A DNA stretch of 64,000 nucleotides from Opitutia bacterium (GTDB lineage: Bacteria > Verrucomicrobiota > Verrucomicrobiia > Opitutales > Opitutaceae): positions 930,001-994,000 of the forward strand of contig JACRHT010000017.1 of the NCBI GenBank assembly GCA_016217545.1, read 5' to 3'. Under the pieces are notes generated by a model, which was not told the DNA's origin, ran no database searches, and saw nothing but the letters and a program-made list of their open reading frames with translations. Positions 1 through 64,000 of the stretch are shown here, piece after piece. Made by a program: the position numbers and the translations under genes. Numbering within the stretch: position 1 is the stretch's first letter; the number at the start of each line of letters is the position of its first letter.

Positions 1-17
1 CTGCTTCGCTCCTCCCC

Positions 18-1214
18 GTGGCCAATCCACCGCCGCCTCCGACCGTCCCGCAGATCTTCCTCGCCGCGCTGCGCCTCGGTTGCACGTCGTTCGGCGGACC
101 GGTCGCGCACCTCGCCTACTTCCGCCGCGACTACGTCGAGCGCCGCCGCTGGATCGACGAGGCGCACTACGCCGACCTCGTCGCGCTCTGCCAATTCCTC
201 CCCGGCCCCGCGAGCAGCCAGACCGGCTTCGGTCTCGGCTACCTCTGGCGCGGCTGGGCCGGCGGGATCGCCGCGTGGCTCGGCTTCACGCTGCCGAGCG
301 CCGCGCTGATGACGGCCTTCGCGCTCGGCACGGGACAACTCAGCGCGCTCCTCGGCACCGGCTGGCTGCACGGCCTCAAACTCGCCGCCGTCGCCGTCGT
401 CGCCCAAGCCGTGCTCGCGATGTGGCGCACGCTCGCCCCCGACACCACGCGCTCCGCCCTCGTGCTCGCCAGCGCCACCACGCTGCTGCTCGCACCCGTC
501 GCGTGGATGCAGTTCGCCGTGATCGTCGCCGGCGCTGCCATTGGCGTCGCGTGGCTCCATCGTGACCGCACCGCGAAGCCGCAACGCCCCGCCGCAGCGT
601 CCGCGCTTCCGTCCTTCCGCGCTTCCGCGATTTTTCTGGCGGTATTCCTCTGCCTCCTCGTCGCGTTTCCGGCAATTTGCCGTAATACGGCAAATTGGCC
701 TGCGGCGTTGGCGGACAAATGCTACCGCGCCGGCGCGCTCGTCTTTGGCGGCGGCCATGTCGTGCTGCCGCTGCTGCAGCGCGAGTTCGTCGCAACGGAC
801 GGCGTCACGGCGGAGCAATTCCTCGCCGGTTACGGCGCGGCGCAGGCGATGCCGGGACCGCTCTTCACGTTCGCTGCCTTCCTCGGCGGGACCACGCACG
901 GCATCGCCGGCGCGGCGTGGGCCACGCTCTGGATTTTTCTTCCCGGCCTGCTGCTCGTCGCCGCCGCACTGCCCTTCTGGCAAACGCTCCGCACCGATCC
1001 GCGCGCGCAAGCCGCTCTGCGGGGCGCCAACGCCGCCGTCGTCGGCCTGCTGCTCGCCGCGCTCATTCACCCGATCGGCCGCGCGGCGCTCGGCGATTGG
1101 CGCAGCGCGGTGCTCGTCGCCGCGGCGTTCATCGCGCTGCTCGTGCCCCGCGTGCCGGCGTGGGCCGTCGTGCTCGCCTGCGCAGTCACAGCGCAACTTA
1201 TCGGACTCGCTTAA
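18..1214 (+). CDS. chrA: Chromate transporter, CHR (ChrA) family
   Basis: Inner-membrane transporter of the CHR family, which exports chromate or takes part in sulfate/chromate exchange. The protein is 398 residues, the usual long two-domain form. The N-terminal half carries FGGPVAHLAYFR (about residues 26-37) and FLPGPASSQ (about 60-68). The second half repeats the fold with FGGGHVVLPLLQ (about 243-254). About a dozen hydrophobic segments are visible. The start is a GTG 17 bases into the window; it fits the family start, though a slightly longer N-terminus cannot be excluded. The linker between the halves contains residues coded by a perfect 25-bp palindrome (673-697), reported separately. 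Family assignment is secure; chromate as the true substrate is inferred from the family. Confidence 0.93.
   Translation: MANPPPPPTVPQIFLAALRLGCTSFGGPVAHLAYFRRDYVERRRWIDEAHYADLVALCQFLPGPASSQTGFGLGYLWRGWAGGIAAWLGFTLPSAALMTAFALGTGQLSALLGTGWLHGLKLAAVAVVAQAVLAMWRTLAPDTTRSALVLASATTLLLAPVAWMQFAVIVAGAAIGVAWLHRDRTAKPQRPAAASALPSFRASAIFLAVFLCLLVAFPAICRNTANWPAALADKCYRAGALVFGGGHVVLPLLQREFVATDGVTAEQFLAGYGAAQAMPGPLFTFAAFLGGTTHGIAGAAWATLWIFLPGLLLVAAALPFWQTLRTDPRAQAALRGANAAVVGLLLAALIHPIGRAALGDWRSAVLVAAAFIALLVPRVPAWAVVLACAVTAQLIGLA
673..697. repeat. 25-bp perfect palindrome inside chrA
   Basis: Left arm CAATTTGCCGTA (673-684), centre A (685), right arm TACGGCAAATTG (686-697). It lies in the inter-domain linker of the chromate transporter and is read in frame. 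The 13-base core GCCGTAATACGGC recurs at 32307-32319 outside any gene. Confidence 0.85.
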
Positions 1215-1288
1215 CGGCGTGATTCCGCGCGTCACGTTTCGCGAAAGCGCTTGCCCTGTGCGCGCCGCGTGCGCATGCCTCCCCGCCG

Positions 1289-1672
1289 ATGCGCCGCAAA
1301 TTCTCCACGATCGCGCTGCTCGTCGCCTGGCTTTGTGCCAATGGCGCGGTGTGGAACGTCGTGCAGGTCGTCGCGTGGGCGAAGATGTTTCAGGACTACT
1401 CCGCCGTCATGCCGGTGCACGAGGCGCTGCGCGTGACCTTCGTCGGCGGCGAGGCGTGCGACCTCTGTCACGTTGCCCAATCCGCGCAGGACACCGCGCG
1501 CGACCAATTGCCGCGCGACGACGCCCTCGGCGGCAGCGACCGTGTCGTCCTCGCTTTTCACGCCACGCCTCCGGTCGTGGTGATCGCTCCTGATTTCGCC
1601 TGGCCGGGCCTCGCCAACGAGGCCGGCCTCACGCGCACCGATGCGGTGCCCGTGCCGCCCCCGCGCGTTTAA
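1289..1672 (+). CDS. Small membrane-anchored CxxCH protein (unknown function)
   Basis: A 127-residue protein with one N-terminal hydrophobic helix (about residues 7-29), so probably a signal anchor, and one CDLCH motif at about 57-61. CxxCH is the covalent heme c attachment motif, but it also occurs in small metal-associated proteins such as the DUF2946 group, which often sit beside copper genes. No axial Met ligand is obvious, so heme binding is uncertain. It stands 136 bases before the OprC-type copper receptor on the same strand, which suggests a role in copper handling. The tail is Pro/Val-rich and looks disordered. The function is an inference from context. Confidence 0.7.
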   Translation: MRRKFSTIALLVAWLCANGAVWNVVQVVAWAKMFQDYSAVMPVHEALRVTFVGGEACDLCHVAQSAQDTARDQLPRDDALGGSDRVVLAFHATPPVVVIAPDFAWPGLANEAGLTRTDAVPVPPPRV

Positions 1673-1808
1673 CGCGCCCCCGAGCCCTCCCACCACGCTC
1701 CCGTCGACGCGCGCCTCGTAGCGCTGCGTCCGTTGCGTTTGGCCGCGCCGGCCTCCGTCCGCGCGCGCACGTCCCCGTCTCCCTGCGCGTTTTTCGCGCT
1801 CCTTCGTC

Positions 1809-3890
1809 ATGCACTCGTTTTTCCGTTTCGCCGCTTCCCTCTCTCTCACGGCTCTGGTCGCCACCGCGTCCGAGCCCGCCTCTCCACCCGCCCGCGAGCC
1901 CGCCGTCGAACTCGACCCGTTGGTCGTCACCGGCGCCAGGGCCGCGCAGCCGCTCGTCGTCACCACTGATCCGAAAGCCCCCGCGCAACCCATGCCCGCG
2001 CACGATGGCGCCGATGCGCTGCGCGCCGTGCCGGGCTTCGCCGTCATTCGCAAAGGCGGCACCGACGGCGATCCCGTGCTCCGCGGCATGGCCGGCTCGC
2101 GCCTCGGCGTGCAGCTCGACGGCCAGTGCATCTTCGGCGGCTGCGGCAACCGCATGGATCCGCCGACCGCCTACGTTTTTCCCGCCGCCTACGACCGCAT
2201 CACCGTCGTGAAGGGCCCGCAATCCGTCCTCCATGGTCCGGGCAACAGCGCCGGCGTCGTGCTCTTCGAGCGCACTTACCGCCGTCTCGCCGCGCGCGAG
2301 TCGTCGCTCTTCGGCTCCGTCACCGCCGGCAGTTTCGGGCGCTTCGACGCCGTGGCCGACGCCCGCACCGGCGCGCCCGACTGGCAAGTCCGCGCCACCG
2401 GCACCACCACGCGCGCCGACGACTACGCCGACGGCGCGGGCCGCGATGTGCACAGCGCCTACAAGCGCTGGAGCGCAAACGCCACCGCCGCCTGGACGCC
2501 GGACGCGCTCACGTTCGTCGAACTCTCCGGCGCGGTCAGCGACGGCGAGGCAGCCTACGCCGACCGCGCGATGGACGGCGTGAAATTCGCCCGCGAGAAC
2601 TACGCGCTCCGCCTCCGCCGCGAACAACTCACCCCGCTCGTCGCCGCCGTCGAGCTGCGCGGTTTCCACAACTACGTCGACCACGTGATGGACAACTACT
2701 CGCTGCGGCCGTTCGCCGCATCGATGATGATGCCCAATCCCGCCGTCGCCAACCCCGACCGCGAGACCACCGGCGCCACCGCGCAACTCGAGCTCACGCC
2801 GGGCGAGTCCACGCGCCTCACGCTCGGCGCCGACACGCAGACCAACCTCCACACCGTCCGGTCGACGATGAACGAGACGACGATGCCCTATGAGGCGATG
2901 GCCCGCGTCCGCGACGCCCGTTTCAAACAACGCGGTCTCTTCGGCGAGGCCGCCATCGCGCCCGCGCCCGGCTCGCGCGCCTACGCCGGCGCACGCCTCG
3001 ACCGCTGGGAAGCCACCGACAGCCGCGCTGCGGTCGCGCTCTCGATGATGAGCACCGCGCCGAATCCCTCCGCCGGCCACACGCGCACCAGCGATCTTGC
3101 CAGCGGCTTCGTCCGCTACGAACGCGACCTCGGCACGTCCGGTCGAGCCACGACGCTCTTCGCCGGTCTCGGCCGCACGCAGCGCTATCCTGACTATTGG
3201 GAGGCGATCAAGAACGAGTCCACGGACAGCGTGACCGCCTTCGGCACGCGTCCCGAGACCACCACGCAGCTCGACGTCGGCGCGATCGGCAAACTCGGCG
3301 CGCTCGAGTGGAACGCCTCGCTCTTCGCTGCGCGCATCGACGACTTCATCCTCGTCCAGAGCGGCTTCACGAAACCGTCCGGCATGATGGGCACGCGCAG
3401 CGCCGTCGTGACGCGGAACATCGACGCCACCACGCGCGGCGGCGAGGCCGGCCTCGTGTGGCGCTTCGCCTCCGACTGGAAACTCGACGCCTCGCTCGCC
3501 TACGTGCACGGCGCGAACGACACCGACGCGCGCCCACTCGCGCAGCTCCCGCCGCTCGAGTCACGCCTCGCCCTCGCCTACACGCGCCCGACATGGTCGG
3601 CCGGCGCGCTCCTCCGCGCCGTCGCGCGCCAGAATCGCGTCGCGATCGGCCAAGGCAACATCGTCGGACAGGATCTCGGCGAGACCGCCGGCTTCGGCAC
3701 GCTCTCGCTGCACGCCAGTTGGAAACCCACCACGCGCGCCCGCCTCTCCGCCGGCGTGGACAATGTCTTCGACCGCGCCTTCGCGGAACACCTCAGCAAA
3801 TCCGGCGCGATGGTCTCCGGCTTCGTCCAGACCGCGCGCGTCAACGAGCCTGGCCGCACACTCTGGCTCAAACTCGACGTCACCCTCTGA
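1809..3890 (+). CDS. TonB-dependent copper receptor, OprC/NosA type
   Basis: Outer-membrane receptor of 693 residues with a signal peptide, a plug domain and a 22-strand-type beta barrel. The plug has the hallmark DGQCIFGGCGNRMDPPTAY near residue 104 and VVKGPQSVLHGPGNSAGVV after it. These closely resemble the copper receptors OprC and NosA, where Cys and Met residues of the plug and loops bind Cu(I). A further Met cluster, SMMMPNPAVANPDRET, occurs near residue 303. The protein ends with the usual aromatic/hydrophobic strand WLKLDVTL. It heads the copper run that ends with the CusF-like protein at 9115. The ATG lies in front of a clear hydrophobic leader. The copper assignment rests on the motif match. 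Confidence 0.9.
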   Translation: MHSFFRFAASLSLTALVATASEPASPPAREPAVELDPLVVTGARAAQPLVVTTDPKAPAQPMPAHDGADALRAVPGFAVIRKGGTDGDPVLRGMAGSRLGVQLDGQCIFGGCGNRMDPPTAYVFPAAYDRITVVKGPQSVLHGPGNSAGVVLFERTYRRLAARESSLFGSVTAGSFGRFDAVADARTGAPDWQVRATGTTTRADDYADGAGRDVHSAYKRWSANATAAWTPDALTFVELSGAVSDGEAAYADRAMDGVKFARENYALRLRREQLTPLVAAVELRGFHNYVDHVMDNYSLRPFAASMMMPNPAVANPDRETTGATAQLELTPGESTRLTLGADTQTNLHTVRSTMNETTMPYEAMARVRDARFKQRGLFGEAAIAPAPGSRAYAGARLDRWEATDSRAAVALSMMSTAPNPSAGHTRTSDLASGFVRYERDLGTSGRATTLFAGLGRTQRYPDYWEAIKNESTDSVTAFGTRPETTTQLDVGAIGKLGALEWNASLFAARIDDFILVQSGFTKPSGMMGTRSAVVTRNIDATTRGGEAGLVWRFASDWKLDASLAYVHGANDTDARPLAQLPPLESRLALAYTRPTWSAGALLRAVARQNRVAIGQGNIVGQDLGETAGFGTLSLHASWKPTTRARLSAGVDNVFDRAFAEHLSKSGAMVSGFVQTARVNEPGRTLWLKLDVTL

Positions 3891-3991
3891 CCTTCCCTCC
3901 ACGACTTGGGCCGCTCCGGCGGAAAAACCGTCATTTGTCCTGTCGGGTTTTTCATAAGAGCGCCGGGGCGGCCCTCCTCTTTCGCAACACC

Positions 3992-4507
3992 ATGAAATCA
4001 TTCCGCTCCACCCGCGTTGCCGCGTTCACCGCCGGCCTCGCCCTCCTCACGCTCGCCGGCTGTTCGAAATCCGGCTCCGAAGCCACCGCGCCCACCGCAG
4101 CGACCGAGTCCCCCGAGGACGCGCTCGCGCGCCAGGTGCTAGCCGGCAAAGCCGTTTTCGAAAAAGTCTGCGCCGTCTGCCACCAAGCCAATGGCCAGGG
4201 CGTGCCGGCCGTTTTCCCGCCGCTCGCCGGATCGCCGCTCATCACCGAAGCCGATCCAGGCAAGATCATCCGCGCCACGCTCCACGGCCTCCAAGGCCCG
4301 ATCACCGTCAACGGCCACGAGTTCAACAGCGTCATGCCGCCGCAAGGCCCCGTGCTCAACGACGCTGACCTCGCCGCCGCGATCACCTACGCGCGCAACT
4401 CCTGGGGCAACCAAGCCCCCGCCGTCACCGCCGAACAGGTCTCCGTCATCCGCCTCACCGTGAAGCGCGACAAGTTCTGGACCTGGGAAGAACTCAACGC
4501 GCGCTGA
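3992..4507 (+). CDS. Lipoprotein monoheme cytochrome c
   Basis: A 171-residue periplasmic, membrane-tethered class I cytochrome c. A lipobox (LTLAGC, Cys at about 24) follows the signal sequence. CAVCH at about 59-63 binds heme, and the Met of SVMPPQGP (about 114) is the likely second axial ligand. An extra C-terminal stretch of about 30 residues (VIRLTVKRDKFWTWEELNAR) follows the cytochrome fold. It lies between two TonB-dependent receptors. Cytochrome c subunits are common in copper-linked loci (for example electron donors to cupric reductases or oxidases), but no partner reductase is visible here, so its electron route is unknown. The ATG at 3992 gives the complete signal peptide. Confidence 0.9.
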   Translation: MKSFRSTRVAAFTAGLALLTLAGCSKSGSEATAPTAATESPEDALARQVLAGKAVFEKVCAVCHQANGQGVPAVFPPLAGSPLITEADPGKIIRATLHGLQGPITVNGHEFNSVMPPQGPVLNDADLAAAITYARNSWGNQAPAVTAEQVSVIRLTVKRDKFWTWEELNAR

Positions 4508-4541
4508 ACCCGAACCCTCCACCGTCACCGTGTATTTCGTC

Positions 4542-6794
4542 ATGAAGCCATCCACGCTCCCTTCTCTCACGCTCCTTGCGTTGCTCGCCACGACCGGCCT
4601 GCGCGCCCAAACCGCGCCCGCCGCCCCGGCCGGCGACGCCAAACCCGAGGTCGTCAAACTCGACGAGTTCGAAGTCACCGCGGAAAAGCAAAAGGACTTC
4701 TCGCTCCCGCTCGATTCCGCGCCCGCCACCGGCTCGCGTCTCGGTCTCTCCAACCGCGACCTTCCCGCCTCCGTCTCGATCGTCTCGCAGGAAGTGATGC
4801 AACTGCGCGGCCTCCGCACTGCCGTCGAAGCGGTCGAGGCCGCCGTCGGCATGACCGGCGGCACGCAGTTCGGCTCGATCCCGACCTACTCCACGCGCGG
4901 CTTTGGCTCGAACTCTGTCACCATCATGCGCGACGGCATCCGTCAGAACACCGCGTCGCAATCCTCGCGCACCGTCGACTCGTTCCTCCTCGACCGCGTC
5001 GAGATCCTCAAAGGCCCCGCCTCGCTCATGTTCGGCGAAGGCGCCATTGGCGGCGCGGTGAACTATCTCTCGAAACCGCCGAGCGCGCGCGCCGGCGGCG
5101 AAGCCTTTGCCTCCATCGGCGCGTGGGACAGCTACCGCTACGGCCTCGGCTGGGGCGGCCCGCTTCCGCTCGGCAAGACAGGCAGCGTCACCTCGCGCAT
5201 CGACTACTCGCACAACGAGACCGCCGGCTACGTTGACCGCAACGCCCAGCGTTACGACGGCCTCGCCGCCGCGCTCAGCTGGCAAGTCAACGACGCGTTG
5301 AAACTCACCTTCAACACCACCGGCCTGAAAGACTGGAACGAGTCCTACTACGGCAATCCGGTTGTCTACGACGGCGTGATCAACACCACCGTCGCCAATT
5401 CGCCGGTCGAAGTCCGCACGTTCAACAGCGCCACCGACCGCATGGTGAATCCCCGCATCGAGCCCGCCGCGCGCCGCACCAACTACAACATCCTCGATAA
5501 CTACGCGAAGACCGAGAACACCTTCTCGCGCCTCCGCGCCGAGCTGCGCCTCTCGCCCGAGTGGGAAATTCGCAACGAAGCCTACCTCGCCACGCAGCTC
5601 CTCAAGTGGCGCAACCTCGAGGCCAACGTCTGGAATCCCGTCACGCAGCTCGTCTCGCGCTCCTCGTTTCTCCACATCTACCGCGACGACATCCTCAGCG
5701 GCGACCGCCTCGACGCCATCTACAAGGGCACGCTCGCCGGCCGGCCGAACCGCGTGATCGTCGGCGGCTTCTTCGAGCGCAACAACCTCACGCGCGGCGG
5801 CACGCCAGCCGGCCTCGCCACCATCGCCACCAGCGTGACGCTCCTCAATCCCGCGCAGACCTACGGCCCCGGCAACCCCGATCAGTTCCTCAAGACCTCG
5901 CACATCGTGATCGACACCCTCGCGTTCTACCTCGAGGACGCCCTCGACCTCACGCCCTCGCTCAAACTCGTCGCCGGCCTGCGTCACGACTCCATCGACC
6001 TCCAACGCGACACGCTCGTCACGCCCACCACCGCCTTCGCCACCTACACGAAAAGCTATTCCCCGTGGACCGGTCGCGGCGGCCTCGTCTGGTCCGTGAT
6101 GAAAGACCTGAACCTCTACGCCAGCTACAGCCGCGCCGCCGAGCCCACCACGCAACTCGTCTCGTTCACCGCCACGTCGAACGACTTCGCCCTGCAAACC
6201 GGCCGCCAATACGAAGTCGGCCTCAAGGGCTCGCTCAGCAGAAACCTCGACGCCACGCTCGCGCTCTTCGACATCGAGAAGAACAACCTCCTCGCCTCCA
6301 CGCTCGACCCGCTCACCGGCCTGCGCATCTCGCAGCAGATCGGCGCGCAAAACTCCCGCGGCGTCGAAGCCGCGCTCGCGTGGTCACCCGCTCCCGGCTG
6401 GCGCCTCGAGGGCAACGCCGCGTGGACCGACGCGTGGTATGGCTCCTTCGCCGAGAACCTCGGCACCGGCGTCATCAACCGCAGCGGCAACACACCGTCG
6501 AACGTCCCCGAGTGGGTTCTCGGCTTCTTCGCCTCGAAGCGCTTCGCCAACGGCTTCGCGCTCAACGCCGCCGTTCGCCACGTCAGCGACCGCTTCGCCA
6601 ACAACAACAACTCCGTCGTCGCCTCCGGCTACACCACCGTCGACGCCGGCGTGAGCTACACGTGGCGCCGCCTCGTCTTCAACCTCCGCGGCCGCAACCT
6701 CACCGACGCCGAATACGAACCCGTCGCCGGCACCACGATGCGCCGCCTCGCCGACCCGATCAGCGCCGAGTTCTCGACGCGCGTGACCTTCTAG
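4542..6794 (+). CDS. TonB-dependent siderophore-type receptor
   Basis: A 750-residue outer-membrane receptor. The leader is followed by VVKLDEFEVTAEK, the TonB-box-containing N-terminus typical of Opitutaceae receptors. The plug includes SVSIVSQEVMQLRGL and VEILKGPASLMFGEGAIGG, the pattern of the ferric-siderophore subfamily. The barrel ends in EFSTRVTF with the terminal Phe needed for outer-membrane insertion. An in-frame GTG at 4530 would add four residues; I chose the ATG at 4542 because it opens directly into the signal peptide. It follows the cytochrome by 34 bases and so is probably cotranscribed. The substrate could be a siderophore or, given the neighbours, a chalkophore or other copper chelate; this cannot be decided from sequence alone. 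Confidence 0.88.
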   Translation: MKPSTLPSLTLLALLATTGLRAQTAPAAPAGDAKPEVVKLDEFEVTAEKQKDFSLPLDSAPATGSRLGLSNRDLPASVSIVSQEVMQLRGLRTAVEAVEAAVGMTGGTQFGSIPTYSTRGFGSNSVTIMRDGIRQNTASQSSRTVDSFLLDRVEILKGPASLMFGEGAIGGAVNYLSKPPSARAGGEAFASIGAWDSYRYGLGWGGPLPLGKTGSVTSRIDYSHNETAGYVDRNAQRYDGLAAALSWQVNDALKLTFNTTGLKDWNESYYGNPVVYDGVINTTVANSPVEVRTFNSATDRMVNPRIEPAARRTNYNILDNYAKTENTFSRLRAELRLSPEWEIRNEAYLATQLLKWRNLEANVWNPVTQLVSRSSFLHIYRDDILSGDRLDAIYKGTLAGRPNRVIVGGFFERNNLTRGGTPAGLATIATSVTLLNPAQTYGPGNPDQFLKTSHIVIDTLAFYLEDALDLTPSLKLVAGLRHDSIDLQRDTLVTPTTAFATYTKSYSPWTGRGGLVWSVMKDLNLYASYSRAAEPTTQLVSFTATSNDFALQTGRQYEVGLKGSLSRNLDATLALFDIEKNNLLASTLDPLTGLRISQQIGAQNSRGVEAALAWSPAPGWRLEGNAAWTDAWYGSFAENLGTGVINRSGNTPSNVPEWVLGFFASKRFANGFALNAAVRHVSDRFANNNNSVVASGYTTVDAGVSYTWRRLVFNLRGRNLTDAEYEPVAGTTMRRLADPISAEFSTRVTF

Positions 6795-6872
6795 CCCATT
6801 GCAGGATGGGAGGGACGGCGCGGGCCGTCCTCACGCCCGCCTCGTCCCTCCTCCGTCCGCCCTCCGCCTCCC

Positions 6873-7688
6873 ATGATCACGACCGCACTCCGCTCCCTCT
6901 CCTTTCTGGCCCTCCTCGCGGCCCCGCTTTCCGCGCACGAATTCTGGCTGCGCCCCTCGTCGCATTTCGCCGCGCCCGACGACACCGTCGAGTTCGCGCT
7001 GCGCGTCGGCACGGACTTCAAAGGCGAGTCCCGTCCCTTCACGCGCGACCTCGTCACCGCGTTTTGCGACATCTCCGCCTCGAGCCGCATCGACGAATAC
7101 TCGCGCGTCCACGCCACCGCCTCCGAGTCGCACACGCTGTCCCTTCCGCTCTCCGGCGCCGGCACGCACCTCCTCGCCGTCGATACCATCGCCAAACCCA
7201 TCACGCTCGAAGCGGAGAAATTCAACGACTACCTGCGCGAAGACGGCCTCGATCACATCCTCGCCCTCCGCGCGGAGCGCGGTCAGGAAAAATCCCCCGG
7301 CCGCGAACTCTACCGCCGCTGCGTCAAAACCCTCGTGCGCGTCGGCGCGGCGTCCGACACCACCTACGCCACCCGCACCGGCCAGCGCCTCGAAATCGTG
7401 CCGCGCGCCGATCCGTTCCGGCTGCGCCCCGGCGGCTCGCTCGGCTTCACCGTGTTCTTCGACGACCAGCCGCTCGCCGGCGCCCTCGTCCGCGCGTGGC
7501 ATCGCCAGGGCGACAAGCTCACCGAACTCCCCGCCCGCACCGCCGCCGACGGCACGGTCGCCTTCACGCTCCCCTCCGCCGGCGATTGGATGATCAGCGT
7601 CGTGCACATGGTCCCGCTCGCCGAGGCACCCGGATACGACTGGCAAAGTTACTGGGGCAATCTCACCTTCGCGGTTCCCACGCCATGA
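6873..7688 (+). CDS. DUF4198-containing secreted protein
   Basis: A 271-residue exported protein with a signal peptide ending before the mature start HEFWLRPS, the signature N-terminus of DUF4198. This family occurs next to metal-uptake receptors and is thought to be periplasmic, with an all-beta build. A second beta domain starts near residue 185 (GSLGFTVFFDDQPLAGALVR). The mature N-terminal His is a candidate metal ligand. The next gene's ATG overlaps this stop (ATGA at 7685-7688), indicating translational coupling. A role in handling copper or another imported metal is inferred from the neighbouring receptors; the biochemical function is unknown. Confidence 0.85.
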   Translation: MITTALRSLSFLALLAAPLSAHEFWLRPSSHFAAPDDTVEFALRVGTDFKGESRPFTRDLVTAFCDISASSRIDEYSRVHATASESHTLSLPLSGAGTHLLAVDTIAKPITLEAEKFNDYLREDGLDHILALRAERGQEKSPGRELYRRCVKTLVRVGAASDTTYATRTGQRLEIVPRADPFRLRPGGSLGFTVFFDDQPLAGALVRAWHRQGDKLTELPARTAADGTVAFTLPSAGDWMISVVHMVPLAEAPGYDWQSYWGNLTFAVPTP

Positions 7689-9118
7689 CACGGACTTTCC
7701 ACGCCGTCCTGCTCAGCCTCGCGTTCTGCGCGCAAACCGCCCACGGCGCCGTGCGCGAGTTCCCGTCGCCCGCTCCCGCCGACACCCAGGAATCGTCGCT
7801 CCACACCGGACCCGACGGAACCACTTACCTGACCTACGCCGGCCCCGGCGTCGCCGCCGGCGAGCGCGCACTGTGGCTCGTCACCCTCGCGCCCGGCGCG
7901 GACGCGTGGAGTGCACCACGACCGATCGTCAGCACGGAACTGCTCATGGAGAACTGGGCCGACTTCGCCTCGCTCACCGTCGGCACCGACGGCCAGCTCT
8001 GGGCGCAGTGGTTTCAAAAGCCCGAAGGCGAAGACGCCCACGGCTACGACGGTTGGTTCTCCCGCTCGCGCGACGGCGGCGCCACGTGGAGCAAACCCGA
8101 CCACCTCGGCCACGAATTCGTCTCGCTCGCTCCGCTCAGCGGCGGACGCTTGCTCGCCGTCTGGCTCGAAGGCGCACGCGTCCGCGATCCCGCGCGAAGC
8201 GCGTCGCGCCGTAGCCTGGGCGAAGGCGGAGCCCAGCCGGCCAAAGACCCCAACGCGCCCTACGCACCCGCGATGCGCCTGAAGTCCCGCCTGCTCGCGT
8301 CCGACGGCGCCACGTTGCAGGACTGGGTTGTCGATCCCGACGTCTGCACCTGTTGCCAGACCACGCTCGCACACCTCGGCGGCGACCGCCTCGTCGTCGC
8401 CTACCGCGGCCACACGCGGGAGGAAATCCGCGACAACCGCATCTGCTTTTTCAACCAGACGATCTGGGGCCCGCCGCGCCCGCTCCACGACGACGGTTGG
8501 AAAATCCCCGCGTGCCCCGTCAACGGCCCCGCGGCCGACGCGCGCGGCGAGTCGCTCGCCATCGCGTGGTTCACCGCCGCCAACGGCATCGCGCGCGTGC
8601 AAGCCAAGGTCTCGCGCGACGGCGGCGTCACCTTCGGCCCCGCGCTCGCCATAGATCTCGGTCGCCCCATCGGTCGCGTCGACCTCGTGAAACTCGCCGA
8701 CAATTCCTCACTCGTCTCCTGGCTCGAGGCGAAGTCGCAGGGCAACGACGCCGGCCTCTACGTGCGCCGCATTTTCCCCGACGGCACGCTCTCCGCGCCG
8801 CAGCTCGTCGCCGCGACGTCCTCGGTCCGCGCCAGCGGCTTCGCGCGCATGGCCGCGCGGCGCGACGGCGACGGCCTCACCGCCCTCATCAGCTGGACCG
8901 ACGCCGTCCCCAAGGACGCCTCCAACCCGAAATCCCCCGCCGCCACGCAAATCCACACCGCACTGATCAACGCCGCCGCGCTGAAACCCGCCCCCGCCCC
9001 GAGCGCGAGCGCCACCACTCCGCGCCCGCTCGCCGTCGTCCGCGGCGACGAACTCGCGCTCCTAGAGATTTGCGAACCCACCGCGCCCACTCATCCTTCC
9101 GTCAACGATTCACCATGA
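7685..9118 (+). CDS. Exported BNR/Asp-box repeat (sialidase-fold) protein
   Basis: A 477-residue exported protein with a sialidase-like beta-propeller fold. Asp-box motifs are visible as SRDGGATWS (about 127) and SRDGGVTFG (about 312). It lacks a convincing sialidase catalytic set, so a hydrolase function is doubtful. A conserved-looking cysteine knot DPDVCTCCQTT (about 218) could bind metal. It is coupled by 4-base overlaps both to the DUF4198 gene before it and to the CusF-like gene after it, so it belongs to a metal-handling operon. Residues about 169-187 (ARSASRRSLGEGGAQ) are coded by a palindromic insertion (8189-8243) and are unlike the rest of the protein. Boundaries are secure; function is not known. 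Confidence 0.85.
   Translation: MTRTFHAVLLSLAFCAQTAHGAVREFPSPAPADTQESSLHTGPDGTTYLTYAGPGVAAGERALWLVTLAPGADAWSAPRPIVSTELLMENWADFASLTVGTDGQLWAQWFQKPEGEDAHGYDGWFSRSRDGGATWSKPDHLGHEFVSLAPLSGGRLLAVWLEGARVRDPARSASRRSLGEGGAQPAKDPNAPYAPAMRLKSRLLASDGATLQDWVVDPDVCTCCQTTLAHLGGDRLVVAYRGHTREEIRDNRICFFNQTIWGPPRPLHDDGWKIPACPVNGPAADARGESLAIAWFTAANGIARVQAKVSRDGGVTFGPALAIDLGRPIGRVDLVKLADNSSLVSWLEAKSQGNDAGLYVRRIFPDGTLSAPQLVAATSSVRASGFARMAARRDGDGLTALISWTDAVPKDASNPKSPAATQIHTALINAAALKPAPAPSASATTPRPLAVVRGDELALLEICEPTAPTHPSVNDSP
8189..8243. repeat. Palindromic element read in frame in the BNR gene
   Basis: The segment contains the short palindrome GCGCGAAGCGC (8192-8202) and a hairpin with stem CTGGGC (8216-8221) / GCCCAG (8231-8236) around the loop GAAGGCGGA. 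Translated, it gives the Arg/Ser/Gly-rich peptide SASRRSLGEGG, foreign to the propeller around it. It looks like a REP-type element tolerated in a surface loop. Confidence 0.65.
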
Positions 9119-9516
9119 AACTCCGCTCCGTCCTCCTCGCCTTCATCTCGCTGCTCCCCGCCGCGCTTTTCGCCGCTGACTCCGCCAAGAACTGCGGCTG
9201 CGCCTGCTGCAAGGGCAAGGAAGTCTGCTGCTGCCACGCCGGCGACGAGAAGCCCGCCGCGACCGCCGCCGACTCCGCTCCCGCTCCGCAGACGCACCCG
9301 CTCAAAGGCGTCGTGGTCGAAGTCCTCGCCGACAAATCCGCGCTCGTCGTGAAACACGAGGACATCCCCGGCGTGATGCGCGCGATGACAATGATGTTCC
9401 GCGTCGAAGCCGAAGTGCTCGCCCGCGTGAAGAAGGGCGACGCCATCACCGCGCAGATGGGCCGCGACGCGGAGAAGAAGTGGATTCTGCGCGACGTGAA
9501 GATCGTCGCGCCTTGA
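9115..9516 (+). CDS. CusF-like copper-binding periplasmic protein
   Basis: A 133-residue exported protein. After the signal peptide comes a Cys cluster CGCACCKGKEVCCCH (about residues 25-39), then a Pro/Ala linker, then a CusF-type small beta barrel starting at HPLKGVVVEV. The motif PGVMRAMTMMFRVE contains the MTM metal ligands of CusF, with an upstream His (VKHED). CusF proteins bind Cu(I)/Ag(I) and pass it to efflux pumps. No CusCBA pump is in the window. The start overlaps the preceding stop (ATGA), so it is the last member of the copper operon. The added Cys cluster is unusual for CusF and could provide a second thiolate copper site. Confidence 0.88.
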   Translation: MKLRSVLLAFISLLPAALFAADSAKNCGCACCKGKEVCCCHAGDEKPAATAADSAPAPQTHPLKGVVVEVLADKSALVVKHEDIPGVMRAMTMMFRVEAEVLARVKKGDAITAQMGRDAEKKWILRDVKIVAP

Positions 9517-9821
9517 AGCGCGCGCCCCGCGCTTCGAGCGCGCCCCGAGGCATTCGGACGCTCGGTTGAGTTACCGCGCGCCGCTCGACCGCGGCCTCCA
9601 GTGAGGCAGCGACGAAAAACCGAAGAGGCGCACGTGGAATCGCCTGCTCGCGGACGACACGGAGCGCCCGCGAGCCAGGTTCCGGTGCCGTGAGAGGCCT
9701 CTGCGGCGACCGCACGACAACCCGCCTACGACGCAACCCGACCGCAGCTCGGCGCAAGCTCCGCCCCCTCGTCTCAGGTCCGTTGACGGCGTCCTCCTCG
9801 ACGCAAGCCTCGCCCGCCGTC
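9517..9821. other. Intergenic stretch, 305 bases
   Basis: A hairpin, GAAGCGCG (9515-9522) with CGCGCTTC (9528-9535), overlaps the stop of the copper-binding gene and may end the operon or protect its mRNA, but no T-run follows. An open frame extends upstream of the TIR gene start at 9822 but reads as Arg-rich, non-coding translation. I see no RNA gene or promoter that I could defend. Confidence 0.5.
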
Positions 9822-10943
9822 ATGTCCCAAGATCCCGCCCCCGCCGGCCGCCCGTCCGTTTTCCTGAGCTACGCCTCCGAAGACCGGCCCGCCATCCGCA
9901 AGCTGCGCGACGCGCTGAACGAGGTCGGGGTCGACGCGTGGTATGACGAAAATGAGCTCACCGGCGGCGAGGCTTGGGACGCAAAAATCCGCCGCCAGAT
10001 CCGCGAGTGCACCTACTTCATGCCCGTGATCTCCACCCGCGCGAGCGCCCGGCTCGAAGGCTATTTCCGACGTGAGTGGCGCTTCGCGCTCGAGCGCATG
10101 CTCGATATGGCCGACGAAGTCGTGTTTCTCCTGCCCGTGGCCATCGACGAATCGACGGAGGCCACCTCGCGGGTCCCCGAGAAATTCCTGACCGTGCAGT
10201 GGCTGCGCGTGCCCGGGGGCGACGCCACTCCGGCGTTCCGCGAACTCGCGCGACGGCTCGCCGCCGGCGGCCCGCAGCGCTTGCACCACGCGCCCGCAGC
10301 CGCGCCACGACCAGCCCAGGTCGCCCGCGCCCCGGAATACCTCCCGCCATCGGCCCCCGTCGCGCCGGCCAGCGGATGGAGAAAACTCTGGCACTCCTGG
10401 CTCAAGCTCCCGAGCTGGAGCCGCATCCTCGCGTGCGCCCTTCTCGTCGTCGCTGCGCTGAACGCGTTCACGAACTGCTCCATGAGCATGGAGAGCGCGC
10501 CCCCGCAGAAATCCAGCCAGCCGGAGGATGTCGCCGCGAAGGCCGACGATCCGCGGCGCCGGGCGGAGCCCAACACGGCCGCCGCAAAACGTCCGGTCGA
10601 CCTGATCATCGTCACCCACTCGGGGGCGAGCAACGGCATGGCCCTCGCCGGTGAACTCTTCGGCAAACTGGTCCTGCTGAACGGCGTCCGGACAAGTCTC
10701 AGCACCATGCCCTTGAAGGAAGGCGAAACGCCTGCCGCCCGCGGGGCCGCCCTCGGCGCGCGCCTCGTGCTCTCCTGCGCTCCTGCCACGGTTGACGGGC
10801 AGCCGGTCACCTGGGTGAGAATCGAGCGCACGGTCGACGGCATCGCGATATGGAGTGCCGATTATCCCGCGACCGAAAACCCCGGCGCCATCGCCCGCGA
10901 AATCTACCCGCAGATCGTTCCGTTGCTGCTCAAGAAAGACTGA
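9822..10943 (+). CDS. TIR domain - transmembrane - TolB-N-like protein
   Basis: A 373-residue protein. Residues about 10-140 form a TIR domain with VFLSYASEDRPAIRKL, WYDENELTGGEAWDAKI, CTYFMPVIS and FRREWRFALE; the Glu in REW is in the position of the catalytic Glu of NADase TIRs. A Pro/Ala-rich linker and one transmembrane helix follow (about 200-218, ACALLVVAALNAF). The C-terminal 115 residues, with LGARLVLSCAP and GIAIWSADYPA, resemble the TolB-N/FlgO-like domain seen in membrane adenylate-cyclase-type proteins. I chose the ATG at 9822 because the frame upstream lacks TIR sequence. It may be a membrane-tethered NAD-consuming effector or a signalling adaptor; activity is not shown by sequence alone. 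Confidence 0.85.
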   Translation: MSQDPAPAGRPSVFLSYASEDRPAIRKLRDALNEVGVDAWYDENELTGGEAWDAKIRRQIRECTYFMPVISTRASARLEGYFRREWRFALERMLDMADEVVFLLPVAIDESTEATSRVPEKFLTVQWLRVPGGDATPAFRELARRLAAGGPQRLHHAPAAAPRPAQVARAPEYLPPSAPVAPASGWRKLWHSWLKLPSWSRILACALLVVAALNAFTNCSMSMESAPPQKSSQPEDVAAKADDPRRRAEPNTAAAKRPVDLIIVTHSGASNGMALAGELFGKLVLLNGVRTSLSTMPLKEGETPAARGAALGARLVLSCAPATVDGQPVTWVRIERTVDGIAIWSADYPATENPGAIAREIYPQIVPLLLKKD

Positions 10944-11050
10944 GCCTTCCGCGGACTCCATGGGCGCGGAACTCGCGGCGCTAGCTCAGGCGCGCCTCGC
11001 CAGCGCACGCCACATCGCCACGGAATCGAGCCAGCTCCCGCCAGCCCGGA

Positions 11051-11596
11051 TCACTTGATGCGCTTCACGCGGATCCAGAGTCCGTCCGGCAGAAGGTAGA
11101 GCTTCCAAGTGTTGAACGACGACGGGCGGATCTCGACCTCCACGTTGTCGCGCCGGCCGAAGAAGCGCTCCTCGCTGTTCTTCTCGGCCATCCAAATTTG
11201 TCCGTTCTCGAGCGGAAATACCGCGCCCGGGCCCCATGCGCGGAACGTGCCGATGAGTTTCGCGCGAATCGTGTCCGCCGCCGGCGAGCGCTTCTCCTCG
11301 AGGCCGACGCGCGCCTTTTTCTCGCGTTCGATTTCGGCTTTCGCCTCGGCCTTGGCTTCGGCTTGGGCCACCGCCTTCGTCTCGGCGATCGCCTTCTCGC
11401 GGGCGGCGGTGGCGGCGTGACCCGACTCGCTCGCCGCGAATTCGGCCGCGAGCGCGTCGAGCGCAGCGCGTTGCTCCGGCGTCAGGCTCTCGAGACCGGC
11501 CTTCGCCCGCTGCTCCGGCGTGAGTCGCTCCCAGAAACTCTCACCCGCACTCACGCTCAGAACCAGGACGCAGAACAGCAGGACGGCTTTCTTCAT
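11051..11596 (-). CDS. Exported coiled-coil protein of unknown function
   Basis: A 181-residue protein starting MKKAVLLFCVLVLSVSAGES, a clear signal peptide. It continues with two near-identical motifs LTPEQRAKAGLESLTPEQRA and then a long Ala/Glu/Lys-rich helix (about residues 60-105, with AEAKAEAKAEIEREKK) that should form a coiled coil. The C-terminal 70 residues (GTFRAWGPGAVFPLENGQIW onward) look like a small beta domain that ends in basic residues. The gene runs divergently from ThpR, with 97 bases between the starts. No named family is recognised; a periplasmic structural or stress role would be a guess. Confidence 0.75.
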   Translation of the reverse strand: MKKAVLLFCVLVLSVSAGESFWERLTPEQRAKAGLESLTPEQRAALDALAAEFAASESGHAATAAREKAIAETKAVAQAEAKAEAKAEIEREKKARVGLEEKRSPAADTIRAKLIGTFRAWGPGAVFPLENGQIWMAEKNSEERFFGRRDNVEVEIRPSSFNTWKLYLLPDGLWIRVKRIK

Positions 11597-11693
11597 GGCG
11601 CGGAAGCAAACAGCGGGAAGCGGCGGGCTCCACACCTTTTTCGCGCGGCACTTTGCGCTGGCGGAGCCGGCGCGCGCCGCTTCGCTCACCCGC

Positions 11694-12251
11694 ATGAGTC
11701 CGCTGCGCCTCTTCGTCGCCCTCACGCCGCCCGCCGTCGTGCGCTCCGACCTCGCGGCACTGGCGGACGACTTCCTCGCCGACACGCGCTGGGTGCCAGC
11801 GGACAACCTGCACCTCACGCTGCGTTTCATCGGCGACCTGTCGCCGGAAAAACAGGAGCACATCGAGGCCGCGCTCGCGCGCGTGCGCGTGGAGCCGTTC
11901 GTGCTGCCGGTGGGCGGGCTCGGTGTGTTTCCCCCGCGCGGCCCGGCCAAGGTGCTGTGGGCCGGCGTAGGCACCGGACACACGCGGCTCTTTCAACTGC
12001 GCAAGCAAGTCGACGAGGCGCTGCTCTCGGTCGACATGACGATCGACGTGCGGACGTTCGCGCCGCACTTCACGGTCGCGCGGCTCGGCGAGCAGACCGA
12101 CGCGAAGCGCCTAGACAAATTTCTGCACCGCCACCGCGCGTTCGAAGCGCCGCCGTTCCGCGTGGCGTCGTTCGAGCTCTACGCGAGCGAGCTGCGCGCC
12201 GGGTCGCCGCCGGCGTATCGGGTGGTGCGGAGCTTCGCGCTGGAGGCGTGA
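11694..12251 (+). CDS. thpR: RNA 2',3'-cyclic phosphodiesterase, ThpR family
   Basis: A 185-residue 2H phosphoesterase. The two catalytic HxT motifs are HLTLRFIG (about residue 39) and HFTVARLG (about 125), at the spacing of the LigT/ThpR family. These enzymes hydrolyse RNA 2',3'-cyclic phosphates to 2'-phosphates; the family was first described as 2'-5' RNA ligase. The N-terminus LRLFVALTPP is the usual first strand, which supports the ATG at 11694 over an in-frame ATG upstream. It is cytoplasmic, and no neighbour suggests a particular RNA substrate. Confidence 0.92.
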   Translation: MSPLRLFVALTPPAVVRSDLAALADDFLADTRWVPADNLHLTLRFIGDLSPEKQEHIEAALARVRVEPFVLPVGGLGVFPPRGPAKVLWAGVGTGHTRLFQLRKQVDEALLSVDMTIDVRTFAPHFTVARLGEQTDAKRLDKFLHRHRAFEAPPFRVASFELYASELRAGSPPAYRVVRSFALEA

Positions 12252-12290
12252 GCGGCAGCGGGAGCGAGGCCGCGTTCCCGGATCAGCCAA

Positions 12291-12366
12291 TGTAGGAGCC
12301 TGCTTGCAGGCGACCAATCGCGCACTCCCGCCCGGTCGTTGGGTCGCCTGCAAGCAGGCTCCTACA
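12291..12366. repeat. REP-like inverted repeat, copy 1
   Basis: A perfect 25-bp inverted repeat: the left arm (12291-12315) begins TGTAGGAGCCTGCTTGCAGG and the right arm (12342-12366) is its exact reverse complement, with a 26-base loop. The same arm sequence forms the element at 27405-27464. It lies 39 bases after thpR. Confidence 0.9.
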
Positions 12367-12425
12367 ACGGCGAGGGCGACAGCTAAGCTGTCTCGCATCG
12401 CCTGCCTGGCCCTCCGCCTGGCCGC

Positions 12426-12455
12426 AAAAAAAGCGGAGCCTCGCGGCTCCGCTTT
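12426..12455 (-). terminator. Intrinsic terminator of the DUF481 gene
   Basis: Stem AAAGCGGAGCC (12430-12440) / GGCTCCGCTTT (12445-12455) with loop TCGC. On the minus strand it is followed by a run of seven T (12432-12426). It stands 42 bases beyond the DUF481 stop. Confidence 0.88.
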
Positions 12456-12497
12456 GAAATTTCCGCCGGCGCTCCGAGCGCGCCGGGCGACTTGCGC

Positions 12498-13556
12498 TTA
12501 CTTCCAGTTCAGGATCAGCGCGGTGAAGTAGGTCGTGTCGAGCTTCGTGGCGTTGCCCGCGGGCTGGCTCTGGTAGTCGTTGTTCACGCCCATGCGCAGC
12601 TTCCAGAAATCGCCGGACTTGATCGGCAGGTCGAAGGTCGTCTCGTGCACGGCGCGGTAGTTCGAGAAATCCTTGAACGACGGCGTGTAGGTCAGCGAGT
12701 TGTTCATCGTGGCCCAGCCGATGGTCTGCTTGTTGATCACGGCGAGGTCGAGGCCGGCGGAGCTGAAGTCCGGCGTCACGCCCGTGTAGGTCTCATAGAT
12801 GTAGCCCACACCGAAGCGCACCTCGAGGTCCTGTGCGTCGGTCTTCACGAGCTTGCGGCCGACACCGAACGCGGAGTTCGAGCGCAGGGTGATGTTCTTG
12901 ATCTTGTCCTTCGAGAGCTCGGTGCGGGCATACCACACGGCGGAGCCGGTGAAGAACGAGGAGTAGTCGACTCCGGCTTTCCAGTCGTCGGCGGTCTGGT
13001 TGCCGTTTTCCTGCGCGCGGTTGATCGCGGCGTTGAACATCAGCTTGTCCTCGCTGCTCTCGAGCGTGGCCTTGAAGCCGAGCGCGCCGGCGAATTTTTC
13101 GGAGCCGCCCGTGCGGCCGTTGATCGCGACGCCGGCCTCGTAGGCCCAGCGGCGCTTGAGTTTCTCGGCGGCGGCCTTGGCCTCGCGGATGGCGGGGCTG
13201 TCCTCGCCCGGGCGCCAGACGGCGACGACGTTGGCGGCGCTGGCGGACATCTGGCCGTCGGCGGCGGTCACGGCGATGCCGCCACCGGTGGAGGCGACGG
13301 TGCCGAGCACCTGCGTGCCGGCCTTCAGGCCGACGTTCACGGCCTCGTCGGTCGAGAAGGCCTTGATCTGGTCCTGCGCGATGGTGATCACGCCGGCGAA
13401 CTTCGTCTCGACCTTGAACTGGCCCTGATCGGCGGAGAGGAGCTTGCCGTTCACGACGGAGCCGTCGGTCAGCTCGATGCGGTCGGCGCGGGCGGCGCTG
13501 GCGAGGGCGAGCACCACCAAGGAGCTCGCGAGGATGCGGTGAAGGGTGTGTTTCAT
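12498..13556 (-). CDS. DUF481 outer-membrane beta-barrel protein
   Basis: A 352-residue exported protein. After the signal peptide comes a soluble beta region with RIELTDGSVVNGKLLS and an SH3-like repeat (about residues 25-115), then a DUF481 barrel (about 135-352) with alternating aromatic strands, ending DTTYFTALILNWK. This family includes salt- or stress-induced outer-membrane proteins such as E. coli YdiY. A helix rich in Ala/Lys (AIREAKAAAEKLKRR) links the two parts. The gene has its own terminator and is divergent from the TIGR02466 gene, with 123 bases between the starts. Fold and location are well supported; the physiological role is unknown. Confidence 0.88.
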   Translation of the reverse strand: MKHTLHRILASSLVVLALASAARADRIELTDGSVVNGKLLSADQGQFKVETKFAGVITIAQDQIKAFSTDEAVNVGLKAGTQVLGTVASTGGGIAVTAADGQMSASAANVVAVWRPGEDSPAIREAKAAAEKLKRRWAYEAGVAINGRTGGSEKFAGALGFKATLESSEDKLMFNAAINRAQENGNQTADDWKAGVDYSSFFTGSAVWYARTELSKDKIKNITLRSNSAFGVGRKLVKTDAQDLEVRFGVGYIYETYTGVTPDFSSAGLDLAVINKQTIGWATMNNSLTYTPSFKDFSNYRAVHETTFDLPIKSGDFWKLRMGVNNDYQSQPAGNATKLDTTYFTALILNWK

Positions 13557-13679
13557 AAATCCAAGCTGGCCTGTGAAACAGGGGAAAACCCCTAGCTCAA
13601 TCTCAAAACTCGCTGCGCGCGGCTTTCAGGGATTTTTCGTCCCTTGCGACGAGCCGGGACGGCAGCTCACAGTCCCGCC

Positions 13680-14297
13680 ATGCCGACGCGCGCCTGGTTT
13701 CCGACCTACCTTTACCATGAACCGCTGCTCCGGACCGGACTCGAGCGCTTCAACGCCGAGCTCGCCGACGAGTGCCGCCGCATCCGCGACTACGACGCCG
13801 CCGGCCGCAAGTGGTGCGAGAAGAACTACCCCGGCGGCTACACCTCCTACGCCTCGCTGAACCGCCTGCACGAATTCTCGTCCACCTTCGCCGCGCTCGA
13901 GAAGAAAATCACCGCGCACGTGCGGAAATTCGCCCGCGAACTCGACATGGATCTCCGCGGCCGCGAGATCGCGATGAGCGATTTCTGGGTGAACATCATG
14001 CCCGAGCACGCCGCGCACAGCCTGCACCTGCATCCCAACAGCTTCATCAGCGGCACGTATTACGTCGTCACGCCGCCCGGCTGCCCCGGCCTGAAGTTCG
14101 AGGACCCGCGCCTGAGCAAGTTCATGGCCGCGCCGCCGAAAGTCGCCGCAGCGCGCCGCGAAAACCAGCAGCACATCACTTATCCCGCGAAAGCCGGCTG
14201 GCTTTTGCTCTTCGAAAGCTGGCTCCGCCACGAAGTCGCCGCGAATCGCACGACCGAGGAGCGAATCAGCGTCAGCTTCAACTACCACTGGAGCTGA
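13680..14297 (+). CDS. TIGR02466-type putative 2OG-Fe(II) oxygenase
   Basis: A 205-residue cytoplasmic protein. The cupin-like core has HSLHLHPNSFISGTYYV (about residues 118-134; candidate His iron ligands), then PGLKFEDPRL, then LLFESWLRHEV (the distal His) and RISVSFNYHW (the Arg expected to bind 2-oxoglutarate). This is the pattern of TIGR02466 / the 2OG-FeII_Oxy_5 family, whose substrates are mostly unknown. A short N-terminal region with FPTYLYHEPL is typical. The ATG at 13680 lies next to the family start. The assignment to a 2OG oxygenase comes from the motif layout. Confidence 0.85.
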   Translation: MPTRAWFPTYLYHEPLLRTGLERFNAELADECRRIRDYDAAGRKWCEKNYPGGYTSYASLNRLHEFSSTFAALEKKITAHVRKFARELDMDLRGREIAMSDFWVNIMPEHAAHSLHLHPNSFISGTYYVVTPPGCPGLKFEDPRLSKFMAAPPKVAAARRENQQHITYPAKAGWLLLFESWLRHEVAANRTTEERISVSFNYHWS

Positions 14298-14386
14298 CAG
14301 CGCGGTCTCGTCCCGTGCGCGGCGCGCTTGGTCCCAAACTCCCGCGCGCCGCGAAACCTTCACGCGATTCGCGCGTCTCAAACCGG

Positions 14387-15124
14387 ATGCGCTCCCGCCC
14401 CCGCTTCTGGCCATCGTTGATGGCCGTCCTGGTTGCCAGCTTGCTCGCCTCGTGCGCGTCCGACGACCGCCCGCACCGCGGCGCACCGCCCAAGCCCCCT
14501 ACACCTGTCGCGGGCGAAGGCATGTTCTTCGGCGGCCAGCTCGTCGCCACGGTGCACGTCGGCATGGAATTCCAGCGCCCCGAAGGCGGCGGCGAGGGCA
14601 ACACGCGCGGCGGTCGCGAGGGCGGTGGCGGGCGCCGAGGCGGAGGTGGCGGCATGAGTTTCGGCGGCGGCGCCGGCCCCATGCAATTCGGCGGTGGCCC
14701 GGGCGGTGGAAGCCACGGCGGTCCGCGCGGAGGCGGCGAACGTGGCGGTGAGGAGACGCGCGGAGAGTTTGGCGGAGGCGGCCCGCGCATCGCACCGGCG
14801 GGCGGACTGCCGCTGATGATTCACCTGCGCTTGCGCAACACCGGCAGCGCACCGCTCGAGGTCGCCGCGCCGGATTTCGATTCTCCGCTCGGCAATTTCG
14901 TCGTGCTCCCCGCCAAGCTCACGGTGCCGCCCGGCGAGACGGCCGAGTTTACACCGATGACTTCGTTCGTCCGCGGCGACCTCCCCGACGAATTGCCCGT
15001 GACGCTCGCGCTCCGCGTCGGCGGCAAGACGGACAAGCAGACCATCGTGCTGCGCCCGGTCTCGCGCGGCGACACGCCGGCTAACGACGGCCGAGATCCT
15101 GAATCTCGCCCGACTCGAAAATAA
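14387..15124 (+). CDS. Gly-rich lipoprotein of unknown function
   Basis: A 245-residue protein with a lipobox (LASCASDD, Cys at about 25). The middle (about residues 65-130) is extremely rich in Gly and Arg (for example GGGGRRGGGGGMSFGGGAG) and is probably disordered. The C-terminal 110 residues form a beta-sandwich-like region (LPLMIHLRLRNTGSAPLEV ... TVPPGETAEFTP) similar in style to periplasmic Ig-like or DUF11-type domains. The last 44 bases overlap the end of the convergent NAD(P)-binding gene. No family is recognised. Confidence 0.75.
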   Translation: MRSRPRFWPSLMAVLVASLLASCASDDRPHRGAPPKPPTPVAGEGMFFGGQLVATVHVGMEFQRPEGGGEGNTRGGREGGGGRRGGGGGMSFGGGAGPMQFGGGPGGGSHGGPRGGGERGGEETRGEFGGGGPRIAPAGGLPLMIHLRLRNTGSAPLEVAAPDFDSPLGNFVVLPAKLTVPPGETAEFTPMTSFVRGDLPDELPVTLALRVGGKTDKQTIVLRPVSRGDTPANDGRDPESRPTRK

Positions 15125-15743
15125 GCGTCCCGCGCGGTCCGCGCCCGAACGACGCGCGCACCATCGCCCGCGCCACCACTTCGGCTTCGATCGCGCGGAA
15201 TTTGCGCCAGCTTCCGACGAGGAACGGCGCGGCCATCGCCAGCCCCACCGCGCTGAGCCGCTCGCCCAGTCGATATTCCGTCCGCGGACCGAGCAACAGG
15301 CTTGGGCGAAAAACGCCGAGCGTATCGAAGTTCATCACTTCCAGCGCGTGATCCGTTTCGCCTTTCACACGGGTGTAGAAAAATCGCGAGGCCGCGTCCG
15401 CCCCCATCGACGAGACATGGAAGAAACGCTTCGCGCCGCCCTGCTGCGCCGCCCACGCAAACGCCAGCACGGCGCCTTGGTCGACGGCGCGGAACGCCTC
15501 GCGCGAACCCGCCTTCTTGATCGTCGTGCCGAGGCAGCAGAACGCGTCGTCTCCGCGCAGCGGCGGGGCGAGCTGCCGTAGCGCGGCGAACTCCGTGGTG
15601 ATCTGCGTGAGCTTCGGGTGCTCCACTCCGAGCGGGCGGCGCGCGACCGCCACCACGCGATCGTATTCCGGCGCGGCGAGTAACTCTTGGAGAAGATAAC
15701 CGCCGACAAGTCCGGACCCGCCGGCAAGGAGCGCAGTGGCCAT
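15081..15743 (-). CDS. NAD(P)H-binding Rossmann protein (SDR/HTATIP2-like)
   Basis: A 220-residue atypical short-chain dehydrogenase/reductase. The nucleotide site is ALLAGGSGLVGGYLLQEL (about residues 4-21), with VVAVARRPLG after strand 2. The segment HVSSMGADAASRFFYTRVKGE contains the Ser...Tyr-x-x-x-Lys-type arrangement. The length and order match the oxidoreductase HTATIP2/TIP30-like and YwnB-like group. The ATG at 15743 gives the canonical first strand, so an upstream in-frame start is unlikely. The 3' end overlaps the convergent lipoprotein gene by 44 bases. The substrate is unknown. Confidence 0.87.
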   Translation of the reverse strand: MATALLAGGSGLVGGYLLQELLAAPEYDRVVAVARRPLGVEHPKLTQITTEFAALRQLAPPLRGDDAFCCLGTTIKKAGSREAFRAVDQGAVLAFAWAAQQGGAKRFFHVSSMGADAASRFFYTRVKGETDHALEVMNFDTLGVFRPSLLLGPRTEYRLGERLSAVGLAMAAPFLVGSWRKFRAIEAEVVARAMVRASFGRGPRGTLIFESGEIQDLGRR

Positions 15744-15838
15744 GGCGCAACGCTGCGCGCCGCACGCGACGGTGCAATCGCGCTCTTGCCGCATGCGTCG
15801 CCGACCAGCTCCCGCACCCTCAGCGTTTTCAAAAACAA

Positions 15839-15917
15839 TGTAGCCGGGGTCGCTGCCCCCGGAAAGAGACTTTCCCGAGGGAAGAAGCGCCGACCGGGCT
15901 CAGCCAGCCCGGCTACA
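15839..15917. repeat. Nested palindrome, family B copy 1
   Basis: A 79-bp element with terminal inverted repeats TGTAGCCGGG (15839-15848) / CCCGGCTACA (15908-15917) and internal hairpins (CCGGGGTCGCTGCCCCCGG and CCGGGCTCAGCCAGCCCGG). A near-identical copy lies at 21241-21318. Confidence 0.85.
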
Positions 15918-15935
15918 GAAAAAACCGCGGTCCAC

Positions 15936-16071
15936 GGCACTACTCCGTTAGGTCCCTATTTTCACTCGGAGAACGCGAGGTGGCCCGGCCTCTCCGAGGA
16001 CGGGTCCCAGGCACCCGCGCCCGGAGGTCGCGGGCTGCCTTGCAAGCGCACTCACGTAACGGAGTAGTGCC
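15936..16071. repeat. 15-bp inverted repeat bracketing about 106 bases
   Basis: GGCACTACTCCGTTA (15936-15950) and its exact reverse complement TAACGGAGTAGTGCC (16057-16071). The enclosed DNA has no gene. It could be a small non-autonomous element. Confidence 0.7.
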
Positions 16072-16097
16072 AGGTGATCTTTCTGCCGGGAGCGTTT

Positions 16098-16310
16098 GTT
16101 GCTCATTAAGAACTTTTCTTCCCGACGTCCCCCTACTCAGTCCGCGCCGCAATCGCGCACGGGCGTATTCAGCGCCCGCGGCGCCAGCGGGTGACACTCT
16201 CAGAAATGACGACGCGCGCGGCAGGTCGTGACCAGCGGTCCCGCCCTACCCGTGATGCCGCCTCAGGCACTCCTTTAGGTGATCTTCAATAGTTGCTCAT
16301 TAAGAACTTT
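16098..16310. repeat. Pair of 19-base direct repeats
   Basis: GTTGCTCATTAAGAACTTT occurs at 16098-16116 and 16292-16310. Each copy is preceded by GGTGATCTT within about 25 bases. It is AT-richer than the surroundings. Confidence 0.75.
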
Positions 16311-16411
16311 GCCAGACACCGCCGGCGCAATCATGCCGCGACCGCGGAGGCGCGCCGGACATGCCGCGACTGCGGGGTTGCGCGCGAGCGCGAGCGGCAT
16401 AGCAGTGCTCC

Positions 16412-16654
16412 ATGCTCGTCATCCGACGCATGGACGATGGAAAGCGCTCCTACACGGCAATGTTCCTGCCGGGCGAGGAACCGCGCATCTTCCCCACGAC
16501 GGACCAGGAGCACGCGCGCATCCTGCAAATCTACAAACAGGACAAAGCCTACGAAGGCGTCTGGAACGATTTCTCGGAGTTCCAGATCGGCCGCGACCCG
16601 GAGAAGCCGCTTGCTCGGCGAGGGCCGAAAAAGCGTTCGCGCAAGAGCGCTTGA
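16412..16654 (+). CDS. Small hypothetical protein
   Basis: An 80-residue protein, MLVIRRMDDGKRSY at the start and a basic tail (RRGPKKRSRKS). Third codon positions are mostly G or C, as in neighbouring genes, which supports a real gene, and the amino-acid mix is normal for a cytoplasmic protein with a beta start and a helix (EHARILQIYKQDKAYEGVW). No family is recognised and there is no signal peptide. It stands alone between the repeat region and the convergent dipeptidase. Confidence 0.55.
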   Translation: MLVIRRMDDGKRSYTAMFLPGEEPRIFPTTDQEHARILQIYKQDKAYEGVWNDFSEFQIGRDPEKPLARRGPKKRSRKSA

Positions 16655-16765
16655 GTGCCACGCGACCGAGGTGAAGTTTACGCGCTGCTGCGCGCCGTCA
16701 TCAGCCGCGAATGGCTCGGCGGTTGCCGCACCATTCAACCAATTTCCCGGACGGGAGAAGTCGCG

Positions 16766-17905
16766 TCAGCGCGCCGCGTGCGTTTCGCATGCGCGCAGGA
16801 CGCGCAGCGTGTTCTGTCCCCAGAGCTTCGCCAGCGCCTCTTCGCTCCAGCCGCGCGCGCGCAGGGCGCGGGTGAGATTCGGATAGTCGCCGACCTGATC
16901 GAGCCCGTCGACTCCGCCGCCGCCGTCGAAATCGCAACCGATGCCGACGTGATCGATGCCCGCGACCGCCACGGCGTGCTCCACGTGCGCGATGTAATCC
17001 TCGAGCGTGCACTTAGGCGCGGGATGTTCGCGGTCGATCCGCGCCCACTCCCCCGCGTATTGCGCGCGGATTTCCGGCGTGAGCACGAGGTCCTTCAATT
17101 TGAGCAAGAGCTTCGCGCCTTCCTCGGTCTGGCGGTTGCCGGGGGAGTTCTTCACGGCGATGGGCAGCGCGTTGATCTGGATCACGCCGCCCTTCGCCGC
17201 GAGCGCGCGGAGCAGCTCATCGCCGATGTTGCGCGGGTGATCGCACACTGCGCGGCAACCGCTGTGGGTGAGCAACGGCGGCGTGGCCGACAGCTCGAGC
17301 AAATCCCAGAGCGCATCGTCGCTCGCGTGCGAGGCGTCGAGCGCGATGCCGAGACGGTTGCACTCGGCCATCACTTCCTTGCCGAACGGGCTCAGCCCGC
17401 CCCACTCCGGCGGACGCGGATCGGTGGACGAGTCCGCGACGTCGTTGTGCACCATGTGATTCAGACCGAGCATGCGCACGCCGCGCGCGTGGAATCTCGC
17501 CACGTTGCCCGCGTCGAGTCCGAGCGAGTAGCTGTTCTCAATGGCGAGATAGAGCGCGCGCTTGCCCTCGGCCTTGAGTCGCGGGCCGTCGTCGGCGCGG
17601 AGCGCGATGCCGCAACGGTCCGCATGCTGCGCCACGACCGCGTGGATGCGATCGAAGACCTGCATCGCCTTCTCGTGCGCCAGCGCGAAGCCCGGGGGCG
17701 TGCGCGCGGCCTGCGTCACGAACACCGCGAAGCCCAGCGCGTCGACGCCGCCGTCGGCCATGCGCGGCAGATCGCATTGCGTGCGATCGGCGGCGCGCTC
17801 GTGTCGCACGCCGAAATCCCAGCCGTCGCGCATGAGCGACGCCGTGGGTGTGTCGATATGCGTATCGAAAGTGAAGAAGCCGTCGTGCGGACCGGGCGCG
17901 GACAT
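16766..17905 (-). CDS. Membrane dipeptidase family (peptidase M19)
   Basis: A 379-residue zinc dipeptidase of the renal dipeptidase type. The metal site is built from DTHIDT (about residues 15-20), the Glu of IENSYS (about 124), the His of DASHASDDALW (about 205) and the His of LTHSGCRAV (about 226), with GIGCDFDGGGGV (about 325) as the late Asp motif. These enzymes hydrolyse dipeptides, often with D-residues. No signal peptide is visible, so it may be cytoplasmic. The ATG at 17905 was preferred because the frame upstream reads as low-quality sequence and would run into trxB. It is divergent from trxB with 121 bases between. Confidence 0.92.
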   Translation of the reverse strand: MSAPGPHDGFFTFDTHIDTPTASLMRDGWDFGVRHERAADRTQCDLPRMADGGVDALGFAVFVTQAARTPPGFALAHEKAMQVFDRIHAVVAQHADRCGIALRADDGPRLKAEGKRALYLAIENSYSLGLDAGNVARFHARGVRMLGLNHMVHNDVADSSTDPRPPEWGGLSPFGKEVMAECNRLGIALDASHASDDALWDLLELSATPPLLTHSGCRAVCDHPRNIGDELLRALAAKGGVIQINALPIAVKNSPGNRQTEEGAKLLLKLKDLVLTPEIRAQYAGEWARIDREHPAPKCTLEDYIAHVEHAVAVAGIDHVGIGCDFDGGGGVDGLDQVGDYPNLTRALRARGWSEEALAKLWGQNTLRVLRACETHAAR

Positions 17906-18026
17906 CGGGGCAAGTTGCGCGCGCGCCGGGGCGGGCGCAAGCCGCCACGCGATTGGTTCTTTCGGCACAAGCCCATCTGCGGAGTTGCGCTGCGCAGAGG
18001 CGTGAGTTCTCTGATGGCCTTTTCCC

Positions 18027-18974
18027 ATGTCCGCCCCCCAAATCGAAAATGTCGTCATCGTCGGCACCGGTTGCGCCGGGCTCACCGCCGCCATCTACAC
18101 CGGTCGCGCCAACCTGCAGCCGCTCGTCATCGAAGGCTCCCTGCCGGGCGGGCAGCTGACGACGACGTCCGAGGTGGAGAACTTCCCCGGTTTTCCGGAG
18201 GGCGTCGACGGCTTCATGCTGATGCAGAACCTCCGCAAGCAGGCGGAGAAATTCGGCACGCGCTACGAGAGCGGCACCGTGACCGGGCTCGATACCTCGA
18301 GCTGGCCGCACACGCTCAAGCTCACCGACCGTGAGATCAAAGCCAAGGTCATCATCGTCGCCACCGGCGCCTCGCCGCGCATGACGGGCATCCCGGGCGA
18401 GAAGGAACTCTACGGCGGCAAGGGCGTGACGACTTGCGCGACCTGCGACGGCGCGTTCTACCGCAACATGGACGTCGCGGTCATCGGCGGCGGCGACAGC
18501 GCGGCCGAAGAGGCGCTGTTCCTCACGCGCTTCGCCAAGAAAGTTTACCTCGTCCACCGCCGCGACACATTGCGCGCCTCGAAGATCATGGCGGACCGCG
18601 CGACCTCGCACCCGAAGATCGAATGCGTGTGGGACAGCGTGCCGGTCTCCGTCGAAGGCGTCGCCGAGGGCGCCGTCTCCGGCCTGAAGATCAAGAACGT
18701 GAAGACGAACGCCGAGAGCGTGCTCCCCGTGAAGGGCGTCTTCGTCGCCATCGGCCACGTGCCGAACACCGAGCCGTTCAAAGGCGCGGTGGATACGGAC
18801 GAGCAGGGCTATTTCGTGCCGGTCACCGGTTCGCAAGTGCGCACGAAGACGCCCGGCGTCTATGTCGCGGGCGATTGCGCCGACCACGTTTTCCGGCAGG
18901 CCATCACCGCCGCCGGCATGGGTTGCCAAGCCGCGATCGAAGCCGAACGCTGGCTCGCCGAGCACGGTGGCTAA
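18027..18974 (+). CDS. trxB: Thioredoxin reductase
   Basis: A 315-residue FAD/NADPH flavoenzyme that reduces thioredoxin. FAD site [16 protein letters not shown] near the N-terminus; redox-active CATCDGAFY (about residues 138-146); NADPH site [16 protein letters not shown]-terminal FAD motif [10 protein letters not shown]. The length is standard. Its stop overlaps the GTG start of the VanY-like gene by 8 bases, so the two are probably translationally coupled. Confidence 0.97.
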
Positions 18975-19521
18975 GCATCGCTACGCGCGCGTCTGGAAGC
19001 AGCTCGGCATTCCCGCCGACTATCCGCGAGTGCGCGGACTGCCGCTGCAACGAGAAGCGACGAAGCTCGTGCTCGTCGCCCGCGCGCACGACGATGGCAA
19101 AGCCATCCGGCTCACGCCGCGCGCGGCCGCTGCCTGGCGCCGGATGCGCGATGCCGCCGCCGCGGACGGCCTGACGCTGCTGCCGCTCTCCGGATTCCGC
19201 AGCGTGGCCCGCCAAACGAAGATCATCCGCGGCCACCTCGCGAAAGGCAGGCCGCTGGCGGACATCCTGCGCTACGTCGCAGCGCCCGGCTGCAGCGAGC
19301 ACCACACCGGACGCGCGATCGACATCGGATCGCCGGACGAGAGCGCCCACTTCGAGGCCACCTTCGACCGCACCAAGGAATATCGCTGGCTGCGGCGTCG
19401 CGCGGCCGAATTTGGGTTCACCCTCTCGTATCCCCGCAACAATCCACACCACATCGGATACGAGCCGTGGCATTGGTTTTTGGGGACACCCCCAAAAAAA
19501 CTCCAGAGCCAGTCGGCCTGA
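18967..19521 (+). CDS. VanY-like D-Ala-D-Ala carboxypeptidase family (M15B)
   Basis: A 184-residue peptidase of the LAS/M15 group. Motifs: SGFRSVARQ (about residues 77-85), the first zinc His and Asp in [12 protein letters not shown] (about 111-122), the later catalytic Glu region YEPWHW with the final His (about 168-173). The enzymes cleave D-Ala-D-Ala peptides in cell-wall metabolism. No signal peptide is seen with the GTG start at 18967, which overlaps trxB by 8 bases; without an export signal its target may be cytoplasmic peptides, or the true start may differ. The C-terminal [13 protein letters not shown] is atypical. Confidence 0.88.
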
Positions 19522-19635
19522 GAGCGGGGGCCATCGACGGAGCGGGGCGAAATGGGCCTCAAGACCTGCGGCCCGGGGTCGATGGTTGACGGGTCATCTC
19601 GAAAACCGGGTCCCCCGCCGGGCGAGTTTCCCCGC

Positions 19636-21162
19636 ATGAACTTCTCGGTTACCCAAAAGGTATTCAGCATCACTGTGCTCGCGACGATCGCGCTCGTTGC
19701 CATCCTGGGGGTCGCGTTTCGCGAATTCTCCGCGATCCGCGCGGGCAACGGCCACATGCTGCAACTCGCCAGCGCGCTCCAGACGCAGCAATACGCCGAC
19801 ATGATGCATGACGCTCTCCGCGGCGACGCGATGGCCGCCGTGCTCGCCGCGCAACGCGGGGACCACGCGATGTCCCAGGAGGTCGAGCGCGATCTCCATG
19901 AGCATGCGCAGGAAATCCGGGCCAAGATGGCCGAAAACCGCCAGCGTCCGCTCGACCCGCACATCCTCGCCCAACTCGACGCCATCGGCGCGCCGCTGGA
20001 CCGCTACGTCAAAGTGGTCGAGGAAAGCGTGACCCTCAGCCGGCGCGATCTCGCGGCCGCGACCAACAATTTCACCGCCGTGCAGGAATCCTTCCACGAA
20101 TTGGAGGACTCAATGGCCAAGCTCAGCGAAGCGATCGAGGCCGCCGCCCACGCCGCCAATGACGAAAGCGCGGCCCAGTTCTCACGGTTTATGCGTCGCG
20201 TGCTCGTGGCCGCCGGGGCGAGCTTCGTGCTGCTCGCCGCCCTGTCGCTGGTCGTCGCGCGCAGCATCCCGCGTCCTTTCGCGGCACTCATCCAGCGCCT
20301 CAGCGAGGGCGCCGAACGCAACGATACTTCGTCGAAGGCGCTGTCGGAGAACAGCGCGGTGCTCGCCGAGGGAGCGTCGTCGCAGGCGGCATCGCTCGAA
20401 CAAACCTCCGCCTCCCTCGAGGAGATTTCCAGCATGGCCAAGCACAACGCCGACGGCGCCGGTCGTGCCAAGGAACTGGCCACGCAGGCCCGACACGCCG
20501 CCGATCAGGGCACGCAGGAGGTGGCCGCGATGAACAGCGCCATGTCCGCGATCACGGAATCGAGCGCCGGCATCGCGAAGATCATCAAGACCATCGACGA
20601 GATCGCCTTCCAAACCAACATCCTCGCGCTCAACGCGGCCGTCGAGGCCGCCCGGGCAGGCGAGGCCGGGGCGGGTTTCGCCGTCGTCGCGGAGGAAGTC
20701 CGCGCGCTGGCCCAGCGCAGCGCGGTGGCCGCGCGCGAGACTGCGGCGCGCATCGACGACTCCGTTGCGAAAAGCCGGCATGGCGCCGAGGTTTGCCAGA
20801 AGGTGGCCGCCGGACTTCAGGAGATCGCCGCGAAATCGCGAGGCGTCGACGAGCTCGTCGGCGAAATCGCCCGCGCCTCCTCCGAGCAGACGCAAGGGAT
20901 CGCGCAGGTGAACCACGCGGTGGCGGAAATGGACAAGGTAATCCAAGGCAGCGCCGCCCGCGCCGAGGAAGGCGCCGGCATCGCCCACGAGCTCATCGCA
21001 CTATCCACGGAGTTGAAATCGTCGATCGCCGAGCTGGCCCGGCTGGTCGGACGCGTATCCGCGCCCGCACCGGCCAGCATGATCGCCGCCGCCAGCTCCA
21101 CGCCCGCGGCCGCGCCAACGCCTCCCCGTGCCCGCCAGCTCGCCACCGTCAGGGTGGTTTAA
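19636..21162 (+). CDS. Methyl-accepting chemotaxis protein without a full HAMP
   Basis: A 508-residue chemoreceptor. Transmembrane helix 1 at about residues 9-29, a helical periplasmic domain with Met/His-rich stretches ([19 protein letters not shown]) to about 190, and helix 2 at about 195-213. The signalling hairpin tip is [20 protein letters not shown] followed by [11 protein letters not shown]. Only a first HAMP-like helix ([15 protein letters not shown]) is present; the second helix and the DEIG element are missing. The C-terminus is an Ala/Pro tail without the NWxxF pentapeptide, so CheR/CheB tethering is unlikely. No che genes lie nearby. The ATG at 19636 starts directly before the first helix. 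Confidence 0.9.
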
Positions 21163-21488
21163 ACCAAAGCGGGGCCGCAGCGGAGGAGGTGGCGTAGGCC
21201 TCAGTTCAGCTTAAAACGCTCTATGGCGTTTTCAAAGAAATGTTGCCGGGGTCGCTGACCCCGGAAAGGGGCTTTTCAGAGGGAGGAAGCGCGACCGGGC
21301 TCAGCGAGCCCGGCTACAGAAAAGCAGAAAAGACGCTATGGCGTTTCCGAAAATACGGCAGCCGCTCGCGCTCGAGGAGAGTGCGCGGACTACGTTCCGC
21401 GCCGCGGCTACACTTCAATTTGAAGACGCGCCCTAACGCAGGCTGGAAGCCCGCGCTACAAGCGCGGTCACAGTTCAGCTAAACCGCG
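21163..21488. other. Intergenic repeat region, 326 bases
   Basis: No gene seen. It contains the second copy of the family B palindrome (21241-21318), short direct repeats of the words CTATGGCGTTTTC/CTATGGCGTTTCC (near 21224 and 21338), and palindromic GC-rich words such as GAAGCCCGCGCTACAAGCGCGG near 21447. It separates the chemoreceptor from the convergent opgH end. Confidence 0.6.
21241..21318. repeat. Nested palindrome, family B copy 2
   Basis: A 78-bp element starting TGTTGCCGGGGTCGCTGACC and ending CCCGGCTACA. It aligns along its whole length with 15839-15917, including the internal GGAAAG...AGGGAGGAAGCG stretch. Confidence 0.85.
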
Positions 21489-23630
21489 TCAGGCCACGGC
21501 GCGCGGCGAATAACCGGCGAGCGCGTCGCGCCACCACGGGGCGAGCTCACTCAGCGGACGCGTCCAGACTTCGCGGTGCAGGCGGTCCATTGAGTCGGCG
21601 TCGGCGAGCAGCGCGAGTTTCTCGTGCGACTTCATGGCCGCGGGTCCCTCGCGCAACAGGTGTTCCTGCATCATGCGGAAATATTCCGTGATCGCCTCGG
21701 CCCGCGCGCGCCGGTCGCGCAGCTGGCAGCGGTGCACGGCGTTGACGTAGGGGTCGACGATCGCGCGCGTGAACGCCACGTCGCGTCCGCCCATTTCCGC
21801 GCTGAACGCCGCGGTCGCGGGCTCCTCGAGCTTGGCTTGCAATTCGCGCAACTCGGCCGGCGGGTCGAGTTCATCCGGCGTGCAGAAGATGCCGGCGCGT
21901 TGCGCGGCCTGTCCGTAGCGGCGGAGCGCGGTGAACGCGGAAAAGGGCACCGCGAGAATCATGCCGAGCAGCACCGGTGACATCCACGCCAGCAGCCCCG
22001 GCGCAAAGAGCACCAGCACGAGCGTCCAGATGAGACCGAGCGCGAGGTGGCCCTTGTGCGTCTCGTAGGCTTCGCGCCAGTTGATCGTGTCCTCGCTGTC
22101 GCGGCGCTGGGTGACCCATTTCACGCCGCTGCCGAGGATGATCGAGACGACGAATTTCGCGTGGAAGAGCATCAGCACCGGCGCGAGCAGGATGGAGAAC
22201 AGCACTTCGCCGAGCACGCCCGCGCAGACTTTGCCGAGGCCGCCGAAACGCGCCGTGCCGCCGGGTTGCAGCGCGAGATCGAACACAGCGAGGACCTTCG
22301 AGAGGAAGAGCAACACGAACGTCGCGACCGCGAGCACGCCCCCCTGCGCCCCGGCGGGCAGGCCCAGGAGGTATGCCACGCCGGGCTCGGGCATCCAAGT
22401 GAGACCGGTGCGATTGAAGCCCACCATGAAGAGCGTGCCGATCACGAGCGACACGAACCAGAAGAGCGACGAGCTGTAGGCGAGGATGCCCATCGCAAAG
22501 TGCACGCGGCTGACGCTGTGCAGGCCGCGCGCGAAGACCAGCCACACGTGCTGCATGTTGCCCTGCGCCCAACGGCGGTCGCGCTTGGCGTAGTCGATCA
22601 GCGTCGGCGGCAACTCCTCGTAACTGCCCTCGAGTCCCGGCGTGAGCCACACTTCGTAACCGGCGCGACGCAGCAGCGCGGCCTCGACGAAATCGTGTGA
22701 GAGGATGCGACCGCCGAACGGTTCGCGTCCGGGCAATTGCGGCAGCGCGCAGTGGTCGATGAACGCCTTCACGCGGATGATGGCGTTGTGCCCCCAGTAA
22801 TTACCCTCGCTCTGTTGCCAGTAGTTCAGGCCGGCGAGAAAGATCGGGCCGTAGAGCCGCGAAGAGAATTGCAACACGCGCGCGAAGAGCGTCTCGGCGC
22901 CCATGAGCGCGGGCGCGGACTGGATGAGGCCGGCGCGCGGGTTGCGCTCCATCAGGCGCACCATCGTGACGATCGACTCGCCCGCCATCACGCTGTCGGC
23001 ATCGAGCACAACCATGTAGCGGAAACGGCGGCCCCAGCGGCGCAGGAAGTCGCCGATGTTGCCGGCCTTCTTGTTCGAGTTGATGCGACGCTTGCGGTAG
23101 AAAATGCGGCCGCGCGCGCCGAGCTCGCGGCAGAGTTCGACCCAAGCGAGTTCCTCCTTGATCCACTGGTCGGGCTCGGTCGAATCGCTGAGGATGAAGA
23201 AATCGAAATGCTCGATCTGGCCGGTGCGCTCGATGGATTTGTAGATGGCGCGCAAACCGGCGAAGACGCGGGTCACTTCCTCGTTGTAGACGGGCAACAC
23301 GATCGCGGTCGGCGCGAGCGGAACGGTCGACGGGTCCTCCGGCAGCGTGTTGAAAATCGTGGCGCGGTCGCCACGCCCGCGGCGCGCGAGGAAGCCGAAG
23401 GCCGCCTGCGACGCGCCGAACGAGAGTAACCCGAAGAGCAGCGTGAACAGCGCCCAGATCACCCACGCGGAGCCCTTGAGCGGCATGCCCCAGAGCAGGT
23501 CGCCCATCAGGAACGAGCCGGTGGCGGTGACGACGACGACGAAGGTCACGACCGCGGTGCGCCGGCGCGTGATGCGCGAGGGCGAGCGCAGCTCGAAGGG
23601 CAGCAGCGGGACTTTGAAGCGGAAGCCCAT
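21489..23630 (-). CDS. opgH: Glucans biosynthesis glucosyltransferase H
   Basis: A 713-residue inner-membrane processive GT2 enzyme that builds the beta-1,2-linked backbone of osmoregulated periplasmic glucans from UDP-glucose. Visible motifs: VLPVYNEEVTRVFAGL, the metal/nucleotide site VVLDADSVMAGE, SHDFVEAALLRRAGY, and KRDRRWAQGN, equivalent to the QxxRW signature. Transmembrane segments lie at about 24-42, 55-80 and repeatedly after 370. It is about 130 residues shorter than the E. coli protein at the N-terminus. The ATG at 23630 is used; a TTG four codons upstream is possible. It acts with OpgG encoded upstream. Confidence 0.95.
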   Translation of the reverse strand: MGFRFKVPLLPFELRSPSRITRRRTAVVTFVVVVTATGSFLMGDLLWGMPLKGSAWVIWALFTLLFGLLSFGASQAAFGFLARRGRGDRATIFNTLPEDPSTVPLAPTAIVLPVYNEEVTRVFAGLRAIYKSIERTGQIEHFDFFILSDSTEPDQWIKEELAWVELCRELGARGRIFYRKRRINSNKKAGNIGDFLRRWGRRFRYMVVLDADSVMAGESIVTMVRLMERNPRAGLIQSAPALMGAETLFARVLQFSSRLYGPIFLAGLNYWQQSEGNYWGHNAIIRVKAFIDHCALPQLPGREPFGGRILSHDFVEAALLRRAGYEVWLTPGLEGSYEELPPTLIDYAKRDRRWAQGNMQHVWLVFARGLHSVSRVHFAMGILAYSSSLFWFVSLVIGTLFMVGFNRTGLTWMPEPGVAYLLGLPAGAQGGVLAVATFVLLFLSKVLAVFDLALQPGGTARFGGLGKVCAGVLGEVLFSILLAPVLMLFHAKFVVSIILGSGVKWVTQRRDSEDTINWREAYETHKGHLALGLIWTLVLVLFAPGLLAWMSPVLLGMILAVPFSAFTALRRYGQAAQRAGIFCTPDELDPPAELRELQAKLEEPATAAFSAEMGGRDVAFTRAIVDPYVNAVHRCQLRDRRARAEAITEYFRMMQEHLLREGPAAMKSHEKLALLADADSMDRLHREVWTRPLSELAPWWRDALAGYSPRAVA

Positions 23631-23652
23631 TTTCAGAGACAAAGCGCGCCGA

Positions 23653-23730
23653 GGTGGAGCGCGTTGACCTCAACGCGCTCGTTCGCAGCGAGCGCGCGCA
23701 GTGAGCGCATTGGGGTCAATGCGCTCCACC
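23653..23730. repeat. Inverted repeat upstream of opgH
   Basis: GGTGGAGCGCGTTGACC (23653-23669) pairs with GGTCAATGCGCTCCACC (23714-23730) at 16 of 17 positions; a second inner pairing is possible. It fills most of the space between opgH and the gene before it, and may act on the mRNA of the operon. Confidence 0.75.
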
Positions 23731-23757
23731 GGCCAAAGCTGCGGGCGGGGAAATTCA

Positions 23758-24324
23758 TCAGTAGCGGACGGCGTAGAACGCGGCGGCGAGCGCGCCGAGG
23801 TAGACCAGCCACGTGGCGACACCACGAAGGAACGGCCACTTGTCGAAGGTGCGCCAGGTGTTGTCGGCGACTTCCGAGACGACGCCGAGGTCGATGGCGC
23901 GCGGCGTCATGTTGGAGAATTCGAGATCGGGTCCGGCTTCGACGTAGGTCGTGCGGAGTTCGCGGAGCATCTCCGGCGGCAGATCGTCGTCGCGGAGAAA
24001 ATGCTGCGGCCAGCGCTGCGGCAGGTCGGCGAGGTGCACGGCGGCGCGTTCGTGCGCGTAGCGGCGGCCTTCGTTTTCCGTCGGGTCGGTGCCGACGTGC
24101 ATCTGAATCCAGCCGTCGATGAGCAGCATCGCGGCGTCGGCGGCGATCTCGACCGGATGTTGCTCCATCTGCGAACTGCGGCGCTCGCGCGCGAAGGCGA
24201 GCACTTGCTCGGTCAACTCTTCGAGGCGGGCCGACGGCACCCCGTGCGCACACAGGTAGGCGCGAACGCGTTCGCGCGCCTCCGCCCACTCGGCGGCGTC
24301 GGCCACTTTGCCGGCGGCGTTCAC
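23758..24324 (-). CDS. Unknown tail-anchored protein between opgG and opgH
   Basis: A 188-residue protein starting with GTG; the start overlaps the opgG stop (GTGA, 24321-24324), so its translation is coupled to opgG. The first 165 residues are helical and charged (AEWAEARERVRAYLCAHGVP, FLRDDDLPPEMLRELRTTYV). The end has one hydrophobic helix (GVATWLVYLGALAAAFYAV) and finishes RY, giving a C-terminal membrane anchor with a cytoplasmic or periplasmic body. I do not recognise the family; enterobacterial opgGH operons have no such gene. It could replace the missing N-terminal cytoplasmic region of this short OpgH, or act as an assembly factor. That role is inference. Confidence 0.75.
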   Translation of the reverse strand: MNAAGKVADAAEWAEARERVRAYLCAHGVPSARLEELTEQVLAFARERRSSQMEQHPVEIAADAAMLLIDGWIQMHVGTDPTENEGRRYAHERAAVHLADLPQRWPQHFLRDDDLPPEMLRELRTTYVEAGPDLEFSNMTPRAIDLGVVSEVADNTWRTFDKWPFLRGVATWLVYLGALAAAFYAVRY

Positions 24325-25844
24325 GGCTTCCAGGACATCGCCCAAGTCTCGGTGACGACCTTGTCGCCGAGCTTGAGGCGGGCGCGCAGCTCGGTGAGCG
24401 GCGAGCCGGCGGGCGCGGAGAATGCCATCACGAGGCGCCACGAGCCGTCCTGCTCGTTGCGGACGACGTGCGTGTGCTCGAGCTTGGCGGGGCCGGCGGT
24501 GACGATTTCGGGAAAAAGCTCGGCGTCGACGGGCACGACGTCGGGCTTGAGGCCGTTGAAATCGACGACGTAGCGCGTGCGGTTCTCGGCGCCGTCGTGC
24601 TGGGTCTGGCGCGTCGAGCGCACCCAGCCCAACCCGCCGCCGAAAGTGGACGCGTTGGTCCAGTGGAGGCGCCAGTTCAGCTCCATCGGCTTGCCGAGTG
24701 CGACCGGGGCGTCGGGCGTGAAGAAGGCGACGATGTTGTCGTTGAATTCGTTGCCGGCGGGCAGCTCGACGAGGCGGACTTTGCCGGCGGGCCACTGGCC
24801 GATCGCTTCGACCCAGACGCTCGGGCGCATGTGGTAGAAGGCCTCGAGGTCTTCGTAGCTGGAGAAGTTGCGGTCGCGCTGGAGCAGGCCGAAGCCGGCG
24901 AGCGCGGGCGCGGGGATGTCGCTGCGGAGCAAGCCGGGCGGATTCGTGAGCGGGCGCCAGACGCGCTCGTCCTTGCTGGGGGCGACGAGCAGGCCGTCGG
25001 AGTCGTGCACCTCGGGGCGGAAATCGCCGTAGTGGTGCGGCGACATCTCGCCATACCAGAACATGCTCGTGAGCGGCGCAAAGCCCGGCAGATCGACGGC
25101 GGTGCGGAAATAGAGCGTGGCCTTCACGTCCACGACGGTCTCGTCGCCCGGCGTGATGACGAAGCTGTAGGCGCCGCAGACGGATTTGCTGTCGAGCAGG
25201 GCGTGGACGACGAGGGATTTCGCACCGAGGTCGGGCTTGCCGAGCCAAAATTCGATGAACGACGGGAACTCCTCGGGCGCGGGACCACCGGAGTTGAGCG
25301 CGAGGCCGCGCGCGGAGAGGCCGTAACGCTGCTCCTTCGCGAGGGCGCGGAAGTAGCTCGCGCCGAGAAACGAGATGATCTCGTCCCATTTGCCCGGCTG
25401 GTTGATTTCGTTGATCACGCGGAAGCCCGCGTAGTTGAGGCCGCGCTTGGCCCAGAAGGACGGTTTCAGCTCCTGGTAGTCGAAGAATTTCTGGGTGAAC
25501 GGCAGCGGCTGCGTGTGCGTCGCCGTGAACTCGTGCACCTCGACAGTCTGGTTGAACAGGTAGCCGGGATGAAAGAACTGGACCTGAAACGGCAGGTTGT
25601 CCGACCGCCACAAGGAGTTCTCCGGAATGAAACGGATGCGGCGATATTGGTCGTAGCCGAGCTTCCGGAAAAACGGGCTCACTTGCTCGCGCGGGGGCTC
25701 GTAGGGCTCAGTGGCGATCTCCGCCGCGAGCTGCTTCACGTATTCGTGATCGACCGTGACCCGCTCGACGCCGGCACGCAGCGACCCGGCGGAGGCGAGC
25801 CACGCGAAAGCGGCGAGCGTCGTGATGAGACGATGAAAATTCAT
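24321..25844 (-). CDS. opgG: Periplasmic glucans biosynthesis protein G
   Basis: A 507-residue periplasmic protein of the OpgG/OpgD family, required for osmoregulated periplasmic glucan synthesis. The signal peptide ends near ASAGSLRAG. Family motifs: VTVDHEYVKQLAAEIA (start of the mature domain), YDQYRRIRFIPENSLW, HPGYLFNQTVEVHEF, and in the C-terminal Ig-like domain WRLHWTNAS and GGGLGWVRSTR. It is first in a minus-strand operon with the tail-anchored gene and opgH. A 284-base region upstream separates it from the divergent Fur-family gene. Confidence 0.96.
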   Translation of the reverse strand: MNFHRLITTLAAFAWLASAGSLRAGVERVTVDHEYVKQLAAEIATEPYEPPREQVSPFFRKLGYDQYRRIRFIPENSLWRSDNLPFQVQFFHPGYLFNQTVEVHEFTATHTQPLPFTQKFFDYQELKPSFWAKRGLNYAGFRVINEINQPGKWDEIISFLGASYFRALAKEQRYGLSARGLALNSGGPAPEEFPSFIEFWLGKPDLGAKSLVVHALLDSKSVCGAYSFVITPGDETVVDVKATLYFRTAVDLPGFAPLTSMFWYGEMSPHHYGDFRPEVHDSDGLLVAPSKDERVWRPLTNPPGLLRSDIPAPALAGFGLLQRDRNFSSYEDLEAFYHMRPSVWVEAIGQWPAGKVRLVELPAGNEFNDNIVAFFTPDAPVALGKPMELNWRLHWTNASTFGGGLGWVRSTRQTQHDGAENRTRYVVDFNGLKPDVVPVDAELFPEIVTAGPAKLEHTHVVRNEQDGSWRLVMAFSAPAGSPLTELRARLKLGDKVVTETWAMSWKP

Positions 25845-26059
25845 TCCAGTCAGCGTGTTAACCGGGGGAAACGTGGAGGACCACTCAATTTAAGCAGAAG
25901 CCAGGCCGCGAGGGTTGGCGACGGCGAGCTTATCTGCGGAGCCGGCTGAAGCCGCCTGCTCAGGCAGCCTCAGGGCAAAAGGGGGAAAGAACGACCACCC
26001 GAACGATACCACTGCCAGACCGCCACTTGAGCGGTTTGGTGCCGCCGGATGACACAATG

Positions 26060-26080
26060 GAATTAGAACTATTCTAATTC
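26060..26080. promoter_or_regulatory. 21-bp perfect operator-like palindrome before the Fur-family gene
   Basis: GAATTAGAA (26060-26068), centre CTA, TTCTAATTC (26072-26080). It lies 48 bases before the ATG of the Fur-family regulator in otherwise GC-rich DNA. Its form recalls PerR/Fur boxes (TTATAATnATTATAA type). The natural reading is an autoregulatory operator controlling the regulator and the suf genes behind it. Confidence 0.75.
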
Positions 26081-26128
26081 TCACTTGAAACTCAGTCCCA
26101 ACCGCATTGCCTTCACCGCTCCTCCTCA

Positions 26129-26581
26129 ATGGACAACGAAACCACGCCTTTCACCCCCGACGCGCTCGTGAAGCGCCTCACCGACTCCGGCCTGCGGCCC
26201 ACGCCGCAGCGCGAAGTCGTTTTCAAGGTCATCGTTGAAAAACGCGACCACCCGACGGCCGACGAAATCTTCGCCCGCGTGAAGTCCCAGATGCCGACCA
26301 TCTCGCTCGCCACCGTCTACAATTGCCTCGAGACGCTCGTGCAGTGCGGCCTCGTCCGCCAGGTGAACTTCGAGCGCGCGCCGACGCGCTATTGCCCGAA
26401 TCTCTGCCAGCACGCGCATTTCCGCGACGAGGCGACGGGCGAACTCCACGACATCGAGCTGCCCGCCGACGTCATCGCGCGCCTCCACGAGCTGCTCCCG
26501 CCGGGCTTCAGCGCGTCGGACATCGAACTGAGCTTCCGCGGCAAAGCCGCCCACCCGCCCATCACGCACGGCGCCAACTGA
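26129..26581 (+). CDS. Fur/PerR-family metalloregulator of the suf operon
   Basis: A 150-residue repressor. Winged-helix region with [20 protein letters not shown] and [20 protein letters not shown] (recognition helix), then a dimerisation domain. The regulatory-metal region is rearranged relative to classical Fur: [20 protein letters not shown] gives one CxxC pair and a His-x-His, but there is no second C-terminal CxxC, so the structural zinc site is at most partial. It is followed after 49 bases by sufC, and a perfect palindrome precedes it. It probably senses iron, peroxide or the Fe-S status and represses suf. Whether Fur-like or PerR-like cannot be settled here. Confidence 0.88.
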
Positions 26582-26586
26582 CCCCT

Positions 26587-26622
26587 CTCCCAACTCTCAG
26601 CCCTCAACTCTCAACTTTCCGC
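26587..26622. repeat. CTCAAC-type short tandem words between fur and sufC
   Basis: A pyrimidine-rich run built from the words CTCTCAG/CCTCAAC, ending CTCTCAACTTTCCGC (26608-26622), 8 bases before the sufC ATG. The same 15-base word ends the run before sufB (27473-27487). Related words precede sufT and even lie inside it. Confidence 0.7.
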
Positions 26623-26630
26623 ATCCGGAC

Positions 26631-27386
26631 ATGAGCCAACTCGAAATCAAAGACCTCCACATCAGCATCGGCGAGAAGCCCATCGTCAAAGGCCTCAGCC
26701 TGACGATCAATCAGGGCGAAGTGCACGCCATCATGGGCCCCAACGGCACCGGCAAAAGCACGCTCTCCAAGGCCATCGCCGGCCACCCCGACTACACGAT
26801 CACGAGCGGTGACGTGCTGATGAACGGCCAGTCGATCCTCTCCATGGAAGTCGACGAGCGCGCCCGCGCCGGCCTCTTCCTCGCCTTCCAATACCCGAGC
26901 GAGATCCCGGGCGTCTCCATCGCCAACTTCCTCCGCGCCGCCGTCCAAGCCCGCATGGCCGAGGGCGAGGAGCTCGACGCCACCGCTTACTACAAGCGCC
27001 TCTACTCGAAGATGGACATGCTCAAGATCGACCGGAAGTTCACTTCCCGCTCGGTCAACGAAGGCTTCTCCGGCGGCGAAAAGAAGCGCTGCGAGATCCT
27101 CCAGATGGCGATGCTCGAACCCAAGTTCTCCGTCATGGACGAGACCGACTCCGGCCTCGACATCGACGCGCTGCGCATCGTCGCCGAAGGCGTCAACACC
27201 CTCCGCGGCCCCAACCTCGGCGTCCTCCTCATCACGCACTACCAACGCCTCCTGAACTACATCGTCCCGGACTTCGTCCACGTCATGTATGACGGCCGCA
27301 TCGTGAAGAGCGGCGACAAGTCCCTCGCCCTCGAACTCGAGGCCAAGGGCTACGACTGGGTGAAGAAGGAACTCGTCAAAGCCTGA
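26631..27386 (+). CDS. sufC: Fe-S assembly ATPase SufC
   Basis: A 251-residue ABC-type ATPase of the SufBC2D scaffold. Walker [11 protein letters not shown] (about residues 34-43), signature [11 protein letters not shown] (about 146-156), Walker [13 protein letters not shown] (about 164-175), His switch in [10 protein letters not shown]. The Glu-to-Asp/Glu arrangement DET-DSGLD is typical of SufC. First structural gene of the run sufC-sufB-sufD-sufT. A REP-like hairpin separates it from sufB. Confidence 0.97.
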
Positions 27387-27404
27387 ACGCCGCTTCGCGC
27401 CACC

Positions 27405-27464
27405 TTGTAGGAGCCTGCTTGCAGGCGACCCTGCAACCCATCGCCTGCAAGCAGGCTCCTACAA
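27405..27464. repeat. REP-like inverted repeat, copy 2 (between sufC and sufB)
   Basis: Perfect 24-bp arms (27405-27428 and 27441-27464) around a 12-base loop; the left arm begins TTGTAGGAGCCTGCTTGCAG. It shares its arm with 12291-12366. On the suf mRNA it would form a very stable hairpin, which may set the sufC:sufB ratio. Confidence 0.9.
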
Positions 27465-27494
27465 ACTCTCAGCTCTCAACTTTCCGCCCACCTC

Positions 27495-28937
27495 ATGAAA
27501 CCTCCGAGTGAAACCGATGCCGTCGACGCCGCCGTCGAAAATCCAGTCGCGGGCATCGACCAATCCGCCGGCAACTTCAGCTACGACGTCAACTACGAGT
27601 TCGACGCCGGCACCGGCCTCACGGAAAACACCGTCCGCTACATCAGCTCGGTGAAGAAGGAAGCCGACTGGCTCCTCGAATTCCGCCTCAAGGCCCTCAA
27701 GACCTTCCTCGAAAAACCCATGCCCACGCATTGGGCGACGAAGGATCTCGAGAACATCAATTTCGACAAGATCCGCTATTACCTCTCGAGCGGCCAGAAG
27801 CCGAAGCGCACGTGGGACGAGGTCCCCGACGACATCAAGAAAACCTTCGAGCGCCTCGGCATCCCCGAGCAGGAGCGCAAGTTCCTCGCCGGCGTCGAAG
27901 CGCAGTTCGACTCCGAGGCCGCCTACTCGAACATCAAGGAAGCCGTCGCGAAGCAGGGCGTTATCTTCGTCAACTCCACCGAAGGCCTCCGCGAACACCC
28001 CGAGCTGTTCCGCAAGTGGTTCGGCAAGGTCATCCCGACCGGCGACAACAAGTTCTCCGCGCTCAACAGCGCCGTGTTCTCCGGCGGCTCCTTTATCTAC
28101 GTCCCGCCGGGCGTGAAGGTCTCGCACCCGCTCCAAGCCTACTTCCGCATCAACGCGGAAAATTTCGGCCAATTCGAGCGCACGCTCATCATCGCCGACG
28201 AAGGCGCCGAGGTCGTCTACATGGAAGGCTGCACCGCGCCGAAGTTCTCCACCTCCACGCTGCACAGCGCGGTCGTCGAGCTCGTCGCGCTCAAGGGCGC
28301 CAAGATCCAATACATCACCGTCCAGAACTGGGCGCCCAACGTCTACAACCTCGTCACCAAGCGCGGCCTCGCGATGGAAGACGCCGAGATCAAGTGGATC
28401 GACTGCAACATCGGCAGCCGCCTCACCATGAAATACCCCGGCGTCGTTCTGAAGGGCGAGCGCGCCCGCGGCGAAGTCATCTCCATCGCCCTCGCCAACG
28501 ACGGCCAGCACCAGGACACCGGCGCGAAGATGATCCACGCCGCCAACAACACGACGTCCAACGTCATCTCCAAATCCATCTCCGTCGGCCAGGGTCGCGC
28601 GACTTACCGCGGCCAAGTCCACATCCCGAAGAATCTCAAGGGCTGCAAAAACAACACGGAGTGCGACGCGCTGCTCATCAACACGAACAGCCGCACCGAC
28701 ACCTACCCCGCCATCACCGTGCGCGGCGACAAGAACGCCACGCAGCACGAGGCGAGCGTGTCCAAGGTTTCCGAAGACATGATCTTCTACATGCAACAGC
28801 GCGGCCTCACCGAAGCGCAGGCGATGAGCCTCGCCGTGAACGGCTTCATCAACGACCTCGCCCGCCAGTTCCCGATGGAATACTCGGTGGAGCTGAAGCG
28901 CCTCATCGACCTCGAAATGGAAGGCTCCGTCGGCTGA
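27495..28937 (+). CDS. sufB: Fe-S cluster assembly scaffold SufB
   Basis: A 480-residue SufB, the scaffold subunit on which clusters are built with SufC and SufD. Recognised by [77 protein letters not shown] and [13 protein letters not shown]. The C-terminal helical part ([20 protein letters not shown]) is complete. The N-terminal 20 residues are variable. The frame starts with an ATG 8 bases after the CTCAAC tract. The cluster lacks sufS/sufE, which must be elsewhere. Confidence 0.97.
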
Positions 28938-28946
28938 CGTCCAAGT

Positions 28947-29036
28947 CGTTCTCGTTCCTCGTTCTCCTTCTAGTTCTCCAAACGAACGACGAAGGAGAAG
29001 ACCGAGAGAACGAGAACGAGCAAGAGAACGAGAACG
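28947..29036. repeat. GAGAAC/GTTCTC low-complexity tract between sufB and sufD
   Basis: Words of CGTTCTCGTTC type on the left and GAGAACGAGAACG type on the right make an imperfect inverted repeat spanning the whole sufB-sufD gap. A related run, TCGTTCTCGTTCTC, lies before the kinase gene near 47039-47053. Confidence 0.65.
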
Positions 29037-29047
29037 ATCCAAACCCA

Positions 29048-30373
29048 ATGCCCTCTTCCGTTTCCGCTCCCACTTCCGCCACCGTCGGCTCCTTCACCCG
29101 CGAAGCCTTCGCCGCGCACCTCACGCGCGTCGCCCACCTCCCCGCGTGGTGGCTCGACCGCAAGCGCGCCGCTTACGAGCGCTTCGCCGCCCTCCCGATG
29201 CCCAAGCGCACCGACGAGGGCTGGCGTTTCTCCAACTTCGCCGCGCTCACGCTCGACGGCTTCACGCTGCCCGAGCCGATCCAACTCGCCGACGCCCACC
29301 ACACCACGATGGGCATCACCGGCGCCGGCACGCTCGCGCTCGCCAACCACCGCGTGGTCGTGAACGAGTCCGTCGCCGCCGAGTTCGCGCAGAAGGGCGT
29401 GATCTTCGAGTCGCTCCAAAACGCCCTCCTCAAGCACGGTGAACTCGTCCGCGAACACCTGCTCACGCAGCCGTCGAAGCTCGGCTCCGAGAAATTCGCC
29501 GCCTTGCACGAGGCTTTCCTCGAGGACGGCGCCTTCGTCTACGTGCCGAAGAACACCGAGGTCGCCGTCCCGTTCGGCGTCTTCCACTACGCCGCCCACT
29601 CCGGCACCGCCCTCTTCCCGCACACGCTCGTCGTCGCCGACGAGAACGCGAAGGTCACCGTCGCCGATTTCTTCCGCTCCGCCAACGCGGGCGAGCGCCA
29701 GTTCGTCTGCGGCGGCAACGACCTCTTCGCCGGCCACGGCGCGCAGATCACCTACGTCGCCATGCAGGACTGGAGCCGCGAGACGCTCTCGCTCCAATTC
29801 AACGCCACCGTCGCCCGCCGCGACGCGCGCGTGCTCTCCCTCAATCTCCACGCCGGTGCGCGCCAGGCGCGGCACGAGAGTTTCTCTCAGTTGCAAGCGC
29901 CCGGCGCGCACTCGGAGATGCTCGCGCTCACGATCGCGCACGACACGCAGGAGTTCGACCAGCGCACGCTGCAGATTCACCAGGCGCCCAACACGTCTTC
30001 GAATCTCCTCTACAAGAACGCGCTCCTCGACAAGGCGAAGACCATCTTCTCCGGCCTGATCGTCGTCGATCCCGACGCGCAGAAGACCGACGCCTATCAG
30101 TCGAACCGCAACCTCATGCTCTCCGACGACGCCGAGGCGCACTCGCTCCCCGGCCTCGAGATCCAGGCCAACGACGTCCGCTGCACCCACGGCGCCACGT
30201 CCGCCCGCATCCCCGCCGAGCAGGAATTTTATCTCCAGTCGCGCGGCATCGCGAAAGCCCAAGCCGACGAGTTGCTCGTCTTCGGTTTCTTCGAGGAAGT
30301 CCTCGGCAAAATCGAGAACCAGGAACTCCACGACCGCCTGAGCGAAATCATCCGCGCCAAGTTCAAAGAGTAA
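29048..30373 (+). CDS. sufD: Fe-S cluster assembly protein SufD
   Basis: A 441-residue SufD, the SufB paralogue of the SufBC2D complex. The N-terminal helical domain has LPAWWLDRKRAAYERFAALP and RTDEGWRFSN; the beta-helix core has DGAFVYVPKNTEVAVPFGVF, NLLYKNALLDKAKTIFSGLI and LPGLEIQANDVRCTHGATSA (with the conserved Cys-His pair); the end is AKAQADELLVFGFFEEVLGK. The ATG at 29048 gives the usual N-terminus. It lies between a low-complexity tract and a gap with a 10-bp inverted repeat. Confidence 0.96.
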   Translation: MPSSVSAPTSATVGSFTREAFAAHLTRVAHLPAWWLDRKRAAYERFAALPMPKRTDEGWRFSNFAALTLDGFTLPEPIQLADAHHTTMGITGAGTLALANHRVVVNESVAAEFAQKGVIFESLQNALLKHGELVREHLLTQPSKLGSEKFAALHEAFLEDGAFVYVPKNTEVAVPFGVFHYAAHSGTALFPHTLVVADENAKVTVADFFRSANAGERQFVCGGNDLFAGHGAQITYVAMQDWSRETLSLQFNATVARRDARVLSLNLHAGARQARHESFSQLQAPGAHSEMLALTIAHDTQEFDQRTLQIHQAPNTSSNLLYKNALLDKAKTIFSGLIVVDPDAQKTDAYQSNRNLMLSDDAEAHSLPGLEIQANDVRCTHGATSARIPAEQEFYLQSRGIAKAQADELLVFGFFEEVLGKIENQELHDRLSEIIRAKFKE

Positions 30374-30439
30374 GCGATCAGCGCTCAGCCTTCAGCTCTC
30401 AGCTCGCCAAACCGGGCCGGAGCAGAAAAGCTGATCGCT
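30373..30439. repeat. 10-bp inverted repeat in the sufD-sufT gap
   Basis: AGCGATCAGC (30373-30382) and GCTGATCGCT (30430-30439) flank runs of CTCAGCCTTCAGCTCTCAGC words; a further AGCTGACAG-type word follows. It begins at the last base of the sufD stop. Confidence 0.65.
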
Positions 30440-30463
30440 GACAGCCGATAGCTGACAGCTCCC

Positions 30464-31018
30464 ATGCAAAACCGCGAACGCACCCTCTCCCGCGACGTCG
30501 TCGCGCACCAGATCCCGTCCGGCGACAAGCAGACGCTCCCCGCCGGCGAGACCGTCCTCATCCACCAAGTCCTCGGCGGCAGCTACACGGTGCAGACGGG
30601 CTACGGCCTGTTCCGCATCAACAGCACCGACGCTGACGCGCTCGGCGAACAAGTCGCCGCGCCCTCAACCCTCAACTCCCAGCCCTCAACTTCGCCGGAC
30701 GGCGCGCCCGATCCCGAGCAGATCTGGCAACAACTCCGCCAAGTCTACGACCCGGAAATCCCCGTCAACATCGTCGACCTCGGCCTCATCTACACGATGG
30801 ACATTTCGAAGGCCGACGACGGCGGCCACAAGGTCGACGTCGCCATGACGCTCACCGCTCCCGGCTGTGGCATGGGCCCGGTCATCGCCGAAGACGCGAA
30901 GAGCAAAATCCTCCTCGTCCCCGGCGTCGCCGCCGCCGACGTGCGCATCACCTGGGAACCACCCTGGAACCAATCGATGATTTCCGAAGAGGGAAAGATG
31001 AAGCTCGGACTCATCTGA
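30464..31018 (+). CDS. sufT: Putative Fe-S assembly protein SufT (DUF59/MIP18)
   Basis: A 184-residue SufT: an N-terminal beta domain (about residues 1-62, with QVLGGSYTVQTGYGLFRI) followed by a MIP18/DUF59 domain (about 80-184) carrying DPEIPVNIVDLGLIY and LTAPGCGMG with the functional Cys. SufT helps mature Fe-S proteins. The linker between the two domains, PSTLNSQPSTSP (about 66-77), is coded by the CTCAAC-type words that otherwise occur between the suf genes, so a piece of intergenic repeat has entered the reading frame. A strong terminator follows, ending the operon. Confidence 0.93.
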   Translation: MQNRERTLSRDVVAHQIPSGDKQTLPAGETVLIHQVLGGSYTVQTGYGLFRINSTDADALGEQVAAPSTLNSQPSTSPDGAPDPEQIWQQLRQVYDPEIPVNIVDLGLIYTMDISKADDGGHKVDVAMTLTAPGCGMGPVIAEDAKSKILLVPGVAAADVRITWEPPWNQSMISEEGKMKLGLI

Positions 31019-31069
31019 GTCCCCGCGCTTGTCTCTTTCGGTAGCGGCGGTCTGCAACCCCCGATAGCC

Positions 31070-31094
31070 GGCCGGTCTCACGACCGGCCTTTTT
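31070..31094 (+). terminator. Intrinsic terminator of the suf operon
   Basis: Stem GGCCGGTC (31070-31077) / GACCGGCC (31082-31089), loop TCAC, then TTTTT. It stands 51 bases after the sufT stop, preceded by a degenerate GTAGCGGCGGTCTG palindrome (about 31041-31069) related to the one at 54912-54944. Confidence 0.9.
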
Positions 31095-31251
31095 CATTTT
31101 TGTCCGCCAGCTCTCAGCGGTCGCCATTCGCTTCACGGCCCCGCTCTCTTCGCTGACGTCACCAGGGCAACGCGCCCACGATGGGAAGCTTGGGCATTGA
31201 TATCTTCCGCGCTTGCCACGCCGTCGTCACGGCGAAGCCTTCCCACCCGTC

Positions 31252-32013
31252 ATGCAAACCCTCGCCTACGGCTCCGCGCCCAGCCAAGTCGGAGATCTCT
31301 ATCTGCCCGCGAATGCGCGGCCGGCCGTCGTCGTCCTGCTGCACGGCGGCTTCTGGCGCGCGCCCTATGGTCGCGACGAACTAGCACCGATCGCGACCGA
31401 TCTCGTCGCGCGGGGCTACGCGGTTTGGAATCTGGAATACCGCCGCGTCGGCGAGCCGGGCGGCGGCTGGCCGGGCACTCTTTCCGATGTCGCCGAAGGC
31501 ATCGACCACCTCGCCGCTCTCGTAGACCAAGGCGTCGCGCTCGATCTCTCGCGCGTCGTAGTCGCCGGACACTCCGCCGGAGGCCACCTCGCATTGTGGG
31601 CAGCAGCGAAAAATCGCCCCTCCTCCGCCGTGACCGGGCCGCGGCGCGTGCGCCTGCGCGGCGCCGCCGGCCTCGCGCCAGTGGCCGATCTGGCCCAAGC
31701 CCACGCGTTGCACTCCGGCCGCGACGCCGTCGCCACCTTCCTCGGCGGCACCCCCGAATCTCATCCCGCTCGCTACGCTGCTGCCGACCCGCACCGCCTG
31801 CTTCCGCTCGGCACGCACCAACTGCTCTTGCACGGCACCGTGGACGACGTGCTCCCGTTCACCCTCACCCGCGACTACGCCGCCGCCGCGCGCGCGGCGG
31901 GCGACGAAGTCGAGTTCGTCGAACTCGCGGACGCCGACCACTTCGCGTTCACCGACCTCGCCAGCCCTGCGCATCGCGTGTTGTGCCAGCGCCTCGCCGA
32001 GCTGTTGCACTGA
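31252..32013 (+). CDS. Alpha/beta hydrolase (kynurenine-formamidase/esterase-like)
   Basis: A 253-residue cytoplasmic hydrolase of the alpha/beta fold. Oxyanion loop LLHGGFWRAPY (about residues 27-37), nucleophile elbow VAGHSAGGHLALW (Ser at about 106), acid in HGTVDDVLPF and His in DADHFAFTD. The HGGFW motif and length resemble the BD-FAE and kynurenine formamidase groups, but no tryptophan-catabolism gene is nearby, so the substrate is left open. The ATG at 31252 matches the family start better than an in-frame ATG 39 bases upstream. Confidence 0.87.
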   Translation: MQTLAYGSAPSQVGDLYLPANARPAVVVLLHGGFWRAPYGRDELAPIATDLVARGYAVWNLEYRRVGEPGGGWPGTLSDVAEGIDHLAALVDQGVALDLSRVVVAGHSAGGHLALWAAAKNRPSSAVTGPRRVRLRGAAGLAPVADLAQAHALHSGRDAVATFLGGTPESHPARYAAADPHRLLPLGTHQLLLHGTVDDVLPFTLTRDYAAAARAAGDEVEFVELADADHFAFTDLASPAHRVLCQRLAELLH

Positions 32014-32463
32014 ACCGACGCGCACACCCCGCGGCCTTCTCGTGACTCGCCACAGCCCGCGACCTCCTCGCGCCCGCCGCCGAGACCGCGCGCGAAGCCT
32101 TCGGCGCGACGCCCCCGCGCACCCAGCGCATCGAAAAACTCCTCGCCGAAACCCGCACGCCCTGACGCCGAGCTGAGTCCTGGTGTCCGCCGTAGGCAGC
32201 GTGCTTGCACGCGCCCTTCTTTCGATCGAGGTGCACCGCAAAGCGCCAGCCTCACGCCCACCTTCCCATTGCCCCGATTCCCCGCAAAATCTCCTAAAAC
32301 GATTTTGCCGTAATACGGCTTTTTCCGAGTGAAAATCCCTCTCCAAGCGACGCGGTTTTTGCGCACTCACTCGCGCGCTCCCGTTTGGCTTTTCGCCCCG
32401 CGCTCCGCGCGATTGTGAACAATTTCCCGTTGTAGTCTCCCTCCGCGGCGGAACTCTCCCGCG
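32014..32463. other. Intergenic stretch with a gene relic, 450 bases
   Basis: Contains a short coding-like relic (32046-32165) and the palindrome core GCCGTAATACGGC at 32307-32319 followed by TTTTT, which may act as a weak terminator. The 100 bases before the acyltransferase are AT-richer and probably hold its promoter, but I cannot place -35/-10 boxes with confidence. Confidence 0.55.
32046..32165 (+). pseudogene. Possible C-terminal gene relic
   Basis: A stop-bounded frame without a start codon reads DLLAPAAETAREAFGATP followed by PRTQRIEKLLAETRTP and a stop. It has the composition and helix pattern of a real protein C-terminus and the local third-position G/C bias. The parent family is not recognised. 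The evidence is compositional only. Confidence 0.3.
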
Positions 32464-33591
32464 ATGCGTTTTGCGGGACTGGATCTGCTGCGAGCGATCG
32501 CGATTTTGTGGGTGCTGTTTTTTCACGGCCTCGTGCTGGGGCTCGGCACGCCGTTCCCCTTTGTCGCCCGCTCCGGCTGGATGGCGGTGGACCTGTTCTT
32601 CGTCCTCAGCGGCTACTTGATCGCGCTGCAACTCTTCAGCTCGTTCGACCGCGCGGAGCCCGGCGCCATCCGAAAATTCTACCTTCGCCGCGCGTTCCGC
32701 ATCCTGCCGGCTTACGGCGTCGTCGTGGCACTCTACGCGTGGCTGCCGCAGTGGCGCGAGTCGCCCGGGATGCAGCCCGCGTGGCAGTTCCTCACGTTCA
32801 CGCAGAACTTCCTCATCGACTACCAACACAACATCGCGTTCTCGCACGCGTGGTCGCTGTGCGTGGAGGAGCATTTTTATCTGCTCTTCCCGTGTCTCGC
32901 ATGGGGCGCGTTGCGGCTCGGCTCCGCGCGCCTCGTCGCCGCGCTCATCGCCGCCGTCGCGCTCGGCGGCGTGGCGCTCCGCTTGTGGCTCTGGCGGCAC
33001 ACGCTCGACGGGGGCGCGGTGCTCGACACCGAGCCGTGGCGTTTCGTGGAAACAGTTTACTATCCCACGACGGTGCGCTGCGACGGTTTGCTCGTCGGCG
33101 TGACGCTCGCCGCGATCCGCAGCTTTCGTCCCGCGTGGTGGCAACGCGCCGCGGCGCACCACGCGTGGGTCGGCGCGCTCGGGGCGGTCGTGCTCGCGGT
33201 CGCCATCGCGGTGGCATTCCCGCGCACGACGGAAGCCGCAGTCGTGCTCGGCTACCCGTTGCTCGCCGTCGGCTTTGGCCTGCTCCTCGTGATGGCCGCG
33301 AGCCCGGCCAGCGTGTGGTCGCGCGTGGAAATCCCCGGCGCCCGCTGGCTCGCGACGATCACGTTCAGCACCTACCTCACGCACAAGATGACCTGGGCCG
33401 TGCTGCGCGACCACTTCCCCGCCTTCGTGCCGAAGGGCACGGCGCAGGCCTTTTTCGTCTATGGCGGCAGCGCGCTGCTTGTCGGCTGGTTGCTCTATCT
33501 CGCCGTGGAAAAACCGTTCCTGCGCCTGCGCCAACGGTTCGAACGCCCCGCCCCCGCACTGACCGGCGAAAAAATAGCCAAAATCGCCTGA
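32464..33591 (+). CDS. Acyltransferase 3 (OafA/YrhL) family membrane protein
   Basis: A 375-residue integral membrane acyltransferase with about ten transmembrane segments. It starts FAGLDLLRAIAILWVLFFHG, containing the conserved Arg and the catalytic-type His of the family, then GWMAVDLFFVLSGYLI and FYLRRAFRILPAY, and WSLCVEEHFYLLFP. Such enzymes O-acetylate or O-acylate surface sugars, lipids or peptidoglycan using cytoplasmic acyl donors. No SGNH domain is attached. The acceptor is unknown; no glycan gene cluster adjoins it. Confidence 0.92.
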   Translation: MRFAGLDLLRAIAILWVLFFHGLVLGLGTPFPFVARSGWMAVDLFFVLSGYLIALQLFSSFDRAEPGAIRKFYLRRAFRILPAYGVVVALYAWLPQWRESPGMQPAWQFLTFTQNFLIDYQHNIAFSHAWSLCVEEHFYLLFPCLAWGALRLGSARLVAALIAAVALGGVALRLWLWRHTLDGGAVLDTEPWRFVETVYYPTTVRCDGLLVGVTLAAIRSFRPAWWQRAAAHHAWVGALGAVVLAVAIAVAFPRTTEAAVVLGYPLLAVGFGLLLVMAASPASVWSRVEIPGARWLATITFSTYLTHKMTWAVLRDHFPAFVPKGTAQAFFVYGGSALLVGWLLYLAVEKPFLRLRQRFERPAPALTGEKIAKIA

Positions 33592-33960
33592 TCCCTCTCA
33601 CCGCCGCGCCGCTCGCCTTCGGCGCCAGTTCCACCTTCGCCGCCGACGCACCTGAGTCGAGCGACGCGGCGCCATCGCCCGCGCCGATGGGAAGAGATCG
33701 CCGCTCGCACCGCGACACCGCCCAAGCTCTTCGACGCCGGTCCCGGAGTGCCCGACGCCGTGGAACTCATCGCCACGCCCTATTCGCTTCATCGAAGCCT
33801 GCCGCCTTTTGCCGCCCGCTCGGCGCGTCTCGCCGAATTACGCGCGGTGCGCGACCCCGCTTCGCCAGTATTCGGCCCGCCTGAAATCCCTCCTCAGCGC
33901 CGTCTTCGTATGCGTGCCAGGTGTCGGGATTTTCATTCTCCGACCACGCCTTCTCGTTCC
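33592..33960. other. Gene-less stretch, possible decayed coding DNA
   Basis: Between the acyltransferase and the PEP-CTERM gene. One frame reads WEEIAARTATPPKLFDAGPG and then VPDAVELIATPYS (about 33688-33786), which looks like old coding sequence, but it has no start, no ribosome site and soon degrades. An ATG at 33910 is an alternative start for the next gene. Nothing else is visible. Confidence 0.4.
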
Positions 33961-34725
33961 GTGCTTTTCCGTTTTCTCCTCGCCCTCGCCGCCGCGCTTT
34001 CATGCGTCCCCGTCGTCCCAGCGCAGCTGATCGCGTATTTCCCGTTCGCCGGCAACGCCGTGGATGCGACCAATCACGGCTTCAGTGCCAACACCGTCAA
34101 CGCCACCTACACCGCGAGCGGCGGCTACACCGGCGCGGGCGCCCAAGGCGGAGCCTACCTCTTCAACGGCACATCGAACTACCTCGAGATGGCCGGCCTC
34201 AACATCAACCCCAGCGTCTACCCGCGACTGACCATCGGTGCTTGGGTGCGCGCCTCCAGCAACACGCCGATCCGCCAGATCGTCTCGCAGGACAACGGAG
34301 GTTTCGACCGCTCCCTCGGCATCGACGACCGCGGCAGCACCACCGGCTGGAGCGCGGGCATCGGCAGCGGCGGCGCACTCGGCGGCGAGAGCGTCGCGAC
34401 CGACACTTGGACCTTTGTCGCCGTCGTCTACGACCAGCCCGCACAAACCGCCACCCTCTACGTCGACGACCGCGCCTACACCGCCACCAATGCCGTGCTC
34501 GGCACGGGCTGGAACCTCACGCGCGTCGGCATGAATCCCAGTTCCGGCCAATACTTCGCCGGCACCATCGACGAGCTTTTCTTCTACAACGGCGCGCTCA
34601 CCGCATCACAACTCGCGGACGTTCGCCTCCACGGCGTCTCCTCCATTCCCGAGCCCTCCACATTCGCGTTCCTGGGCCTCGGACTCGGGCTCGTCGCGCT
34701 CGCCGTGCGCCGTCGGCGCGAGTAG
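33961..34725 (+). CDS. LamG/concanavalin-fold PEP-CTERM surface protein
   Basis: A 254-residue exported protein. The leader LFRFLLALAAALSCVPVVPAQ is followed by a LamG-like jelly roll: AYFPFAGNAVDATNHG, GAYLFNGTSNYLEM, LTIGAWVRASS, WTFVAVVYDQPAQTATLYVD and GTIDELFFYNGALTASQL. The tail is SSIPEPSTFAFLGLGLGLV ending in RRRRE, a PEP-CTERM sorting signal for an exosortase. I use the GTG at 33961 just before the signal peptide; the ATG at 33910 would add 17 residues. LamG domains bind glycans. No exosortase is in the window. Confidence 0.87.
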   Translation: MLFRFLLALAAALSCVPVVPAQLIAYFPFAGNAVDATNHGFSANTVNATYTASGGYTGAGAQGGAYLFNGTSNYLEMAGLNINPSVYPRLTIGAWVRASSNTPIRQIVSQDNGGFDRSLGIDDRGSTTGWSAGIGSGGALGGESVATDTWTFVAVVYDQPAQTATLYVDDRAYTATNAVLGTGWNLTRVGMNPSSGQYFAGTIDELFFYNGALTASQLADVRLHGVSSIPEPSTFAFLGLGLGLVALAVRRRRE

Positions 34726-34793
34726 CGCCACACCGCCCCCTCGCCGCCGACGCCGGTTGCAGCGCGATCGGGCCGCCGCCCGGATGCGACGCC

Positions 34794-35186
34794 TCAATGC
34801 ACGCCGGCTGTCGCCGCGACGCGGATGAGGTCGATGCGCGAAGCCTTGCGGCGCGCCACGCGCGGCGTGACGGCGGCGCGCGCGGGCTCCTCCGGGACAA
34901 ACACGAGATACGCCCCGCAGTGTTCGCAAAGATGCAGCTCGTCGCTCGCCGCCACCTGGCGGATCCACGACGCGAGTTTCAAGTGGCACGCGCCGCAGAC
35001 GCCGCGGCGAACTTCGGCGAACGGCTTCGCGCCGTTCACGACGAGCCGGTTGTAGTGCGCCAGCACCGGTGGCGGCAACGACGCCCGCAACTCGGCCGCG
35101 CGGGCCGCGCGCTCGGGCGAGAGATCACCGGCGGCGGCGACCTCGATCGAATGGAGTTCCTGAAGGACGGGAATGGAAGCGTTCAT
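34794..35186 (-). CDS. C4-type zinc-ribbon protein (short)
   Basis: A 130-residue protein. An N-terminal helix pair (about residues 1-45, VLQELHSIEVAAAGDLSPER) is followed by a zinc ribbon RGVCGACHLKL ... LHLCEHCGAYLVF (two CxxC pairs at about 63-66 and 83-86). This resembles the C-terminal half of the zf-RING_7/CT398-type proteins, which normally have a long coiled coil of about 150 residues; here the coil is short. The tail is basic. It may be a shortened member of that family. Role unknown. Confidence 0.78.
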   Translation of the reverse strand: MNASIPVLQELHSIEVAAAGDLSPERAARAAELRASLPPPVLAHYNRLVVNGAKPFAEVRRGVCGACHLKLASWIRQVAASDELHLCEHCGAYLVFVPEEPARAAVTPRVARRKASRIDLIRVAATAGVH

Positions 35187-35190
35187 AAGT

Positions 35191-35226
35191 GGAAAAAGAA
35201 AAGGCGGCCCGGCGCGCGGGCCGCCT
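35191..35226 (-). terminator. Intrinsic terminator after the small Ala/Pro-rich gene
   Basis: Stem AGGCGGCCC (35202-35210) / GGGCCGCCT (35218-35226), followed on the minus strand by TTTTCTTTTTCC. It lies 13 bases beyond the stop of the 65-residue gene and directly before the zinc-ribbon start, so the latter needs its own promoter or depends on readthrough. Confidence 0.85.
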
Positions 35227-35239
35227 GCGTGGAACCAGT

Positions 35240-35437
35240 TCAGAGGACGGGCGTGCGTTTCGTGGCGCGCGGCTTCTTGACGGGACGCGGCGCGGGTTTC
35301 GGCGCGGCAACGGACGCGACGGCGGGAGCGGGCGCGGCGGATGCGATCGGCGTCACGGAAACGACGACCGGCGTGTTGGTCGGCTGAGCGATGACGGGCG
35401 CACTGGCGCCCGCGGTGGGATTGAGTTCGGGATTCAT
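35240..35437 (-). CDS. Small Ala/Pro/Val-rich protein
   Basis: A 65-residue protein, low in complexity: MNPELNPTAGASAPVIAQPT at the start and a basic Lys/Pro/Arg tail (PRPVKKPRATKRTPVL). It has no membrane segment and should be disordered; the basic tail suggests nucleic-acid contact, as in small histone-like tails. A strong terminator follows, which supports a transcribed gene. No family is recognised. Confidence 0.55.
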   Translation of the reverse strand: MNPELNPTAGASAPVIAQPTNTPVVVSVTPIASAAPAPAVASVAAPKPAPRPVKKPRATKRTPVL

Positions 35438-35640
35438 GGGAAGCTTTCGGTTGGTGTGCCCGGTGCGGGCACGCCTCCTTCCTTCGCAATGCGCGTGCCG
35501 CCCCTGCGCGGGCGCACGTTAGCGGGCGCACGCGAACCACTTGCCGCGCGAATCACCCGCCGCTCCCACGGCATCTGGGCGTTTTCCCCACGGCCGCGCG
35601 GCGCAATCCTTGCACGCCGCGCCGGCGCGCGGTGCAAATT

Positions 35641-36642
35641 TCAGACCACCTTCGGTTCGAGCAGCCCGTAGCGCTTCAACTTGTATTGCAGCGCTCGACG
35701 GCTGATGCCGAGCAGGCGCGCCGCGGCCGCGCGGTTCGCCGTGGCGTGTTTGATCGTCTGAGTGATGAGCAATTTCTCCGCCTCCTCGATCGTCATGCCC
35801 GCGCGGATTTCCACGCTGACGCCGGCGCTTTCCTGCGCGCGAATTTCGTCGGGCAACTCATCGACGCCAATCACCGGCCCGCTCGAAGTCACGACGATGC
35901 GCTCGGCGACATTGCGCAGCTGCCGGATGTTGCCCGGCCACGGGAACCGCTGGCACAGCCGCATCGCCTCCGGCGCGAGCCGCTTCGCGCGGCGCCGGTG
36001 CTTCGCGCAGAAGCGCACCACGAACGCCTCGATCAACAGCGGAATGTCCTCCGCACGCTCGCGCAGCGGCGGCACCGCGATCGGAATCACATGCAGGCGG
36101 TAGTAGAGATCCTCGCGAAACTTCCCCGCCGCCACCGCATCGAGCAGGTTCTTGTTCGTCGCCGCCACCACGCGCACGTCGACGCGGACCAGCTCCGTGC
36201 CACCGACCATGCGGAACGCGCCGTCCTCGAGCACGCGCAGCAGGTCGCCCTGCCCCTTCGGCGAAAGGTCGCCGATCTCGTCGAGAAAAAGCGTGCCGCC
36301 GTCCGCGAGTTGGAAGCGCCCGAGTTTGTCCGCGCGCGCATCCGTGAATGCGCCCTTGCGGTAACCGAACAGCTCCGCCTCCACGAGTTGCTCGGGCAGC
36401 GCCGCGCAGTTGACGAAAATGAAGGGCCGCGCCGCCCGCGCGCTGTGTTCGTGAATGAGCCGCGCCACGAGCTCCTTGCCGGTGCCGCTCTCGCCCTCGA
36501 TCAGCACGGTCACGTCGCTCCGCGCGATCTCCTCCGCCGCGCGTCGCAAGCGTCGCATCACTTCGCTTTCACCGATGAGTTGCCCGCCCGCGGTGCCCGA
36601 CTCCGGCGCCGTCACGCTCACCCCGTCGATTTCCTCGGCCAT
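35641..36642 (-). CDS. Sigma-54-dependent activator with GAFTDA loop
   Basis: A 333-residue AAA+ bacterial enhancer-binding protein. Walker A IEGESGTGKELVAR (about residues 47-60), L1 loop ELFGYRKGAFTDARAD (about 89-104), Walker B GGTLFLDEIGDL (about 115-126), sensor and Arg finger region (REDLYYRLHVIPIAVPPLRER), and a C-terminal Fis-type helix-turn-helix (NRAAAARLLGISRRALQYKL). There is no receiver, GAF or PAS domain, only about 20 residues before the ATPase core, as in PspF. The canonical GAFTGA sigma-54 contact reads GAFTDA here. Regulation must be by partner proteins or expression level. The ATG at 36642 begins the short N-terminus. Confidence 0.92.
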   Translation of the reverse strand: MAEEIDGVSVTAPESGTAGGQLIGESEVMRRLRRAAEEIARSDVTVLIEGESGTGKELVARLIHEHSARAARPFIFVNCAALPEQLVEAELFGYRKGAFTDARADKLGRFQLADGGTLFLDEIGDLSPKGQGDLLRVLEDGAFRMVGGTELVRVDVRVVAATNKNLLDAVAAGKFREDLYYRLHVIPIAVPPLRERAEDIPLLIEAFVVRFCAKHRRRAKRLAPEAMRLCQRFPWPGNIRQLRNVAERIVVTSSGPVIGVDELPDEIRAQESAGVSVEIRAGMTIEEAEKLLITQTIKHATANRAAAARLLGISRRALQYKLKRYGLLEPKVV

Positions 36643-36921
36643 GTCTCGCGAATGCGCCCGTGCGCGCTTTTCCGCAAGCACGCCGAGTGTGCAGCGCGGG
36701 CGAAATCCGCGTCGCGTGCGTTCCGGCCCATTTTTCGCCGGTGAGCTGCACTCATCGCCTGCATGAGCAAAGCTCCAAAGCCGCCCCCGCGCGCCACTAA
36801 GACCGTATCTTTGCGCGCGTCGCGGCGGAAATCCGGCCCCGGCAAGAATTGCACCAAACCTCATCCGCTCGGCGAGCGCCGCTTATTCCCTTCGCGACAC
36901 CGCAGGCCGGCGCCGGCAAAA

Positions 36922-37458
36922 TCACTTCGCCGCGACCACGATTTGCCAATCGTCGGGAACGTCCTGGCCGTTGGCCTTGGCCACCGCGCGCAGGAAAAAC
37001 TGCCCCTTCAAGGTCTCGGGAAACGCGGCGGACAGCATCTGGGCCAGTCCGGCGTCTTCTTTGCGGATGACGAAGTAGAGCGCGAACTTCGCCTTCGGGC
37101 CCGTCTGTGACGCCTTCAGGATTTCGAAGTCCGCCGAAACCATCGCGCGCGGGATGCCGTTGCCGACGATCAGGCCGACATCGCAACTGCCGTTGGCGAG
37201 GCCGAAGGCGGCGCGATCCGCGTCCTGCGTCTGCGGCTTCACGGGCACCGGCTCCTTGCAGCGCTGGCCCAGCTCGAACGCCAGCGCCTCCGCGAACGCG
37301 GTGTGCAGGGCATCGTGGCCGGCTGCTTTGCGCTCGGCATCGACGATGACCAGCCGCAGCGCGCGGCTGGATTCGACGCGCAATTGATTCTTCTCGGCCG
37401 CGAACGCCGTGACGGCGCACGCCAAGGCCAGCAAACCGGCAAGGTGCTTCGTGGACAT
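36922..37458 (-). CDS. Exported periplasmic-binding-like protein
   Basis: A 178-residue exported protein. The signal peptide (TKHLAGLLALACAVTAFAAE) is followed by a periplasmic binding-protein-like half: LRLVIVDAERKA, AFAEALAFELGQRC, VGLIVGNGIPRAMVSADFEI, FALYFVIRKEDAGLAQ and the terminal DDWQIVVAAK. It resembles the small substrate-binding proteins of the family-3 type that accompany methanol or quinoprotein dehydrogenases, but it is much shorter than normal (usually 250 or more residues). No dehydrogenase is nearby. The 279 bases between it and the sigma-54 regulator hold no clear gene. Confidence 0.75.
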   Translation of the reverse strand: MSTKHLAGLLALACAVTAFAAEKNQLRVESSRALRLVIVDAERKAAGHDALHTAFAEALAFELGQRCKEPVPVKPQTQDADRAAFGLANGSCDVGLIVGNGIPRAMVSADFEILKASQTGPKAKFALYFVIRKEDAGLAQMLSAAFPETLKGQFFLRAVAKANGQDVPDDWQIVVAAK

Positions 37459-37668
37459 AGACAACGGGGGTTGAAAACTAAGACTGCGACGGTGCTCATC
37501 GGCACAACCGCGCCGCGCTTGAGCGGCGCGTGCAAATGCATCGGCCGGCTCGGCGCGGCGGTTTCCGGCGCGAAAGGGCCACCGAATTTGTGAGGTCCAT
37601 TCCCTCCCGCCACCGGCTAGGACGCGCGCCCTTGAACTCGCGCGCGACACGCACTGACTCGCGCCTCC

Positions 37669-38424
37669 ATGAGAAACGCCTCGTTCCTCTTCCGCGTCGC
37701 CGTGCTGCTCTACGGTCTTTTCGCCTACGCGGTCTTCTTCGGCACCGTCCTGTATGCGGTCGGTTTCATCGGCGGTTTCATGGTCCCCAAGACGATCGAC
37801 GGCACGCCGGCGACGTCGTTCGGCGGAGCCGCGCTGATCGACGCCGCGCTGATCGGCCTGTTCGCGCTGCAACACAGCGTGATGGCGCGCCCGTTTTTCA
37901 AGCGCTGGCTCACGCGGTTCGTCCCCGTCGCCGCCGAGCGCTCCACCTACGTGCTGGCGTCGTCGGTCGCGCTGCTTGTGCTCTTCCGCTACTGGGAGCC
38001 GATGGGCGGCAGCGTGTGGACCGTCGAACAACCCGCGGTGCGCCTGCTGCTGCAAGTGGGCTACGCCCTCGGCTGGCTCGTCGTGCTCGCGACGACGTTT
38101 CTCATTCATCACTTCGATCTGCTCGGCCTGCGCCAAGTGTGGCTGTTCTTCCACGGCCGCGACTACACCGGCCTGCGCTTCGTCACGCCCGGACTCTACC
38201 AAGTCGTCCGCCATCCGCTCTACGTCGGGTGGCTGATGACCTTCTGGCTCACGCCGCACATGACCGTGGCGCATCTCTTCTTCGCTCTCCTGACGACGGC
38301 CTACATTTTCGTCGCGATCCAGTTCGAGGAACGCGATCTCGCCAACGCGCATCCGGAATACCACGACTACCGCCGCCGCACGCCGATGCTGCTGCCGCGT
38401 TTCCGTCGCAAGGACGCCCACTGA
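37669..38424 (+). CDS. mddA: Methanethiol S-methyltransferase-like membrane protein
   Basis: A 251-residue integral membrane protein of the NnrU/isoprenylcysteine-methyltransferase-like superfamily. Motifs match methanethiol S-methyltransferase MddA: LFALQHSVMARPFFKRWLTR (about residues 64-83), ERSTYVLASSVALL, IHHFDLLGLRQVWL (about 145-158), VRHPLYVGWLMTFWL (about 181-195; SAM-site RHPxY) and FEERDLANAHPEYHDYRRR near the end. MddA methylates methanethiol with SAM to give dimethylsulfide. It is followed by a soluble TPMT/HOL-like methyltransferase. Family assignment is strong; the in vivo thiol is inferred. Confidence 0.87.
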   Translation: MRNASFLFRVAVLLYGLFAYAVFFGTVLYAVGFIGGFMVPKTIDGTPATSFGGAALIDAALIGLFALQHSVMARPFFKRWLTRFVPVAAERSTYVLASSVALLVLFRYWEPMGGSVWTVEQPAVRLLLQVGYALGWLVVLATTFLIHHFDLLGLRQVWLFFHGRDYTGLRFVTPGLYQVVRHPLYVGWLMTFWLTPHMTVAHLFFALLTTAYIFVAIQFEERDLANAHPEYHDYRRRTPMLLPRFRRKDAH

Positions 38425-38522
38425 CTTTCCGCCCGCCGGAGTGGCCGTGTGTGGCTGTCCGGCGGGTGCGGCGGGATCCTCCCGCCGGGCGCGCTGGGGG
38501 CAGTGCGCCGAATATTTTCTTG

Positions 38523-38554
38523 GAACCGCACCCTCGTGGTGCGGTTCTTTCTTT
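38523..38554 (+). terminator. Hairpin with T-rich tail immediately before the TPMT-like ATG
   Basis: Perfect 10-bp stem GAACCGCACC (38523-38532) / GGTGCGGTTC (38538-38547), loop CTCGT, then TTTCTTT. It ends 3 bases before the start codon of the next gene. It may be the mddA terminator, or an attenuator that also hides the ribosome site of the downstream methyltransferase. Confidence 0.75.
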
Positions 38555-38557
38555 GCC

Positions 38558-39148
38558 ATGAGCCACCCCTCGCGCCCGGAGTTCTGGGACGAGCGCTACG
38601 CCTCCGGCACGACGCCGTGGGATTACGGTGGTGTGCCGCCCCAGCTGAAGCGCTATCTCGAAGCACGCCCGAACGGCGGACGCGCGCTCATCCCCGGTTG
38701 CGGCGCGGGGCACGAGATCGCGGCGTTCTACGAGGCGGGCTACGACGTGACCGCGGTGGATTTCGCGCCCGCCGCCGTCGAGCGCGCCCGCGCCAACCTC
38801 GGGCCGCTGCTCGCCGACCGCGTGTTTCTCGGGGACTACTTCACCTTCGATTTCGCGGCGGCGCCGTTCGATGTGGTCTACGAACGCACTTTCCTCTGCG
38901 CGCTCCCGCCCGAGTTGCGTCCGAAATACATCACCCGGATGGCGCAGCTGCTGAAGCCCGGCGGCGTGCTCGTGGGCCTGTTCTACCTCGGCGAGGAACA
39001 GGGCGGTCCGCCGTATCAACTCCACGCGGCCGACGAGGCGAAGCTCTTCACGCCACGCTTCGTGCTCGCGCAGGACCAACCGGTGGCGGAGCCGTTTCCG
39101 CTCTTCGGCGACAACGAGCGCTGGCGCGAATACCGCCGCGTCAGGTAG
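38558..39148 (+). CDS. TPMT/HOL-like thiol (or halide) S-methyltransferase
   Basis: A 196-residue soluble SAM-dependent methyltransferase. Motifs: FWDERYASGTTPWDYGGVPP (about residues 8-27, the TPMT-family N-terminus), RALIPGCGAGHEI (SAM motif I, about 43-55), VTAVDFAPAAVERA, FDVVYERTFLCALPPELRP and GVLVGLFYLGEEQGGPPYQL. This is the pattern of bacterial TPMT-family proteins and of plant HOL enzymes that methylate thiols, hydrogen sulfide and halides. Its position 133 bases after mddA suggests sequential thiol methylation. The substrate is inference. Confidence 0.87.
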   Translation: MSHPSRPEFWDERYASGTTPWDYGGVPPQLKRYLEARPNGGRALIPGCGAGHEIAAFYEAGYDVTAVDFAPAAVERARANLGPLLADRVFLGDYFTFDFAAAPFDVVYERTFLCALPPELRPKYITRMAQLLKPGGVLVGLFYLGEEQGGPPYQLHAADEAKLFTPRFVLAQDQPVAEPFPLFGDNERWREYRRVR

Positions 39149-40070
39149 CGCGCCGGCGGCGCCAGCCGCAGCACCCGAGCCACACAACGCCGATAGCGAG
39201 ACACACCCAAGTCGTGGGCTCGGGCACCGCGAGAATGTTCAACGACGTGATGCTGCCGCCGTTGATCAACAGCGTCGGGTTGATCGCCGCGCCCGTGAGA
39301 CCATCGAACTTGCCGACTTGGTAGTAGCCGCCGGTGCTGTTGTAAGAACTGACATAGAGCGCCCCGGCCGGATCGAGCGCGAGCGCGCGCGGACTGGTGA
39401 GTCCGCTGATGAGATTCGAGTTGATCATCGCTCCGGTCGTGGCGTCGAAAACCGCCACGCTGTTTCCCTGCACCGACGCGACGTAGAGCCGGTTGTTCGC
39501 GGTGTTCACGGCCATTCCCATGGGCACTCCGGCGATGCCGGTGACGAGGTTGCGGTTGATGGCCGCGCCCGTGGCGGCATCGAACACGCCCACGGTCCCC
39601 GCGTAGTCGCTGACGTAGAGTCGCCCGTTTCCGTCGGAGAGCAGGTATTCGGGCGAGGCGAAACCGGTCAGGAAATTCGCGTTCGCGAGCGCGCCGGTCG
39701 TCGCGTCGTAGAGGCTGATCCGCTGCAGCGGCTGCGAGGCCACGTAGAGATTGTTGCCCCACAACGCCAACCCGGTCGGCGTGTTCACGCCCGTCTGCAG
39801 AAAGGTCTGATTGAGCGTGGCGCCGGTGGCCGCGTTGTAGAGGCCCACCTGCCCCTGCCCATACAACGCGACGTAGAGCTGGCCTTTGCCATCGAGCGCG
39901 GACTGCCACGTATACGAATTCGTGTTTCCCAACGGCGCCGCGATGGCCGCGCCGGTGAGCGCGTTGAACGAATAAAAATACGGCCCCACCGTCACGTAGA
40001 GCGTCGTCTGCGCCGCCAGCACGCCGGCGAACACCAGAAACAGCAGCGCACCTCGGGCGAACCGGTTCAC
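39141..40070 (-). CDS. Secreted YVTN/NHL-type beta-propeller, PEP-CTERM
   Basis: A 309-residue exported protein with about six short propeller repeats of the form (N)NRLYVAS..GNSVAVFDATTGAMIN, the style of YVTN/NHL propellers. The signal peptide RGALLFLVFAGVLAAQ follows the GTG start. The PEP-CTERM tail is AVPEPTTWVCLAIGVVW ending GWRRRRAT. The GTG start overlaps the stop of the preceding HAF-type gene (GTGA, 40067-40070), so the two surface proteins are translated as a pair. The last bases overlap the end of the convergent methyltransferase gene by 8. Confidence 0.85.
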   Translation of the reverse strand: MNRFARGALLFLVFAGVLAAQTTLYVTVGPYFYSFNALTGAAIAAPLGNTNSYTWQSALDGKGQLYVALYGQGQVGLYNAATGATLNQTFLQTGVNTPTGLALWGNNLYVASQPLQRISLYDATTGALANANFLTGFASPEYLLSDGNGRLYVSDYAGTVGVFDAATGAAINRNLVTGIAGVPMGMAVNTANNRLYVASVQGNSVAVFDATTGAMINSNLISGLTSPRALALDPAGALYVSSYNSTGGYYQVGKFDGLTGAAINPTLLINGGSITSLNILAVPEPTTWVCLAIGVVWLGCCGWRRRRAT

Positions 40071-41176
40071 GACACGACCTTCCGCCGGCGCAACACCAGC
40101 CACATCGCCCCGAGCACCACGAGCGCGATCATCAACGCGCTCGCCGCCGGCTCCGGCACCGCCGAAACCGTCACGAGGATCGCGCGCTGGTCGGCCATGC
40201 CCGCATCGTAGGCTTGGCCGACCAAATACAGCGTGTTGCCCACCAGTTCCGCGCCGTGGATGATCGACGACGTGAAGCTCGGCCCGATCGCCGCCGTGAT
40301 CGCCGGCTGCAGGTCGTGGAACGTCGCCGCGTCGCCCGCCCACCAACCGGCGTGATCGTAACCGCCAATCTGCGCGACACCGGCCTGATACGAACCGACC
40401 ACCGCGTAGGCAGCCGAGCTCGTCGCGCCCGCCGGATTTAAATCCACGACGCTCGCCGCACTGCCGAACCACAGCGCCGCATGCGAATTCCCGCCGACGC
40501 CCATCTGGCCCGCCTGCGCCGCTCCGGTCATCGTGTAGACCAGCGAGTAGTCGGCGCCCGCCGGATGCAGATCGACGAAACTCGCGGCACTCCCGCTCCA
40601 CAGCCCCGCGTGCGCCACGCCGCCGAAGAGCGCCTGGCCGCCTTGTTGCGCGCCGTTCAGCACGAGAATCTCGGAGCCGCCCGCGCCGGCCGGATTCAGG
40701 TCCACCGCGCTTGCCGCCGTGCCGTTCCAGAGCGTCGCATGCGCTACGCCCGAGTAGTGCGCCGAGCCGCTCTGTTGCGTGGCGCTCAAGGCCAGGACGA
40801 TCGAGGACGACGCGCCCGCCGGGTGCAAATCGACGAAACTCGCCGCCGTGCCGCTCCACAGCGCCGCGTGATCGTTGCCGTTCACGCCAACGAAATCCGC
40901 CCAGCCGCCTTGCTGCGTGCCGTTCGTCGCGCGCGCATGCGAATCGAATGCGCCCGCGGGGTTGAGATTCACGGCGCTGCCCGCGCTTCCGCTCCACACC
41001 GTCGCGACCGTTCCGTCGAAGCCCGCCTGCTGGCCGTTGCTCACCGCGTAAGCCACGCTGTTGCTGGTCGGAGTGCCGAGGTCGACGACCGAGACCTGCG
41101 CCTGCACCGCCGCGCAAACACCGAACCCCGCCACCCGGAACCACGAGCAGAGCGAGAAAAGAGACGACGGTTTCAT
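40067..41176 (-). CDS. Secreted HAF-like repeat protein, PEP-CTERM
   Basis: A 369-residue exported protein consisting mainly of six or so tandem repeats of about 45 residues. Each contains a Q-x-G turn (TQQGGWADFVG, AQQGGQALFGG, AQAGQMGVGG), then HAALWSGTAASFVDLHPAGA or a close variant, alternating LHPAGA and LNPAGA. This is the pattern of HAF (extracellular) repeats, likely a beta-propeller. A short leader precedes VSVVDLGTPTSNSVAYAVS. The tail AVPEPAASALMIALVVL...RRRKVVS is a PEP-CTERM signal. The ATG at 41176 is chosen because the frame upstream is antisense to the heparinase-like gene start. Confidence 0.87.
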   Translation of the reverse strand: MKPSSLFSLCSWFRVAGFGVCAAVQAQVSVVDLGTPTSNSVAYAVSNGQQAGFDGTVATVWSGSAGSAVNLNPAGAFDSHARATNGTQQGGWADFVGVNGNDHAALWSGTAASFVDLHPAGASSSIVLALSATQQSGSAHYSGVAHATLWNGTAASAVDLNPAGAGGSEILVLNGAQQGGQALFGGVAHAGLWSGSAASFVDLHPAGADYSLVYTMTGAAQAGQMGVGGNSHAALWFGSAASVVDLNPAGATSSAAYAVVGSYQAGVAQIGGYDHAGWWAGDAATFHDLQPAITAAIGPSFTSSIIHGAELVGNTLYLVGQAYDAGMADQRAILVTVSAVPEPAASALMIALVVLGAMWLVLRRRKVVS

Positions 41177-41306
41177 CGGCGCGGTTTGGGGAGACGGCGG
41201 GCGGCGATTACGCGAATTCGCGAAAATCCCGCGGCACTTGGCCGGTCGGCTAAGACGCCGTGTAAAAGCTGAAATGCCCGCCGGCCCCACCCGGGAATCC
41301 GTCGCG

Positions 41307-44300
41307 ATGAAACACACTGACACTGCTCCACGCATCACGGTGTGGCTCGCGCTCCTCGCGACCTGCACCGTATTCCTCGCCTTCGCGCGTCCGCTGCTCG
41401 CAGCGACGCAGCCCTTCCAACCGTCGATCACCGCGCCGGCCAACAAATCCACCGTCGCCACCGGCACTCCGGTCACGATCTCCGCGACTGTCTCGGGCAA
41501 CGCCAACCCGATCGCCAAGGTCGAGTTCTTCAACCTCCAGCTCGGCCAGCTCATCGGCACCGCCACCGCCGCGCCGTTCTCCGTCTCGTGGACGCCCACC
41601 GCGACCGGCAACGTCTTCCTCCGCGTCACGGCCTACGACACCGCTGGCCAGAAGGCCAACTCCGCCATCACCACCGTCACGGTCGTCGCCGGCACGGCCA
41701 CTCCGCCGCCCGCCGCGAGCTACACGCTCACCGTCGTCAACGGCACCGTGAACGGCGCCGCCGCCACCTCGCTCACCGCCGGCAGCACCGCGACCGTCGT
41801 CGCCGCCGCCGCGCCCGCGGGCCAGTCGTTCAAGAACTGGAGTGGCAACGTCGCCTTCGCCAACGCGAGCGCCGCCACCACCACGTTCCCCATGCCCGCG
41901 ACGGCCACCACCGTCACCGCGAACTACCAGGCCGCCACCACGCCGCCACCACCCGCCGCCGCGCCGCTCACGATCTCCTCCGCCGCCACGCTGCCCAACG
42001 CCACCGGCGGCACCACCTACTCGCACCAGCTCTCCGCCACCGGCGGCACCGCGCCCTACTCGTGGAAAATCCTCGGCGGCTCGCTCGAGTCCGGCCTCTC
42101 GCTCTCCACCTCCGGCCTGATCTCCGGCACCGTCGGCACCTCGCCGTGGATTTATTCCTATCCGTTCTCCGCCTACGTCAGCGTCACCGATTCCGTCGGC
42201 GCCAGCGCCACCGGCACGATCAAACTCACCATCGACGCGCCCGCCGGCTACACCCCGCCGACCACGCAGCCTCCCGGCGGTGGCACGCCGCAGCAGTCTG
42301 TCTACACCGTCACCGTCACGAACGGCACGGCCAACGGCGCCGCCACGATCACCGCCGCGCCCTACACGACCGTCACGCTCGCCGCCGGCACTCCGCCCGC
42401 CGGCCAAGCCTTCAAGCAGTGGAGCGGCTCCGTCGCGTTCGCCGACGCGCTCGCGAGCACCACGACGTTCCAGATGCCGAACTCCAACGTCGCGATCACC
42501 GCCACGTTCCACACGCCGAAGCCCATCCCCGCCACCGTCGCCGGCCACCCGCGTCTCTGGCTCAACACGAGCGACCTCCCGCGTCTCCGCTCCTGGGCAC
42601 ACGCCGGCAATCCGATCTGGCAACAGGCCCTGCGCACCAATCTCCAGCTCGCGCTCCACGTCCACACGCTCTGCTTCCCGAACGGCCAGCCCGCCAATCC
42701 GTATCCGGATTCCGGCAACATCGACGGCTACGCCGGCCCCAACGTCACCAGCGACATGGTGAGCGAGCAGCACGCGCTCGTCCTCGCCTTCCACGCGCTC
42801 GTCGATCCCGACGCCAACGCCCGCCTCCTCTACGCGCAGAAGGCGCGCGACCTGTTCATGTATATCATGAACGAGGCAGCCAAACCGCACCTCAAGGGCG
42901 CGCCGTTCCGCGATCCGATTTTCTCGATTTTCAACCGCTCCAACTCCGCCGGTGAAACCTGGCCGCTGCTCGCCGACTGGCTCCAAGGCGTGACCGACGC
43001 CGCCGGCTCGCCCGTCACGATCCTCACCGCCTCGGACAAGGCCGTCATCCGCCAAGTCTTCATGACGTGGGCCGAGGATTGCATCACCGCCTACACCACC
43101 GGCGGCGACTCTCCGAAACCCAACCGCGTCACGAACAGCCTGCAACTTCTCCCCGGCGGCCACGCCTACCGAATGACGGCGAACAATTACTACCTCAACC
43201 ACGCGCGCCTCATCACCATGATGCCGCTCGCCTTCGATCCGGTCGACGATCCCGCGCTCGACGCCTCGCTGCCCGACGCCGCGCTCGGCAACACGCTGCG
43301 CTCCTACCTCTCCAACGCCACCGGCGCGTGGCTCTACCAGCAGTTCGCGATGTTCGGCGATCCCGCCGAGGTGCGCGCCGCGCTGAATCTCCCCGCCACC
43401 GCCAAGGTCGGCCTCGCCTCCGGCGGCAACGCGCCCGAAGGCGGCCTCTACGGCCACTCCATCGCCTACATCCAGGGCCAGCTCCTCGCGATGCAGACCG
43501 CCGGCTTCACCGATCCCGCCTTCTGCGGCCCGCAAGTCAGCCTCGTCGGCTCGCCGCATTGGGACCGCTACGTGCACGGCTTCCTCTCGATGATGGTGCC
43601 GAAGCAGCAGATCGATCCCGCGCAATCCTACCTCGGGCCCGTGTATTCGTTCGCCAACTTCGGCGACCTGCTCCGCCTCTGGATCACGCCCGACAACATG
43701 ACGCAGTTCGCGCTGCTCGCGCTCGTCGAATTGAAGCAAGGCCGCAGCGACCACCTCAACGCCGCCCGCTGGATCGCGCTGAACGCCGTCGAGGGCGGCG
43801 CCTCCGGTTTCATCGAACGCCTCAAGCGCCCCTACAGCACGCACGAGCCGATCCTCGCGTTCATGCTCTTCGATCCCACCGACCCGACCGCGATGAATCC
43901 CGCCGATCCGCGCCCGGGCTACGCCACCACGCATTGGGACCCCGGCCTCGGCCGCATCCTCGCGCGCACCGACTGGTCACCCAACGCCACGTTCCTCGAC
44001 TTCCGCTCCGGCTGGCTCTCGATCAACCACCAGAACTGCGACGGCGGCCAGTTTCAGTTCTACCGCAAAGGCGAGTGGCTCACCAAGGAGTTCTCCAACT
44101 ACGACAACTACGGCGTCGGCCAGTCCACGATCTGGCACAACACGCTCTCGCTCCAGAACTGGTGCGCCTCCGGCGATCCCTTCATTCAGTGGTATGAGCG
44201 CCCGTATCTGAAATACGGCTCGCAGTGGAACATGCACCAGAGCAGCGGCGACCCGATCACCACCGCCAGCTCCGGCCCCGGCTACACGCACGCTCAGACC

Positions 44301-45017
44301 GATCTGACCGCGCTCTACAACCGCCCCAATCAATTCGCGCCGGCCGACGCGCTTCTCGACATCTCGCACGCCAGCCGCTCACTCCTCTGGCTCCAGCCCG
44401 ACGTCGTGGTCGTCTACGACCGCGCCTCGTCGGTCCACAACGGCTTCAAGCGCTTCAACCTCACGCTCACCGCCACGCCGACGCTCGACGCCGCGAATCG
44501 CCGCGCCACCGTCGTCACGCCGCGCGGCCAGTATCTCTTCGTGCACTCGCTCCTCCCGGCGAACGGCACGATGACCTACATCGCCGAGGACGGCACGCTC
44601 ACCAACGTCGCGCAACTCGAGCCGTCGAAGGGCCGCCTCGTCGTCGAGGACACCACGAACCCGACGAGCACGCGCTTCCTCCACGTCCTCCAAGGCGCCG
44701 ACGCCGCCTCCGCGCAACTCACGCCCACGCTGCTCGCCAGCACCGCAGGCGACCCCTTCGCCGGCGCGATCGTCGGCAACCAAGTCGCGCTCTTCGCCGT
44801 AAACTACGGCGCCACGACCAACGGCACCGCCTACAGCGCGCCGCTCACCACGACGAAGCATCACCTCAGCGGCTTCGCCCCCGGTGCGCGCTACAGCGTC
44901 ATCGCCGTCCAAAACGGCGCCAACGCCAACATCGTCGTCCAGCCCAGCGCCACCGGCGCCTTCACCGCCGACGCCTCCGGCCTGCTCGTCTTCGACCTCA
45001 GCGCCGCGCTGCAGTGA
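41307..45017 (+). CDS. Secreted multidomain heparinase II/III-like polysaccharide lyase candidate
   Basis: A 1236-residue exported protein. Order: signal peptide; Ig-like domain (about 40-125, ANKSTVATGTPVTISATVSG); InlB B-type repeat (about 140-205, LTVVNGTVNGAAAT); putative Ig/cadherin-like domain (about 215-305, LTISSAATLPNATGGTTYSH); second InlB-type repeat (about 330-400); then an alpha/alpha-toroid catalytic-type region from about 412 (GHPRLWLNTSDLPRLRSWA) and a beta-sandwich C-terminus (FLDFRSGWLSINHQNCDGGQ, FSNYDNYGVGQSTIWHNTLS). The latter half resembles heparinase II/III and alginate-lyase-like enzymes, with His/Tyr/Asn residues available for catalysis. The polysaccharide substrate is unknown. 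No PEP-CTERM tail. Confidence 0.8.
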   Translation: MKHTDTAPRITVWLALLATCTVFLAFARPLLAATQPFQPSITAPANKSTVATGTPVTISATVSGNANPIAKVEFFNLQLGQLIGTATAAPFSVSWTPTATGNVFLRVTAYDTAGQKANSAITTVTVVAGTATPPPAASYTLTVVNGTVNGAAATSLTAGSTATVVAAAAPAGQSFKNWSGNVAFANASAATTTFPMPATATTVTANYQAATTPPPPAAAPLTISSAATLPNATGGTTYSHQLSATGGTAPYSWKILGGSLESGLSLSTSGLISGTVGTSPWIYSYPFSAYVSVTDSVGASATGTIKLTIDAPAGYTPPTTQPPGGGTPQQSVYTVTVTNGTANGAATITAAPYTTVTLAAGTPPAGQAFKQWSGSVAFADALASTTTFQMPNSNVAITATFHTPKPIPATVAGHPRLWLNTSDLPRLRSWAHAGNPIWQQALRTNLQLALHVHTLCFPNGQPANPYPDSGNIDGYAGPNVTSDMVSEQHALVLAFHALVDPDANARLLYAQKARDLFMYIMNEAAKPHLKGAPFRDPIFSIFNRSNSAGETWPLLADWLQGVTDAAGSPVTILTASDKAVIRQVFMTWAEDCITAYTTGGDSPKPNRVTNSLQLLPGGHAYRMTANNYYLNHARLITMMPLAFDPVDDPALDASLPDAALGNTLRSYLSNATGAWLYQQFAMFGDPAEVRAALNLPATAKVGLASGGNAPEGGLYGHSIAYIQGQLLAMQTAGFTDPAFCGPQVSLVGSPHWDRYVHGFLSMMVPKQQIDPAQSYLGPVYSFANFGDLLRLWITPDNMTQFALLALVELKQGRSDHLNAARWIALNAVEGGASGFIERLKRPYSTHEPILAFMLFDPTDPTAMNPADPRPGYATTHWDPGLGRILARTDWSPNATFLDFRSGWLSINHQNCDGGQFQFYRKGEWLTKEFSNYDNYGVGQSTIWHNTLSLQNWCASGDPFIQWYERPYLKYGSQWNMHQSSGDPITTASSGPGYTHAQTDLTALYNRPNQFAPADALLDISHASRSLLWLQPDVVVVYDRASSVHNGFKRFNLTLTATPTLDAANRRATVVTPRGQYLFVHSLLPANGTMTYIAEDGTLTNVAQLEPSKGRLVVEDTTNPTSTRFLHVLQGADAASAQLTPTLLASTAGDPFAGAIVGNQVALFAVNYGATTNGTAYSAPLTTTKHHLSGFAPGARYSVIAVQNGANANIVVQPSATGAFTADASGLLVFDLSAALQ

Positions 45018-45023
45018 TCCCGC

Positions 45024-45048
45024 ACGAGTAACCTAATAGGTTACTCGT
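45024..45048. promoter_or_regulatory. Operator-like palindrome, site 1
   Basis: A perfect 12-1-12 palindrome: arms ACGAGTAACCTA and TAGGTTACTCGT around one A, 6 bases after the heparinase-like stop. A one-base centre argues for a protein-binding site rather than an RNA hairpin. Core GTAACCTAATAGGTTAC. Confidence 0.75.
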
Positions 45049-45067
45049 CCCTCACAGCCCTCATTGG

Positions 45068-45090
45068 ATGATCACCTAACAAGTGACCAT
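45068..45090. promoter_or_regulatory. Operator-like palindrome, site 2 (degenerate)
   Basis: ATGATCACCTA A CAAGTGACCAT: 8 of 11 arm positions are complementary. It keeps the TCACCTA half of site 4 and lies 43 bases (centre to centre) from site 1. Confidence 0.55.
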
Positions 45091-45099
45091 CGCTCACCA

Positions 45100-45133
45100 C
45101 CGCCGGCACCGAAAAGTGCCGGCGGTTTTTTTT
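45100..45133 (+). terminator. Strong intrinsic terminator after the heparinase-like gene
   Basis: Stem CCGCCGGCAC (45100-45109) / GTGCCGGCGG (45116-45125), loop CGAAAA, then eight T. Confidence 0.93.
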
Positions 45134-45195
45134 CGGAGTATTTCCGTCGTCACCGCCCACGGAGCCCGCCGCGCGGCTCAGCGCCGCTTCCCGGA

Positions 45196-45220
45196 AAGTG
45201 TAACCTAATAGGTTACACTT
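45196..45220. promoter_or_regulatory. Operator-like palindrome, site 3
   Basis: A perfect 12-1-12 palindrome: arms AAGTGTAACCTA and TAGGTTACACTT around one A. It has the same 17-base core GTAACCTAATAGGTTAC as site 1 but different flanks, so the core is what is conserved. Confidence 0.75.
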
Positions 45221-45266
45221 CTCCGGCGCCGCGCACTCGCACATCACGGTCCGCCCCTGCGCACGT

Positions 45267-45285
45267 TGTCACCTACTAGGTGACA
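45267..45285. promoter_or_regulatory. Operator-like palindrome, site 4
   Basis: A perfect 9-1-9 palindrome TGTCACCTA C TAGGTGACA. Relative to sites 1 and 3 the fourth arm base changes symmetrically (GTCACCTA against GTAACCTA), keeping dyad symmetry, as expected for a dimer-binding site. Confidence 0.72.
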
Positions 45286-45331
45286 GTCCCACCACCACTC
45301 AGTCGCATCACTTACTCCGCCCGACCCGCTT

Positions 45332-45376
45332 CGCCGCCGACGCCTCTCCCGCGTCGGCGGCGATTTTTCTGTTTTT
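45332..45376 (+). terminator. Strong intrinsic terminator upstream of the PEP-CTERM gene
   Basis: A perfect 12-bp stem CGCCGCCGACGC (45332-45343) / GCGTCGGCGGCG (45351-45362), then ATTTTTCTGTTTTTC. It lies between operator site 4 and the ATG at 45420, so transcription started at sites 3-4 would end here unless antiterminated. Confidence 0.85.
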
Positions 45377-45419
45377 CTGCAATCGCCCGCCCGCGTTTCC
45401 CCAATCCTCCCGATTCTTC

Positions 45420-46202
45420 ATGCGCACTCTTCTCCACGCCCGCGCGACGCACTCGCGGATCGCGCCCACTCGCTCTTCCTTTCTCGCCGTCGTCGCATTC
45501 GGCGTGTCGCTCGTCTGCGCCTCGTCAGTCTCGGCACAGACCATTCTCACCGGCGAACTGCTCACCAATCCCGGCGCCGAGTCCAACCTCACTGGATGGA
45601 CGATCACCAGCGGCGTCGGCTACCTGGCCGACGCCGGCACCTATGATCCCGGCTACAACCCGCACAGCGGAACGCGCCAATTCGTCGCCGGTGCCGCACC
45701 CGGCGCTTCCGGCACGCTCGGCCAACTCGTGAATCTCACGTCCCTCTCCTCCGTCATCCTAGACCGCATCGACGCCGGACTGGTCTCAGCCGACGTCTCG
45801 CTTTGGTATAACATCTACTATCAAGGCGGCCTGCCCGACTACCTCCACGTCACGCTTACCTTTCAGGACGCCTCCTCCAACTCGCTCGGCACCGCCACCA
45901 CGGCCGATCTGAATTCCAGTTACTCCGGCGGCTCGCTCTGGAACTACTACTCCGACTCTTTCGCCGTGCCGGTCGGCACGCGCGCCATCACCTACACGAT
46001 CGTCTCCCAGCGCGGCGCCAACGGCGGCTCCTACATCGACGCGTTCTCCGACGATCACAGCCTCGTCCTCTCCACCGTGCCCGAACCCGCATCATCCGCC
46101 CTCGTTGGCGGGCTGCTGGTCTGCATCGCGGCGCTAATTGTCCTCCGCCGTCGCACCGCCGGCCAGCCCCATGGCCCTCCTCCGCGCCCGGTTATCCCTT
46201 GA
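45420..46202 (+). CDS. PEP-CTERM surface protein, jelly-roll type
   Basis: A 260-residue exported protein. The leader (SFLAVVAFGVSLVCASSVSAQ after a long basic start) is followed by a carbohydrate-binding-module-like beta sandwich: LLTNPGAESNLTGWTITSG, YNPHSGTRQFVAG, VSLWYNIYYQGGLPDYLHVT and DAFSDDHSLVL. The tail STVPEPASSALVGGLLVCIA ... VLRRR is a PEP-CTERM signal, with 16 extra residues after the Arg cluster. A terminator 47 bases upstream and the palindrome array suggest regulated expression. Confidence 0.82.
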   Translation: MRTLLHARATHSRIAPTRSSFLAVVAFGVSLVCASSVSAQTILTGELLTNPGAESNLTGWTITSGVGYLADAGTYDPGYNPHSGTRQFVAGAAPGASGTLGQLVNLTSLSSVILDRIDAGLVSADVSLWYNIYYQGGLPDYLHVTLTFQDASSNSLGTATTADLNSSYSGGSLWNYYSDSFAVPVGTRAITYTIVSQRGANGGSYIDAFSDDHSLVLSTVPEPASSALVGGLLVCIAALIVLRRRTAGQPHGPPPRPVIP

Positions 46203-46260
46203 CGGTCCCGCTCCGGCGTCAAAACAGTCACGCACTCCCGATCGCGACCGATTGGTAGTC

Positions 46261-47016
46261 ATGACTGATAACGCGCCCCGCCCCACGCCGCCGCCCGACA
46301 CCGAGGCCGGCGCCCCGTTCGCGCCCACACAGTGGAGCGTGATCCTGCAGGCGCGTCGCGACTCCACCAATCGCCGCTCCGCGCTCGAGCAACTCTGCGC
46401 CAGTTACTGGCTGCCGATCTACGGTTACCTCCGCCGCCGCGGCCACTCGCCCGCCGACGCCGAGGATCTCACGCAGAACTTCTTCGTCTACCTCCTCGAC
46501 GGCGATTTTCTCGACCGCCCCGATCCGGCCAAAGGTCGCTTCCGCGGCTACCTCGTCGGCGCGCTGCGGCATTTCCTCAGCGAACACTTCGAGCGCGCCT
46601 CGGCGCAAAAACGCGGCGGCCGCGCGCAATTCATCGACTGGGCCTCCGTCGACGCCGAACGCGAACTCGCCACCGTCGACCAGCCCGCCGCCGACCCGAG
46701 CAGCGTGTTCGAACGCAGCTGGGCGCTCACCCTGCTCGCCCGCGCCCTGCGCAAACTCGAGGACGAGCAATCCACGCCCGCGCGCCGCGAGCAGTTCGCC
46801 GTGCTCAAAGCCTTCCTCAGCGCCGCGCCCAGCCCCGGCGACTACGACCGCGCCGCCGCCGCACTCGGCACCACGCGCACCAACGTCGCCGTGTGGGTCC
46901 ACCGCCTCAATCAACGCTACGCCGAACTCGTGAAACTCGAGGTCGCCGCCACCGTCAGCGACCCGACCGAAGTGCGCGCCGAAATGCAGCACCTCCTCCA
47001 AGCCCTCCGCGCCTGA
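46261..47016 (+). CDS. ECF-type RNA polymerase sigma factor
   Basis: A 251-residue sigma factor. Region 2: ALEQLCASYWLPIYGYLRRR and DAEDLTQNFFVYLLDGDFL (about residues 42-85), then GRFRGYLVGALRHFLSEHFE (region 2.4-like). Region 4 is near 180-230 with ATTRTNVAVWVHRLNQRY-type recognition (DRAAAALGTTRTNVAVWVHR). Longer than classic ECFs because of a linker of about 50 residues, as in the large Planctomycetes/Verrucomicrobia group linked to Ser/Thr kinases. The kinase gene follows after 57 bases, so kinase-controlled sigma activity is likely. The ATG at 46261 follows the family N-terminus FAPTQWSVIL closely. Confidence 0.87.
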   Translation: MTDNAPRPTPPPDTEAGAPFAPTQWSVILQARRDSTNRRSALEQLCASYWLPIYGYLRRRGHSPADAEDLTQNFFVYLLDGDFLDRPDPAKGRFRGYLVGALRHFLSEHFERASAQKRGGRAQFIDWASVDAERELATVDQPAADPSSVFERSWALTLLARALRKLEDEQSTPARREQFAVLKAFLSAAPSPGDYDRAAAALGTTRTNVAVWVHRLNQRYAELVKLEVAATVSDPTEVRAEMQHLLQALRA

Positions 47017-47073
47017 TCAATCGTTCCTCTTTCTCGCAATCGTTCTCGTTCTCCCGCTCGCGCCGCACCGGCC

Positions 47074-49614
47074 ATGCCCAGCGTTTCCGCCCAACCGTTC
47101 TTCAACATCTGCCCGTCCTGCGGCGGCTCCACCGCGCACCCGTTCGCCGTCGGCGGCGTGTGCCTGCGCTGCGCAGGCTTGCGCGCGCTCGCTGGCGAGG
47201 ATTTCGCGCTCACCCCGCCACTCGAAGAACCCGCGGACAACCGCCCCGGCGGACTCCGCCGCATCGGCGCCTACGAGATCATCGACGACATCGGCCGCGG
47301 CGGCATGGGCCGCGTCTACGCCGCGCGCCAGAGCGCCCTCGGCCGTATCGTCGCGCTGAAAGCCCTGCCCGACACCGGCAGCGCCGCCGGCCCCGAACTC
47401 CGTTTCCTCCGCGAAGCCCAAACCGCCGCGCGCCTCCGCCATCCGCACATCGTCGCGGTGCACGACTCCGGCCGCGCCGACGGCCACGTGTTCTTCACGA
47501 TGGACTACGTCGAAGGCGGCGATCTCGCGCAACGCCTCCGCCGCGGTCCGCTCGCGCCGCGCGACGCCGCCAGCCTGCTCCATAAAATTTCCGGCGCGCT
47601 CGCCTACACGCACGGCGAAGGCGTCCTCCACCGCGACCTCAAGCCCTCCAACATCCTCCTCGACGGCGACGAGCCGCGCCTCGCCGACTTCGGCCTCGCC
47701 GCCGAACTCGAGCCGGGCGGCGACCTCACCGCCGTCACGGGCGTCCTCGGCACCCCGCACTACCTCGCCCCCGAAGCCATCCGCGGCGGCAGCGGCGCCG
47801 TCACCGCCGCGAGCGATCTCTACGCCCTCGGCGTCATCGCCTACGAAATGCTCGCCGGCCGCACGCCGTTCGCGGGCGCGAGCGCGGCCACGCTCCCGCA
47901 GCTCGTCGAGCAACGTCCCCCGCCTTCGCTCCGCTACCTCGCGCCCGCGACGCCACCCGAGCTCGAGACCATCACGCTCAAACTCCTCGAACGCGAACCC
48001 GAGCGCCGCTACGCCAGCGCCGCCGCGCTCGCGGAGGACTTGCGCCGCTTCTTGGCCGGCGAGCCGATCCTCGCCCAACCGCCCGGCGCATGGACGCGCT
48101 TCGCCCGCTACGCCCGCCGCCACCGCGTCGCCTTCGGCATCGGCGCCGCGTTCGTCACCGTGCTGCTCGCCGCCACGATCATCAGCTCGTCGCTCGCTGT
48201 CCGCGCGCGCCACGCCGAACGCGCCGCCCGCACCGAAGCGCAGACCAGTCGCGCCCTCGCCGACTTTCTCCAGAACGATCTCCTCGCCCAGGCCGCGCCC
48301 ACTGAGCAACCCGACCGCGATCTCAAACTCCGCACGGTCCTCGACCGCGCCGCCGCCCGCCTCGAATCCCGCTTTGCCGATCAGCCACTCGTGAAGGCCG
48401 ACGTGCACAACATGATCGGACACGTTTACGACTCGCTCGGCGAGTATCCGCAAGCGCTCCCGCACATCGAACAGGCCTGGAAAATCCGCGTCGCGCAACT
48501 CGGCTCCGACGCCCCGCTCACGCTCATCTCCGCCCGCCAAGTCGCCGGCGAACTCACCAACCTCGGCCGCTCCGCCGACGCCGAACGCCTCCACCGCGCC
48601 ACCTTCGAACGCACCCGCAAGCTCCTCGGTCGCGAGCATCCCGACACGCTCGCCGCCGCCGACGGCCTCGCCGCAAACCTCCGCGACCTCGGCCGCCTCG
48701 CCGAGGCAGAGACGCTCATCGTCGAAAACGTTGCACTCTCGCGCCAAGTCTTCGGCGCCCAAAGCCCCGACCGTTTCTTCGGCCTCAGTATCCTCGGCAG
48801 CCTGCGCAACCAACAGTCACGTTTCGCCGAAGCCGAGGCGACCTTCCGCGAAGCCGCCGAAATCGAAACCGCCGCCCACGGCCCCGATCACCCCGACACG
48901 ATCACCGCCTGGAACAACGTCGCCCTCGCGTGCCGCGATCAGGGCAAATTCGCGGAGGCCGCCGAGATCAACGAGCGCATCCTCGCCTTCCGCCGCCGCG
49001 TCCTCGGCCCCGATCACCACGACACCCTCGTCACGACCAACAACCTCAGCGGCGTCTATAAAGCGCTCGGCCGTCTCGCCGACGCCGAGCGTCTCCAGCT
49101 CACCGCCGTCGAGATCGCCCGCCGCACGCTCGGGGACCGCCACATGGAAACGCTCGTCTTCATGGGCAATCTCGCCGACACCTACCGCCGCGAAAACAAA
49201 CTCGCCGAAGCGAGCGCCCTCACCCGCGAAACGCTCGAACTCCGCCGCACCGCGCTCGGCTCCACCCATCCGCACACCCTCGCCGCTCTGTTTCAACTCG
49301 GCGACCTGCTCCTCCGGCAAAATCAACCCGCCGCCGCCGAGCCCGTCCTCCGCGAATCGCTCGACGCTCAACTCCGCGCCGACTCCTCCAGCTGGGTGAC
49401 CGCCGCCGCCCGCGCGCAACTCGGCACCGCGCTCGCGCGCCTCGGCCGTTTTACTGAAGCCGAGCCGTTGCTGCTCGAAGGCCACCGCGCCCTCGCCGCC
49501 AACCTCGAACGCATTCCCGCTCTCCGCCGCAGCATCGTCCAGGAAACGCGCGAGCACCTCGCGGAACTCTACACCGCGTGGGCCAAGCCCGACCGCGCCG
49601 CCGAGTTCAAGTAA
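47074..49614 (+). CDS. Ser/Thr protein kinase with TPR sensor region
   Basis: An 846-residue membrane kinase. N-terminal zinc-ribbon-like CPSCGGS ... CLRCAG (about residues 12-35). Pkn2-type kinase domain at about 65-325: GRGGMGRVYAAR (Gly loop), IVALKAL (Lys), HRDLKPSNILL (catalytic loop), DFGLA, GTPHYLAPEA. A transmembrane helix at about 352-375 (AFGIGAAFVTVLLAATIISSS). The outer part, to residue 846, holds about eight kinesin-light-chain-like TPRs (LGREHPDTLAAADGLA, LGPDHHDTLVTTNNLS, LGSTHPHTLAALFQLG). The pairing with an ECF sigma gene upstream is common in this phylum and suggests phosphorylation-controlled transcription. Confidence 0.94.
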   Translation: MPSVSAQPFFNICPSCGGSTAHPFAVGGVCLRCAGLRALAGEDFALTPPLEEPADNRPGGLRRIGAYEIIDDIGRGGMGRVYAARQSALGRIVALKALPDTGSAAGPELRFLREAQTAARLRHPHIVAVHDSGRADGHVFFTMDYVEGGDLAQRLRRGPLAPRDAASLLHKISGALAYTHGEGVLHRDLKPSNILLDGDEPRLADFGLAAELEPGGDLTAVTGVLGTPHYLAPEAIRGGSGAVTAASDLYALGVIAYEMLAGRTPFAGASAATLPQLVEQRPPPSLRYLAPATPPELETITLKLLEREPERRYASAAALAEDLRRFLAGEPILAQPPGAWTRFARYARRHRVAFGIGAAFVTVLLAATIISSSLAVRARHAERAARTEAQTSRALADFLQNDLLAQAAPTEQPDRDLKLRTVLDRAAARLESRFADQPLVKADVHNMIGHVYDSLGEYPQALPHIEQAWKIRVAQLGSDAPLTLISARQVAGELTNLGRSADAERLHRATFERTRKLLGREHPDTLAAADGLAANLRDLGRLAEAETLIVENVALSRQVFGAQSPDRFFGLSILGSLRNQQSRFAEAEATFREAAEIETAAHGPDHPDTITAWNNVALACRDQGKFAEAAEINERILAFRRRVLGPDHHDTLVTTNNLSGVYKALGRLADAERLQLTAVEIARRTLGDRHMETLVFMGNLADTYRRENKLAEASALTRETLELRRTALGSTHPHTLAALFQLGDLLLRQNQPAAAEPVLRESLDAQLRADSSSWVTAAARAQLGTALARLGRFTEAEPLLLEGHRALAANLERIPALRRSIVQETREHLAELYTAWAKPDRAAEFK

Positions 49615-49638
49615 CCGCGTCGCCCGTCGATTTGCCCT

Positions 49639-49728
49639 ATTGAGAATTTCCTGAAGAAGTGACGAAACGTGCGGTAGGGCGGGACCGCTGGGCCCGCCGA
49701 AACTCACTCGCGACGCGCCCAGCCCCGC
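49639..49728. repeat. Family C element, truncated copy
   Basis: Starts ATTGAGAATTTCCTGAAG and runs through GGTAGGGCGGGACCGCTGG and AAACTCACTCGCGACGCGC, matching 54768-54850 almost base for base, then diverges. It lacks the right terminal repeat. Confidence 0.8.
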
Positions 49729-49803
49729 CCGCGCCGACTTCGCCTCGAACGGTGCGTCAGCTCTTAGCCGGCAAGAAACATCGCAGCAGGCTGGAGGCCT
49801 ACG

Positions 49804-51459
49804 CTACTGGTTCAGCGGCACGAAGCTCCACTGCGCCGCGGAGAACAGGCCGCGATCGCTCAGCTTCAGATCCGGAATCACCAGCAGCGCCATGAACGAC
49901 AGCGTCATGAACGGCGCGTCGAGCTTCGACCCGAGCTTCTTCGCCGCGCGATCGAGCTCCGTGTAGCGCTTCGCCACCCAGCGCCCGTCGCGATCCGACA
50001 TCAGGCCCGCGATCGGCAACGGCAGCACGCGCCCGCGCCCCGCGCGGTCCACCACGCTCAAGCCGCCGCGATTCTTGATCACGAGATTCACCGCCCGCGC
50101 GAGCGCCGCGTCGTCCACGCCGACCGTCACGATATTGTGCGAATCGTGCGCGACCGACGACGCCAGCGCGCCGCCTTTCAATCCGAACCCGCGAATGAAT
50201 CCCACCGCGACCGGCGCGCGCGGCACGTAGCGGTTCACGACTGCGATCTTCAGCAAATCACGCTTCGGCTCGGCGACGAACACGCGCTCCCGCACCACCG
50301 GCTCCTCGCGCAGCTGGCGCGTGATGAGCTGGCCGTTGAGCGCCTCGATCACGTTCAGCTTCGCGCCGCCCGTCGGCCGCGCGACGAAATCCGCCGCGAC
50401 GCGCGGCTGGGCGCGGAACTGGTTCGGCGTCTTCGCCCGCAGCCGCTTCAACCGCGAACGCCCGTTCGCCGCGACGAGTTCGCCGTCGATGTAGGTGCGC
50501 TCCACGCGGAAATTCTTCCAGCCGTCGACGACGACGAAATCCGCCGGATCGCCCGCGCGCAGCAGCCCAACCTTCATGCGGTAATGCTCCACCGGATTCA
50601 GGCTCGCGGCGCGCAACACGTCGAACCGGTCCGCGCCGGTCGCGAGCGCGCGGCGCACGTGTGCGTCGAGGTGGTGCTGCACGAGCAGGTCCGGATGGAG
50701 ATCGTCACAACAAAGCATCGCGCGCTCCGGCGCGGATTTCAGCAGCGGAGCCAGCGCGGCGAAGTTCCGCGCGGCCGAGCCCTCGCGGATGAGGATCTTC
50801 ATTCCCGCCGCCAACTTGTCCTGCGCCTCCTCGAGCGTGAAACACTCGTGATCCGTCGACGGCCCCGCGGCCGCGTAGGCGCGCGCCTGCTCGCCGCGCA
50901 GGCCAGGCGCGTGGCCGTCGATGGGTTTGCCGAGTTTCTTCGCCGTGGCGATCATCGCCGCGAGCGCCGGATCGCCGCCCAGCACGCCGGGGAAATTCAT
51001 CACCTCGGCAAGGTAGTGCACATCGCGGCGCTTGAGCAGGCGCGCGACCGCCTTGGCATCGAGTGTGGCGCCCGCCGTCTCGAAGGTCGTCGCCGGCACG
51101 CACGACGGCGCGCCGAAATGGAACTTGAGAGGCGTGCGCACACCATCGCGGATCATGTAGTCCACGCCGCGCTCGCCAAGGACGTTGGCGATCTCGTGCG
51201 GATCGGAAATCGTCGCGACCGTGCCGTGCGCCACCGCGAGGCGCGCGAATTCCGACGGGGGCAGCAGCGAACTCTCGATGTGGATGTGCGCGTCGACGAA
51301 GCCCGGCATAATCAACCGCGTCTCCCGCACGCGCGCGTCCTCCCGCACGACGGTCACGCGGCCTTCACACCATTCGACGACGCCGGGGAAAACCCGGCGC
51401 GCGTGCAGGTCGACGATTTGCCCGGCGAGGCGCTGAGGACGCGGCTTCATGCGCGGCAT
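49804..51459 (-). CDS. ade: Adenine deaminase
   Basis: A 551-residue metal-dependent amidohydrolase converting adenine to hypoxanthine and ammonia. Metal site MPGFVDAHIHIESSLLPPSE (about residues 50-69), then the HGTVATISDPHEIANVLG segment, EVMNFPGVL, GHAPGLRG, the STDHECF motif and LCCDDLHPDLL with the catalytic Asp. The C-terminal half, with SSVAHDSHNIVTVGVDD and PFMTLSFMALLVIPDLKL, is diagnostic for this enzyme. Length is near the 550-600 family norm. The first ATG (51459) is used; an ATG three codons later is equally possible. It stands alone, in purine salvage. Confidence 0.96.
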   Translation of the reverse strand: MPRMKPRPQRLAGQIVDLHARRVFPGVVEWCEGRVTVVREDARVRETRLIMPGFVDAHIHIESSLLPPSEFARLAVAHGTVATISDPHEIANVLGERGVDYMIRDGVRTPLKFHFGAPSCVPATTFETAGATLDAKAVARLLKRRDVHYLAEVMNFPGVLGGDPALAAMIATAKKLGKPIDGHAPGLRGEQARAYAAAGPSTDHECFTLEEAQDKLAAGMKILIREGSAARNFAALAPLLKSAPERAMLCCDDLHPDLLVQHHLDAHVRRALATGADRFDVLRAASLNPVEHYRMKVGLLRAGDPADFVVVDGWKNFRVERTYIDGELVAANGRSRLKRLRAKTPNQFRAQPRVAADFVARPTGGAKLNVIEALNGQLITRQLREEPVVRERVFVAEPKRDLLKIAVVNRYVPRAPVAVGFIRGFGLKGGALASSVAHDSHNIVTVGVDDAALARAVNLVIKNRGGLSVVDRAGRGRVLPLPIAGLMSDRDGRWVAKRYTELDRAAKKLGSKLDAPFMTLSFMALLVIPDLKLSDRGLFSAAQWSFVPLNQ

Positions 51460-51575
51460 TCAGGCAACCGTCGCCCGGCAGCGCAATGCCGGCTTCCGTG
51501 CGCGATTTGCTGTAACCGTGGGCGGCGCGACGGGTTTTCCCTCACGGCACGGTCCTTCCCGCCGCGCTGCCCTCC

Positions 51576-53978
51576 ATGCTCACCGACCTGCGTCTCGCCT
51601 TTCGTCAACTCGCCAAAGCCCGCGGTTTCGCCGCCGTCGCCGCCCTGACGCTCGCCGTCGGCATCGGCGCCTCCACCGCCATGTTCAGCGCGCTGCGGGC
51701 GTTGGTGATACAGCCGTTCAACTACCCGCAATCCGACCGCATCGTGCACGTCTGGTCGGGCGACGGCTGGCCGCTGTCGCCGGCCGACTTCCACGACCTG
51801 CACGAGCAGAATCGCTCATTCCAGCACTTCGGCGTTTACGATCCGTCCACGGCGAACGTCGGGCTCGAAAACGCACAGGCCGTGGCGGGCGTCCGCGCGA
51901 CGCCGGGCGTGCTCGAGGCCTTCGGGATCGCGCCGCAACGCGGCCGCCTGATCGAAGCGAGCGATTGCGTGCCGGGCGCGCCGCGGGTTGCGATCATCAG
52001 CCACAACCTCTGGCAGCAGACCTTCGGCGGCGATCCCGGCCTCATCGGTCGCGCGATTCGCGTCAACGGCGCCGACGCCACCGTCATCGGTATCATGCCG
52101 GCGAGCTTCGAATTCGCCGCGCCGTGGATGCGGACGGAGGATTGCCAGGTCTGGCTGCCCCGCTCGTTCGACGAGAAGGAACTCCAGCAACGCGACAGCC
52201 ACTACCTGTGCGGCGTCGCCCGGCTGCGCGACGGCGTCACCGTCGCCGCGGCGGACAGCGACATCAAGGCGATCGGCAAACGCCTCTCGGCGCTCCACCC
52301 CGACTCGAACACCCGGAAACATTTCCTCGTGCGCACGCTGCACTTCGAGATGACGCACCAAATCGGCCAACGTGTCTGGCTGCTCTCCGCCGCTGTCGTG
52401 CTCGTGCTGCTCGTCGCCTGCGCCAACGTCGCTTCCATGCTGCTCGCGCGGAGCGCGCGCCGGCAGGGCGAATTCGGCGTGCGCATCGCGCTCGGCGCCA
52501 CGCGCGGTCGCCTGATGCGTCTCGCGCTCGCCGAGAGCCTCATGCTCGCGCTGCTCGGCGCGGCGGCCGGCCTCGCATTGGCCTACGGCGGCATCGCGGT
52601 GCTCAAGGTCATCGCGCCTGCCAGCGAGGCACGCCGCGCGGCGATCACGCTCGATTGGGCCGCCGTGGCGTTCGCGTTTGGCGCGGTGGGCTTGACCGCG
52701 TTGCTGGCGGGCTTGCCGCCGGCGCTGGCCGCCGCGCGCACCTCGCTCGCCGGCATCATCCGCAGCGACGCCCGCGGCTCCACCGGCACGCGCCACACGA
52801 TGCTGCGCGCGCTGCTGGTCGCGCAGATCGCCGTCGCCTTCGTGCTCGCGAACGGCGCGGCGCTCTTCTCCGCGAGCTATTTCAAGATCCTCGACCAAAA
52901 CCGCCTGCTCACCACCGAGCACGTGCTCACGGCGCAGTTGAGCCTGCGCGGCGAGGCCTACAAGGAAAACGAGGCGCGCGTGCGTTTCTGGCAGCGCCTC
53001 GAGGAGAAGCTCTCGGCGCTCCCGGGCGTCACCTCCGTCGGCCTCACGTCGAAGCTGCCGCTCGAAGGCGGGAGCAACACGAACGCGCTGGTCAACGACG
53101 AGGTCTACGACCCCGCGCAGCGCCGCATGAACGTGGAGCGCTCCTCGATCTCGCCGCACTATTTCGAGACGCTCGGCATGCAGCTCGTGCGCGGCCGGAA
53201 CCTCACCGCGGCGGACGACATGAACGCCGATGGCATCCTCGGCGTCGTGGTCAATCGCGCCATGGTTGACAAGGCCTGGCCCAACAAGGACCCGATCGGC
53301 CAGGTGTTCCGCGCCAACATGCCCACCAAGCCGTGGTATACCGCCACCGTCGTGGGCGTCGTGGAAAACGTCCGTCAATGGGGCGCGACGGAGGAGGTGC
53401 AGCCCGAGATGTTCACCACGCCGCCGCGGCATTGGGGCAGCACGGTCCACATCAATCTCCGCTCGAGCCAGCCCGCCTCCGCGCTCGCGCCGCTGCTCCG
53501 CCGCGCCGTCGCCGAGCTCGACCGCGAACTCCCGCTGAACAACGTCCGCACCATGAACCAAGTCGTGCGCGAGGTGACCGCCGGCGAACGCGCCGTCGCC
53601 AGCGTCGTGAATTTCTTCATGGGCACCGCGCTCGGGCTCGTCGCCGTCGGCCTCTACGGCACGCTCAGCTACTACATCGCCCAACGCACGCGCGAGATCG
53701 GCGTGCGGCTCGCGCTCGGCGCGCTGGGCGGCAACATCCTCCGGCTCGTCCTCGCGCAGGGTCTCCGCTGGGTCACGCTCGGTGTGGCGCTGGGACTCGC
53801 CGGCACGCTCGCGCTGACCGGCGTGCTCAAGAGCCTCGTCTACGGCATGGACGGCCTGAGCGCTTCGCCGCTGCTGCTCGCGACGGGAGTCGTCCTGCTC
53901 GCAGCCATCGGCGCCATCCTTCTGCCGGCCTGGCGGGCCTCGCGCCTCGATCCGCTGGAAGCCTTGCGCATTGACTGA
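51576..53978 (+). CDS. Orphan MacB/FtsX-type permease (duplicated, ADOP-like)
   Basis: An 800-residue inner-membrane protein. Two MacB-PCD plus FtsX modules in tandem: helix at about 18-40 (FAAVAALTLAVGIGASTAMF), periplasmic domain to about 255, three helices at about 265-390 (VVLVLLVACANVASMLLARS), a second helix set starting about 413 (LRALLVAQIAVAFVLANGAA), second periplasmic domain, and three final helices to 800 (ending RASRLDPLEALRID). This is the acidobacterial duplicated orphan permease layout. No ATPase gene adjoins it, so it either borrows one or has a non-transport role. The ATG at 51576 matches the family start DLRLAFRQLAKARGF. Confidence 0.92.
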   Translation: MLTDLRLAFRQLAKARGFAAVAALTLAVGIGASTAMFSALRALVIQPFNYPQSDRIVHVWSGDGWPLSPADFHDLHEQNRSFQHFGVYDPSTANVGLENAQAVAGVRATPGVLEAFGIAPQRGRLIEASDCVPGAPRVAIISHNLWQQTFGGDPGLIGRAIRVNGADATVIGIMPASFEFAAPWMRTEDCQVWLPRSFDEKELQQRDSHYLCGVARLRDGVTVAAADSDIKAIGKRLSALHPDSNTRKHFLVRTLHFEMTHQIGQRVWLLSAAVVLVLLVACANVASMLLARSARRQGEFGVRIALGATRGRLMRLALAESLMLALLGAAAGLALAYGGIAVLKVIAPASEARRAAITLDWAAVAFAFGAVGLTALLAGLPPALAAARTSLAGIIRSDARGSTGTRHTMLRALLVAQIAVAFVLANGAALFSASYFKILDQNRLLTTEHVLTAQLSLRGEAYKENEARVRFWQRLEEKLSALPGVTSVGLTSKLPLEGGSNTNALVNDEVYDPAQRRMNVERSSISPHYFETLGMQLVRGRNLTAADDMNADGILGVVVNRAMVDKAWPNKDPIGQVFRANMPTKPWYTATVVGVVENVRQWGATEEVQPEMFTTPPRHWGSTVHINLRSSQPASALAPLLRRAVAELDRELPLNNVRTMNQVVREVTAGERAVASVVNFFMGTALGLVAVGLYGTLSYYIAQRTREIGVRLALGALGGNILRLVLAQGLRWVTLGVALGLAGTLALTGVLKSLVYGMDGLSASPLLLATGVVLLAAIGAILLPAWRASRLDPLEALRID

Positions 53979-54053
53979 ACGCGCCCCGGGACGCGAGCGG
54001 TTACGGGGAAAAACAACTCGCAAAACCGGCGCACCGGTGCACGTTTCGAGGCC

Positions 54054-54704
54054 ATGTCCGCTCACAACCTCACCAGCGATTACCGGAACCCAATCACTCC
54101 GCGCCTCGACGACGACGACGATGACCACGAGTGCGGCGGCGCCAGCAAGACGCCGACGCCGGTGGGCGCGCAAATCCAGCGCAAGTTCCTCGAGCAGCGG
54201 AAAATCTTCCTCTGGGGCGCCGTCACCGACGAGACCGCCAAGGACCTGACCGAGAAGCTCCTCTACCTCGAGTCCGTGGCCCCGGGCAAAGAGATCAATT
54301 TCTACATCAACAGCCCGGGCGGCTCCATCACCGCCGGCATGGCCGTCTACGACACCATGCAGCTCATCACCTCCCCGGTGAACGTCATCGTCACCGGCAT
54401 GGCCGCCTCGATGGGTTCCATCCTGCTCAGCGCCGCCAAGAAGGGCCGCCGCCACCTCTACCCCCACGCGCGCGTGCTCATTCACCAGCCGCTCATCTCC
54501 GGCCGCTTCATCGGCCCCGCGACCGACATCAACATTCAGGCGAAGGAAATGGAGAAAATCCGCATCGAGCTGAACCACATCCTCGCCGCCGCGTCCGGTC
54601 AGCCGATCGAGAAGATCAACAAGGACTCCGACCGCGACTTCTACCTGAACGCCGAGGAAGCCATCGCCTACGGCCTCGCCGACAAGATCGTCGACAAGGT
54701 CTGA
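54054..54704 (+). CDS. clpP: ATP-dependent Clp protease proteolytic subunit
   Basis: A 216-residue serine peptidase that forms the ClpP double-ring chamber. Catalytic Ser in GMAASMGSILL (about residue 118), His in HARVLIHQPL (about 143), Asp in DSDRDFYLNAEEA (about 193). Core motifs LWGAVTDETAKDLTEKLLYL and INSPGGSITAGMAVYDTMQ are standard. The N-terminus has an acidic run, PRLDDDDDDHECGG, in place of the usual short propeptide/axial-loop start; about 20 residues longer than E. coli ClpP in this region. A terminator follows; clpX is not adjacent. Confidence 0.97.
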   Translation: MSAHNLTSDYRNPITPRLDDDDDDHECGGASKTPTPVGAQIQRKFLEQRKIFLWGAVTDETAKDLTEKLLYLESVAPGKEINFYINSPGGSITAGMAVYDTMQLITSPVNVIVTGMAASMGSILLSAAKKGRRHLYPHARVLIHQPLISGRFIGPATDINIQAKEMEKIRIELNHILAAASGQPIEKINKDSDRDFYLNAEEAIAYGLADKIVDKV

Positions 54705-54741
54705 GTGACACCGCGAGCGCCCGCCGCATCCGCAAAAATTC

Positions 54742-54769
54742 AGCCCGCCAGCAATGGCGGGCTTCTTAT
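54742..54769 (+). terminator. Intrinsic terminator of clpP
   Basis: Stem AGCCCGCCA (54742-54750) / TGGCGGGCT (54755-54763), loop GCAA, then TCTTATT. It lies 37 bases after the clpP stop. Confidence 0.85.
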
Positions 54770-54906
54770 TGAGGATTTCCCGAAGAAGTGACGAAGCGTG
54801 CGGTAGGGCGGGACCGCTGGGCCCGCCGAAACTCACTCGCGGCGCGCCCAGCGGTCGCGCCCTACCGGTTGTGCCGCCCTCGGAGCATCGTCGGGAAGTG
54901 CTCAAT
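54768..54906. repeat. Family C element with terminal inverted repeats, full copy
   Basis: A 139-bp element: left end ATTGAGGATTTCCCGA (54768-54783), right end TCGGGAAGTGCTCAAT (54891-54906), complementary at 14 of 16 positions. Inner arms GGTAGGGCGGGACCGCTGG and CCAGCGGTCGCGCCCTACC are also complementary. Truncated relatives lie at 49639 and, inverted, near 16231-16292. No coding capacity. Confidence 0.8.
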
Positions 54907-54911
54907 AGTCT

Positions 54912-54944
54912 CCTGTAGCGGTGGTCTGTGACCGCCGCTACAGG
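54912..54944. repeat. GTAGCGGTGGTC palindrome
   Basis: CCTGTAGCGGTGGTC (54912-54926) / GACCGCCGCTACAGG (54930-54944), 14 of 15 paired, spacer TGT. It abuts the family C element. A degenerate relative, GGTAGCGGCGGTCTG, lies before the suf terminator near 31041. Confidence 0.75.
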
Positions 54945-54955
54945 ACTCCATCGCT

Positions 54956-56605
54956 TCACTTCGGCGAGGCGGGCGTCGTGGGAGCCAGCAGCCCGGCCGC
55001 ACGTCGTGCGAACTCCAGCGAACGCGTCATGTCGCCCGCTGCGTCGGCCACGCGGCGCGCCTCCTGCAACGCGCGCAGCTGCGCATCGGGCGTCGGCGCC
55101 GTGGAGCGCACCAGCAAATCGAAAAACGGCAGCGCCTCGCGCGCCGTGCCGTGCGCCGCGACGAGTTCGGCGGCCAGTTTCACCAGCGGCCACTCGCCGG
55201 AGGAGACCGGCGGCAGGTTCGGCATGAAGCCGAGTTCGGCGATCGCCGCGGCGGGGCGGTTGTGTGCGATCTCGTAGCGCGCCGCCGCCAAGGCCAGCGG
55301 CACGCTCGGCTGCTCACGCATGCCGCGCGCGAGCAATTCGCGCGCCTCGTCGTCGAGCCCGAGCCGGTCGAGCACGATGACCTTCCGCGCGATGGCGTAA
55401 CCGGCGAGCGTGTGCGGCACGTTTGCGAGGTTCCGCACCTGCTCGTCGAGCCCGACCTTGAACGGCCGGTAGAGCGGATCGCCGAGGATGATCGTCTGCC
55501 AGCTCAAGGCCGGCGTGGCGAACCACGCCGCGTCGCCGAGCGTCTTGCCGCGCGCGAGCTCGGCCAGCAGCAGTTGCGGACGGATCGTGAATTCGAGGTA
55601 GGGTTCGAACACGTTGCCGAAGGTCGCGGTGACGCCGTGCGCCAGCAGCGGGCCGCACCAGTAATCCGTCGTCGTGCGCAACGACGCCGCAGACACGCTG
55701 TGGATGTGCAGCGCGATCGCGCCGGGCGGAAAGCGGAAATCCGGACGGACGAACGGTCCGTCGGCGGTGAGCGTATACCAGCCGAAATACAGCACGGGCG
55801 CATCGAAACGGTCCGTCACATCGAACCGGCCGCTGCCGTTCTGCACGTCGCCGGGAAAGCCGAGATTCACCAACTGGTCGCGCGTCGCCTCGAGCCAGCG
55901 GTCGCCATTCGCGTGCGGTCCGCCGAGGTCGACGTAGTAGCGGCCGATCAAACCCTGCTTCTCCGCCTCGAGCGCCGAGGTGACGAGGTTGCGCGCCACC
56001 GCGTCGCTCGGGCCGTCGAGGCGGGCGGTTTTGACGACGAGTTCCGCGCTCACGTCCGACGCACGTTGCGCGCCGAAAAGCGGGTTCTGCAACGGGCCGA
56101 GGTTCGGCGGATTGTTCTGCGCGATCAGTGCGAGCTCGGAATCCACGGCGGCGCCGGTGGTGCGGAACTCCTTTTGCAGACGCGACGCCATGCGTTCGTC
56201 GAAAGTCGTCGGATCGTTGTCGATGCGCAGCGGCGTGCCGCGACAGAGAACGAGATACGCCAGCTTGTGCCCGGTGAGCGCCGAGCGGCGCCGGCCGAGC
56301 GAGTCGAGTTTCCCCGAGATGTAGCCTTCGAGCCAGCCGCGGCGCAGCAGCTCGTCCTGCAGCGGCTGCCAGATGAAATCCACGAACGTCCGCCACGTGA
56401 TCGTCTCCTCCGCCGGCATCGGCAAGGCGATGACGTTGGTGGCGGGGATGCCGCGTTTCGCCGCGTAGAATTCGCCAAGCGCCACCGACTCCGGCTGGCG
56501 CGCGTTCACGAGCACCACGGTGCGCGCCGCGAGGTCGTCTGTCGCCGCCTGCGCGACCGCGGCGAGCAAAAGAAGGAGGCCCAGCGTGCGTCGCAGGAAC
56601 TTCAT
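54956..56605 (-). CDS. TIGR03790 family protein
   Basis: A 549-residue exported protein of the TIGR03790 family (function unknown). Signal peptide LRRTLGLLLLLAAVAQA, then the family start RTVVLVNARQPESVALGEFY and AAKRGIPATNVIALPMPAEE (about residues 28-70), LAYLVLCRGTPLRI, and LHIHSVSAASLRTTTDYWCG with a run of His/Asp/Cys. About residues 440-549 are helical and TPR-like (NRPAAAIAELGFMPNLPPV). The ATG overlaps the crcB stop (ATGA at 56602-56605). A cysteine-peptidase-like fold has been suspected for such proteins, but I see no proof here. Confidence 0.88.
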   Translation of the reverse strand: MKFLRRTLGLLLLLAAVAQAATDDLAARTVVLVNARQPESVALGEFYAAKRGIPATNVIALPMPAEETITWRTFVDFIWQPLQDELLRRGWLEGYISGKLDSLGRRRSALTGHKLAYLVLCRGTPLRIDNDPTTFDERMASRLQKEFRTTGAAVDSELALIAQNNPPNLGPLQNPLFGAQRASDVSAELVVKTARLDGPSDAVARNLVTSALEAEKQGLIGRYYVDLGGPHANGDRWLEATRDQLVNLGFPGDVQNGSGRFDVTDRFDAPVLYFGWYTLTADGPFVRPDFRFPPGAIALHIHSVSAASLRTTTDYWCGPLLAHGVTATFGNVFEPYLEFTIRPQLLLAELARGKTLGDAAWFATPALSWQTIILGDPLYRPFKVGLDEQVRNLANVPHTLAGYAIARKVIVLDRLGLDDEARELLARGMREQPSVPLALAAARYEIAHNRPAAAIAELGFMPNLPPVSSGEWPLVKLAAELVAAHGTAREALPFFDLLVRSTAPTPDAQLRALQEARRVADAAGDMTRSLEFARRAAGLLAPTTPASPK

Positions 56606-56973
56606 GCCCGGCCGAATCGAAAACCGAGCCACACCGCGAGCAGACAGAGCGCGAGCGAGAACACAATATTCAGCGCCGCCGCCACCCATTGGCCGCGCAG
56701 CATCTGGTCGAGCGTCTGCCAACTGAAGGTGGAGAAGGTCGTGAACCCGCCGCAGAAGCCGACCACGAGCGCGCTTTGCACGCGCGCCGCGGCGTCGGGT
56801 TCGAGCGAGCCGAGCCGGGCCATCAGCCAGCCGATCAGCAGCGAACCGGCCGCGTTGATCAGGAGCGTGCCCCAAGGGAAGCGCGCGCCGGAGAACGCGT
56901 GACCGACGAGCGCGCGAAGCACCGAACCGAGCGCACCGCCGAGGGCAATCCAGAGCAGCGCGCCGGCGTTCAT
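56602..56973 (-). CDS. crcB: Fluoride channel Fluc/CrcB
   Basis: A 123-residue four-helix membrane protein. GGALGSVLRALVGHAF (about 9-24), WGTLLINAAGSLLIGWLM (about 31-48; the conserved Asn) and VGFCGGFTTFSTFSWQT (about 73-89; the Phe/Thr fluoride track) are diagnostic. Dimers export fluoride. The ATG overlaps the stop of the S1/P1 nuclease-like gene and the stop overlaps the TIGR03790 start. I saw no fluoride riboswitch upstream. Single-gene, dual-topology form. Confidence 0.95.
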   Translation of the reverse strand: MNAGALLWIALGGALGSVLRALVGHAFSGARFPWGTLLINAAGSLLIGWLMARLGSLEPDAAARVQSALVVGFCGGFTTFSTFSWQTLDQMLRGQWVAAALNIVFSLALCLLAVWLGFRFGRA

Positions 56974-58034
56974 GGAGCCTTGGGGGCCGGAGCCGCGGCG
57001 TTGGCTGCGGCGACCTGACGCCGCACCAGTTGTTCGCGCAGGTAAGTGTCGAGCGGCGCGGATTTCCAAGCGGTGACCCAGAGGCGCGCAAGCATGTCGG
57101 CGCCGGTGAGGAGCTGGCCTTCGAAAAACGCCCGCGCTTCGGGAGTCACGGGGAGCTCGGGACCGTTGCCGAGGAGCTTGGCTTTCTCGAGCTGGTAGAG
57201 CGGTTCGACCTTGGCGTGTTGCGCGATCACGTAGTCCACCGCCGCGACGAAGACCGGATCACGCCCGTCGGCGCGCGCCGGCAGCGGCATCGGCTCGGCG
57301 GTGGTGACGCGCGCCTTGAGCGCCGCGGCCTTGAGGCCGGCCTTGGCAATGAAGCCGCCGTCGCACCACGAGTGAATCCGCGGGGAAGTGGTGTAGCCGT
57401 GCGGGTTCGGGCCGACCCAGCCGTTGTGGTGCACGGTGGTGTGCAGCGGCTGCGCGCAATCGGCGACGCCGTGCGCGAGCAGGCCCATCGCGTAGAGCAC
57501 GTCTGCCTGCGCATTCGCAATTTCCGACGGCGTGCCGCCGACTTCCTGGTAGGCCTTCAGGTAGCCGAACGCAGAGCGCAGGCGGTGGAAATTCTCGGTG
57601 ATGGCCCACGGCGCGAAGCCCGGCCACTCGTTGGTGTGGCCGCTGTTTTTCTCCGGGTCGACGACCGGGAACTTGTCCGCATGCGCCGCACGGCCGGCCG
57701 CGAAAGCCAGCGCGAAATCCAAGCGGTAGTTCGAGAGATTTTTCAAATCGAGGCCGGCGTCGGGCACCTGCTCGAGGTCGAAGAAGTGATCGGTCCAGCT
57801 GCCGCCGACCTGCTTGAGCGCGGGATCAACGTTGCGCAGCCGGTCGGGGACGTTGGCCATGTGGAGGACGCGGTCGGTGGCGGCGGCATCGCGCGCAAAG
57901 GCCGGAAAATCGGCCGGCAACGAGTCGAGCGCGAGTTGGGCGACGATGCGGTGACCCTCGTAGTCCCACGCCTGTGCCAACGAGGCCCCGCACAGCGCGA
58001 CGGCCACAACAACAAAACGAGCAGGTGACAACAT
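56970..58034 (-). CDS. S1/P1 nuclease family protein
   Basis: A 354-residue exported zinc protein. The signal peptide ends at ...CGASLAQA and the mature chain begins WDYEGHRIVAQLAL, where the N-terminal Trp and the following His are zinc ligands in S1/P1 nucleases. Further ligands: the WTDHFFDLEQVPD segment (Asp/His), and GLLAHGVADCAQPLHTTVHH (about residues 182-201), the HxxGDxHQPLH-type motif with Ala/Cys changes. These enzymes cut single-stranded nucleic acids and remove 3'-phosphates; bacterial members also include phospholipase C relatives. First of three genes coupled by 4-base overlaps. The ATG at 58034 begins the signal peptide. Confidence 0.87.
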   Translation of the reverse strand: MLSPARFVVVAVALCGASLAQAWDYEGHRIVAQLALDSLPADFPAFARDAAATDRVLHMANVPDRLRNVDPALKQVGGSWTDHFFDLEQVPDAGLDLKNLSNYRLDFALAFAAGRAAHADKFPVVDPEKNSGHTNEWPGFAPWAITENFHRLRSAFGYLKAYQEVGGTPSEIANAQADVLYAMGLLAHGVADCAQPLHTTVHHNGWVGPNPHGYTTSPRIHSWCDGGFIAKAGLKAAALKARVTTAEPMPLPARADGRDPVFVAAVDYVIAQHAKVEPLYQLEKAKLLGNGPELPVTPEARAFFEGQLLTGADMLARLWVTAWKSAPLDTYLREQLVRRQVAAANAAAPAPKAP

Positions 58035-58073
58035 GCGGTGAGTTTCAGGACGCCCCACCGCGCTTGGCCAGCC

Positions 58074-59165
58074 TCATTTCTTGGCCGGTTGCTCTGGCTT
58101 CGGACGCAGCGCGGAAACCTGCCCCGTGTAAGCCACAATGCCGGCGGCGATCGACTCGGCGATCTGCTGGCGAAACTCGGGTTTCGCGACACGGCGCGCT
58201 TCGTCGTCGTTGGAGAGATACGCGCACTCGACGAGCACGCCGGGACAATTGAGCGTGCGCAGCACGGCCCAGCGCGCGCGCTTGTAGCCGCGGTCGGGCG
58301 TCTCGACGCCGTTCACCATCGCGCGGTGCACCGCGAAACCGAGGAGCAGGTTCGCGTGGTCGTAGCGGTTGCCGGGAAACGCGCGCGAGGTGTCGTCGTC
58401 GGGTTCGGTCGATGCGGTCGAGAGCATGCCGCGCGGCGTGAACGTGTAGGTCTCGACGCCGCGGATGGATTCCGGGGCGTGGTTGAAGTGGATGCTGACG
58501 AAGAGATCGGCGAGCGCCTTGTTCGCGAAGTCGGCGCGGAGCGGCAGATCGACGCGGGGGTTGGACGAGAAGCGCGTGTCGCCGGTGCGCGTGAGTTTCA
58601 CGCGGTAGCCACGCGCCTCGAGGAGTTTCTCCACGCGCTTGGCGACGTCGAGCGCGGCGGCTTTCTCGGTGATGCCGACCTTGCGGTTGTCGGTGCCGGG
58701 ATCGGTGCCGCCGTGGCCGGGATCGAGGACGATGAGGCGCGGCGCAACGGCCGGCAGCTGGCTGGCGAGATCGGCGGGGCGGAAGAGCGGGAGGACGGTT
58801 TTCTCCGCATCGAGCTTGGTGATCCACAGGCTGTCGGCGGACGCGACGACCGGACGACTCATGTGGATGCGGATGCCGTCGAGATGGAAGTCGCGCTCGA
58901 CGTCCTCGAAGACGCAGCGCGTGCCGCCGGCGTCCGCGAGCGTGGCTTTCTTGCCGGCGAGCGTGAGCTTCAGGCCGAGTTTTTTCGCGATGAGCGCGAG
59001 GTCGACGTAGTCGTCGCCGTAGAGCCGCGCGCTCGGCCATTCGGTGACACCCAGGACCGCGCCGGGGCGCGTGGGCGCGGCGCGAACGGGTGCAGGTGCC
59101 TGCCGCGCGAAAACTCCGGCGCTCGCGGCGAGCAGCGCGAACGCGGCGGCGAGGAACCGGATCAT
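58074..59165 (-). CDS. N-acetylmuramoyl-L-alanine amidase (Amidase_3)
   Basis: A 363-residue exported amidase. Signal peptide to about 21; a small AMIN-/copper-amine-oxidase-N-like beta region (about 45-130, with YGDDYVDLALIAKKLGLKLT); catalytic Amidase_3 domain from about 140: LIVLDPGHGGTDPG (zinc His), the Glu in ITEKAAALDVAKRVEKLL, VSIHFNHAPES (zinc His) and CPGVLVECAYLSNDDEA with the catalytic Glu. It cleaves the amide bond between muramic acid and the stem peptide. It lies 28 bases after infC and 39 before the nuclease gene on the same strand. Confidence 0.95.
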   Translation of the reverse strand: MIRFLAAAFALLAASAGVFARQAPAPVRAAPTRPGAVLGVTEWPSARLYGDDYVDLALIAKKLGLKLTLAGKKATLADAGGTRCVFEDVERDFHLDGIRIHMSRPVVASADSLWITKLDAEKTVLPLFRPADLASQLPAVAPRLIVLDPGHGGTDPGTDNRKVGITEKAAALDVAKRVEKLLEARGYRVKLTRTGDTRFSSNPRVDLPLRADFANKALADLFVSIHFNHAPESIRGVETYTFTPRGMLSTASTEPDDDTSRAFPGNRYDHANLLLGFAVHRAMVNGVETPDRGYKRARWAVLRTLNCPGVLVECAYLSNDDEARRVAKPEFRQQIAESIAAGIVAYTGQVSALRPKPEQPAKK

Positions 59166-59193
59166 GCTCGGCGACGCCGCGGAGCGGCGCGCG

Positions 59194-59862
59194 TCAGGAT
59201 TGCGGCGCGGCGAGGCTGTCGTCGCCGTGATTCGCCGACTGGCCCGGTGCGGACTCGCGGACGTGATACTTCGGCTTGCGCTTGTTCACCGGGTTCGGCG
59301 TCAACATGACGTTGATCTGCTTGCCGGTGAGTTTCGGCGCGGAGTCCGGATGGCCCATCGTCTCGAGTTCCTTGAGGGCGCGATTCATGACGTCGAAGCC
59401 CATCTCGGTGTGGGCCATTTCGCGGCCGCGGAACTTGAGGCGGAGCTTCACCTTGTTGCCTTCGTCGAGGAATTCCTCGGCGTGGCGGACCTTGGTTTCA
59501 AAATCGTGTTTCTCGATGCGCACGGTGAACTCGATTTCCTTGAGCTTGGTGCCGGCGGGCTTCGAGTGGGCGTGCTTCTTCTGCTCCTCGTAGATGTATT
59601 TGCCGAAATCCATGATGCGGCAAACGGGCGGCACGGCGGCCGACGCGACTTCGACGAGGTCGAGGTTGAACTGCTGCGCGAGGGCGAGAGCCTTCGGCGT
59701 ATCGAGGATGCCGAGCTGGCGGCCTTCGGGGGAGATCACGCGCACCTGAGGGGATTTGATGCGCGCGTTACGCTTGATGTGAGCGTAGGGGTCGTTGTTG
59801 CGGGGGGCGCCGCGATTGAAGGGCGGGCGGGTCGAGCCGCCAGAGGAGGAAGGAAGTGCCAT
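59194..59862 (-). CDS. infC: Translation initiation factor IF-3
   Basis: A 222-residue IF-3. N-domain ARIKSPQVRVISPEGRQLGI and LDLVEVASAAVPPVCRIMDF; linker KYIYEEQKKHAHSKPAGTKL; C-domain IEFTVRIEKHDFETKVRHAE and KLRLKFRGREMAHTEMGFDV. The start is an ordinary ATG, not the rare ATT found in enterobacteria. It has about 25 extra residues at the N-terminus and an extension of about 35 at the C-terminus (PVNKRKPKYHVRESAPGQSA). The usual rpmI-rplT partners are absent; an amidase gene follows instead. Confidence 0.97.
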   Translation of the reverse strand: MALPSSSGGSTRPPFNRGAPRNNDPYAHIKRNARIKSPQVRVISPEGRQLGILDTPKALALAQQFNLDLVEVASAAVPPVCRIMDFGKYIYEEQKKHAHSKPAGTKLKEIEFTVRIEKHDFETKVRHAEEFLDEGNKVKLRLKFRGREMAHTEMGFDVMNRALKELETMGHPDSAPKLTGKQINVMLTPNPVNKRKPKYHVRESAPGQSANHGDDSLAAPQS

Positions 59863-59991
59863 TAATTAGGTTTGCTGAACCGAGTAGGTGGGCCGTCTTT
59901 TTGCCGTGAAGGAGGGTGATGACAACCCCTTTTTGAGCGAGTTGCATCGGGGAACGCCGGAGCGCCGCGTCGGCGGCGGCCGGTCAGACGC

Positions 59992-61845
59992 TCAGCGCGG
60001 CGGCGGCAAACAGGCCTGCAAAGCCGCCGCCAGGTCGCGCAACCGCACCGGCTTGGTCAGAAAATGACTCATGCCGGCCGCGAGACAGGCCTCGCGGTTG
60101 CTCGCCCGGACGTTGGCCGTGACGGCGATGATCGGCGGCTTGTCACCCGGACGCCTCGCGCGGATCAGCCGCGTGGCCTCGATCCCGTCGAGGTCGGGCA
60201 GCTGGCAATCCATGAGGACCACGTCCCACTCCCCTGCCCCCGCCATGGCCACGGCGCTCGCGCCGTTCTCCGCGACCTCGAAGCTCAAACCCAGGCGCCG
60301 GAGGTAGAGGCCCATGACTTGGCGGTTGGTCGCGTCGTCCTCCACGAGGAGAATCTTGCCGGCCAAGCGCGGGAGCGGGCCGTCGGTTTCGTCCTTGGGC
60401 GCGGGAGCCGCCGCCACCACCAGCTGCACGGTAAACCGGAAGATCGAGCCGCGATTCGGCGCGCTCTCGACCGCGATGTCGCCGCGCATCGCCTCGGCGA
60501 GCTTGCGGGAAATGGCGAGTCCGAGACCGGTGCCGCCGTAGCGACGGCTCATCGAGCTGTCGGCCTGCGTGAACGGCCGGAACAACCGCGTCTGCGTCGC
60601 CGCGTCCATGCCGATGCCGGTGTCGCTGACGGCAAACTCGAGCGTGCAGGACTCGCCCGGCCGCGCCGGTGCCGGACCTCCGAGCGCCCGCACCGCCAGT
60701 CGCACTTCACCCTCGGGCGTGAACTTGATCGCGTTGCTCAACAGATTGAGCAGCACCTGCCGCACGCGCGTGGGATCGCCCAGCAACAGCGCCGGAGCGT
60801 TCGCCGGAACATCGACCCGCAGTGCCAAACCGGCGGCCTCCGTCCGCGGGCGCATCGCCGTCGCCACCGCATCCACGAGCCCGTGCAGTTCGAACGGAAC
60901 ACGCTCGAGTTCGAGCCGGCCCGCCTCGATGCGCGAGAAATCCAGCACGTCGTTGAGGAGATCGTGAAGCGCGTTGGCCGAGGCCGAGGCCACGCGCACC
61001 ATTTCCAGCTGGCGCGGCGTCATGTCCGCCGAGTCGTGGAGCAGCTGCAGCATGCCGATGAAACCGTTCATCGGCGTGCGAATCTCATGGCTCATCGTCG
61101 CGAGGAACTCGCTCTTGGCGCGGTTGGCGGCCTGGGCGTTCTCGCTGGCGGTGCGCAAGTCGACTTCGACCAACTGGCGACGCGCCACTTCGTTGCCGAG
61201 CGAGCGGACAAGCGCGGCGTTTTCGTAGCCCAGGCGCAACGTCCCGGCGAGCGTCCGATACTGCTGAATGGCGGCGATCGTCATGTAGATGAGATAGAGC
61301 ACCGACATGAAACCGAGCCCGAGATTCACCGCCGCGGGAGCGTTCGCAGTGAGGAACCGCGCCATCAGCGGCACCACCGCGAGGTAGAGATAGGCGAGGT
61401 TCGCCGCCGGCACCGGCACGAGCAACCGCGCGGCTCCCGTCGTGAGTCCCGCCAGCACCAGCACGATCGCCGTCTGATATTCCGGAGGCACGACGGGATA
61501 GAAAAACCACGCCGCCGCTCCCCACAGCAAACCCGCCAGCGCGCTCGACGCGACAAAGCTCCAGCGGTCCCAACGCGTCACCGCACGATTCGGCTCCCGT
61601 CGAACCCAGAACCACAATCCCACGCGCGCGAAATTGACCGCCAGCGCCACGCCGAGCCACACGCTCACCGAAAACGCCGGAAGCGCGGTCGCGAGAATAC
61701 CCGCCAGCAACGCGGCGATCAGCGAGCCCACCACCGAACCGACGATCGAGTCGCGAAACGCGACCCGCACCAGCTCGTCGCTCACCTGACGAGTCAGCGC
61801 CTCACGGGCGTCGGCCGAAGCGGAAGAAAGAGGGTTTGTCTCCAC
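59992..61845 (-). CDS. Membrane hybrid histidine kinase/response regulator
   Basis: A 617-residue protein. About five to six transmembrane helices (residues 30-200) without a large periplasmic domain, a short coiled coil, HisKA with [20 protein letters not shown] (His at about 243), HATPase with [34 protein letters not shown] and [13 protein letters not shown], and a C-terminal receiver with [30 protein letters not shown] (phospho-Asp) and FLTKPVRL (Lys). The output partner is unknown; no separate regulator gene is adjacent. I chose the GTG at 61845; an ATG 30 codons upstream is also possible. Confidence 0.93.
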
Positions 61846-61953
61846 AAGAACGCCGCGCGCGGCGGCACGAATAACACAGGGGAAAGAGCCCGCTTTGTCG
61901 ACCAAGTCCCGGCAGCCCGCCTCGGCCCGCGGCACCGCAACCGAGGCCGCACG

Positions 61954-62358
61954 CTAGACGCTGAAACTCTCGCCGCAGGAGCAGGAGGCTTTCGCGTTCG
62001 GATTGGCGAACTTGAAGCCGCCGCCGACCATCTTGTGCGAATAGTCGAGCACCGTGCCCTTGAGATAGAGCGCCGTCTTCGGATCGACGAGCACCTGCGC
62101 GCCCGCAGTGCGGACGAGGATGTCGCCGCGCTTCGCGTCCGGCGTGAAACGCAACTTGTAGCTGAGCCCGTTGCAGCCGCCGCCGGTGATGGCGATGCGG
62201 AGAAAATCGCCCTGCTGTTCGCGTGCGATGAGCGCCGCGACCTTCGCGCCCGCGTCCGCCGTGAGGCGAACGAGGTTTTCGTTACCCTCGCGCACGCCTT
62301 CGGGCAACGCGCGCGGCGCGGCGAGTGGAGCGAGTTGTTCTGGAGCAGTTTCAGCCAT
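61954..62358 (-). CDS. A-type Fe-S carrier (IscA/ErpA/HesB)
   Basis: A 134-residue carrier. The HesB core begins LVRLTADAGAKVAALIAREQ (about residues 28-47), with the three ligand cysteines in GGGCNGLSYKLRF (about 59-71) and ASCSCGESF near the end. FRIA-type segment QGDFLRIAITGGGC. A short Pro/Ala-rich N-terminus of about 25 residues is added. A-type carriers take clusters from scaffolds such as the SufBCD system encoded at 26.6-31.0 kb. The ATG at 62358 is the best start. Divergent from the TIR relic. Confidence 0.93.
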   Translation of the reverse strand: MAETAPEQLAPLAAPRALPEGVREGNENLVRLTADAGAKVAALIAREQQGDFLRIAITGGGCNGLSYKLRFTPDAKRGDILVRTAGAQVLVDPKTALYLKGTVLDYSHKMVGGGFKFANPNAKASCSCGESFSV

Positions 62359-62482
62359 CGACGCTCCCCACAGAGCCGCGAATTCGCCGCGTGGCAACTG
62401 CGGGATGCAGCCAGCCGACAGCATTCGGCACCCCGAGCTTGTCAGCTCCTTCGTGCCCGCCTACCAAGACCGCGGGCCAACT

Positions 62483-62671
62483 ATGGAGAATTTCCGCTTC
62501 GACGTATTCCTCAGCCACAGCTCCAAAGACAAATCAGTCGTCCGCCCGCTCGCCGAAGCGTCTGCGCAAAGGCAGAAGTCCGGCACGTTCCGCTTTCACG
62601 ATCTGCTGAACAGGGAGCGTCGCGTCCTTCTCACACGCCTCGACGACGCCTCTATCAAAGGCTCCAACTAA
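62483..62671 (+). pseudogene. Internally deleted TIR-domain gene relic
   Basis: A 62-residue frame that begins as a normal bacterial TIR protein (RFDVFLSHSSKDKSVVRPLAE), then jumps after about 25 residues to the motif SGTFRFHDLLNRERRVLLTR and LDDASIKGS, which belongs about 75 residues further on in such TIR domains, and then stops. The missing middle holds the BB loop and the catalytic Glu region, so the product cannot be a working TIR. I read it as the remnant of a gene once partnered with the DUF4062-STAND gene 17 bases downstream. Confidence 0.7.
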
Positions 62672-62688
62672 CGAACGTAGGAACGCCC

Positions 62689-64000
62689 ATGCCCAAAACT
62701 ATTCCCAACAAACCGCGCAGCGTTCCGCAGGTGATGGTTTCCAGCACCTTCACGGATTTGCAGGAGCATCGTGCGGCACTCATCGACGCCATTCATGCGC
62801 ACAAGCTTCATGCGAACGTGATGGAGAACGACTCCGCTCGCCTCGTCGACGTCATCGACTCCTCGCTCCAGATGGTGCGCGACAGCGCGGCCTACATCGG
62901 TGTTATCGGCCTGAAATACGGCCAGACGCCCGCGTGTCCAACGCGCAATCCCGACAAGCGGTCCATCACCGAACTGGAGTTCAACGAAGCGCAGCGTCTT
63001 GGGCGTCCGGTCCTACTCTTCATCATGGGGGATGATCATCCCTTGAAGAAGGCCGACATCGAGAAGGATCCGGAAAAGGAAACGAAGCTGAACGCCTTCC
63101 GCGAACGGGCAAAGCGGCACGCACCGGGCTCAAACGTGAATCGCGTCTATGCGGTCTTCAACAGCCTCCAAGAGTTCAAAGACAAGCTTGGTTCATCGCT
63201 ATCCGAACTGAAGCCACATCTCGACCCGGGTGCAGGTGACACCGCCGAGGACACATCAACGCAGGACAAGGGCAACACCATCCCCAAGCCCCCCGCCTTC
63301 CACGCCGTCCCCGACTATCTCGGCTCGCACAAGTTCGTCGGAAGGGCCGCCGAGCTGCAAGCTCTCTCCGACTGGGCCGCGCCCGCCGATCCCACGAACC
63401 TGCTCCTCTTCGAGGCCATCGGCGGCAATGGCAAGAGCATGCTCACTTGGGAGTGGACGAAAAACCACGCCCTCGCCGCGCGCCCGGCGGACCAGCCTTG
63501 GGCCGGGCGCTTCTGGTATTCGTTCTACGAGGGCGGCGCGAGCATGGAGGACTTCTGCCACCACGCCCTCGCCTACATGACGGGCCGCCCGCTGGAGGAC
63601 TTCGCGAAAAAAAAACCGCCGCGCTGAAAGACGAACTCCTCGCCCAGCTCCATGCCCGGCCCTGGCTGCTCATCCTTGATGGACTCGAGCGCATCCTCGT
63701 CGCCTACCACCGCATTGATGCCGCCGAAGTCCCCGACGAGGAGGCGAACAGCCCCACCGACAAAATCGTCAACCGCAACCCCTGCGACGCAATCCGCGAC
63801 GAGGACAACGACCTGCTCCGCGCCCTCGCCGCCGCCACCCCGTCGAAGCTCCTCGTCAGCTCCCGCCTCACTCCGCGTGTCCTGCTGAATCCCTCCGGCC
63901 AGCCCATCCCCGGCGCGAAGCGCATCACCCTCCCCGGCCTGCGCCCGCCGGATGCCGAGGCCCTCCTGCGCTCCTGCGGGATCGAGGGGAAAAGCGACGC
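62689..64000 (+). CDS. DUF4062-STAND NTPase, frame break at an A9 run, runs off the window
   Basis: The first 312 residues hold a DUF4062 domain (VPQVMVSSTFTDLQEHRAAL at about 12-31, YIGVIGLKYGQTP, SITELEFNEAQRLGRPVLLF) and a linker, then FVGRAAELQALSDW and the P-loop IGGNGKSMLTWEW (about 245-257). The frame hits a stop at 63625-63627 just after nine A residues (63607-63615). Shifting by -1 inside the A run restores a long open frame to the window end, with the Walker B motif RPWLLILDGLERILVAYHRI, then SKLLVSSRLTPRVLL and ITLPGLRPPDAEALLRSCGI. This is a STAND/NACHT-like ATPase of the kind found in antiphage and signalling systems. The break could be a mutation, a sequencing error, or slippage. 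An AGGA ribosome site precedes the ATG. Confidence 0.85.
63607..63615 (+). other. Nine-A run at the frame break
   Basis: AAAAAAAAA after GCG. Reading with one more A (or a -1 slip) gives AKKKTAALKDELLAQLHARP and a continuous protein; without it, translation ends four codons later. Homopolymer A runs of nine are known sites of polymerase and ribosome slippage and of sequencing errors. Confidence 0.8.

Follow-up and report, generated by a model that had tools for sequence, protein, structure and literature searches.

What, if anything, do four clustered palindromes accomplish in the space between two forward-strand genes of an Opitutaceae bacterium? The window analyzed here is a 64-kb stretch of this 5.09-Mb genome (contig C17, positions 930001-994000). 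In the original prediction, the palindromes were viewed as sites for a dimeric DNA-binding protein, with two of them located on a segment that could carry a short regulated RNA or an attenuated leader of the downstream gene. We consider it probable (roughly three chances in four) that the four palindromes are instead two copies, here called pairs A and B, of a dispersed, non-autonomous, REP/REPIN-like family of palindromic repeats in Opitutaceae. This reading builds on copy number, pairing, discrete spacings, symmetric covariation, a preference for 3′ ends and convergent spaces, in-frame copies in proteins with loop-free orthologs, and a patchy distribution. The repeats look selfish or structural rather than like switches for a neighboring gene, and the gene at 45420 is probably not regulated by them.

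Palindromes and terminators in the window

A scan of the 64 kb, with symmetric extension of each match, recovered three exact copies of a 17-bp core and a degenerate fourth copy where the palindromes had originally been placed. These four are the only core matches with three or fewer mismatches, of which 0.18 would be expected, and none of 100 shuffles reached four. Both terminators also emerged from a scan, and the joint change from GTAAC to GTCAC on the two sides of palindrome 4 is present. The features of the region, in window coordinates, are as follows.

41274..45017, + strand: upstream gene (gene call) with InlB B-repeat-like and bacterial Ig-like domains (PF18998, PF17957)
45024..45048, no strand: palindrome 1, 25 bp, exact core (45028-45044) plus four symmetric flank pairs; left arm of pair A
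about 45067..45091, no strand: palindrome 2, degenerate, core (45071-45087) with three mismatches; right arm of pair A
45099..45134, + strand: intrinsic terminator 1, 11-pair stem (45099-45126) then a T run; behind the upstream gene
45196..45220, no strand: palindrome 3, 25 bp, exact core (45200-45216) plus four symmetric flank pairs; left arm of pair B
45267..45285, no strand: palindrome 4, 19 bp, exact core (45268-45284) with the C-G variant at position 3; right arm of pair B
45331..45368, + strand: intrinsic terminator 2, 13-pair stem (45331-45363) then T5; ahead of the gene at 45420
45420..46202, + strand: downstream gene (open reading frame), PEP-CTERM-like according to the original prediction

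Pair A (45024-45091) lies directly behind the stop codon of the upstream gene. Its arms, one of them decayed, are 43 bp apart, and those of pair B (45196-45285) are 68 bp apart. The center bases are A/A and A/C, respectively, and thus the pairs are not clearly inverted. The one-base centers had been thought to disfavor RNA hairpins, which proved wrong: perfect palindromes 1, 3, and 4 form stems of 11, 14, and 9 pairs with 3-nt loops and fold far better than shuffled sequences (z -5.5, -6.8, and -3.2). The degenerate palindrome 2 folds weakly (z -2.5), and the terminators at 45099..45134 and 45331..45368 score z -4.3 and -6.2. The PEP-CTERM label of the downstream gene was not confirmed, as a Pfam search with its protein returned no family at E 0.01. 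Just downstream of this gene, a sigma-70 region 2 protein and then a Ser/Thr kinase with TPR repeats are encoded (46261-49614).

Dispersed repeats with discrete spacings

The source genome carries 53 exact copies of the core, GTNACCTANTAGGTNAC, and none of the reversed pattern. The motif is therefore non-random genome-wide, in agreement with the original prediction. Allowing C/T and A/G at two of its positions raises the number of cores to 63. About half of the 39 loci are pairs (21 pairs within 75 bp), and 14 of these 21 pairs have opposite center bases, which corresponds to the arrangement of two inverted REPs and a spacer that defines a REPIN.

The distance between paired palindromes falls into separate classes. 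Among 54 pairs at 40-70 bp in the source genome and its relatives G007, G006, and G001, the spacings are 43-46 bp (7 pairs), 52-55 bp (24), or 65-68 bp (23), with none between, and the pairs of G002 and G012 are spaced at 65-69 bp. The string CACTC (or GAGTG in the other orientation) is present at the same spacer offset in nine of the 13 pairs of exactly 66 bp, although the nine are not independent because some are orthologous copies, and it is absent from that offset in 10 pairs at 65, 67, or 68 bp. We propose that the unit is a hairpin, GT[AC]ACC-TANTA-GGT[TG]AC, which would occur singly or as two hairpins 43-46, 52-55, or 65-69 bp apart, often inverted and with a partly conserved spacer. 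In pairs of 66 bp, for example those at L009, L010, L031, and L115, the spacer repeatedly has TTTTCACTC or its complement GAGTGAAAA at the same offset, and the 66-bp pair therefore seems to be inherited as one unit.

Two other descriptions of the element were tried and rejected. One was an uptake sequence or similar half-site. The half-site TAGGTTAC occurs 49/46 times in G000 (reversed control 12/20) and 39/41 times in G007 (13/20), versus 2/4 in G004, which has no core and where the reversed control gives 8/24. Because the half-sites among the matches listed are mostly inside palindromes, the palindrome is the unit. The other was an autonomous element with recurrent neighbor genes, since only weak similarities (22-45% identity) recur beside the sites of the source genome.

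Copies are also unevenly spread, being dense beyond 1.88 Mb of contig C1 of G007 and on contig C12 of the source genome, with none in the first 0.8 Mb of its contig C17. Post hoc tests gave a KS p of 0.0007 for C1 of G007 and placed 17 of 38 loci of the source genome on C12, where 9.2 would be expected. GC skew, calculated for the window and for 20 sampled stretches, gave no clear position for the origin and terminus.

Arms and flanks covary as in hairpins

Among 58 cores of the source genome, position 3 is A-T in 42, C-G in 10, and mixed in only six, compared with 20.2 mixed cores expected if the two sides were independent. Mixed cores are absent among the 43 of G007 and the 32 of G006. Symmetry extends beyond the core: at flank positions 1, 2, and 3, pairing exceeds that of within-genome shuffles for the source genome (z 5.8, 3.2, and 4.3) and for G007 (z 7.2, 5.0, and 3.0); the corresponding values for G006 (z 4.3, 3.5, and 1.9) leave position 3 less clear. 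Furthermore, some orthologous single sites exhibit paired changes (L016/L085, L026/L096, and L032/L076). Flanks have been wholly replaced at the orthologous sites L021/L092 and L028/L097, and are identical at L024/L093. Cross-pairing of two palindromes as the main structure was rejected, because flank complementarity is stronger within palindromes (z 6.2 and 7.7) than across a pair (z 2.5 and 1.5) when compared with a shuffle that mixes genomes.

This covariation of arms and flanks fits a hairpin, and a dimeric protein is therefore not the only possible source of symmetric change. Even without selection, the same pattern could arise from template switching within palindromes. The original prediction attributed the symmetry to selection on a dimeric protein. 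The dyad is indeed kept and its halves do change together, but a hairpin-forming repeat fits at least as well because the joint change reaches into the flanks. Thus, when the two arms of a palindrome change together, this alone does not prove that a dimeric regulator is at work.

Preference for convergent spaces and gene ends

Placement was judged with the gene caller of this analysis against a background of 456 kb, of which 88% is coding sequence. Seven of the 39 loci in the source genome are inside genes, and 18 are in co-directional spaces, the arrangement of 158 of the 251 background intergenic spaces. Convergent spaces hold 12 of the 32 intergenic loci versus 36 of the 251 background spaces (excess p 0.004), and divergent spaces hold only two versus 57 (deficit p 0.036), which is not the placement upstream of genes that operators would have. 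Pooling the source genome with G007 and G006 gave p values of 0.0001 and 0.0009, respectively, with the orthologous loci in this pool not being independent. In-gene loci are likewise common in G006 (8 of 18) and in G007 (11 of 31), where two are doubtful: L083 has a variant core and is possibly native sequence, and L109 may reflect a wrong start. The proposal of a local regulatory site or operator array for the gene at 45420 could not be upheld, given that copies adjoin unrelated genes, favor 3′ ends and convergent spaces, and in several cases lie in frame inside conserved proteins.

In-frame copies inside conserved proteins

The core has stop codons in two of three frames on either strand, and copies inside genes must therefore use the third. 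This sole open frame reads [CSG][NH][LP][IL]G[YD]. In the source genome, the hosts are a DinG/XPD-like helicase, a methyltransferase, a 3-beta-HSD-like dehydrogenase, a P-type ATPase, a methionyl-tRNA formyltransferase, an alpha-L-rhamnosidase, and a 550-aa protein. Carrier proteins are 63-93% identical overall to the protein of the source genome, and the loop differs in length and sequence.

For two hosts, the methyltransferase and the DinG-like helicase, the copies resemble Rickettsia palindromic elements (RPE) in that they are in frame in a conserved gene and absent from its orthologs. Among 23 methyltransferase sequences, the motif loop is present in the source genome, G007, G006, G008, and G012, whereas G002 and G003 each have a single arm that is clear. 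The loop is missing from ten sequences (G004, G005, G010, G014, G017, G018, G019, G021, and two distant ones, G020 and G024), four have inserts without a clear motif (G013, G015, G016, and G022), and those of G001 and G009 are incomplete. Among 21 helicase sequences, the motif is found in the source genome, G007, and G006 (one arm), while the proteins of G002, G003, G004, G008, G009, and G012 from the same genus are without it. At this loop, several other genera have linkers that differ in length and do not contain the motif, and the place is therefore tolerant of inserts anyway. In 9kqh, nothing aligns with the helicase loop. The formyltransferase has four extra residues relative to 5uai and two relative to 3tqq, which is weak evidence for an insertion.

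Variants of the helicase loop, with NPIGY/NPLGD and HPIGD/NPIGD inserts, occur in G010 (L204) and G021 (L213), representing another genus and a core-free congener. Their sequences point to possible diverged relatives of the element.

Patchy distribution among relatives

Core counts range from 0 to 42 among 38 relatives, compared with 53 in the source genome. From the class, 286 genomes were drawn and 15 match: 14 of the 30 in the same family, plus an outlier that has just one copy. With the reversed control, eight of the genomes have one match each. Of 150 genomes drawn from the family, 58 match, representing 23 of 40 genera, with 0-73 copies that vary in number within genera. Five of these 58 have a single copy, which is at noise level because the reversed control also gives one match in each of five family genomes. 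A scan of named genomes returned at least 120 stretches, and 78 of the 80 matches listed are from Opitutaceae or Verrucomicrobia, the others being one Chloroflexi MAG and one Chitinophaga.

Sister species can share the place of a site while differing in its flank class, its spacer, and its spacing (single, 45, 54, or 66 bp), all of which have been replaced, even in protein loops. Because the sites of relatives were gathered with the same core pattern, core identity at orthologous sites is not used here as proof of constraint. At locus L015 of the source genome, the orthologous space of G007 has no core. In G006, locus L115 (C8:26000-28300) carries an array of five palindromes at 1009-1310 with spacings of 66, 99, 66, and 54 bp, whereas L031 of the source genome and L104 of G007 have one 66-bp pair.

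Competing explanations

The core is far more constant than usual REP stems, which counts against the repeat family. A near-invariant 17-bp dyad core is in keeping with sites of a dimeric DNA-binding protein, either a local regulator or a chromosome-organizing protein whose sites act in helically phased pairs. Also in favor, the spacing classes are about one helical turn apart, orthologous places share sites (as gathered with the same pattern), and the chromosomal spread is uneven in the post hoc tests. The recurrence at the same place in sister species is something that a binding protein would also explain. However, such a protein does not readily account for the preference for 3′ ends, the scarcity of sites in divergent spaces, the copies within coding sequence, or copy numbers that range from 0 to 53 within the genus, with none in the complete genome G004. 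In addition, arms and flanks covary site by site, and independent half-sites need not do so. We therefore regard a binding protein as unlikely.

Much the same low standing applies to functions at the RNA level, such as 3′ UTR hairpins that would stabilize messages or terminate them, or else a small RNA or an attenuator in the segment that the terminators enclose (about 45134-45330). The 3′ location and the strong RNA folds are consistent with such functions, as are the two real terminators that frame pair B, and RNA hairpins would suit convergent genes because both strands give the same hairpin. However, the terminators in the window are separate from the palindromes, which have no T runs, and copies are also found in coding sequence. 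An Rfam search of 13 loci of the source genome and of 44900-45500 yielded only matches below the gathering score, and a scan of 44900-45500 for sigma-70-type consensus sites revealed no promoter-like site. The operator or attenuator reading lacks support.

If the palindromes are members of a repeat family, copies would spread as single-stranded hairpins via an enzyme acting in trans, and would survive where they do little harm, either behind genes or as protein loops in the single frame free of stops. Near-identical sequences revealed no insertion with clean ends between them, and so we infer movement rather than observe it. It is conceivable, if doubtful, that a candidate enzyme recognizes the GTNACCTANTAGGTNAC hairpin and rewrites copies in place by homing or conversion. 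In-place rewriting would explain why the core is kept while flanks, spacer, and spacing are replaced at the same places in sister species. The discrete spacings, the uneven spread, and the same-place sites with replaced flanks leave room for a binding protein or a rewriting enzyme of this kind.

Relation to known palindromic repeats

Opitutus terrae belongs to the same bacterial family as the source of the window. As described in PMC3733652, REPs with GTAG or CGTC tags form dimers mostly 20-100 bp apart, are placed mostly in convergent and co-directional spaces, and exhibit compensating stem variants; in-gene copies of GTAG REPs are most numerous in Opitutus terrae; and untagged REP-like families exist. 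The repeats described here resemble these REPs and REPINs in being short hairpins in tens of copies, often as dimers, with compensating stem variants (position 3 and the inner flanks), convergent or co-directional placement, and some copies inside open reading frames. They differ in that GTAG or CGTC tags are no more frequent than chance predicts, copies do not adjoin a RAYT gene, and the core hardly varies whereas the outer stem does. The in-gene copies are shared with the GTAG REPs of Opitutus terrae, which carry a GTAG (or GTGG) tag; the two are set apart here by description. The likeness to untagged REP-like families, palindromic repeats without a terminal tag, is likewise one of description only.

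RPE, according to PMC2229807, PMC10969869, and PMC3733652, are palindromic repeats of 105-146 bp that lie in frame inside conserved proteins. The Opitutaceae repeat is similar, by description, in adding extra peptides to conserved proteins, but it belongs to another phylum and its unit is shorter (17-25 bp, or about 60-110 bp as a pair). The family behaves like the REP/REPIN kind with RPE-like in-gene copies, yet it has neither the tag nor an adjoining RAYT gene. Literature searches, confined to text, for the core string, palindromic repeats of Opitutaceae, in-gene REPs of Opitutus terrae, and RAYTs of Verrucomicrobia found no description of this family. It adds a tag-free palindromic repeat that decorates proteins across many genera of free-living Opitutaceae. 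With related species at hand that do or do not carry the in-frame loop, the cost, the spread, and the missing mobilizing enzyme of coding palindromes become testable.

Candidate mobilizing enzymes

A GTAG or CGTC tag within 16 nt on either strand was found at 17 of 58 cores in the source genome (21.8 in shuffles), 11 of 43 in G007 (16.6), and 6 of 32 in G006 (12.1), and hence not above chance in any of the three. A RAYT gene as a neighbor of the palindromes was also rejected. None of 25 Y1_Tnp genes in G000, G001, G006, and G007 has an exact core nearby, and one has a match with two mismatches about 1.5 kb away. Conversely, the 223 palindrome loci (1.17 Mb) contain no Y1_Tnp open reading frame, where the density in the source genome predicts about two; the profile for this search was built from 37 of 49 control loci, which makes the control partly circular, and 11 further control loci were not seeds. 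Because this usual partner (Y1_Tnp/RAYT) is missing beside copies, we can only infer spread by a trans-acting enzyme.

A Y1 HUH transposase (RAYT-like) encoded elsewhere in the source genome and acting in trans is compatible with the repeat explanation and forms one version of it, which we hold tentatively, at about a one-in-four level of belief. In its favor, a search of the source genome gave 10 Y1_Tnp matches, and REPINs take the form of inverted hairpin pairs. On the other hand, the inverted repeats that flank Y1_Tnp genes in five of the seven loci examined start with GTAG or GTGG and differ from the core, the exact core is missing beside all of the genes noted above, and a long form in the source genome that matches profile positions 6-119 has no like among the matches of the core-rich G001, G006, and G007. 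Five RAYT-like genes of the source genome (L039-L043) have flanking GTAG/GTGG inverted repeats, each of a different sequence. Judging from these sequences, several classical REP/RAYT systems appear to coexist with the untagged palindrome in this genome.
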